This document shows, piece after piece, positions 1-40,393 of a stretch of DNA of 40,393 bases. Source of the DNA: Orenia marismortui DSM 5156. GTDB lineage: Bacteria > Bacillota > Halanaerobiia > Halobacteroidales > Halobacteroidaceae. Position 1 is the stretch's first letter. The number at the start of each line of letters is the position of its first letter. The notes under the pieces are model-generated. The model saw nothing but the letters and a program-made list of their open reading frames with translations, did no database searches and was not told the DNA's origin. A program made the translations under genes and the position numbers. The stretch is from positions 1,276,972 through 1,317,364 of the forward strand of contig NZ_KB900617.1 in NCBI RefSeq assembly GCF_000379025.1, in the 5' to 3' direction.

Positions 1-376
1 TTTCATCTTCCTGTATTTGATTAGCAATTACTTCTGGAGACCATTTATCTTGTTTTATTTTTCTTTCTATAAATCTTGCTAACTCATGTTCCTTAGCTAT
101 TTTTATCTTAGTTCCTTTAGCTGTAGCATTTTTATCATAGACTTTTTGCGCTATTTCAGCATCATATTCTATTCTTGTCGTATAATCAGAATTTAATAAT
201 TTTAATTCACCTTTCTTAAGCTCTCTACTTATTGTTGTTCTATGTTTTCCTAACTCTTTTGCTATCTCCTTATCTTTCTTACCTTGAATATTATATAAAT
301 GCTCTATTATTTTCCTATCTTCCAAAGTTAGGTGTTTTCCTTTTTTACTTTTTCTGTTATAATTATTTTGACACAT
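1..376 (-). CDS. IS30-family transposase, N-terminal part (cut by window edge)
   Basis: This is the first ~125 residues of the transposase encoded in full at 10510-11583; the C-terminal catalytic part is outside the window. The visible region is the N-terminal helix-turn-helix typical of IS30 transposases (KKDKEIAKELGKHRTTISREL), which binds the element ends. The start at 376 is the ATG that corresponds to 11583 in the complete copy. It appears intact as far as it can be seen; its state beyond the window is unknown. Confidence 0.9.
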   Translation of the reverse strand, partial: MCQNNYNRKSKKGKHLTLEDRKIIEHLYNIQGKKDKEIAKELGKHRTTISRELKKGELKLLNSDYTTRIEYDAEIAQKVYDKNATAKGTKIKIAKEHELARFIERKIKQDKWSPEVIANQIQEDE

Positions 377-491
377 ATTTTAATACCTCACTTTATGTTA
401 TTTGTGGTTATTTAACATTATATATGAGGCATTTCTATGTGTCACTTTTTATTTTTTGATCTACTTGTGCATTTAATTATACAATGCTCCT
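1..491 (-). mobile_element. IS30-family element, partial (copy 1)
   Basis: This segment matches 11208-11698 base for base by eye except one difference at position 430 (C here, T at 11637), so it is the same element as the complete copy at 10444-11698. Similarity stops sharply at 491/11698, which marks the element end. The other end lies outside the window, so target duplication cannot be checked. Both copies have the same orientation. The element end lies only 12 bp from the T-tract of the nifJ terminator. Confidence 0.9.
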
Positions 492-502
492 TCCAATTAG
501 CA

Positions 503-538
503 TAAAAAAAGAAGCAGTAGAATACTCTACCGCTTCTT
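503..538 (-). terminator. Rho-independent terminator of nifJ
   Basis: A hairpin (arms about 511-519 and 529-537, one mismatch) is followed on the minus strand by a run of seven T (503-510). It starts 17 bp beyond the nifJ stop codon, so nifJ is probably transcribed alone. Confidence 0.85.
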
Positions 539-554
539 AATTTGAAGTATATAT

Positions 555-3500
555 TTATTCTTTTGTAGCTGCTACTTCATCTTGAGCAACTTCAGTTTCA
601 TTAGTTACTTCATTAGAATAATCCATTGCAGCATAACGTTGATACATTGCCCAACGACGTTTAGCCGCTTCTTTATTTGCTTGTAGTAATTCTTCAGCTT
701 CCTCAGGATTAATCTTGCTTAATTGAGAATAACGTCTCTCACTCATTAAGAAGTCATGATACTTATCCCATTCAGGATCTTTACAATCAATTTGTAATGG
801 GTTTTTACCTTCTTCTGCTAAAGCAGGATCAAATCTATAAGTTGGCCAATATCCACATTCTGTAGCTAACTTAGCTTGACGATTAGCATTAGTTAATCCA
901 CCTTTAACACCATGGTTGATACATGGAGAATAAGCAATTACAAGTGATGGTCCTTCATGAGCCTCTGCTTCTAACATAGCTTTTAATACTTGAGCTTGGC
1001 TTGCACCATGAGATACTTGTGCCACATATACATGACCATAAGTCATAGCAATAGCACCTAAATCTTTCTTACTACCAGGCTTACCAGCAGCAGTAAACTT
1101 AGCAATAGAACCAGTTTGAGCAGCCTTTGATGACTGACCTCCTGTATTAGAATATACTTGTGTATCTACTACTAAAATATTAATATCTTCATTACTAGCT
1201 ATTACATGGTCTAATCCGCCATAACCAATATCATAAGCCCATCCATCTCCACCGATCATCCAGTTAGATTGTTTTACGATGAAGTCTTTAACTCCTAAGA
1301 TTTCCTTAGCAGCTTCACAAGAAGTATTATCTAAAGCCTCAACTAATTTAGCCTTTAAGTCTTTAGTTTCAACTCCACTATTACGATTTTCCATCCATTC
1401 TGTAAATAATTCTTGTAATTCAGGCTCTACTTGATCCATAGTCTCAGTCATAATATTTTGAATTCTATCACGAGTAGTTTCAGAAGCAATTCTCATCCCG
1501 AATCCAAATTCAGCATTATCCTCAAATAATGAGTTAGCCCAAGCAGGACCTCTACCATCACTATCTTTAGTAAATGGAGTTGCTGGATAAGATCCACCAT
1601 AGATTGAAGAACATCCAGTTGCATTAGCAATTGTCATTCTGTCTCCAAATAATTGAGAAATTAACTTAACATATGGAGTCTCTCCACAACCAGCACAAGC
1701 CCCAGAGAATTCAAATAATGGCTTAGCAAATTGTGAACCTTTTACATTAGTTGTCTTTAATTTATCATCTTTATATGTTACTTCATTGAACATATATTCT
1801 GCATATTCTGGTTCACCAGCTGCAATAGAATCTTTAATTGGTACCATTTCAAGAGCTTTATTTCCTCTCATACCTGGACATACATTAGCACAAACTCCAC
1901 ATCCAGTACAATCTAAAGTAGAAACTTGTAGACGATATTGCAATCCATCTAACCCTCTGCCTAATGGCTTCTTAGTTGTCATACCTTCAGGAGCATTAGC
2001 TACCTCTTCTTCATCCATTAAGAATGGTCTAATTACTGCATGAGGACATACAAAAGCACATTGGTTACACTGAATACAGTTTTCATCTACCCATTTTGGA
2101 ACAAAATTAGCAATACCACGTTTTTCATATGCAGCAGTACCATTAATCATTGTACCATCTGCATAATCTTCAAACACTGATACTGGTAATTCATATCCTT
2201 TGATAGCATTGATTGGATCTGCAATATTCTTAACAAAGTCTGGACGGCTTTCATCTACTTTAGCAGCTTCTTCTGCTTCTAAGTTAGCCCAAGCTGGATC
2301 TACAGTTACTTCTACTAAACCTTCAGCACCCTTGTCAATTGCTTTCCAGTTTAATTCAACTATTTCTTTACCTTTACGTCCATATAACTTGTCAGCATAT
2401 TCTTTCATTAAATCTTGAGCTCTATCATAAGGCATGATTTGCTCATTTAATTTAAAGAATGCAGATTGCATGATAGTATTAGTACGACGTCCTAATCCAA
2501 TTTCTTGAGCCAAAGTTACAGCATCAATAATATAGAATTTAGCATTCTTCTCAGCTAATTCCTTTTTAACGCTATTAGGCATCTTCTCTACTATCTCATC
2601 AGCACTAGAAACTGTATTTAATAAGAATGTTCCACCTTCTTGTAACCCACTTAACATATCATACTTATCTAAGTACGAATCTGTAGAACAGGATACAAAA
2701 CTTGGATTAGATACTAAATAAGTAGATCTAACAGGATCTTTACCAAAACGTAAATTAGAACGAGTTACCCCACCTGACTTCTTAGAGTCATATGCAAAGT
2801 ATCCTTGTGCATATAAGTCAGTATTATCACCAATGATTTTAATTGTGTTCTTATTAGCACCAACAGTACCATCAGAACCTAAACCATAGAATAATGCTTC
2901 CGTTACATCATCAGATAATACATTAATATCTTCTCCAACTTCTAATGATAAATTAGTTACATCATCATCAATACCAATTGTGAAATTATCTTTAGCTTCT
3001 CCAGCTAAATTATCATATACGGCAATGATTTGAGCAGGATTAGTATCTTTAGAAGATAAACCATAACGTCCACCAATAATTAATGGAGCGTCCTCTTTAC
3101 CATAAAATACTGATTTAACATCCAAATATAATGGTTCTCCAACAGAACCAGACTCTTTTGTTCTATCTAATACAGCAATTCTTTCAATACTCTCTGGTAA
3201 AGCCTTAAAGAAATGTTTAGCACTGAATGGACGATATAAGTGAACAGTTAATAGACCTACTTTACGTCCTTGTGCATTTAAATAGTCAACTGTTTCCTCA
3301 ATAGCTTCAGTTACTGATCCCATAGCAATAATAACATCAGTTGCATCTTCAGCACCATAATATACAAATGGAGCATATTCACGACCAGTTACTTTAGAAA
3401 TTTCAGCCATATATTTCGCAGCAATATCAGGAAGTTCTTCATAATATTTATTTTGAACCTCTCTAGTTTGGAAGTATACATCATCATTTTGAGCTGAACC

Positions 3501-4148
3501 ACGAGTTACAGGATGTTCAGGATTTAATGCATTATTACGAAATTCTTGAACAGCCTCTCTATCTAATAAACGATCATATACTTCATAGTCCATCATTTCA
3601 ACTTTTTGAATTTCATGTGAAGTACGGAATCCATCGAAGAAGTGAACAAAAGGAACTTTACCTTCAATTGCAGCTAAGTGAGCTACTCCACCTAAGTCCA
3701 TAACTTCTTGTACTGATCCACTTGCTAACATAGCAAAACCAGTTTGACGTGCAGCCATTACATCTTGGTGATCACCAAAAATTGATAAAGCCTGTGCAGC
3801 AATTGATCTTGCAGCTACATGTATAACACCTGGTAATAATTCACCAGCTATCTTATACATATTAGGAACCTTTAACAATAATCCCTGTGATGCAGTATAT
3901 GTAGTAGTCAATGCACCAGCTTGTAAAGAACCATGTACAGTAGCAGCTGCTCCTGCTTCAGATTGCATCTCTACAACATTAACAGGCATACCAAACAAGT
4001 TCTTCTTACCTTGAGAAGCCCATAAGTCAACATACTCTGCCATCGGAGATGATGGTGTGATAGGATAAATACCAGCTACTTCAGTAAATGCATAAGATGT
4101 ATATGCAGCAGCTTGATTTCCATCCATAGTTTTCATTTTCTTTGACAT
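555..4148 (-). CDS. nifJ: Pyruvate:ferredoxin (flavodoxin) oxidoreductase
   Basis: This cytoplasmic enzyme oxidatively decarboxylates pyruvate with CoA to acetyl-CoA and CO2, reducing ferredoxin. At 1197 aa it has the full length of the single-chain homodimeric PFOR. In order: the N-terminal pyrimidine-binding TPP region (GIYPITPSSPMAEYVDLWA), the central transketolase-like domains, a two-cluster ferredoxin domain (CIQCNQCAFVCP and CTGCGVCANVCP), a further cluster region beginning CAGCGETPYVKL, and the C-terminal TPP-binding part (GGDGWAYDIGYGG, NTGGQSSKA). The tail is acidic and Glu-rich. The start is supported by an AAGGGGTGG ribosome-binding site. It has its own sigma-A type promoter (4201-4229) and terminator. 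The next genes upstream encode Rex and hydrogenase, so reduced ferredoxin made here plausibly feeds H2 production. Confidence 0.97.
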   Translation of the reverse strand: MSKKMKTMDGNQAAAYTSYAFTEVAGIYPITPSSPMAEYVDLWASQGKKNLFGMPVNVVEMQSEAGAAATVHGSLQAGALTTTYTASQGLLLKVPNMYKIAGELLPGVIHVAARSIAAQALSIFGDHQDVMAARQTGFAMLASGSVQEVMDLGGVAHLAAIEGKVPFVHFFDGFRTSHEIQKVEMMDYEVYDRLLDREAVQEFRNNALNPEHPVTRGSAQNDDVYFQTREVQNKYYEELPDIAAKYMAEISKVTGREYAPFVYYGAEDATDVIIAMGSVTEAIEETVDYLNAQGRKVGLLTVHLYRPFSAKHFFKALPESIERIAVLDRTKESGSVGEPLYLDVKSVFYGKEDAPLIIGGRYGLSSKDTNPAQIIAVYDNLAGEAKDNFTIGIDDDVTNLSLEVGEDINVLSDDVTEALFYGLGSDGTVGANKNTIKIIGDNTDLYAQGYFAYDSKKSGGVTRSNLRFGKDPVRSTYLVSNPSFVSCSTDSYLDKYDMLSGLQEGGTFLLNTVSSADEIVEKMPNSVKKELAEKNAKFYIIDAVTLAQEIGLGRRTNTIMQSAFFKLNEQIMPYDRAQDLMKEYADKLYGRKGKEIVELNWKAIDKGAEGLVEVTVDPAWANLEAEEAAKVDESRPDFVKNIADPINAIKGYELPVSVFEDYADGTMINGTAAYEKRGIANFVPKWVDENCIQCNQCAFVCPHAVIRPFLMDEEEVANAPEGMTTKKPLGRGLDGLQYRLQVSTLDCTGCGVCANVCPGMRGNKALEMVPIKDSIAAGEPEYAEYMFNEVTYKDDKLKTTNVKGSQFAKPLFEFSGACAGCGETPYVKLISQLFGDRMTIANATGCSSIYGGSYPATPFTKDSDGRGPAWANSLFEDNAEFGFGMRIASETTRDRIQNIMTETMDQVEPELQELFTEWMENRNSGVETKDLKAKLVEALDNTSCEAAKEILGVKDFIVKQSNWMIGGDGWAYDIGYGGLDHVIASNEDINILVVDTQVYSNTGGQSSKAAQTGSIAKFTAAGKPGSKKDLGAIAMTYGHVYVAQVSHGASQAQVLKAMLEAEAHEGPSLVIAYSPCINHGVKGGLTNANRQAKLATECGYWPTYRFDPALAEEGKNPLQIDCKDPEWDKYHDFLMSERRYSQLSKINPEEAEELLQANKEAAKRRWAMYQRYAAMDYSNEVTNETEVAQDEVAATKE

Positions 4149-4200
4149 ACTTTTTCCACCCCTTTATATATTAAAATATCGGATATATCTTACCAGTTTT

Positions 4201-4229
4201 AGTATATTACAATTAATAAACCAAGTCAA
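4201..4229 (-). promoter_or_regulatory. nifJ promoter (sigma-A type)
   Basis: On the minus strand: -35 TTGACT (4224-4229), 17-bp spacer, -10 TATACT (4201-4206), about 50 bp before the nifJ start. No Rex-type palindrome (TTGTTA...TAACAA) is visible here. Confidence 0.75.
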
Positions 4230-4275
4230 ATATTTGAATTTTCAAAAAACTATCTCATTAGAAGTAATAATTATA

Positions 4276-4304
4276 CAAAAAAGAAAATGACCATTAGGTC
4301 ATTT
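4276..4304 (-). terminator. Terminator of the hydrogenase-rex operon
   Basis: An 8-bp perfect stem (AAATGACC, 4285-4292, with GGTCATTT, 4297-4304) and a 4-nt loop are followed on the minus strand by a T-rich tract. It lies about 40 bp past the rex stop and before the nifJ promoter. Confidence 0.8.
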
Positions 4305-4342
4305 TTTTGATATAGTTTGGTCAAATTTAGACATCCTTTACC

Positions 4343-4990
4343 TTATTTCTTATCATCTTTAACTTTAAAGGAAAGCCTCAGTAACCCTTCTGTTAAATGC
4401 TCATTTTCAACTGATACTCCTTTAGGAACCTTTAAATCTACAGGAGCAAAATTCCAAATTCCTTTTACTCCAGCATCAATCATTCTGTCAGCTAATTTTT
4501 GGGCTGCCTCTTCAGGAACGGTAATAATAGCAATATTAATGTCATTTTCTCTAATATAACTTTCTATTGTCTCAATATCTCTAACTTTAATACCATTAAT
4601 CATCATTCCTACAAGTCTTGGATTGATATCAAAAGCAGCAGATAAATAAAAACCTCGCCTTTTAAAATCTGTTGAATTAATTAATGCCTGTCCTAAATTC
4701 CCTACTCCTATAAGGACCATGTTACTCTTCTTTTCTATCCCCATCACCTTAGATAATTCATTATAAAGTTTTTCTATATTATAGCCATATCCTTGTTGTC
4801 CAAAGTTACCGAAATGGTTTAAATCTTGGCGTAATTGAGGAGCTGAGACCCCTACAATTTGACCAAAATCTTTAGAAGATATCTTTTCTACACCTTTTCT
4901 TATTAATTTAGATAAATGCCGATGATATTTTGGTAACCTTTTAATTACAGCAGTAGGTATAACAATTTCTTCTCCTTCTTTGCGAATCAT
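4343..4990 (-). CDS. rex: Redox-sensing transcriptional repressor Rex
   Basis: Rex senses the NADH/NAD+ ratio: without bound NADH it binds operators near TTGTTAANNNNTTAACAA and represses fermentation and respiration genes. At 215 aa it has normal family length. The N-terminal ~80 residues are a winged helix (VIKRLPKYHRHLSKLIRKGVE, SAPQLRQDLNHFGNFGQQGYGY); a Rossmann fold follows with the dinucleotide loop VLIGVGNLGQA and a domain-swap C-terminal helix. It starts 18 bp after the [FeFe] hydrogenase stop, with no terminator between, so it is probably the last gene of the hydrogenase operon. With the operator at 9899-9916 this suggests Rex represses its own operon. The operator-repressor link is inference. 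Confidence 0.96.
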   Translation of the reverse strand: MIRKEGEEIVIPTAVIKRLPKYHRHLSKLIRKGVEKISSKDFGQIVGVSAPQLRQDLNHFGNFGQQGYGYNIEKLYNELSKVMGIEKKSNMVLIGVGNLGQALINSTDFKRRGFYLSAAFDINPRLVGMMINGIKVRDIETIESYIRENDINIAIITVPEEAAQKLADRMIDAGVKGIWNFAPVDLKVPKGVSVENEHLTEGLLRLSFKVKDDKK

Positions 4991-5008
4991 CTATTAAATC
5001 CCCCTTTT

Positions 5009-6514
5009 TTAACGGTGAAATATATGATTGCCTAATTTTTCGATAAGAGTTTGAGCATCATTATTATCTACTGACTGTCTTATATGAGCTTCCTCACCGA
5101 ATTGATCTACTTGCCTAGTTATCACCTTTGTATTCATCAAAGTAGCTGGACCGCCAACACAACCACCTTTACATCCCATTCCTTCTATAAAGGAATTCTG
5201 ATATTGTTTAGCTTGACTTAGTCTTAATACTTTCATACATTCTTCAAGCCCTTGAGCCTCAACAGTATTAAATTCTCTAGTCTCATCTATTTTAGCTACT
5301 GAACCTTCTACCGCTTTAATTAAACCACCACTTCTAGCAAAAGTTCTTCCTGCATCACTAACACCTTCCATTTCATTATCTTCTTCTATATTAGCTAAGT
5401 TAATTCCTGCACCAACAAACATAGATCCTAATTCTTCAAAAGTTAACACCGTATCTATAGAAGTTTCATTTAAAGCTTCATCTTTTTTGGCAATACAAGG
5501 ACCAATAAATACTACTTTGGCTTCTGGATCTTCCTGATGTAATACTCTAGCTAAAGCAACCATAGGTGACACAGTACTAGAACTATTCTCTAATAACTTA
5601 GGAAACTCCTGCTTAATTAAAGTTAAAAATGATGGGCAACAAGAAGTAGTTAAGTAATCTTGCTTATCAGGCACCTTATTTAAAAACTCTTTACTCTCCT
5701 CAATAGCTACTATATCTGCACCTAATGCAACCTCTTTTACTTCTTTAAACCCAAGCTTTTTCAATCCTTTTTTAATCTGAGTAGTTTTAATCTTAGGACC
5801 AAACTGGCCTACAAAAGCTGGAGCTAAAATAGCAATGACTTCTTCTGTTTTAAGTAAATTAATAGTCTGTAAAATCTCCGACTTATATGTAATAGCTCCA
5901 AAAGGACAAGCTTGGATACATGAACCGCAAGAAACACATTTATTATAATCAATTTTAGCTTGTCTATTACTATCAGCCTTTATAGCATCTATACCACAAG
6001 CTGTTTCACAAGGTCGACTCATTTTTAAAATAGCATTATAAGAGCATGCTTTTTGGCATAGACCACATTCTATACATTTATTTTGATCAATATATGCTCT
6101 GTTCTGTACTATTACAATTGCATCTTTAGGACAAGCATTAATACAACTATGATCTACACAGTTTCGACAAGCATCACTTACTCTATATTTATCTAAAGGA
6201 CAGCGATCACAAGCAATATCTAAAACACCAATAGTATGCCCCTCTACTGTCTCTAAATTTAAAGCTTCAGTCGCCAAACTTTTTAAGTCCTTGGAATTCC
6301 CTTTTGCTGACAAGCCTAAAGCAGATTTAATTCTTTGATTAACAATGGCTCTCTCTTTATGTGCACAACATCTATACCCTAAGCCTTGATCTGGAATCAA
6401 TTTTTCTGGAAGTTGGTCAATCTTTTCTTCTAAATCATCTTCAAAAGCTAATTTAGATATACTACTAAATACTCTACGTCTAAGTTTAGTAACTTCTGAA
6501 ACATTCTTACTCAT
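5009..6514 (-). CDS. [FeFe] hydrogenase, monomeric ferredoxin-type (resembles group B)
   Basis: Predicted catalytic H2-evolving or H2-oxidising enzyme of 501 aa. The N-terminus (to ~100) has a CC pair (YRCCAHKER, 49-50), then CDRCPLDKYRVSDACRNC (102-119) and several 4Fe-4S ferredoxin motifs (CVDHSCINACP, CIECGLCQKAC, CVSCGSCIQACP) up to ~205. The H-cluster domain has TSCCPSF (Cys292, Cys293), GPCIAKKDE (Cys340) and EGMGCKGGCVGGP (Cys448, Cys452), so all four H-cluster cysteines and the proton-relay cysteine are present. L1 ends in Phe rather than Trp, and L2 begins GPC rather than MPC, unlike classical clostridial HydA. It is flanked by a [2Fe-2S] protein and rex. The layout resembles the hfs-type operons of Thermoanaerobacterium (catalytic plus PAS-containing hydrogenase with a SpoIIE-type gene); the subgroup is inferred from domain layout. 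Confidence 0.9.
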   Translation of the reverse strand: MSKNVSEVTKLRRRVFSSISKLAFEDDLEEKIDQLPEKLIPDQGLGYRCCAHKERAIVNQRIKSALGLSAKGNSKDLKSLATEALNLETVEGHTIGVLDIACDRCPLDKYRVSDACRNCVDHSCINACPKDAIVIVQNRAYIDQNKCIECGLCQKACSYNAILKMSRPCETACGIDAIKADSNRQAKIDYNKCVSCGSCIQACPFGAITYKSEILQTINLLKTEEVIAILAPAFVGQFGPKIKTTQIKKGLKKLGFKEVKEVALGADIVAIEESKEFLNKVPDKQDYLTTSCCPSFLTLIKQEFPKLLENSSSTVSPMVALARVLHQEDPEAKVVFIGPCIAKKDEALNETSIDTVLTFEELGSMFVGAGINLANIEEDNEMEGVSDAGRTFARSGGLIKAVEGSVAKIDETREFNTVEAQGLEECMKVLRLSQAKQYQNSFIEGMGCKGGCVGGPATLMNTKVITRQVDQFGEEAHIRQSVDNNDAQTLIEKLGNHIFHR

Positions 6515-6537
6515 AGTCTACCTCCTTAATTTGCAAA

Positions 6538-6768
6538 CTATAATTTTATTTTAATTAAATCTATCAATTCTTTTGGAGTTGTTGGAGCATATATCTCACC
6601 ATCAACTTGCACTGCTGGAGCCCCTTTACATTCATCTAGACAACTAACAGCTTCAATTTCTATATCAGCATTTGATTTCTTATTAAATTTATTTACTGCA
6701 TCTATTAAATTTTGTGCCCCCATCAAATGACATGGAGTACCAATACAAACCTTAACTTTTATGTTCAT
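6538..6768 (-). CDS. Thioredoxin-like [2Fe-2S] ferredoxin (NuoE/HydA-partner type)
   Basis: A 76-aa protein of the thioredoxin-fold [2Fe-2S] family, corresponding to the C-terminal half of NuoE/HydC. The four cluster cysteines are visible: CIGTPCHLMG near the N-terminus and CLDECKGAPAVQV in the second half. It probably passes electrons to or from the hydrogenase encoded 23 bp downstream. It lacks the N-terminal helical bundle of full NuoE subunits. It is one of two such proteins in the operon (the other at 9634-9885); they differ substantially, so this is not a recent duplication. The redox partner is not evident from sequence. Confidence 0.85.
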   Translation of the reverse strand: MNIKVKVCIGTPCHLMGAQNLIDAVNKFNKKSNADIEIEAVSCLDECKGAPAVQVDGEIYAPTTPKELIDLIKIKL

Positions 6769-6789
6769 CTTTAGCCCTCCTTAATAATA

Positions 6790-7938
6790 TCAAAACCATT
6801 CTACTATTATTTTTTTACCTTTTTCTTCTAAAGATTTAATTAATCGCTTTATAATTTGTTTCCTAATCGCCATATCCTCAGGTAATTTCAAGCTTTGATG
6901 GGCAGAATTAATCTTTTTACCCACTAATATATTAATATTGTCATTTTCTAGTAGTAATTTCGCTAACATAGTAGCTCCATCTTTTTTAACTGGTAAATCT
7001 TCTTTACAATTTACACTATTAATCCTTGAAACTGTCTTGTTTAATGTTAATAATCCTTCAGTAACTAAATCTATGCCTTCTAATCTTGAAATAGGTGGAA
7101 CAGTTGGATCATAATATTTAAGATCAACACTTAAACCTTTCTCTAACTCTCTAGCTACTATTTGAGCTGTAGTACCTCCAGCAACAACTTTGGTACCTGA
7201 ATGGGATACCAATTTATCTACAACCTCTTTGTCTTTATTATTATCTTGAGGAGGACCAGTAAATAATACTAAACTACGTTCTTCTCTAAACTTAGCAATA
7301 ACTGCAGTAGTATCATCACCAGGTTTCATACAATAATAGGCACTACATAAATTAATAACTCGTTCAGTAATCTTATTACTGCTCTCATATTCTTTAATAA
7401 TATCTTTAAGATATTTAGCAATTCCATCCCAACCTAAACCAAAATTAAGCAACCCCCCAATTCCAGCATGAGTTACTCCATCACTTATCAACATTATCAT
7501 TTCATTATTGTTTAATTGGAAATTAGCCTCTTTTATCTCTTTATCTCCAATCTTTCTTTTATTCATTTTAATTTGGGATATCTTTCCTTTATTATCAATA
7601 AAGAAAGAAGAGGGATTATCTATTTCTGCTAAATAAGTCTTTCCATCATTGAAGATTTGTAAAACTGTCAATGTTGAATAGGCTAACTGCCTTTCTTTAC
7701 ATACTGGTAAAGTTTGAGTAATGGTTTCTACTACTTCTTCTATAGGAATTCCTTTCTCTAATAACCTACTAGCAATCTTTGTTGTTAATGTAGATAGAAT
7801 ATTGGCCTTAACTCCACTTCCAAGACCATCAGATAATACTATAATTTTAGAATCTTGCCCTTCTACAATCTCTACATTATCACCACATAACTCTTCATTA
7901 TATTTAGAAAGATTAGCAACACTAGTTTCTACAAACAT
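6790..7938 (-). CDS. SpoIIE-type PP2C protein serine phosphatase
   Basis: A 382-aa protein. Residues 1-220 match the SpoIIE/PP2C phosphatase fold: metal-binding aspartates in VLSDGLGSGVKAN (Asp37), MLISDGVTHAG (Asp153) and PGDDTTAVIAKF (Asp208/209). Residues ~220-382 form a second conserved-looking region (GPPQDNNKDKEVVDKL, VVAGGTTAQIVAREL) that I cannot assign. No membrane segment is visible. It starts one base after the stop of the PAS/H-cluster gene, with GGAGGAAAGG upstream, so the two are translationally linked. Known sensory [FeFe] hydrogenases often sit beside such phosphatases; dephosphorylation of an anti-sigma or kinase partner in response to H2/redox is inferred. No kinase or anti-sigma antagonist is encoded nearby. 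Confidence 0.87.
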   Translation of the reverse strand: MFVETSVANLSKYNEELCGDNVEIVEGQDSKIIVLSDGLGSGVKANILSTLTTKIASRLLEKGIPIEEVVETITQTLPVCKERQLAYSTLTVLQIFNDGKTYLAEIDNPSSFFIDNKGKISQIKMNKRKIGDKEIKEANFQLNNNEMIMLISDGVTHAGIGGLLNFGLGWDGIAKYLKDIIKEYESSNKITERVINLCSAYYCMKPGDDTTAVIAKFREERSLVLFTGPPQDNNKDKEVVDKLVSHSGTKVVAGGTTAQIVARELEKGLSVDLKYYDPTVPPISRLEGIDLVTEGLLTLNKTVSRINSVNCKEDLPVKKDGATMLAKLLLENDNINILVGKKINSAHQSLKLPEDMAIRKQIIKRLIKSLEEKGKKIIVEWF

Positions 7939-7939
7939 G

Positions 7940-9637
7940 CTACCTTTCCTCCTCTTGCATCAATTGTCTAACTTCATACAAAATAGATTTAGTCTCCGCA
8001 GTAGATTCACCTAATAATCCTGCAATTTCCTGGGCTACTTTCATCTGTTTATTAATAACTTGACTAGCCTTATCTAAAGTAGTTTCTTTCATTTTAGCTA
8101 TCTTTTCTTTATGATTTTCTTGTTCTGTAACATCTGCTATTATTCCAATTACCAGTTCGTAATCTACCAAAGGAAATATGGATTGTTCACATATCAAACT
8201 ATATTGCTGATATTCTACCCTCTTTTTTGAAATAGCCTTTTTATTAATCCATGCATCTAAAAAATCTTTAGGGTCAATATAACGATACAGTTTATGACCA
8301 ATTGTAATCTCATTATTTCTATTAAATAATTCATCCGCCTTTGGATTAAACTTTTGAATCTTCATATCTTTATCTACAACTATTATCGCATTAGGAGAAG
8401 ACTCTACAACTATATCTGCCAAAGACTCCATTTTTCCTTTCATATAAGGAATACACATCTTTAATTCTGCTAAACCATGATAAACAGCAATTGCTTTTTG
8501 TCGACAAGTATCATAGCCACAACCACCACAATCAAGCTCATCATCTTTACTAAACTTTCCTATTTGTGATAGAATTAATTTTATTTGGCTTTCTGTTGGA
8601 GGAACCTCCTTCACTTTACGATTAGTATAATGACGGTCCGTATCTATATTGATTTGATCTATATCTATTAATCCTTCGTTTTTAATACCTTTTTGAGTGT
8701 ACCTTATTACACTTTCTTTACGAGAATTTATCCCTTGATCTGAAGTAATACCTGGGCCATTTATACAACCGCCAGAACAGACCATAGCCTCAATAAATTT
8801 AGGAGTAATTTCACCCTTTAATAAACTTTCAAAAGCTGTAATACATTCATCTAATCCAGATATTGATAAAGCTTCTGTATTTAATCCCATCTTAATATCT
8901 GCTGCTTTTAAAATTCCATTTTGAACAGGAAAAGCTCTAGACCATTCAATATGGCCATTATCAAAATCTTCTTCCGCTAAACTTTTACAATCTATATCCT
9001 CAATTTTAAACAAAGCATCTAACTCATCAAAGGTAATAGCTAAGTCAACACTTCCCAAAGAACTTTCCCAATCTATTTCACTAATTTTAGCTATACAAGG
9101 TCCTATAAATACTACCTTTGAGTCTTTATATTTATCTTTTAGCATCTTAGCATGAGCTATCATTGGCGATATTGTTGGTGACAAATAAGGAATTAGATCA
9201 GGATAATGCTTTTCTATCAAGCTAACTACAGATGGACAACAGGCTGATATAAGTGTTTCATTTCTTTCTTCTAAGAGCTGGTTATATTTTCTGGCTATAA
9301 TCTCTGCTCCTACACTCGTCTCTTCAACAGCCACAAAACCTAATTCTTTCAAGCCTTTTATCAATTTTCCTGCTGCAAAATCAAAGGCTGCTGGAAATGA
9401 AGGAGCTATACTTGCAACTATTTTTTCTTTTTTTAATAAGTTTTTTAATTTTTCTAAATGGTTATTAATTCCTTTAGCATTTTGTGGGCATATCTTTATA
9501 CAATGTCCACAATTAATACACTTTTCTTTAACAACTTCTGCTTGCCCATTATTAATTTTAATTGCTTTAACAGAGCAATCGCGAACACAACGATAGCAGT
9601 CCTTACATTCAGATTGACTTAAAGTAATAATACTCAC
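7940..9637 (-). CDS. PAS-domain [FeFe] hydrogenase-like protein (putative sensory, group C-like)
   Basis: A 565-aa putative H2/redox sensor. Domain order: two 4Fe-4S motifs (CKDCYRCVRDC 11-21; CINCGHCIKICP 40-51), an H-cluster domain with SACCPS (Cys133, Cys134), GPCIAKISE (Cys181) and MVCSGGCINGP (Cys287, Cys291), a CGGCGYDTC cluster motif (370-378, plus Cys395), a PAS domain (~405-510, SSPNAIIVVDKDMKIQKFNPKADELF) and a C-terminal helical, coiled-coil-like tail. All H-cluster cysteines are kept, so the cofactor may be bound. There is no kinase, GGDEF or methyl-accepting domain, so output must go through a partner, most simply the phosphatase encoded next. The start is GTG with AAGGAGG upstream; it overlaps the preceding gene by 4 bp. 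Catalytic activity cannot be judged from sequence. Confidence 0.88.
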   Translation of the reverse strand: MSIITLSQSECKDCYRCVRDCSVKAIKINNGQAEVVKEKCINCGHCIKICPQNAKGINNHLEKLKNLLKKEKIVASIAPSFPAAFDFAAGKLIKGLKELGFVAVEETSVGAEIIARKYNQLLEERNETLISACCPSVVSLIEKHYPDLIPYLSPTISPMIAHAKMLKDKYKDSKVVFIGPCIAKISEIDWESSLGSVDLAITFDELDALFKIEDIDCKSLAEEDFDNGHIEWSRAFPVQNGILKAADIKMGLNTEALSISGLDECITAFESLLKGEITPKFIEAMVCSGGCINGPGITSDQGINSRKESVIRYTQKGIKNEGLIDIDQINIDTDRHYTNRKVKEVPPTESQIKLILSQIGKFSKDDELDCGGCGYDTCRQKAIAVYHGLAELKMCIPYMKGKMESLADIVVESSPNAIIVVDKDMKIQKFNPKADELFNRNNEITIGHKLYRYIDPKDFLDAWINKKAISKKRVEYQQYSLICEQSIFPLVDYELVIGIIADVTEQENHKEKIAKMKETTLDKASQVINKQMKVAQEIAGLLGESTAETKSILYEVRQLMQEEER

Positions 9638-9885
9638 CTAATTCCTCCTTTTTTTAGTTTATCTTTAAATATACTTTCTATATTCTCTGGAGATATATTA
9701 GTAACAATTTCTTGATCAAATTTAACAATAACACCTTCTGTACATCTTCCTTGACAGAAAGAAGCTCCTAATTTAACTTCAGTTTCTAATTCTTCTTCTT
9801 TTATTATTCTTTTCAATGTTTGTACAATTTGATAAGCTCCTTTGATATGACAACTACTCCCAACACAAATTGTGATCTCTTCCAT
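9634..9885 (-). CDS. Thioredoxin-like [2Fe-2S] ferredoxin, first gene of hydrogenase operon
   Basis: An 83-aa thioredoxin-fold [2Fe-2S] protein with cluster cysteines in CVGSSCHIKGA and CQGRCTEGVIV. It is the promoter-proximal gene. It overlaps the PAS/H-cluster gene by 4 bp, so it is a likely electron-transfer partner of that protein, just as the 76-aa protein precedes the catalytic hydrogenase. The operon therefore has two parallel [2Fe-2S]/H-cluster pairs. The start is supported by AGGAGG at 9890-9895. The role as partner is inference. Confidence 0.85.
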   Translation of the reverse strand: MEEITICVGSSCHIKGAYQIVQTLKRIIKEEELETEVKLGASFCQGRCTEGVIVKFDQEIVTNISPENIESIFKDKLKKGGIR

Positions 9886-9898
9886 CTAAACCTCCTTT

Positions 9899-9916
9899 TT
9901 GTTATTTTTTTAACAA
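9899..9916 (-). promoter_or_regulatory. Rex-type operator upstream of hydrogenase operon
   Basis: TTGTTATTTTTTTAACAA has perfect 6-bp inverted arms (TTGTTA/TAACAA) with the 18-bp overall length of the known Rex operator (TTGTTAANNNNTTAACAA). It lies 13 bp before the first start codon, directly next to the ribosome-binding site. Rex is encoded at the end of the same operon. Confidence 0.8.
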
Positions 9917-9947
9917 TTCTATTTAAAAAAATTTACTTTATATTTTA

Positions 9948-9976
9948 ATATTAACATATTAAATAATTTTCTACAA
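9948..9976 (-). promoter_or_regulatory. Candidate promoter of hydrogenase operon
   Basis: Minus strand: TTGTAG (9971-9976), 17-bp spacer, TAATAT (9948-9953). If used, transcription starts near 9941 and the Rex operator lies about 25-42 nt downstream, where bound Rex would act as a roadblock. The region is very AT-rich, so another -10 is possible. Confidence 0.5.
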
Positions 9977-10001
9977 GCAGTTGATAAATTTATTCTAAAA
10001 T

Positions 10002-10025
10002 AAAAAAACATCCTACTATAGGATG
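10002..10025 (-). terminator. Terminator after the tRNA-Ser pair
   Basis: A perfect 7-bp stem (CATCCTA, 10009-10015, with TAGGATG, 10019-10025) and 3-nt loop, followed on the minus strand by seven T. It separates the tRNA-Ser genes from the hydrogenase operon. Confidence 0.85.
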
Positions 10026-10051
10026 ATTATTATCAATGTATTTAGTTATAA

Positions 10052-10145
10052 TGGCGGAGAGAGAGGGATTCGAACCCTCGCTAGAGAAATATTCCCTACT
10101 ACAGGTTTAGCAAACCCGCCCCTTCAGCCACTTGGGTATCTCTCC
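10052..10145 (-). tRNA. tRNA-Ser (anticodon GCU)
   Basis: Class II tRNA with acceptor GGAGAGA pairing TCTCTCC, anticodon loop TTGCTAA, a long variable arm, T-loop GGTTCGAATCC and encoded 3' CCA. It decodes AGC/AGU. Confidence 0.95.
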
Positions 10146-10150
10146 ATGTT

Positions 10151-10257
10151 TGGCTACTAGCTTCTGGCTCCTTGTCACTAGCTAATAACTTAATTTAATT
10201 ATCTTAGTTTTAATTTTTTAGCTCTTGCTAATAACTAAAAGCCAATAGCCAGTAGCT
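10151..10257. repeat. Imperfect palindromic intergenic repeat (member A)
   Basis: Between the two tRNA-Ser genes. The left arm GGCTACTAGCTTCTGGCT (from 10152) and right arm AGCCAATAGCCAGTAGCT (to 10257) are inverted copies matching at 14 of 18 positions. Similar words recur at 18738-18813 and more weakly elsewhere. No coding potential is visible. Confidence 0.6.
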
Positions 10258-10265
10258 AAAAAATA

Positions 10266-10357
10266 TGGCGGAGGGGGTGGGATTCGAACCCACGGTGCGC
10301 GCAAACGCACAACGGTTTTCAAGACCGTCACCATAAACCGGACTCGGACACCCCTCC
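10266..10357 (-). tRNA. tRNA-Ser (anticodon UGA)
   Basis: Class II tRNA with acceptor GGAGGGG/CCCCTCC, anticodon loop CTTGAAA, a long variable arm, T-loop GGTTCGAATCC and encoded CCA. It decodes UCA mainly. It is co-oriented with tRNA-Ser(GCU) and probably co-transcribed from the promoter at 10392-10420. Confidence 0.95.
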
Positions 10358-10391
10358 AAAATTTTATGATTCTTTTCTCAACACAAAATTA

Positions 10392-10420
10392 ATTATAAAA
10401 TATTTTTCATCCTTTGTCAA
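10392..10420 (-). promoter_or_regulatory. Consensus promoter of the tRNA-Ser pair
   Basis: Minus strand: TTGACA (10415-10420), exactly 17 bp, TATAAT (10392-10397); both hexamers match consensus perfectly. The end of the IS element lies only 23 bp upstream of the -35, so the insertion left the promoter intact. Confidence 0.9.
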
Positions 10421-10443
10421 GAAAGAATTATTAAAAAAGCAAA

Positions 10444-11698
10444 ATGAGAATTGCAATATAAAATGCACGTTTTTTTCTAAAACACTTATACCCCATATAA
10501 TATAAACTTTTAAGCTACTTTTAATTTATTTTCAAAAACTTCATTCGAAGTTTTAAAATCAAACATCTTTCTTGGGTAGTTATTCATCCATTGTTGAATA
10601 TTTTTAATCTCACTCGTACTAATATCTTTAAAACTGCTTCCTTTTGGCAAAAACCTTCTAATCATCTTATTTAAATTTTCATTACTACCTCTTTGCCAAG
10701 AACAATAGGCATCAGCATAGTAATGATTAGTTCTTGGTATATTACTTCCTGTAAATGAAGTCTCTATTCCTTCATAATCATAAAATTCCCGCCCGTTGTC
10801 TGTTGTTATCGTCTTAAATAACTCTCTAAACCTTCTTACACCTATTCTTCTTTCAATTCGATCTAATCCATTTATAACTGCTTCTTGAGTCTTATTAGAT
10901 ATTTTTTCTATTATCTCTTTTCGACTATATCTTTCTGTTAAAACTAGTAAGAATGGCTCTCCTTTTCCTTTTTTACCTTCTACTAAGTCCATTTCCCAAT
11001 GACCTAACTCTGTTCTTTTATTAGCTTCCTCAGATCTATCTGATATCCTTCTGCCATCTTTTCTCCTCTTAGTTGATTCCTTTTCTTGTCTTTTAGTACC
11101 TTTAGACTTTTTATAATTACCATAGACTAACTCATCTCTATTTACCATCAAGATACCTTTGTCTATATAATTGTATATTGTTTTCCAATGTAGCTTAATT
11201 TCAAATTTTTCATCTTCCTGTATTTGATTAGCAATTACTTCTGGAGACCATTTATCTTGTTTTATTTTTCTTTCTATAAATCTTGCTAACTCATGTTCCT
11301 TAGCTATTTTTATCTTAGTTCCTTTAGCTGTAGCATTTTTATCATAGACTTTTTGCGCTATTTCAGCATCATATTCTATTCTTGTCGTATAATCAGAATT
11401 TAATAATTTTAATTCACCTTTCTTAAGCTCTCTACTTATTGTTGTTCTATGTTTTCCTAACTCTTTTGCTATCTCCTTATCTTTCTTACCTTGAATATTA
11501 TATAAATGCTCTATTATTTTCCTATCTTCCAAAGTTAGGTGTTTTCCTTTTTTACTTTTTCTGTTATAATTATTTTGACACATATTTTAATACCTCACTT
11601 TATGTTATTTGTGGTTATTTAACATTATATATGAGGTATTTCTATGTGTCACTTTTTATTTTTTGATCTACTTGTGCATTTAATTATACAATGCTCCT
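10444..11698 (-). mobile_element. Complete IS30-family element (copy 2)
   Basis: About 1255 bp. The ends are imperfect 25-bp inverted repeats (19 of 25 match; left end begins ATGAGAATTGCA, right end reads inward AGGAGCATTGTA). A direct repeat AAAAAAGCAAA flanks it (10433-10443 and 11699-11709), consistent with target duplication, though the AT-rich context blurs the exact length. The right 491 bp is near-identical to window positions 1-491, so this element has been recently active in the genome. Confidence 0.85.
10510..11583 (-). CDS. IS30-family transposase
   Basis: A 357-aa DDE transposase. The N-terminal HTH (residues ~10-60, LTLEDRKIIEHLYNIQGKKDKEIAKELG) binds the element ends. The integrase catalytic core carries D in HWEMDLVEG, D in TTDNGREF and E in RGSNENLNK. 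It is full length and without frameshift, so probably functional. It fills nearly the whole element, as usual for this family. It shares the family but is clearly different from the transposase at 11826-12875. The element lies between tRNA-Ser genes and the serS operon. Confidence 0.95.
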   Translation of the reverse strand: MCQNNYNRKSKKGKHLTLEDRKIIEHLYNIQGKKDKEIAKELGKHRTTISRELKKGELKLLNSDYTTRIEYDAEIAQKVYDKNATAKGTKIKIAKEHELARFIERKIKQDKWSPEVIANQIQEDEKFEIKLHWKTIYNYIDKGILMVNRDELVYGNYKKSKGTKRQEKESTKRRKDGRRISDRSEEANKRTELGHWEMDLVEGKKGKGEPFLLVLTERYSRKEIIEKISNKTQEAVINGLDRIERRIGVRRFRELFKTITTDNGREFYDYEGIETSFTGSNIPRTNHYYADAYCSWQRGSNENLNKMIRRFLPKGSSFKDISTSEIKNIQQWMNNYPRKMFDFKTSNEVFENKLKVA

Positions 11699-11719
11699 AA
11701 AAAAGCAAAAATTAATAAA

Positions 11720-12927
11720 GCTTCATTGTAAAATCAAATTGAACAAAATAAAAATAGCCATAGGGCACCAAACTGTAATATAATTAAATCACCACAAAGT
11801 AACCAATTACAGGAGGGTGCACACTATGACTTACTTAAATGATACACCAAAATCCCGAAAAAATAAACACTTAAATGCTTATGAACGTGGTCAAATTGCA
11901 TTATTACATTCCGAAGGAATGAATCCAAATGCTATTGCAAAACGTTTAGGTAGAGCTTCTAATACGATTAGAAACGAGCTAAAACGTGGTACAGTTTCTC
12001 AAATTAAAGCTAATAAAAAGGTTATGGCTTATTATCCTGACACTGGTCAAAGAGTTTATGAATCTAATCGCAAAAATTGTGGTCCTAAGTTTAAGCTTTT
12101 ACAATGTGAATACTTTATTGACTATGTTGTGGAACAATTCTACCAAAAAGGACATTCTCTTGATGCTATATGTGGTGCAGCAAAACTTCATAATAAATTT
12201 TCAAAGTCAGAAATGGTGTCTACTAAGACGCTGTATAACTATGTTAACGCTGGATTATTGACAATCAAAAACATTGATTTACCCTTAAAGCTTAAACGCT
12301 CTTCAAAAACAAATCGTACTAAAAATAATAAAAAGAAGCTTGGTATAAGTATAGATCAACGCCCTGAAAGTATTAATAATCGTAGTGAGTTTGGTCACTG
12401 GGAAATTGACACTATGATAGGCAAAAAGACTAAAAATGAATCAGTTTTACTTACTATGACAGAACGTATGACTCGTAAAGAAATTATTCGTAAAATACCT
12501 GCCAAGACTGCTCAAGCAGTTCAAGATGCTATTTTAAAGCTCGTTAATGAAGCAGGAGATTGTTTTCCAAAAGTATTTAAAAGCTTCACTTGTGATAATG
12601 GCTCTGAGTTTGCTCAAATGTCATTTTTAGAGCAAATTAGTGATACTAAAGTATACTTTGCACATCCATATTCATCATGGGAAAGAGGAACTAATGAGCG
12701 TCATAATGGTCTTATAAGACGCTTTATCCCTAAAGGTAATAGTCTAAACCAATTCTCTATTGAATCTATTGCTAGAGTCCAAAACTGGTGCAATACTTTA
12801 CCAAGAAAAATCTTAGATTACCTAACCCCTGATGAAATATTTGAAGATAAATTAAAACAAATTCTTTATGACTAAATAACCAAATTATTACAGTTTGAAA
12901 ATGTTCAATTTATTATTGCAATTTAAG
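11720..12927 (+). mobile_element. Second, different IS30-family element
   Basis: The boundaries are inferred. AAAAATTAATAAA occurs as a direct repeat at 11707-11719 and 12928-12940. Just inside are related inverted ends sharing AAATTGAACA (11736-11745) and its complement TGTTCAATTT (12902-12911). A further 12-bp perfect inverted pair CAAACTGTAATA lies deeper (11769-11780; 12886-12897). Its left target repeat overlaps the right target repeat of copy 2, so the two insertions are side by side in opposite orientation. Confidence 0.7.
11826..12875 (+). CDS. IS30-family transposase (second type)
   Basis: About 349 aa; one of the few plus-strand genes here. The N-terminal HTH (LNAYERGQIALLHSEGMNPNAIAKRLGRASNTIRNELKRG) is followed by a DDE core: D in HWEIDTMIGKK, D in FTCDNGSEF, E in ERGTNERHNG. 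I chose ATG at 11826: AGGAGG at 11811-11816 is 9 bp away, whereas the in-frame GTG at 11817 directly abuts that site and cannot be used with it. The reading frame is intact. It differs from the 357-aa transposase in most positions, so it is a separate IS type. Confidence 0.93.
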   Translation: MTYLNDTPKSRKNKHLNAYERGQIALLHSEGMNPNAIAKRLGRASNTIRNELKRGTVSQIKANKKVMAYYPDTGQRVYESNRKNCGPKFKLLQCEYFIDYVVEQFYQKGHSLDAICGAAKLHNKFSKSEMVSTKTLYNYVNAGLLTIKNIDLPLKLKRSSKTNRTKNNKKKLGISIDQRPESINNRSEFGHWEIDTMIGKKTKNESVLLTMTERMTRKEIIRKIPAKTAQAVQDAILKLVNEAGDCFPKVFKSFTCDNGSEFAQMSFLEQISDTKVYFAHPYSSWERGTNERHNGLIRRFIPKGNSLNQFSIESIARVQNWCNTLPRKILDYLTPDEIFEDKLKQILYD

Positions 12928-12961
12928 AAAAATTAATAAAATATATTTGCTTTTTATTCTT

Positions 12962-13002
12962 AAAATATAAAGAAAGGGGGCTAGCCCCCTTTCTTTATAT
13001 TT

Positions 13003-13003
<1 letters not shown>
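12962..13003 (-). terminator. Terminator of the serine operon
   Basis: A 42-bp perfect palindrome centred on GGGGGCTAGCCCCC, flanked by A/T tracts on both sides, so it could terminate in both directions. Its right end touches the serS stop codon (13003-13005). Confidence 0.9.
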
Positions 13004-15900
<2,897 letters not shown>

Positions 15901-15901
<1 letters not shown>

Positions 15902-17058
15902 TATCTTCTCTCCTCCTCATAAAATACTTTTTGTGCAGCCTGTAAACCTATACCTAATTCTACTTCAAAACCTAATTTTAATAAAGCTAATTCTAATGCA
16001 GATATAGTCGATAATATATCTATTCTACTCACATTACCTAAATGACCAATTCTAAAGACCTTTCCTTTTAATTGACCTTTACTACCAGTAATATAAACAT
16101 TATAATCATCAATTAACTTTTGGCGTAAAATATCATATTCTATACCTTTTGGCAGTTTAACAGCTGTTACTGTCTTAGAAGCAATTTTATCTGAAACTAA
16201 TAATTCTAATCCTATAGCTTTCATAGATTCTCTAATAGCTTTAGTAACTATCTTATGGCGTCTAAATACATTTTCTAAACCTTCTTCTTTAATCTCTCTT
16301 AAAACTTCTCTTAACATATAAAGTGTAGATATAGCTGGTGTTGATGGAGTTTGTCTTTTAGAGTCATAACGATCTTTTGCCCTCTTAAAACTCCAATAAA
16401 ACTTAGGCAAATCTGTACTTTCTCCAGCCTTTATTGCTTTAGGACTAACACTGACCAAACATAATCCTGGAGATGTCATTAAGGCTTTTTGGGAAGAAGT
16501 AACTACAACATCTGCTCCCCATTCGTCAGTCTTTAGCTCAATACCTGCTAAAGAACTAACTGCATCAATTAATAAAAGACAGTCATATTTTTGTGCTAAT
16601 TTCCCAATAGGCTTTGGATGATTAATTACACCTGTTGAAGTCTCGTTATGAGTCATTAAAATTGCTTTAATATTATTATCTTCTTTTAACCTTTCTTCTA
16701 CTAGCTCTATATCTATACTTTCTCCCCAATTAAAATCCAATCTCTCTACATTAACCCCATAATTGTCTGCAATAGCTGCATATCTTTCACCAAAAGCACC
16801 TGTACATAAAGATAATACTTTATCTCCTTTAGAAAGGGTATTAGCAATAGAAGCCTCTAACCCTCCTGTACCTGAGCAAGTTAATACCAATACATCATTC
16901 TTAGTTTGAAAAACATACTTTAAACCCTCCACCACTTCTTCTAATAATTCTTCACATTCCAATTCACGATGACCAATAATTTCTTCTGCACTAGCCAACC
17001 TAGCCTTATTAGGAATAGGTGTAGGACCAGGTAACATTAATGTTCTTTTCTCCTTCAT
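15901..17058 (-). CDS. Class V PLP aminotransferase (serine/alanine-glyoxylate family; likely phosphoserine aminotransferase role)
   Basis: A 385-aa fold-type I PLP enzyme of the alanine-glyoxylate/serine-pyruvate family. Seen: N-terminal LMLPGPTPIPNKARLA, TCSGTGGLEASIAN, the PLP aspartate region LLIDAVSSLAG and the Schiff-base lysine in VTSSQKALMTSPG. It is first in an operon with serA and serS under a serine-specific T-box. It therefore most likely performs the SerC step (phosphohydroxypyruvate to phosphoserine), which AGXT-like enzymes do in some bacteria and archaea; this is inferred from context. No serB or typical serC is present in the window. I chose ATG at 17058: AAGGGAG precedes it by 9 nt, whereas an upstream in-frame TTG at 17079 has no such site. 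Confidence 0.85.
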
Positions 17059-17148
17059 ACTTATCATCTCCCTTCTCAATACTCATACTTTCTTTAAAGA
17101 ATATTATACATTAATACAAAATATTAAACTTCTAAAAAGATTATAAAA

Positions 17149-17400
17149 CAAAAAGCCTCTCATCCCAAACAGGCCCAATAATTGGACTTGTTAGGGACGA
17201 GAGACTAATAATTTCTCGCGTTGCCACCCTATTTGGTCATAAAAGCAACCCACTCTATAGTCTGATAACGGTATGCCAACCGGATTAGCTTATATTCACT
17301 AATCACTCCTAGGTGGATTCAATCTTTCTTTATATCAACTTACAGCAACCGTTGACTCTCTAAAAAATAAAGAAATGATTTACTATTCCTATTCATCGTT
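17149..17400 (-). promoter_or_regulatory. Serine T-box leader (specifier UCC)
   Basis: Minus-strand leader with the T-box sequence AGGGTGGCAACGCG (17217-17230) and a terminator helix (about 17155-17205) followed by TTTTTGTTTT. In Stem I, AATC/GATT and TTTCTTTA/TAAAGAAA enclose a specifier loop with 5' AATAGTA and 3' GAATCCA, so the specifier is UCC at 17315-17317, a serine codon. It would switch on the aminotransferase-serA-serS operon when tRNA-Ser(GGA) is uncharged. The assignment of UCC rests on hand folding. Confidence 0.92.
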
Positions 17401-17442
17401 TTTAATATATATGCAATTTATTTTGTTCTTTGTTTATGAAAT

Positions 17443-17471
17443 ATTATACAATATGATAAATTAAAATGCAA
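17443..17471 (-). promoter_or_regulatory. Promoter of the serine T-box operon
   Basis: Minus strand: TTGCAT (17466-17471), 17 bp, TATAAT (17443-17448), about 40 bp before Stem I. It lies just downstream of the sppA stop. Confidence 0.8.
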
Positions 17472-17499
17472 GTCTTTTGGTATTAAATTAAATATAAAA

Positions 17500-18447
17500 T
17501 TATCTATAATAGAAACCTAATTTATTATTTTTAAAGTTATTTTCCATTCCCAAAAATGTATTTAATAATTTATTGCTTAAGCCCTCATTGAAAGAACTTA
17601 ATAAACGCTCTATTGGAGATAATTGATTATAATAAACTAAATTAGGCTCTCCTTCTATTCCAACTAATTCAGCTAAATAATCTACTGCATCATAAAAGTT
17701 TCCTAATTCATCTACTAAGCCCAAACTTTTAGCTTGTTCACCACTATAGACCCTGCCATCAGCCAATTTTTTAACTATTTTTTCCTCCATATCTCTACCT
17801 TCGATAACTACATTGACAAATTGTTGATATACACCTTCTACCATGGTCTGCAAAATTTCCCTCTCTTCTTCATTCATCTCCCTATCTGGATTGCCTAAAT
17901 CTTTATATTTTCTACTCTTTATAGTTATATAATCAATTCCAACCTTATTATATAGCTCCTCTAGATTAGTAAATTGCATTATTACACCAATACTACCTGT
18001 CATGGTAGCAGGATTGGCATAGATTTTATCAGAAGCCATAGAAACATAATAACCACCAGAAGCAGCCATATCCCCCATTGATACTACAACAGCTTTTCCA
18101 GTTGCCTTAAACTTTTTCAATTCACGATAAATTGCATCTGAAGCAGCAGAACTGCCTCCAGGACTATTAACTCTTAACAATAAGCCTTTAATTGTATCAT
18201 CTTTTTTAGCTTTATTTATTTGAGCCATAATACGTCCAGAACTAGAAACAGGGCTAGAAAACATTCCACCATTATCTCCCCCAACTATAGGACCTGAAAT
18301 ATTTATAACAGCTATATTATCTACACCTTTAGTATCTGGATTAATAATATTAGAAACAAATAGATAAATAGCACCAACTACAATCATTAAAAAAACTATA
18401 CTAGCTATTAAAAAAAATAATATAATTTTTTTTACACTTATATTCAT
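17500..18447 (-). CDS. sppA: Signal peptide peptidase SppA (S49 family)
   Basis: A membrane-anchored serine protease (315 aa) that degrades cleaved signal peptides and helps envelope stress tolerance. One N-terminal membrane segment (~6-30, IILFFLIASIVFLMIVVGAIYLF) is followed by an extracytoplasmic protease domain. The Ser/Lys dyad of the short B. subtilis type is visible: Ser in MAASGGYYVS and Lys in SRKYKDLGNP. TGSIGVIMQ is also conserved. I chose ATG at 18447, preceded by GGGGGAG at good distance, over an in-frame ATG at 18468 without a site. It appears to be a single gene. No clear terminator is seen before the serine promoter. Confidence 0.94.
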   Translation of the reverse strand: MNISVKKIILFFLIASIVFLMIVVGAIYLFVSNIINPDTKGVDNIAVINISGPIVGGDNGGMFSSPVSSSGRIMAQINKAKKDDTIKGLLLRVNSPGGSSAASDAIYRELKKFKATGKAVVVSMGDMAASGGYYVSMASDKIYANPATMTGSIGVIMQFTNLEELYNKVGIDYITIKSRKYKDLGNPDREMNEEEREILQTMVEGVYQQFVNVVIEGRDMEEKIVKKLADGRVYSGEQAKSLGLVDELGNFYDAVDYLAELVGIEGEPNLVYYNQLSPIERLLSSFNEGLSNKLLNTFLGMENNFKNNKLGFYYR

Positions 18448-18560
18448 ATTCTCCCCCTTTTTATACATATTATTTAACTATTAAACTAACCAAATTATCT
18501 TTTATTTATTAAAGTTAGATATTTAATATAAAAATACCTTTTTATTTATTAAATAATAAA

Positions 18561-18602
18561 AAATAAAGGAAGATCTTATTTAAATAAGATCTTCCTTTAT
18601 TT
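18561..18602 (-). terminator. Terminator of the rRNA operon
   Basis: A 42-bp perfect palindrome (arm AATAAAGGAAGATCTTATTT) directly after the 5S gene, followed by A/T-rich sequence on the minus strand. Confidence 0.85.
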
Positions 18603-18605
18603 AAG

Positions 18606-18725
18606 TTTCTGGCAGTGACCTACGCTCCCACAGGGCTGCCCCTGCAGTACCATCGGCGCTGGAGGACTTAACTGCTGTGTTCGAAATGGGAACAGGTGTG
18701 ACCCCTCCGCAATTACCACCAGAAA
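18606..18725 (-). rRNA. rrf: 5S ribosomal RNA
   Basis: About 120 nt; the terminal helix TTTCTGG/CCAGAAA encloses the conserved internal motif CCCATTTCGAACACAGCAG. It is last in the rRNA operon. Confidence 0.95.
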
Positions 18726-18737
18726 TTTATTTAGTTT

Positions 18738-18813
18738 TTAGCTGTTGGCTTCTGGCCGCCGGCTAGATCTTTAAAAGATTTTGCCAGTAGCTAGAGGCTA
18801 GTTGCTAGTAACT
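18738..18813. repeat. Intergenic repeat (member B) in the 23S-5S spacer
   Basis: AGCTGTTGGCTTCTGGCC ... GCCAGTAGCTAGAGGC ... GCTAGTAAC shares words and inverted layout with the repeat between the tRNA-Ser genes (10151-10257). It lies inside a transcribed spacer, so it would form a hairpin in the pre-rRNA. Confidence 0.55.
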
Positions 18814-18856
18814 AATATATACTTTCAAAATTGCACAATAATAATTTCAGATCTAG

Positions 18857-21817
<2,961 letters not shown>

Positions 21818-21861
21818 TAGACGCTTGTAAAATTATTTATTGTGCAATTTTCAAAGTACAA
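21818..21861 (-). other. 23S precursor processing stem (5' strand; 3' strand at 18822-18856)
   Basis: ACTTTGAAAATTGCACAATAA upstream of 23S is complementary to TTATTGTGCAATTTTGAAAG downstream of 23S, so the two flanks pair into a long stem around the 23S precursor, the usual RNase III substrate. Confidence 0.75.
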
Positions 21862-21868
21862 TAAAAAA

Positions 21869-21944
21869 TGGTGGAGACAGCCGGGTTCGAACCGGCGACC
21901 TCCGCCTTGCAAGGGCGGCGCTCTCCCAACTGAGCTATGTCCCC
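21869..21944 (-). tRNA. tRNA-Ala (anticodon UGC)
   Basis: Acceptor GGGGACA/TGTCTCC, anticodon loop CTTGCAA, T-loop GGTTCGAACCC and encoded CCA. It lies in the 16S-23S spacer, next to 23S. Confidence 0.96.
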
Positions 21945-21945
21945 A

Positions 21946-22022
<77 letters not shown>

Positions 22023-22098
22023 ATTCTATATTATAAGAGAATTTAGTCTCTCAAAACTAAACAATGCAGTTTTCAACTCGTTTGGAGTATAAATAACT

Positions 22099-23648
<1,550 letters not shown>

Positions 23649-23705
23649 ATTTATTTAAATGTGAAAAACACATTTAATTACAAGTTTGATTAGCTCATTT
23701 TGTTA

Positions 23706-23745
23706 CGACTAGTTGAAAACTTACATTGTTTAGTTTTCAAAGACC
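23706..23745 (-). other. 16S precursor processing stem and boxA-like region (5' strand; 3' strand at 22049-22080)
   Basis: On the minus strand CTTTGAAAACTAAACAATG and TTTTCAACTAGTCG recur as complements after 16S (GTTGAAAAC...CATTGTTTAGTTTT), forming a long stem around 16S. GTCTTTGAAAACT resembles the boxA antitermination element of Firmicutes rRNA leaders. Confidence 0.75.
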
Positions 23746-23774
23746 AAATGTCTTTTTGTCATGCGACAAGAAAT

Positions 23775-23803
23775 ATTGTATCAATTTCAAACAATGTTGT
23801 CAA
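23775..23803 (-). promoter_or_regulatory. rRNA promoter P3 (16S-proximal)
   Basis: Minus strand: TTGACA (23798-23803), 17 bp, TACAAT (23775-23780); then ATTTCTTGTCGC in the presumed start region. Confidence 0.8.
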
Positions 23804-23869
23804 TAATTTTTTAAAATTATTTTTCAATAACTTTTAAAAACAAAAGATTTATTAGCGACAACATCAATA

Positions 23870-23898
23870 AGTTTAACATTTGAATCAAGACTTGTCAA
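23870..23898 (-). promoter_or_regulatory. rRNA promoter P2
   Basis: Minus strand: TTGACA (23893-23898), 17 bp, TAAACT (23870-23875), followed by GTTGTCGC ten bases further. The -10 is weaker than in P1 and P3. Confidence 0.7.
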
Positions 23899-23948
23899 TA
23901 AAAACTTTAAAAAGTAAATTTAAAGCTTTTTTGCAAGCGACAAGAATT

Positions 23949-23977
23949 AGTATAGCAAAATAACAAAGTATAGTCAA
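23949..23977 (-). promoter_or_regulatory. rRNA promoter P1 (distal)
   Basis: Minus strand: TTGACT (23972-23977), 17 bp, TATACT (23949-23954), followed by AATTCTTGTCGC. Confidence 0.8.
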
Positions 23978-24019
23978 GAAAAAACAAAAATATTAATAAT
24001 AAGTCATATAACATTTAAA

Positions 24020-24059
24020 GAATAATAAAAGAGTAGGAATTCCTACTCTTTTATTATTC
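24020..24059 (-). terminator. Terminator of pheST
   Basis: A 40-bp perfect palindrome centred on GGAATTCC with T-rich outer arms, 4 bp after the pheT stop codon and upstream of the rRNA promoters. Confidence 0.88.
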
Positions 24060-24063
24060 AAAG

Positions 24064-26466
24064 CTACTCTCTAATTTTAGCACCTAATTTATTATCCAAT
24101 TCTTTCTCAATCTTTTCTTGAACACTGTTAACCTCATCATCAGTCAAAGTTCTATCTGAAACTCTATAAATTAATGAATAAGCTAAGCTTTTATAACCAT
24201 CTTCTACTTGTTCACCTTGATATAAATCAAAAAGTTCAACCGATTCTAAAATTTTACTACCTATACTTAAAATAATATCTTCAATCTGTTTAGTGTTAAT
24301 ATCCTCGCTAACAACTAATGCAATATCTCGAGTTGAAGCAGGATATTTTGGTAAAGGATTATAATTCCTTTGAGCTGTTGCATTATCTACAATTAGATTA
24401 AAATCAAGTTCAAATATAGTAACTCTATTTTCAAATTTATAATTCTCCTGAACATCTGGGTGCACTTCTCCTAAATATCCTAATACATCACCATTAACTT
24501 TAATTTTAGTCGTTCTGCCTGGATGCATAGTAGGATGTTTTCCAATTTCGAACTCAACACCTCTTATTCCTAAAGAATCGAAATAATTTTCTAATATCCC
24601 TTTTAAGTAGAAAAATCCAGATGCATTTACATTCCATATATCTTCTAGATCATCTTTCATAATCGCAGCAGCTAATTTTAACTCTTCTATTGGAAGTTCT
24701 TTACCCTCACTTGGAATAAATACTTTACCCAGTTCAAAAAGCTCAATGTTTTCTATTTTTCTATTATCATTTAGAAGAACATTATTTAATAAACCAGGTA
24801 TCAAAGTTGTTCTTAAGATACTATATTCTTTCCCAAGAGGATTACTTAGTTCAATTCGATCTCTTATAAAACTATCTTTTGGCAAATTAATTTTATCAAA
24901 AAAATCAGGATTTATAAAAGAATAATTTTGAACCTCAAATAAACCTAATTTAGATAATAAAATCCTAGTCTGATCTTTTACTTGCTGCTTCCAGCTTTTC
25001 TTACCTTGAATAATATCTCCAGAAGGCTCAACAGCAGGTAACTTGTCATAACCATATAATCTAGCTACTTCTTCTACTAAATCAATTTCTTCTTCTACAT
25101 CTACTCGGTAAGCCGGAATAGTAACTGCCAATTTATCTCCTTTGTCTTCAACGCTAAAGTGTAATCTCTCCAATAATTTTTTAATCTTTATCTTAGCAAA
25201 TTCTTCTCCTAATAAATTACTCACTCTTTTAGGTCTTAGCTCAATTATCTTATCTTCAACTTTATTGGGATAAATATCTTTAATTCCTTTTACTATTTTA
25301 CCTCCACTTAACTCAGCAATTAATTGAGCTGCTCTATCTAAAGCATACTCTACTATATTAATATCAACTCCACGTTCAAAGCGATGTGAAGCATCACTAT
25401 GTATACTTAACTTACGAGAAGTCTTTCGTACAGATCCAGGATTAAAGTTGGCACTTTCTAAGAAAATTCTCTTTGTTCCACTATCAACCTCACTATTAGT
25501 TCCTCCCATGACTCCTGCTACACAAATAGCTTTCTCTCCATCTGCAATGACTAACATCTCTTCATTTAAATCTCTCTCTTCTTCATCTAAAGTTACTACT
25601 CTTTCATCTGCTTTCGCTCTTCTTACTATAACTTTATTATCTGCTAACTTATCATAATCAAAAGCATGTAACGGTTGACCAAGCTCCATCAATATAAAGT
25701 TAGTTATATCTACTATATTGTTAATAGGTCTAATTCCAACAGCCTCTAGCTTCTTCTTTAACCACAATGGGGAATCACTTACTTCTACTCCTGTAATCAC
25801 TCTCCCAGTATATCGAGGACATAAATCAAGAGCTTCTACTTTAACATCAATCCAATCTTCAATACTCTCTTCTATCTCCTCAACTTTAACCTCAGGATAT
25901 TTTATATCTTTGTCTATAATTGCTGATATTTCTCTAGCGACTCCTATCATACTTAAACAATGAGCAAAATTAGGAGTTAAATCAAGTTCAATAACAATAT
26001 CATCTATCTCTAATTCATCAACTAATTTATTACCTACTTTAATATCGCCTTCTAATATAAATAATCCATCTACTCCATCATCTGGAAGATTTAGTTCATT
26101 TGTAGAACACATCATACCATAAGAAGTTACTCCTCTTAACTTGGCTTTTTTAATTTCCATACCATTTGGCATAGTTGTTCCTACAAGAGCTACGGGAACC
26201 TTATCACCTACAGACATATTCTTAGCACCACATACTATCTGTAAATCTTCACTTTTACCGACATCTACTTTACAAACAGATAATTTATCAGCATTTTCAT
26301 GCTCTTTCTTTTCTGTAATTTTTCCTATTACTATATCTTGAATATCTCTACCTTTATATTCAACTCCATCTACCTCCAAACCAGCTAAAGTTAGCTTTTC
26401 TGCCAATTCTTCTGGTGTATAATCAAAATCAATATATTCTTTTAACCATTTATATGAAACTTTCAT
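24064..26466 (-). CDS. pheT: Phenylalanyl-tRNA synthetase beta subunit
   Basis: An 800-aa subunit of the cytoplasmic alpha2-beta2 PheRS; full length. N-terminal B1 segment, then the EMAP/tRNA-binding OB domain (~40-150, VIGKITEKKEHENADKLSVCKVDVG), the B3/B4 editing domain (~200-380, HAFDYDKL, SHRFERGVD), the B5 domain (~400-475), a catalytic-like core (~480-690, SNPLGKEYSILRTTLIPGLL) and the C-terminal ferredoxin-fold anticodon-binding domain (~705-800, YPASTRDIALVV). The start has a GGAGG site. It is separated from pheS by 125 bp that hold an inverted repeat rather than the usual tight spacing. Confidence 0.97.
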   Translation of the reverse strand: MKVSYKWLKEYIDFDYTPEELAEKLTLAGLEVDGVEYKGRDIQDIVIGKITEKKEHENADKLSVCKVDVGKSEDLQIVCGAKNMSVGDKVPVALVGTTMPNGMEIKKAKLRGVTSYGMMCSTNELNLPDDGVDGLFILEGDIKVGNKLVDELEIDDIVIELDLTPNFAHCLSMIGVAREISAIIDKDIKYPEVKVEEIEESIEDWIDVKVEALDLCPRYTGRVITGVEVSDSPLWLKKKLEAVGIRPINNIVDITNFILMELGQPLHAFDYDKLADNKVIVRRAKADERVVTLDEEERDLNEEMLVIADGEKAICVAGVMGGTNSEVDSGTKRIFLESANFNPGSVRKTSRKLSIHSDASHRFERGVDINIVEYALDRAAQLIAELSGGKIVKGIKDIYPNKVEDKIIELRPKRVSNLLGEEFAKIKIKKLLERLHFSVEDKGDKLAVTIPAYRVDVEEEIDLVEEVARLYGYDKLPAVEPSGDIIQGKKSWKQQVKDQTRILLSKLGLFEVQNYSFINPDFFDKINLPKDSFIRDRIELSNPLGKEYSILRTTLIPGLLNNVLLNDNRKIENIELFELGKVFIPSEGKELPIEELKLAAAIMKDDLEDIWNVNASGFFYLKGILENYFDSLGIRGVEFEIGKHPTMHPGRTTKIKVNGDVLGYLGEVHPDVQENYKFENRVTIFELDFNLIVDNATAQRNYNPLPKYPASTRDIALVVSEDINTKQIEDIILSIGSKILESVELFDLYQGEQVEDGYKSLAYSLIYRVSDRTLTDDEVNSVQEKIEKELDNKLGAKIRE

Positions 26467-26492
26467 AGTTGTCCTCCTTTATATTAGTTACT

Positions 26493-26552
26493 AGTAATTA
26501 GTGATTAATAGAAAGTCTTTAGATATTTTTAAAATAATTCACACTAATTACT
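26493..26552. repeat. Inverted repeat in the pheS-pheT gap
   Basis: AGTAATTAGTG (26493-26503) and CACTAATTACT (26542-26552) are perfect 11-bp inverted arms with a 38-bp loop. There is no T-tract, so it is not a typical terminator. It may be a degenerate member of the intergenic repeat group. Confidence 0.5.
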
Positions 26553-26591
26553 CACCTAAAAACCTTTAAACATTTACTAATTCTATCAAAA

Positions 26592-27611
26592 TTAAAATTG
26601 TTTTAAAAATCTAATATCATTCTCATATAATAATCTAATATCATCAATACCATATTTCAACATAGCAATACGCTCTACTCCCATACCAAATGCAAAACCA
26701 CTATATTCCTCTGGATCTACACCTGACATCTTAAGAACATTGGGGTGCACCATTCCAGAACCTAATATTTCAAGCCAACCTGTACCAGAGCATACATTAC
26801 ACCCTTCCCCTTCACAATTAGCACAAGAAACATCTACTTCTGCGCTTGGTTCAGTAAAAGGAAAATAACTTGGTCTAAATCTAACCTTTCTACCTTCTCC
26901 AAATAACTCATGTACCACTTTAATTAAGATACTCTTCAAATTAGCAAAAGATATATCTTTATCTATCATTAATCCTTCTACCTGATGAAAAACTGGCGTA
27001 TGTGTAGCATCAATTTCATCAGATCGATAAACTCTACCTGGGGCAATAACTCTAATTGGAGCTTCTTCTTTCTCCATAGTTCTTACCTGCACAGAAGAGG
27101 TATGTGTTCTTAATAAAGTATTACCTTCAATATAAAAAGTATCTTGCATATCCCTAGCTGGATGATTTTCAGGAAAATTTAATGCCTCAAAATTATAATA
27201 ATCAGTTTCAACTTCCGGACCTTCAGCAATTTTAAAGCCTAAACCTAAAAATATATCTTTTATTTCATTAAAAATTAGAGTTAATGGGTGCTGTTTGCCT
27301 AAATTATTCCTATCACCTGGCAAAGTAACATCTATACTCTCATCTTTTAACCTAGCTTGTTTTGCAGCCTCTTTTAAATTATTCTCTTTACCAGTAATTA
27401 AATTATTCAATTTTGACTTAACCTGATTAACTAGTTTTCCAACAACAGGTCTTTCTTCAGGAGATAAACTTCCCATACCTCTTAATATCTGTGTTAACTC
27501 ACCTTTTTTTCCTAAATACTTAATCCTCAAATTTTCTAACTGTTCCAAATTATCAACTCTTTCAATTTGGTCAACAGCTTCAGCTTGTATCCCTTTAATC
27601 TTTTCCTCCAT
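26592..27611 (-). CDS. pheS: Phenylalanyl-tRNA synthetase alpha subunit
   Basis: A 339-aa catalytic subunit of PheRS, normal length. N-terminal coiled coil (~1-85), class II core with HTSSVQVRTME, FRPSYFPFTEPSAEVDV, GSGMVHPNVL and GFAFGMGVERIAMLKYGIDDIRLLYENDIRFLKQF at the very C-terminus. It carries a CANCEGEGCNVCSGTGW Cys-rich insert, common in Firmicutes PheS. It is under a Phe T-box immediately upstream and followed by pheT. Confidence 0.97.
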   Translation of the reverse strand: MEEKIKGIQAEAVDQIERVDNLEQLENLRIKYLGKKGELTQILRGMGSLSPEERPVVGKLVNQVKSKLNNLITGKENNLKEAAKQARLKDESIDVTLPGDRNNLGKQHPLTLIFNEIKDIFLGLGFKIAEGPEVETDYYNFEALNFPENHPARDMQDTFYIEGNTLLRTHTSSVQVRTMEKEEAPIRVIAPGRVYRSDEIDATHTPVFHQVEGLMIDKDISFANLKSILIKVVHELFGEGRKVRFRPSYFPFTEPSAEVDVSCANCEGEGCNVCSGTGWLEILGSGMVHPNVLKMSGVDPEEYSGFAFGMGVERIAMLKYGIDDIRLLYENDIRFLKQF

Positions 27612-27672
27612 CTTTAAATCCTCCTTATATTTTTAAAATATTAACTTAAAATTTACAAAGCTATATTGACAT

Positions 27673-27960
27673 AAAAAAACTCTTCCATCCCTATTAAGGA
27701 CGAAAGAGTAATATACTTCCGCGTTACCACCTTAGTTAATCTATAGTTATTATTGGCTTATAGCCATTAGCTACTAAATTAATAGCTTTAACCTATAAAT
27801 CATCTCTGACTTCTTATAACGGCAGAAAACCGGCTTAGCCTACTATAAGTTCAACTAGCAGCTCCAGAGTGAACTTCATTTAGATTCATTTTAAGAATAC
27901 TTTCAGTCTATGATATCCTTTCCCTTAGAAAATGATATTCTAAATTACTCTCTCTTTCAT
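27673..27960 (-). promoter_or_regulatory. Phenylalanine T-box leader (specifier UUC)
   Basis: The minus strand carries the T-box sequence AAGGTGGTAACGCGG and a terminator hairpin (ACTCTTTCGTCC...GGGATGGAAGAGT, 27680-27709) followed by T7. In Stem I, GAGAGT/ACTCT encloses a specifier region reading ATGAAGTTCACTC; the specifier UUC is at 27871-27873. An extra hairpin resembling the intergenic repeats (GTAGCTAATGGCTATAAGCC) lies between the upstream stems and the antiterminator. Confidence 0.93.
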
Positions 27961-27989
27961 CACTTTTTATATAATTCAATTTATTTAAA

Positions 27990-28018
27990 ATTATATCATA
28001 GCAATCTAATAATAACAA
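27990..28018 (-). promoter_or_regulatory. pheST promoter
   Basis: Minus strand: TTGTTA (28013-28018), 17 bp, TATAAT (27990-27995), about 30 bp before the T-box. Confidence 0.8.
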
Positions 28019-28060
28019 GGTTGAAGCAAAGACTAATTAGAAACTTTTATGTAATTACAA

Positions 28061-28864
28061 CTAACCCATATCAATTCTTTGCCTTACCGCTTCATATATA
28101 ATTATACCTGAAGCCATAGCAACATTAAGTGATTCTGCATCACCAATTAAAGGAATTTTTATCATCTCATCAGCTAAATCAATTAGCTCTTTTCTAGGGC
28201 CATTACCTTCATTTCCTACAACAAATGCAGTTGAAGCCAAATAATTAACTTCAAAATGATACTTATTAGCATTAATATCTCCAACAACAAGATTTATATT
28301 CTTAGCAATTAGCCTATCCTTTAATTTCAATAGATCATTTTCTCTATAAATTGGAACTCTAAATAATGACCCCATAGTAGCCCTAATCGTTTTTTGATTA
28401 TATAAACTCACTGTTCCTTTGGTTGTAATTACTCCATCTATACCAGCTGCATCTGCTGTCCTAATAATAGTTCCTAAATTACCTGGATCCTGAACTTGAT
28501 CTGCAATTAATATTAGATTATTATCATCATCTAGAATTTCTGATAAACTGTACTCAACTTTATCTATTATAGCTAAGATACCTTGAGGAGATTCAGTGTC
28601 AGCTACCTTTTGTATAATATCATCACTAACTTTGACCACTTCTATATTAAGAGTTTTCAAATCTTTTACTAAATCTTCTCCTCGCTGATTTCTTAACAAA
28701 TAGTTTGAATAAAAGACTTGATGAATATTAGCCTTCTCTTTAATAGCCTCTTCTATAATTCTAACACCTTCTAAAACAAATCTATTTTCTTGCCTTCTAT
28801 ATTTCTTGCGATATAAAGAACGCAAATATTTAATTCGATCATTTGTAAAACTAGATATCTCCAT
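28061..28864 (-). CDS. SpoU/TrmH-family RNA 2'-O-methyltransferase (RlmB/YsgA-like)
   Basis: A 267-aa SPOUT-class methyltransferase using SAM, probably modifying a ribose in 23S rRNA. The N-terminal L30e-like substrate-binding domain (~1-95) is followed by the knotted catalytic domain with motif 1 DQVQDPGNLGTIIRTADAAG, motif 2 FVVGNEGNGP and motif 3 IPLIGDAESLNVAMASGIIIYE, all intact. It is often found upstream of pheST in Firmicutes, as here. The exact target nucleotide cannot be told from sequence. The ribosome-binding site (GAGGGG) is rather far from the ATG. Confidence 0.92.
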   Translation of the reverse strand: MEISSFTNDRIKYLRSLYRKKYRRQENRFVLEGVRIIEEAIKEKANIHQVFYSNYLLRNQRGEDLVKDLKTLNIEVVKVSDDIIQKVADTESPQGILAIIDKVEYSLSEILDDDNNLILIADQVQDPGNLGTIIRTADAAGIDGVITTKGTVSLYNQKTIRATMGSLFRVPIYRENDLLKLKDRLIAKNINLVVGDINANKYHFEVNYLASTAFVVGNEGNGPRKELIDLADEMIKIPLIGDAESLNVAMASGIIIYEAVRQRIDMG

Positions 28865-28917
28865 TATATAATAACCCCTCTCTTAATATCATATGCCCCA
28901 ATTTAATAACACGAGTT

Positions 28918-28947
28918 ATTATATCATACATCTCAATCTTTTAACAA
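28918..28947 (-). promoter_or_regulatory. Candidate promoter of the methyltransferase gene
   Basis: Minus strand: TTGTTA (28942-28947), 18 bp, TATAAT (28918-28923). The 180-bp gap to ktrA contains no convincing terminator. Confidence 0.6.
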
Positions 28948-29044
28948 ATCGCTAATAATTTTCTCTTGATATCATTAAATATCGATTTATGATAACCTTT
29001 TTATCTTCACTTCATCTAAATTTTTTCAACTTCAGTCTACCAAA

Positions 29045-29692
29045 CTAAATTTTTTTCAATTTATCAAGACTATTATTATCTCCCATTACAATTAAAGTAT
29101 CACCAGGATTAATCTTTACTTCTGCTCCTGGAGAAATATTTATCTCCCCATTGCTTTTTATTGCCATCACATTAACACCAAAACGACTTCTTAACTTTAA
29201 CTCGATTAAGGTTTTATGATACATATTTTCATCAGCTGCAATTTCCACAATACTATAATTAGGCGCCAGCTCTATATACTCCAAAACATTTGATGAAGTG
29301 AGATTATTAGCAATTCTTATTCCCATATCCCTTTCTGGATATACAATTCTGTCTGCACCAACCTTGCTTAATACCTTACCATGCAATCTATCTTGTGCCT
29401 TTACAACAACTGTTTTCACTCCTAATTCTTTTAACATTAAAGTAGTTAATATATTAGCATGAATATTCTCACCAATACTGACTATCCCAACATCAAAGTT
29501 ACTTACTCCCAAAGTTTTTAGAGCTTCTTCATCAGTAGCATCAGCTTCTACAGCGTGAGTTACTATACTACTAATTTCTTGTACCTTCTCCTCATCATTA
29601 TCAATAGCTAAAACATCATAATGTTTGTCTGCCAAAGTTTTAGCCAAACTATAACCAAAACGCCCCAAACCTACTACTATAAATTGTTTCAA
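29045..29692 (-). CDS. ktrA: Ktr potassium uptake regulatory subunit KtrA (paralogue 1)
   Basis: A 215-aa cytoplasmic RCK protein that forms the gating ring of the KtrB channel. The RCK_N Rossmann domain has the nucleotide loop VVGLGRFGYSLAKTL, then DNDEEKV and VEADATDEEAL. The C-terminal RCK_C domain (~135-215, SIVEIAADENMYHKTLIELKL) is the class of domain that binds c-di-AMP in Firmicutes KtrA. I set the start at a TTG (29692): GGAGGG lies 7 nt upstream, and this gives exactly the 215-aa length of the paralogue at 31341-31988. An in-frame TTG at 29707 overlaps that site. It directly follows ktrB. Confidence 0.93.
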   Translation of the reverse strand: MKQFIVVGLGRFGYSLAKTLADKHYDVLAIDNDEEKVQEISSIVTHAVEADATDEEALKTLGVSNFDVGIVSIGENIHANILTTLMLKELGVKTVVVKAQDRLHGKVLSKVGADRIVYPERDMGIRIANNLTSSNVLEYIELAPNYSIVEIAADENMYHKTLIELKLRSRFGVNVMAIKSNGEINISPGAEVKINPGDTLIVMGDNNSLDKLKKI

Positions 29693-29707
29693 AACACTCC
29701 CTCCCAA

Positions 29708-31099
29708 TTATCCAATCAATATCTTCTCTTCAGGATATCTAACTTTATTACTTCGTTCTCTTTCTCCAAGAGCCATAGCTAAAGTTAAAGGACCTACGCG
29801 ACCAGTAAACATTATAATTGTTATTAAAATTCTACCTATAGTACTTAAGTCTCCAGTAATTCCTGTGGATAAACCTACAGTAGCATAGGCTGATACTGTT
29901 TCAAAAAATATTTCTATAAATTTAAAATTTTCAGTTATTGTCAAAATTAATGTAGCCAATATAATAACCAATAAAGAAACTATCGTTACTGCTAAAGCCT
30001 TATAAACAGTAATCTGAGATAGCCTTCTTCTAAATAATTCTGCATCATCTTTTCCTCTCACTAAAGAATAAGTAGCAACAATTAATACTCCAATGGTAGT
30101 AGTCTTCAGCCCACCACCAGTAGATCCTGGTGAAGCACCAATAAACATCAAAATGATAATTAAAAATAAACTCCCTTGCGTTAAGTCACCAATTGCTATT
30201 GTATTAAAACCGGCTGTTCTTGGTGTAACTCCTTGAAAATAAGCAGATATAAATCTATCCTCTAAAGCCAATTGACCAAAAGTATTTTGATTAGGAGATT
30301 CTAATAAAAAAATACCAATGCTTCCAATGAGAATCAAAATTATAGTAGTTAGCAAAACCAATTTACTGTTTAAAGATAGAGTAACAAACCTTCTTTTCTC
30401 ATAAAGGTCAGCTATAACAGCAAAACCAAGACCTCCGAGAATAAACAAAGTGGTGATTATTATATTTACATAATAGTTTCCAACAAAATTCTCTAAGCTA
30501 TTACTAAAGAGAGCAAAACCTGCATTACAAAAAGCAGAAATAGCATGAAAAACAGAAAAATAAATTGCTTTAGAAATAGGTAATGTATTTTTAAATTTTA
30601 AAAAAAGTAACAAAGCCCCTGTGAACTCAATTCCCAAAGTTAGAGCAATAACATATCTAGCCAGTTTAATAACACCAGATAGAGTAAAATGATTAAGTTC
30701 TTCTCTAATAATTATTCTTTCTCTAAAACTAATTTTTCTTCCTAATAATAAGGCAAATAAAGTAGATGTAGTCATAAATCCAAACCCACCAATTTGAATT
30801 AAAACTAAAACTACTATTTGACCAAAAATAGTTAAATAAGTAGCTGTATCAACTACAATTAAACCAGTTACTGCTGTTGCTGATGTAGCAGTAAATAAAG
30901 CATCTACTACACTTAATCCTCTACCATCTACAGTAGTAATTGGTAAAGTTAATAAAAAAGTTCCTACACTAATAACTAATACATAGCCTATAGTCAAAAA
31001 TCGTGCTGGAGTTAATGATTTTATATTAGAAAGAATAGTATTCACCTCCAGATAATATATAAACCTACATAACTTAATATTACCCGGATATAAATACAT
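29708..31099 (-). CDS. ktrB: Ktr potassium uptake channel subunit KtrB (paralogue 1)
   Basis: Integral membrane channel of the SKT superfamily with four M1-P-M2 repeats. The selectivity-filter glycines are visible in order: SATAVTGLIV, SAFCNAGFAL, TPRTAGFNT and SAYATVGLSTG; GASPGSTGGG precedes the intramembrane gate loop. The N-terminus is uncertain. The open frame begins with ATG at 31099 but has no good ribosome-binding site there, while GGAGG (31045-31049) lies inside, 8 nt before an ATT codon (31036). Starting at 31036 would align the N-terminus with paralogue 2 (…NIHNLTPAQ vs NIKSLTPAR). No ydaO riboswitch is found in front of it. Confidence 0.9.
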   Translation of the reverse strand: MYLYPGNIKLCRFIYYLEVNTILSNIKSLTPARFLTIGYVLVISVGTFLLTLPITTVDGRGLSVVDALFTATSATAVTGLIVVDTATYLTIFGQIVVLVLIQIGGFGFMTTSTLFALLLGRKISFRERIIIREELNHFTLSGVIKLARYVIALTLGIEFTGALLLFLKFKNTLPISKAIYFSVFHAISAFCNAGFALFSNSLENFVGNYYVNIIITTLFILGGLGFAVIADLYEKRRFVTLSLNSKLVLLTTIILILIGSIGIFLLESPNQNTFGQLALEDRFISAYFQGVTPRTAGFNTIAIGDLTQGSLFLIIILMFIGASPGSTGGGLKTTTIGVLIVATYSLVRGKDDAELFRRRLSQITVYKALAVTIVSLLVIILATLILTITENFKFIEIFFETVSAYATVGLSTGITGDLSTIGRILITIIMFTGRVGPLTLAMALGERERSNKVRYPEEKILIG

Positions 31100-31154
31100 T
31101 ATAACTTTATTATAAAATTATTTTCGAGATAAAAGTGTCTAATAGAAAAATATT

Positions 31155-31238
31155 GCGACAGTTTCGGAGTTAGGCGTTAGGAGATAGGATATAGAAAGAT
31201 CTTACTAACTCCTATGACCTAGCACCTAAAAGTGTCGC
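31155..31238. repeat. 84-bp inverted-repeat element between ktrA and ktrB
   Basis: Ends GCGACAGTTT and AAAGTGTCGC are inverted copies with one mismatch in ten; GGAGTTAG/CTAACTCC and TAGGAGATAGG/CCTATGACCTA add inner pairing. There is no ORF. It could be a small non-autonomous mobile or processed RNA element. Confidence 0.55.
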
Positions 31239-31305
31239 ATTATACTCATATTACAATACTCCTATTTCACCTTATAAAAAAATAACCTTGTTTATTTGAT
31301 AATAT

Positions 31306-31341
31306 GAAAAAACTGACCAACAAATGTTGGTCAGTTTTTTC
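31306..31341 (-). terminator. Terminator of ktrB2-ktrA2
   Basis: A 17-bp perfect stem (GAAAAAACTGACCAACA with its complement) and AA loop, with a T-run on both strands. It starts at the ktrA2 stop codon, separating the two ktr pairs. Confidence 0.9.
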
Positions 31342-31988
31342 TAATATTCTTTTAACCGTCTTAAACCATCTTCATGACCCATTACAACTAAAATATCTCC
31401 TGAGTTAATCTTATCAGTTGCTTCTGGAGATACGTTTACTTCCTCTTCATTCTTAATTGCTATAACATTGATTCCAAATTTTCCTCTTAAATTTGATTCA
31501 TTCAAGGTCTTGCCAGCAAATTTTTCAGATGCTGCCACCTCAGCAATACTATATCCTGGAGATAATTCAATATAATCTAAAACTTTAGCAGAGACTAAGT
31601 TATTAGCAACCCTAACCCCCATATCTCTTTCAGGGTAAACAACTTTATCAGCTCCAACTTTACTTAATAACTTGCCATGCAATTTATCTTGTGCCTTAAC
31701 AACAACATACTTAACTCCTAATTCTTTTAAGATTAAGGTAGTTAATATATTAGCATGAATATTTTCTCCAATACTAACAATAGCTATATCAAAGTTACTT
31801 ACTCCTAAAGTCTTCATAGTATCTTCATCTGTTGCATCAGCCTTAACAGCATGAGTAACTTCAGTACTAATCTCCTGCACTTTTTCTTCAGCAGAATCAA
31901 TAGCTAATACATCATAACCTTTACTGGCTAATGTAGTAGCTACACTTGAACCAAAACGCCCTAAGCCTACAACTATAAACTGTTTCAT
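31341..31988 (-). CDS. ktrA: Ktr potassium uptake regulatory subunit KtrA (paralogue 2)
   Basis: A 215-aa RCK protein with the same layout as paralogue 1: nucleotide loop VVGLGRFGSSVATTL, DSAEEKV, VKADATDEDTM, then the RCK_C domain (~135-215). The two KtrA proteins agree over long stretches (for example ENIHANILTTL, LSKVGAD, VYPERDMG), so the cassettes arose by duplication. ATG is preceded by GGGAGGAAA. The gene lies 15 bp after ktrB2 and shares its riboswitch-controlled transcript. RCK_C of this family can bind c-di-AMP, so this pair may be under control by the same second messenger at RNA and protein level (inference). Confidence 0.95.
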   Translation of the reverse strand: MKQFIVVGLGRFGSSVATTLASKGYDVLAIDSAEEKVQEISTEVTHAVKADATDEDTMKTLGVSNFDIAIVSIGENIHANILTTLILKELGVKYVVVKAQDKLHGKLLSKVGADKVVYPERDMGVRVANNLVSAKVLDYIELSPGYSIAEVAASEKFAGKTLNESNLRGKFGINVIAIKNEEEVNVSPEATDKINSGDILVVMGHEDGLRRLKEY

Positions 31989-32003
31989 CTCTATATTTCC
32001 TCC

Positions 32004-33338
32004 CTATCCAACCAATATCTTCTCTTTTGGATATCTAATATTTGCTTTATTTTTACGCTCCCCAATAGCCACAGCAATAGTAAGAGGTCCTACCCTACCA
32101 GCAAACATAGTAAGAATAATTAAAATTCTACCTACAACTGATAAACCACCTGTTACCCCAGTAGATAAACCTACTGTACCAAAGGCAGAAACTGCTTCAA
32201 AGAATAAATCTAAAAATTCAGCATCTTCAGTTATAGTTAAGACCATAGTTACTGTTACAACTAATAATAATGCAATCAAAACTATTGATAGAGCATTATA
32301 GATGATATCCTTACCCAATCTTCTCTTATAAATCTCAATATCTTCTCTCCCTGTTGCTCTAGCATATAAAACAGCACCCAAAGCACCAAAAGTAGTTGTT
32401 TTAACCCCACCACCTGTTGATCCCGGTGAAGCACCAATAAACATCAGAATAATTGTAAAGAATATTGTAGAACTATTTAATGCACCTGTAGGCACTGTAT
32501 TAAATCCAGCAGTACGTGGAGTAATAGCTAAGAAATAAGAAGCAATAGTCTTCTCTCCTAATGATAAATTACCTATAGTAGCTGGATTAGAATATTCTAA
32601 AACAAAAGAAACAATTGTCCCTACTATAATTAAAATTAATGTTACACTTAACACAAGTTTTGTATGCAATGAAAAGTTTTTAAAGCTTCTTTTAGAGTAA
32701 ACTTCAGCAATTACAGCAAATCCAATACCACCCAAAATAATTAGAGTTGTAATTACAAAGTTAACTGTAATATCACCAGTAAAGTTTTCTAAACTGTTAC
32801 CAAAAATATCAAACCCAGCATTATTAAAGGCAGATACCGAGTGAAAAATACCAAAATATAATGCTTTTCCTAAAGGCATATCTTTTAAAAATCGTAAGAA
32901 TAAAATAAAAGCCCCTGTTCCTTCAATAGCAAAAGTAACACCTAAGACATACTTTACGATTCTAATAACCCCTGATAATTGAAATTGATCTAAATCTTGT
33001 TGAATAATTAATCTTTCTCTAAGAGTTATCTTCTTTCCTAATAATAAAGCAAATAGGGTAGACATAGTCATAATACCTAAGCCACCTATTTGAATTAAGC
33101 ACAAGATAACAATTTGTCCAAACACAGTAAAGAAAGTACTAGTGTTCTCTACTATTAATCCTGTTACTGCTGTAGCAGATGTAGATGTAAAGATAGCATC
33201 TAATAAATTCATCCCTTGACCATCAGTTGTGGCTATAGGCAAAGTTAATAAAATTGCCCCTAATAAAATCACAACTAAATAACCTATTGATAGTATCTGT
33301 GCTGGAGTTAAATTGTGAATATTAAACTTATTTTTCAT
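32004..33338 (-). CDS. ktrB: Ktr potassium uptake channel subunit KtrB (paralogue 2)
   Basis: A 444-aa SKT-type membrane channel with four M1-P-M2 units. Filter segments are SATAVTGLIV, SAFNNAGFD, TPRTAGFNT and SAFGTVGLSTG, with GASPGSTGGG as in paralogue 1. The translocation is K+ driven by membrane potential, often Na+-coupled in Ktr. The start ATG is well supported by AAGTGAGGTG upstream. The gene is preceded by a ydaO-type c-di-AMP riboswitch with terminator, the classical arrangement for ktr genes in Firmicutes. Confidence 0.95.
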   Translation of the reverse strand: MKNKFNIHNLTPAQILSIGYLVVILLGAILLTLPIATTDGQGMNLLDAIFTSTSATAVTGLIVENTSTFFTVFGQIVILCLIQIGGLGIMTMSTLFALLLGKKITLRERLIIQQDLDQFQLSGVIRIVKYVLGVTFAIEGTGAFILFLRFLKDMPLGKALYFGIFHSVSAFNNAGFDIFGNSLENFTGDITVNFVITTLIILGGIGFAVIAEVYSKRSFKNFSLHTKLVLSVTLILIIVGTIVSFVLEYSNPATIGNLSLGEKTIASYFLAITPRTAGFNTVPTGALNSSTIFFTIILMFIGASPGSTGGGVKTTTFGALGAVLYARATGREDIEIYKRRLGKDIIYNALSIVLIALLLVVTVTMVLTITEDAEFLDLFFEAVSAFGTVGLSTGVTGGLSVVGRILIILTMFAGRVGPLTIAVAIGERKNKANIRYPKEKILVG

Positions 33339-33359
33339 CTTCGCACCTCACTTTCCAAT

Positions 33360-33530
33360 AAAAAAGACACAGGATACCTATATACCTGTGACTGGTCTCC
33401 TTTTTAACGCTGACGAAGTTAGCTGTCGGATTCGGATCAAAAAAGTTAACCCTATTAACATAAATGCTAGTTTATATTAAATTCACCCCAAAAAAATGGT
33501 TCCTCCGCTCTTTATAGATTAAGCGATTAC
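33360..33530 (-). promoter_or_regulatory. c-di-AMP riboswitch (ydaO/yuaA class) of ktrB2A2
   Basis: Minus-strand conserved blocks: TAATCGCTTAATCT, GAGCGGAGGAACC, TTTTTGGGGTGAAT, GGGTTAAC, TCCGAATCCGACAGCTAAC and TTCGTCAGCG. A hairpin (CACAGG...CCTGTG, 33367-33389) followed by TCTTTTTT is the expression platform. High c-di-AMP would stop transcription of ktrBA; that is the known action of the class. Confidence 0.93.
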
Positions 33531-33550
33531 ATAATTAAATTATGTTGTTT

Positions 33551-33579
33551 ATTATACTACAATTTAAAATTCTTGTAAA
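33551..33579 (-). promoter_or_regulatory. Promoter of the ktrB2A2 riboswitch transcript
   Basis: Minus strand: TTTACA (33574-33579), 17 bp, TATAAT (33551-33556), about 20 bp before the aptamer. The remaining bases to the trkH stop (33728) show nothing recognisable. Confidence 0.75.
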
Positions 33580-33727
33580 GCAATCATTCCTGAAATAACC
33601 TCTCTAATATCTATTTAACTATTACTTAAAACTTTTATCTATTGAACTAATACTCTAAGGTTAAAGACCTTAATTTTTTCTTCCAACTCGTTATTAATTT
33701 TATAATCTACCCTTTAATCAGTAAAAT

Positions 33728-35215
33728 TTAATTCACTCTTTTACTATTAACCATATATCTGGCATCTTTTAGCATCTTAGCTATAGCAAAGAAAATCACT
33801 AAAAATTCTAACCTTCCTAAGAACATTCCTATTGTCTGCGTCCATAAGATTAATACTGGAGCATCAGGACTAGTAATCCCTATAGATAAACCAACAGTTC
33901 CTAAAGAAGAAGCAAATTCAAACATAGATTCTGCTAAACCATATCCATGAGCTAAATAAACTAGGATTCCAATAAAATAAGTAACCATATATAAATATAT
34001 ATAATTTGCTGTCTCACGAATATATTCTGCTTTAATATATAATTTCTGTTCTCCTCTCCAAATATAGTTCTCTACAACAGAATTTGGAGGCAAGAAATAT
34101 CCTTTTAACTCCCACCAAACTGACTTTATCATTAAATAAATTCTATATAACTTAATACCACCTGCCGTAGACCCTGTACCTCCACCAATCCACATCAATA
34201 AAATCATAGCTAAGATACCAAATTGATTCCAATTGCTGAATACATCTAAAGAAAATCCTGTAGTAGAAATAGCAGAAACCACTTCAAAGAATCCCCGTCT
34301 AACTGTAGCAGGCAAACTTGTATATAAGCTACCTAAAGAAAAATAACTGATAATTGGAGTAAAGATAGCAATAATAAATAACAGCAATCTAATCTCACCA
34401 TTTTTGAAAAAGACTTTGAACTTTCCTTTTAACAATGCAAAGTGAGTAGCAAAGTTAATTGTTCCCAAAATCATCAATAACCAAGTTACCATCTCTATAG
34501 GAAGACTATTCCAATGGCCAATACTGTCAACTTTTGTAGAAAAACCTCCTGTCGATAATGCTGGAATAGCATGATTAATAGCATCAAAGACTCCCATTCC
34601 TGCTATAATATATAGAATAGTCCCTCCAATAATATATCCAAAATAAATATACATAATAGCCTTAGTTGACTTCTTAACGTGAGGTAATAATTGATCACTT
34701 CTACCTTCTGCATTATATAAGCCAAAACCATAAGGATGCAATACAGAAGATAACATAACAACTATTAGTCCTACCCCTCCAAAGAATTGCATAATACTTC
34801 TCCACATCAAAAAAACATGGGAAGCTTTTGTTACATCAACCACTGATAAACCTGTTGTTGTCCAGCCACTGGTAGCTTCAAAGATGGCTTGAGTAAAGTT
34901 CAACTCCCCTGTTATCATAAAAGGTAAAGCAGAAGCTACAATAGCTATAACCCAAGATATTAATACTATAATCCCCCCCTCTTTCAAAGAAAGAGTAACC
35001 TCATCTTCAACAGAGGTTAATTTCCACAGTAGAAATCCAATGCCAAAGAATATAGCAGCTGGAATCAAAAATGCCTTTATATAAACTATCTCTTCGGGGT
35101 AGAATGGTAGTACTAACAACGGCAATAATAAAAAACCACTAACTGCCATTGTTAATATCCCAATATATTTTGTTATTAACTTATACCGTTCTTTAATGAT
35201 GCTTTTATATCTCAT
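33728..35215 (-). CDS. trkH: Trk potassium uptake membrane subunit TrkH
   Basis: A 495-aa SKT-type channel, longer than KtrB because of the extra N-terminal membrane helices of TrkH. Four filter segments: TSGWTTTGLSV, PALSTGGFST, SAISTTGFSLD and SSLGTVGLSIG. GGGTGSTAGGIKLYR forms the conserved intramembrane loop region. It is the last gene of a six-gene operon that starts with a histidine kinase, and 18 bp after the longer TrkA. No terminator is obvious behind it before the ktr promoter. Protein sequence clearly separates it from the two KtrBs. Confidence 0.95.
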   Translation of the reverse strand: MRYKSIIKERYKLITKYIGILTMAVSGFLLLPLLVLPFYPEEIVYIKAFLIPAAIFFGIGFLLWKLTSVEDEVTLSLKEGGIIVLISWVIAIVASALPFMITGELNFTQAIFEATSGWTTTGLSVVDVTKASHVFLMWRSIMQFFGGVGLIVVMLSSVLHPYGFGLYNAEGRSDQLLPHVKKSTKAIMYIYFGYIIGGTILYIIAGMGVFDAINHAIPALSTGGFSTKVDSIGHWNSLPIEMVTWLLMILGTINFATHFALLKGKFKVFFKNGEIRLLLFIIAIFTPIISYFSLGSLYTSLPATVRRGFFEVVSAISTTGFSLDVFSNWNQFGILAMILLMWIGGGTGSTAGGIKLYRIYLMIKSVWWELKGYFLPPNSVVENYIWRGEQKLYIKAEYIRETANYIYLYMVTYFIGILVYLAHGYGLAESMFEFASSLGTVGLSIGITSPDAPVLILWTQTIGMFLGRLEFLVIFFAIAKMLKDARYMVNSKRVN

Positions 35216-35233
35216 CTTAAATTCCTCCGATTC

Positions 35234-35893
35234 TTACTCACCAGATAATGCAGCAAAAGCTTCTCCTTGCTTTTCTGGTAAAGTAATAATTAATACCTTA
35301 TCTCCCTCTAATAATTTTGTATCACCTTTAGGAATTACTACATCCTCTCCTCTAATAATACAACCAAAAACTATATCTCTTGGAAGATTAACCTCCTTTA
35401 AAGTCTTACCTAATACTGGTGAGCTTTCTTGTAAAATAACCTGAGAAATATTAATTCTACCCTCTTCAATTGATAATAAGTTGTTGACATCTGCTACCTC
35501 AACTCTCTGCTCAATCAATAATGAAATTAATTTTGTTGTATTAAAGATAGTCTCTACTCCTAATTCTTTAAATATCTTTTCATTATCCGGGTTATTAACA
35601 ACAGAGAAAGTCCTAGGTACACCAAACTCCTTTTGGGCTAATTGACAGATAAATAAATTATTTGGATCATTTCCTGTTAATGATAAAATAGCATCAGCTT
35701 TATTAGCTTCTGCCTCTTCTAAGGAACTTGGCTTAGAAGCATCACCATTAATCACCAAACAATTCAGCTCTCTTGCTAGAGTTTTACAATAATCTTTATC
35801 TTTATTTATTACAGAAATTTGATAGCCCTTAGCTAAAAAGTTTTTAGCTAAGTAATAAATTACCTTTCCCCCACCAACCATTATAATCCGCAT
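35234..35893 (-). CDS. trkA: TrkA-type K+ channel regulatory protein (RCK_N plus RCK_C)
   Basis: A 219-aa cytoplasmic RCK protein: a Rossmann domain with IIMVGGGKVIYYLAK and INGDASKPSSLEEA (1-~130), then TrkA_C (~135-219, ISQVILQESSPVLGKTLKEVNLP...GDKVLIITLP). Classical TrkA (~458 aa) contains two RCK units in one chain; here the role appears shared by this protein and the 132-aa protein 14 bp upstream. It sits directly before trkH, its presumed channel. The nucleotide loop is GGGKVI rather than GxGxxG with a small third residue, so ligand preference may differ from KtrA. Confidence 0.9.
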   Translation of the reverse strand: MRIIMVGGGKVIYYLAKNFLAKGYQISVINKDKDYCKTLARELNCLVINGDASKPSSLEEAEANKADAILSLTGNDPNNLFICQLAQKEFGVPRTFSVVNNPDNEKIFKELGVETIFNTTKLISLLIEQRVEVADVNNLLSIEEGRINISQVILQESSPVLGKTLKEVNLPRDIVFGCIIRGEDVVIPKGDTKLLEGDKVLIITLPEKQGEAFAALSGE

Positions 35894-35907
35894 AGAAATT
35901 TCACCTC

Positions 35908-36306
35908 TTATCCAATAATCTCTTTCTTAAATTTATCTACTAATAAATTTGTAGGACTCATTGTAATTACATTTAGATCTTTATAGATTACCTCTTTTTC
36001 TGGATCTAATAACCTAACCATTACTTTTGGAACTTTATATAGTTCGCTAGCAATTTGAGCAATCATAGCATTGACATTATCGTCATTAGTAGTAATTACA
36101 ACTACATCAGCTTTATCAATTTTAGCCGACTTTAATATCTCTATTTCAGTAGCATCCCCATTAATTGTAAAACCAGTAAATTCGGCTGATAGTCTTTTAA
36201 AAGATGTAGAACTTTTATCTATTACTACAACATCCTCACCTGATTTTGATAACTGATTAGCTAAATAAGAACCACTTCTACCACAACCCATAACTAAAAC
36301 ATACAT
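35908..36306 (-). CDS. TrkA-N only protein (single RCK_N domain)
   Basis: A 132-aa Rossmann-fold protein with nucleotide loop VMGCGRSGSYLANQL, VIDKSSTSF and INGDATEIEILKSA; it ends after the RCK_N dimerisation segment (NLLVDKFKKEIIG). It has no TrkA_C domain; the stop is clean and the next gene has its own ribosome-binding site, so this looks like a real short form rather than a frameshifted gene. It likely forms mixed rings with the 219-aa protein to gate TrkH; inference from gene order. It begins 3 bp after the TPR response regulator. Confidence 0.88.
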   Translation of the reverse strand: MYVLVMGCGRSGSYLANQLSKSGEDVVVIDKSSTSFKRLSAEFTGFTINGDATEIEILKSAKIDKADVVVITTNDDNVNAMIAQIASELYKVPKVMVRLLDPEKEVIYKDLNVITMSPTNLLVDKFKKEIIG

Positions 36307-36309
36307 ATT

Positions 36310-36999
36310 CTACTCTCCTTCCACTTCTTTCTCTCCTAAATTAATATCTTCTTTTTGATAATCAAATTGAGTACTTCTTTCAAGATTATCTTGAGCAGGT
36401 TGATAAGAAGGATCTAAAGCTAAAGCTGCCCGATATTTCTTCTGGGCTTCTAAAAGTTTATCTTGCAATTCCAAAATCCCCCCCATTAGATTAAAGGCTT
36501 CAGGTTTATCTGCATCTAAACTCACTGCTTTTTGAAGATAGTCATAACCCTTCTTAAAATCACGCTTGGTAATAGCTGATTTCGCATAACTTAAATATTC
36601 TTCATAACTACTTAACTCCTCTTTAGATGCTTCTAAGTTTGTTCTGTTTATTACCTCCTTAACTATCTCTCTAATTTCATCAGGAGCAAAGGGTTTTCTT
36701 AAATAATCTATAGCTCCCAATTTCATAGTTTCTACAGCAGTTTCTATCGTTCCAAAACCTGTAATCATAATAGTATTGATATTATTATCTAATTCCTTAA
36801 GCTGTTTTAAAACTTCAATACCATTAATTCCTGGCAATTTCATATCTAATAACACTAAGTCAAAGTTATCTGCTTGAAATTTATCTAAACCATCTTCTCC
36901 ATTTACAGCTGTTACTACTTCATAGTCCTGATTTAAACATTGTTTTAAAGTAATCCTAATATTCTTTTCATCATCGATAATTAAAATCTTCTTATTCAT
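36310..36999 (-). CDS. Response regulator with receiver domain and C-terminal TPR repeats
   Basis: A 229-aa protein. Residues 1-~122 form a receiver domain with phospho-acceptor Asp52 (LVLLDMKLPGINGIEVL), acidic pair DDE and switch residues MITGFG and LRKPF. Residues ~133-205 resemble two TPR repeats (AKSAITKRDFKKGYDYLQKAVSLDADKPEAF; MGGILELQDKLLEAQKKYRAALALDPSYQPA), followed by an acidic tail. There is no DNA-binding, enzymatic or sigma-54 domain, so the output is probably protein binding. The position between the kinase/receiver pair and the TrkA genes suggests it connects the kinase to Trk gating; this is a hypothesis. Confidence 0.88.
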   Translation of the reverse strand: MNKKILIIDDEKNIRITLKQCLNQDYEVVTAVNGEDGLDKFQADNFDLVLLDMKLPGINGIEVLKQLKELDNNINTIMITGFGTIETAVETMKLGAIDYLRKPFAPDEIREIVKEVINRTNLEASKEELSSYEEYLSYAKSAITKRDFKKGYDYLQKAVSLDADKPEAFNLMGGILELQDKLLEAQKKYRAALALDPSYQPAQDNLERSTQFDYQKEDINLGEKEVEGE

Positions 37000-37025
37000 T
37001 TAAACCTCTCCTTTATAATTCTAAT

Positions 37026-37394
37026 TTATAAATAACCCTTAATCTTATCTAATAATTTACTTGGTTCAATAGGCTTGATAATATAATCATCAGCTCCTAA
37101 ATCATAAGCCTTTTTAATATTTTCTTCTTCTGCAATAGCACTTAACATTAAGATTGGTATATTACTTGTGGACTCATCTTTTTTTAACGTTTCACAAACT
37201 AAAAAACCATTCATTTTAGGAATCTTTATATCTAATAAAATTAAATCTGGATTCCAATCAAAAGTTAAATCTACTGCATCAACTCCATTAGATACTACTT
37301 TAACTTCATATCCTGCATTACTTAAACAAATCTTAAGAACAGTTATAATATTCTTACTATCTTCAACAACTAATATTTTATTCAATCTATTCAC
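37026..37394 (-). CDS. Single-domain response regulator (CheY-like receiver)
   Basis: A 122-aa receiver domain only: Asp55 in LILLDIKIPKMNG, acidic pair VVEDS, PILMLSA and the conserved Lys in YIIKPIEP. There is no output domain. The start is either GTG at 37394 or TTG at 37385; AGTAGGTG lies 5-6 nt before the TTG, which favours the shorter protein. It abuts the histidine kinase stop with no spacer, so it is the obvious phospho-acceptor of that kinase. It may act as a phosphate sink or shuttle to the TPR response regulator, or by direct protein contact; the sequence does not decide. Confidence 0.9.
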   Translation of the reverse strand: MNRLNKILVVEDSKNIITVLKICLSNAGYEVKVVSNGVDAVDLTFDWNPDLILLDIKIPKMNGFLVCETLKKDESTSNIPILMLSAIAEEENIKKAYDLGADDYIIKPIEPSKLLDKIKGYL

Positions 37395-39239
37395 CTACTT
37401 TGGTAATTTAAGAGTAAAAGTAAAACTTGTTCCTTTACCAAGCTCACTTTCAACCCAGATTCTTCCTCCATGAGCCTCTATCATTTCTTTAGAAATTGCT
37501 AATCCTAATCCAGATCCAGTATCTTTATCTTTATCCCCACCAACTCTTACAAATTTATCAAAAATTTTATGTTGATATTCCTTAGGAATTCCTGCTCCTG
37601 TATCACTTACAGAAAGATGAACCTTATGACCTTTCTTTTCTGCAGAAAGTTTTATTTGGTCACCTTTTTTAGTATAACGCAATGCATTACCAATCAAATT
37701 AGTAATAACCCAAGTTATTTTGTTAAAATCAGCATAAACTGCCATTCCCTTGGTCTCTTCCGCTATCAAATCTACCCCTTTATTTTTAGATTGCTCAATA
37801 AATGGCTTTATTGAGGCTGTGAATACTTTTTCCACTTGAATATTTGCAAACTCTAGATTTATCTCACCTGACTCTATCTTTGATAAATCTAACAGGTCAT
37901 CTACCAAATTATTTAAACGCTCACAATCTTCTTTAGCCACTTCCAATAATTCTTTCTGATTATCATTTATATCACCAATATTCTCTTCCAATAACATTCC
38001 AATTCCCATATTCATCGAAGTTAAAGGGGTTCTAAATTCATGAGATACCATAGAAACAAATTCAGACTTCATTTCATCAACTTCTTTAAGATGGGTAATA
38101 TCATCAAGTAAGGTTACTACTAATTTACTTTCTCCTTCTTTATTTTTAACAGGAGTACTAGTAACTCTAAAGAAAATCTCTTTATTGTCTTTTTCAAAGT
38201 TAATTACTTTGCTATCTTTACCAGTCTGCTCTGAACCTGAACTTAAAGTTTCACGAATCACAGAAAAAATTCGTTCATCTTTAATAGTTTCTAAAAAGTG
38301 ATTATTTGATACTCTGCTCTCATCTAATGAAAATAACTTTTCTGCTCTAGGATTAATTAGTAGCACCCTATTCTCATCATCAGTAACTAATAAAGGATTA
38401 GAGATACTCTTTACAATAGCTTCAGACTTATTCTTCTCTGCAATTAATTTAGAAACATTCATCTCTTCATATTCTCTTAATCGCTGCGTCATACTATTAA
38501 ACTCTTGAGCTAACTTCCCAATTTCATCTTTAGTCTCAATTTCAATAATCTGTTCTAAATCTCCATCTGCAACCTCTTGAACTATTTCTGTTAACCTTTT
38601 AGTAGGTCTAATAATCAAATTAGAAATATAAATTCCTAATATTATCGCTAATATGACAGCCATTATAGAAAAAACTATCGTAGAATAGATTGCCTGACTT
38701 GCATTATTATTAGCTCTCTGCTGCGATTCTTTCATATGTTCTTGGTTGACCAATAGTAACCTTCTAGTTTCTTTTTTAACTTTGTTAAATTGGGGCATAA
38801 TCTCCTCTAAATAGTAGTTTTGAACTTCTTTAAAATTATTTCGGCTAGAAAATTGCCGTAATTTCCAAAAATTTTCTAAATAAAGCTGATAATCTTGATT
38901 AATATTTTGGATTATCTCTTCTTCTTGAGGAATTGTAATATTATCTTCAGCTCTTGATAAAGACTTCATAAATTCCATTTGATTATCTTGGAAAATATCT
39001 AAAGCCTTATCCTCTTGCCCAAATATGAAGATCAATTCTGCACTATCTTGTCTTTCAAGAGACTCTACCATCTTTTCAGCAGCAATAACACTTTGATAAT
39101 TTTCTACCATAATATCATGTATTGCTTGATTTAGAGTTATGAAATTGCTAATAGACCATAATGCTACCCCAATAGTAATTAAAATTATGACTATGTATCC
39201 CAATAGTATTTTAGTCTTTAAACTTAGATTTCGAATCAT
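37395..39239 (-). CDS. Membrane sensor histidine kinase (4-helix sensor, HAMP, PAS, HisKA, HATPase)
   Basis: A 614-aa kinase at the head of the Trk operon. TM1 (~11-33), an extracytoplasmic mostly helical sensor region (~34-183), TM2 (~184-207), HAMP (~207-258, RPTKRLTEIVQEVADGDLEQ), coiled coil, PAS (~270-385), HisKA with phospho-acceptor His400 (MVSHEFRTPLTSMNMG), and HATPase with N-box NLIGNALRYTKKG, G1 DTGAGIP and G2 GSGLGLAISKEM. The helical periplasmic-type sensor lacks a recognisable ligand pocket, so turgor, osmolarity or membrane state are possible inputs. ATG is preceded by GGGGGGA. It is followed without a gap by its receiver and then by the trk genes. Confidence 0.93.
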   Translation of the reverse strand: MIRNLSLKTKILLGYIVIILITIGVALWSISNFITLNQAIHDIMVENYQSVIAAEKMVESLERQDSAELIFIFGQEDKALDIFQDNQMEFMKSLSRAEDNITIPQEEEIIQNINQDYQLYLENFWKLRQFSSRNNFKEVQNYYLEEIMPQFNKVKKETRRLLLVNQEHMKESQQRANNNASQAIYSTIVFSIMAVILAIILGIYISNLIIRPTKRLTEIVQEVADGDLEQIIEIETKDEIGKLAQEFNSMTQRLREYEEMNVSKLIAEKNKSEAIVKSISNPLLVTDDENRVLLINPRAEKLFSLDESRVSNNHFLETIKDERIFSVIRETLSSGSEQTGKDSKVINFEKDNKEIFFRVTSTPVKNKEGESKLVVTLLDDITHLKEVDEMKSEFVSMVSHEFRTPLTSMNMGIGMLLEENIGDINDNQKELLEVAKEDCERLNNLVDDLLDLSKIESGEINLEFANIQVEKVFTASIKPFIEQSKNKGVDLIAEETKGMAVYADFNKITWVITNLIGNALRYTKKGDQIKLSAEKKGHKVHLSVSDTGAGIPKEYQHKIFDKFVRVGGDKDKDTGSGLGLAISKEMIEAHGGRIWVESELGKGTSFTFTLKLPK

Positions 39240-39392
39240 TTCATCCCCCCATTTCTTTATTCTTTACTAGTCTAAATAAATTTATTGCTAAAGAACAACT
39301 TGAGCCATGACCCACTTTAGTAACTGGCAATTAGTAAGTAATAGTAAACTCAAAAGCTATAACTTATCCTTAATCTCAATTCCTTAATAATA
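39240..39392 (-). other. Leader region of the kinase-Trk operon, no clear promoter
   Basis: The stretch between the group II intron and the kinase gene shows no clear sigma-A promoter or riboswitch. It contains TTAGTAACTGGCAATTAGTAAG (39325-39344 region), a weak match to the intergenic repeat words. Confidence 0.4.
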
Positions 39393-40393
39393 AAGTAGGA
39401 CCACAGCCTCACGGCTGGGACCCCTTGTCAAACTGTACGTACGGTTTTCCCGTATACAGCTTTCGGTTATTGGTGCTCCTTATCAGAGAGTAAGTCTTCG
39501 ACTCTATGTTACCATAGATGTATATTTTACCCTTAATTAGAGCACATCAGTAAGTAATGATTGAAGTCCTTTATCTCTTAGATAACTATTTGAAAAGCGA
39601 TAATTTTGATACATTATCGCCTTTTTCTTTTCGATAAACGAACGCATTCTCATTCTAATCCATTTATCCAACCTCGTAAACAAAGTCTTCACATTTCCTA
39701 TCTTGAAATAGTTACCCCAACCTCTCAAAACTGGATTTAATTTTGCAATTATTACTTCTACAGGAAAAGGTCTAGTTCTTCTAGTAATCTTTCTTACTTT
39801 GTTTTTGAATTTTGTTATTGCTTTATCTTTAGGTCTCTTGTATTCAGAATGGTGAAATTTGAATCCTAGAAATTCAAATCCATCATAAAAGTTAGTTACT
39901 ACCGTCTTACGAGGATGAAGTTTCAACTTCAATTCATCCTCTATAATTTTACGGGTAACTTTTAACGCTCTCTTTGCTTTGCGCTTATTTTTAGTTAAGA
40001 TTACAAAGTCGTCAGCAAAGCGGACTATTTTGTAACCTCGACGAGTCATTTTCTTATCAAAGTAATGTAAATAGATATTAGCTAATAGAGGAGAGATGAC
40101 ACCTCCTTGAGGTGTCCCTTCTCTAGTTTCTTCTCTACCTTCTTCAGTCATAACTCCAATTGTCAGCCATGACCTGATAATATCTAATACCCAACCATCA
40201 CTTATATATTCCGCTATAAAATCCATTAATAACTCATGGTCTATAGTATCAAAATAAGATTTAATGTCTGCGTCTACCACCCAGTAGTAACCTTGTTCTT
40301 TATATTTCTCTATCTTTTCTATCGCATCGTGAGCAGACCTATTAGGTCTGAAACCAAAGGAACATTCACAAAATTCTCGCTCAAAGTATATTT
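39393..40393 (-). mobile_element. Group II intron, 3' part (cut by window edge)
   Basis: A reverse transcriptase ORF is followed on the minus strand by a domain V hairpin (39429-39464; AAAGCTGTATACGGG, AAAA loop, CCGTACGTACAGTTT) and a domain VI-like helix (CCCAGCCGTGAGGCTG, about 39403-39420), ending near ...GTCCTACTT at ~39393. Domains I-IV 5' parts and the 5' splice site are outside the window. It has the same orientation as the kinase-Trk operon, about 150 bp upstream of it. Confidence 0.88.
39537..40393 (-). CDS. ltrA: Group II intron reverse transcriptase/maturase, N-terminally cut by window edge
   Basis: The frame is open through the right window edge; reading on past the apparent ATG gives FEREFCECSFGFRPNRSAHDA, a hallmark of group II intron RTs, so the true start is outside. 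RT motifs: VVDADIKSYFDTIDH, GTPQGGVISPLLANIYL, and catalytic FADDFVILTK (F in place of the common Y). The maturase (X) domain follows (LNPVLRGWGNYFKIGN...RLDKWIRMRMRSFI). The protein ends soon after at LLTDVL with no HNH endonuclease motif visible, so retrohoming would be of the En-minus type. It is intact in the part seen. It supports splicing and mobility of its own intron. Confidence 0.93.
   Translation of the reverse strand, partial: IYFEREFCECSFGFRPNRSAHDAIEKIEKYKEQGYYWVVDADIKSYFDTIDHELLMDFIAEYISDGWVLDIIRSWLTIGVMTEEGREETREGTPQGGVISPLLANIYLHYFDKKMTRRGYKIVRFADDFVILTKNKRKAKRALKVTRKIIEDELKLKLHPRKTVVTNFYDGFEFLGFKFHHSEYKRPKDKAITKFKNKVRKITRRTRPFPVEVIIAKLNPVLRGWGNYFKIGNVKTLFTRLDKWIRMRMRSFIEKKKAIMYQNYRFSNSYLRDKGLQSLLTDVL

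Follow-up and report, generated by a model that had tools for sequence, protein, structure and literature searches.

Fast control of Trk-type K+ channels is attributed to nucleotides and c-di-AMP. The TrkAH systems of Vibrio parahaemolyticus and E. coli have a single-chain TrkA regulated by nucleotides, and we know of no dedicated two-component system for them. Two-component input has, to our knowledge and in the literature found, not been described for Trk, Ktr, Kup or KimA. By role, KdpDE comes nearest among known systems: there, too, a kinase and a receiver are encoded with a K+ importer. Its regulator KdpE carries an OmpR-type DNA-binding domain (PF00486), and in Deinococcus, where KdpD is split, the regulator also binds DNA (PMC5716572). 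c-di-AMP controls both Kdp expression and KdpD (PMC6488665, PMC11018627, PMC4686210). KdpD has a further mode of action: by phosphorylating a serine it inhibits KdpFABC (PMC11018627), through a serine kinase in its own N-terminus and not through a response regulator. This is a precedent for post-translational control of an importer by a sensor kinase, and the contrast drawn in the first-pass annotation of the present locus, that the K+ two-component systems known so far work at the level of transcription, therefore needs correction. A two-subunit TrkA, TM1088A/TM1088B, occurs with the TrkH TM1089 in Thermotoga maritima (PDB 3L4B; PMC4380455).

The locus described here lies in a window of 40,393 nucleotides from Orenia marismortui DSM 5156, the whole stretch of DNA that was analyzed. 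Its features are as follows.

39390..40393, minus strand: group II intron, 3' part (domain V at 39390-39464, RT ORF at 39537-40280)
37395..39239, minus strand: sensor histidine kinase (HK), 614 aa, with extracytoplasmic four-helix sensor, HAMP, PAS, HisKA (His400) and HATPase_c (Pfam, alignment)
37026..37394, minus strand: stand-alone receiver (REC), 122 aa, Asp55 (Pfam, alignment)
36310..36999, minus strand: REC/TPR response regulator, 229 aa, the conserved output protein, in which a receiver (Asp52) is followed by two TPR hairpins and a capping helix (Pfam, AlphaFold2, alignment)
35908..36306, minus strand: short TrkA subunit, 132 aa, TrkA_N (RCK_N) only, TM1088A type (Pfam, PDB match)
35234..35893, minus strand: TrkA subunit, 219 aa, TrkA_N and TrkA_C, TM1088B type (Pfam, PDB match)
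33728..35215, minus strand: TrkH K+ channel subunit, 495 aa (Pfam)
33393..33535, minus strand: c-di-AMP riboswitch heading the downstream ktrB-ktrA genes (103 bits)
32004..33338, minus strand: KtrB-type TrkH, neighbor gene (Pfam)
31341..31988, minus strand: KtrA, neighbor gene (Pfam)

The six ORFs from HK to TrkH follow one another in the same orientation, separated by 0, 26, 3, 14 and 18 bp, in that order, so that the ORF positions bear out the earlier claim of six genes in one row with gaps of 0 to 26 bp. After the end of TrkH, 389 bp separate the unit from the next gene, ktrB, and the ktrB riboswitch likely marks the end of the unit. KtrB-KtrA is found directly before HK or after TrkH in several relatives. 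No kinase or receiver of these types adjoins the two other trk loci of this genome.

The 132-aa TrkA matches TM1088A (E 9.5e-33) and the 219-aa TrkA matches TM1088B (E 1.4e-51). An RCK_N-only subunit thus stands beside an RCK_N-RCK_C subunit, the arrangement of a two-subunit TrkA ring of the same subunit types as in Thermotoga, for which PMC4380455 mentions neither kinase nor response regulator. TrkH (PF02386) is present with its TrkA/RCK regulator, as in the TrkAH systems above, and by its gene content the unit is predicted to encode a Trk K+ uptake system. An apparent TrkA fusion at one related locus (L154) was an artefact of ORF extension.

The kinase contains, by Pfam, a 4HB sensor, HAMP, PAS, HisKA and HATPase_c, and neither the KdpD sensor domain (PF02702) nor a Usp domain. 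The H-box His of HisKA is in place, and the receivers have the acid pair, Asp, Thr/Ser and Lys. His400 of HK, Asp55 of REC and Asp52 of REC/TPR, like the other phosphorylation residues, are invariant in alignments of relatives. Judged by these domains and phospho-sites, HK and the receivers are a predicted two-component system. The first-pass annotation had gone further and proposed a phosphorelay; the two-component system stands, while the relay is doubtful. The 122-aa REC, which contains only Response_reg, is found mainly in Bacillota-type operons and is absent from most non-Bacillota loci, so a relay through it was rejected as a general scheme, and transfer from HK to REC/TPR is probably direct. 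A sensor signature, ENYxSxxAAExM...ERQDS...RAxDNxTxxGE, is common to 34 kinases from every importer context, suggesting that the input is probably the same everywhere. A sequence search of the sensor against solved structures gave no match.

Pfam confirmed that both regulators lack a DNA-binding or enzymatic domain; TPR takes the place of the OmpR-type domain of KdpE. The REC/TPR protein gives Response_reg, with TPR_2/TPR_11 just under the Pfam cut-offs. Its residues 140-206 match engineered consensus TPR proteins, and AlphaFold2 with 20 relatives places REC at 1-119, TPR hairpins at 132-161 and 166-195 (pLDDT about 93-96) and a capping helix at 200-217. The TPR-like repeats that had been noticed on one regulator are therefore real. 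When the structure was compared with the PDB, the list was filled by receiver domains and the TPR part was barely probed. Helix-A and cap positions of a TPR usually face the ligand. E167, N170, E177, N205 and R208 in the second hairpin and cap are conserved but not structural; in the model they are largely at such positions, and they are the obvious candidate contact residues. The arrangement is not of the chemotaxis CheY type, with a single receiver as the sole regulator, because the conserved regulator has the TPR; the stand-alone REC by itself fits a CheY-type receiver without an output domain. REC/TPR is like the RssB, PhyR and CheY class in having a receiver that lacks a DNA-binding domain, a class that acts by protein contact, but differs in its output, a two-hairpin TPR that goes with K+ importers. 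Pfam, NCBIfam and the open-access literature searched yielded no named family for such a regulator.

Conservation of the gene order in other genomes had been set beforehand as a test. A full-length REC/TPR relative was present in 33 of the 61 Halanaerobiia genomes in our set, and the order HK-REC-REC/TPR-short TrkA-TrkA-TrkH was identical in 31 of the 33 loci. The order is clearly not confined to the genome of the window. Many other phyla also have the core, in which HK-REC/TPR stands next to split TrkA and TrkH, and chance clustering of the six genes is thereby ruled out. In the two exceptions (L054 and L055), REC/TPR adjoins an amino-acid-permease/Usp transporter. The whole operon is present in L053, their nearest relative, and its last gene there is a transporter of the same type. 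Of the 61 genomes, the 31 with the operon, and no others, have the short 132-aa TrkA (at least 178 bits; next best 94).

A c-di-AMP riboswitch (RF00379 aptamer) lies upstream of HK, or of a ktrB-ktrA-HK run, at all 13 of the Halanaerobiia loci checked. In the genome of the window, the aptamer is on another contig (C4:698-847), where it is followed by a terminator and then by the apparent 5' end of a group II intron; the window carries the 3' end of such an intron, 150 bp upstream of HK. Judging by where the contigs end and by how the genes are arranged in relatives, we infer that the two ends belong to one intron parting the riboswitch from HK. The upstream riboswitch of the relatives is the type that controls the c-di-AMP riboswitch K+ regulon (ydaO/yuaA; kdpFABC in B. 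thuringiensis, PMC6488665), to which this operon would add a second, phosphorylation-based layer.

To look outside Halanaerobiia, the REC/TPR alignment was run against the genomes of 85,000 species. Relatives turned up in records named Planctomycetota, Chloroflexota, Deltaproteobacteria, Aminicenantes and Gaiellales, and also in cyanobacteria, Mcinerneyibacterium, Fermentithermobacillus and Rhodothermota/Bacteroidota records. All importer contexts share the TPR signature PEAFNLLGV...YRAALxLDPxYxPAxxNL, on which other TPR proteins score far lower than the REC/TPR family; with a TPR-only model, members mostly scored above 90 bits and other TPR proteins below about 55 (20 genomes tested). This model had matches in at least 2 to 12 genomes per phylum sample of about 300 genomes, a few of the matches being weak. 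These counts put prevalence outside Halanaerobiia at about 1-4% of the genomes in each phylum, a minimum estimate, since scoring in these samples was confined to the 15-16 top candidates of each genome.

A K+ importer stands beside the REC/TPR relative in 41 of 47 non-Halanaerobiia loci. The partners are Trk (31 loci), Ktr and/or Kup (5), kdp (3) and KimA or a KimA-like permease (2); most of the 6 loci that have no K+ gene are on short contigs or at a contig end. At the non-Trk loci, KdpA, KdpC, KdpF, short KdpD and full KdpD, as well as Kup (L176), were identified by Pfam, and KimA by its match to PDB 6s3k (E 1.7e-58 at L086; E 1.6e-7 at L179). The kdp-linked loci, L173, L174 and L175, have RCK-less importers. 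In the cyanobacterial L173, the genes lie within a kdp operon, kdpA-kdpB-kdpF-kdpC-REC-REC/TPR-HK-short kdpD. A TPR-only relative without the receiver lies directly before kdpABC-kdpD-kdpE at L175, and another lies between an OmpR-type DNA-binding regulator and Trk genes at L183. These receiver-less relatives suggest that the TPR itself is tied to transport. A sodium/hydrogen exchanger near L095 was rejected as a partner, as it is on the opposite strand with genes between. In a tree of 57 REC/TPR proteins, no partner was as common as Trk on either side of the root. Given the starred branches, Ktr and Kdp must each have been placed separately at least twice. The type of importer partner has changed several times.

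The conserved order and the repeated pairing with K+ importers suggest an unnamed two-component system for K+ uptake, most likely working through protein contact. We put the probability at roughly 55% that the system is dedicated to K+ uptake and has a protein-binding rather than a DNA-binding output. No description of an HK-REC/TPR K+ uptake system was found in the open-access papers searched. In the mechanism we infer, the kinase would sense an extracytoplasmic K+, turgor or salt-related cue through its four-helix sensor and pass phosphate to REC/TPR; in Bacillota-type operons, the second, stand-alone receiver would probably be a competitor, sink or relay. Phosphorylation would switch what the two-hairpin TPR binds, and this change may alter, post-translationally, the activity of the adjoining K+ importers, here TrkH with its two-subunit TrkA ring. 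The riboswitch would set protein supply separately. Riboswitch and kinase together suggest control at two speeds, slow through c-di-AMP and fast through the kinase. Only tentatively can it be added that an ancient kinase/REC-TPR pair controls K+ importers of any structural family without acting on transcription, having swapped among Trk, Ktr, Kup, KimA and Kdp.

Some observations sit less easily with a protein-contact output. Direct contact with every importer fits poorly with one and the same TPR signature standing next to importers of unrelated structure. The OmpR-type regulator next to the TPR-only protein at L183 suggests that transcription can belong to related systems. The low sampled prevalence outside Halanaerobiia was also counted against it.

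One possible explanation is that phosphorylated REC/TPR binds the TrkA (RCK) ring or TrkH and so opens or closes the channel. This was the version given in the first-pass annotation, and it is a special case of the protein-contact explanation. The tight order REC/TPR-short TrkA-TrkA-TrkH, with gaps of 3-18 bp, is consistent with it, as is the finding that among Halanaerobiia the short TrkA never occurs without REC/TPR; the Ktr contexts also hold RCK proteins. However, two-subunit TrkA is also found in Thermotoga (PMC4380455), and the same TPR signature stands beside KimA (L086, L179), Kup (L176) and kdp (L173, L174, L175). Since these partners have no RCK ring, contact between TPR and RCK ring appears weakened as a general rule. 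Their weight is limited, because 13 of the 14 genomes of the set with mostly non-Trk loci also encode TrkH/KtrB. Direct gating of this kind seems somewhat unlikely.

Another explanation is transcriptional but indirect. The TPR would take a DNA-binding protein, a sigma factor or an anti-sigma factor out of action, or set it free, and in this way govern importer gene expression, much as RssB and PhyR-type regulators act by sequestering or releasing such factors. Indirect action of this kind would account for one TPR signature with many unrelated importers, and apparent sigma-54 or OmpR-type regulators lie near L179 and L180 (by length and receiver match only) and L183 (by Pfam). The unit, however, contains no conserved transcription factor, and expression in Halanaerobiia is already accounted for by the c-di-AMP riboswitch. 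TPR-only relatives inside transporter operons also argue against it, and we consider it unlikely.

The TPR could instead act on a common protein of K+/c-di-AMP homeostasis, such as a c-di-AMP cyclase or a Usp-like regulator, that controls all K+ importers. The c-di-AMP riboswitch on the operon and the single TPR signature across contexts would fit such a target, and so would the c-di-AMP control of Kdp expression and KdpD (PMC6488665, PMC11018627, PMC4686210). No cyclase or phosphodiesterase gene was noticed in passing in the neighborhoods, and this explanation is improbable. It is very improbable that the genes are simply co-expressed as a salt-stress cassette, with the kinase and regulators acting on another process: co-transcription alone is no proof of regulation, but along the tree the pair has several times acquired a different type of K+ importer as its neighbor, across many phyla, and chance or a common riboswitch would not track K+ importers so selectively.

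On the protein-contact reading, a response regulator lacking a DNA-binding domain gains a concrete output, and the TPR and sensor signatures provide a genomic marker for finding further K+ importers. If the reading is true, the HK-REC/TPR pair would be a new route for bacteria to read K+ or turgor and to respond quickly, across unrelated importer families.

A group II intron in sense orientation appears to separate the c-di-AMP riboswitch and terminator of the six-gene operon from the start of its histidine kinase (HK) gene, and the contig break of this genome falls inside that intron. In the same-genus relative L036, no gap of this kind stands between riboswitch and HK.

Window 39390-40393 and C4:1-700 (another contig of this genome), sense orientation: group II intron

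Directly downstream of the operon are more potassium transporter genes.

Window 29045-33338: two tandem ktrA-ktrB pairs

A c-di-AMP riboswitch precedes the first pair and, with the trk genes, three consecutive TrkH-type proteins are encoded. Elsewhere, two tRNA genes lie near transposase ORFs identified by eye.

Window 10510-12875, opposite orientations: two IS30-like transposase ORFs

Outside Halanaerobiia, REC/TPR or TPR-only relatives of it occur in the potassium transport operons below, and the L183 operon also holds an OmpR-type regulator.

L175 8963-9286, head of a kdp operon: TPR-only relative of the REC/TPR output
L183 8399-8977, within a trk operon: TPR-only relative of this output
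L173 6203-11352, cyanobacterium: kdp operon with REC, REC/TPR, HK and short KdpD

The kinase partner that short-KdpD systems lack may be encoded in this L173 operon.

In Halanaerobiia, REC/TPR, TrkH or KtrA is repeatedly adjoined by a ~770-aa amino-acid-permease/Usp transporter.

L053 4755-7091: amino-acid-permease/Usp transporter
L054 11175-13018: same
L055 10950-13298: same
L048 3803-6109: same

This transporter is a candidate K+ importer of an unstudied type.
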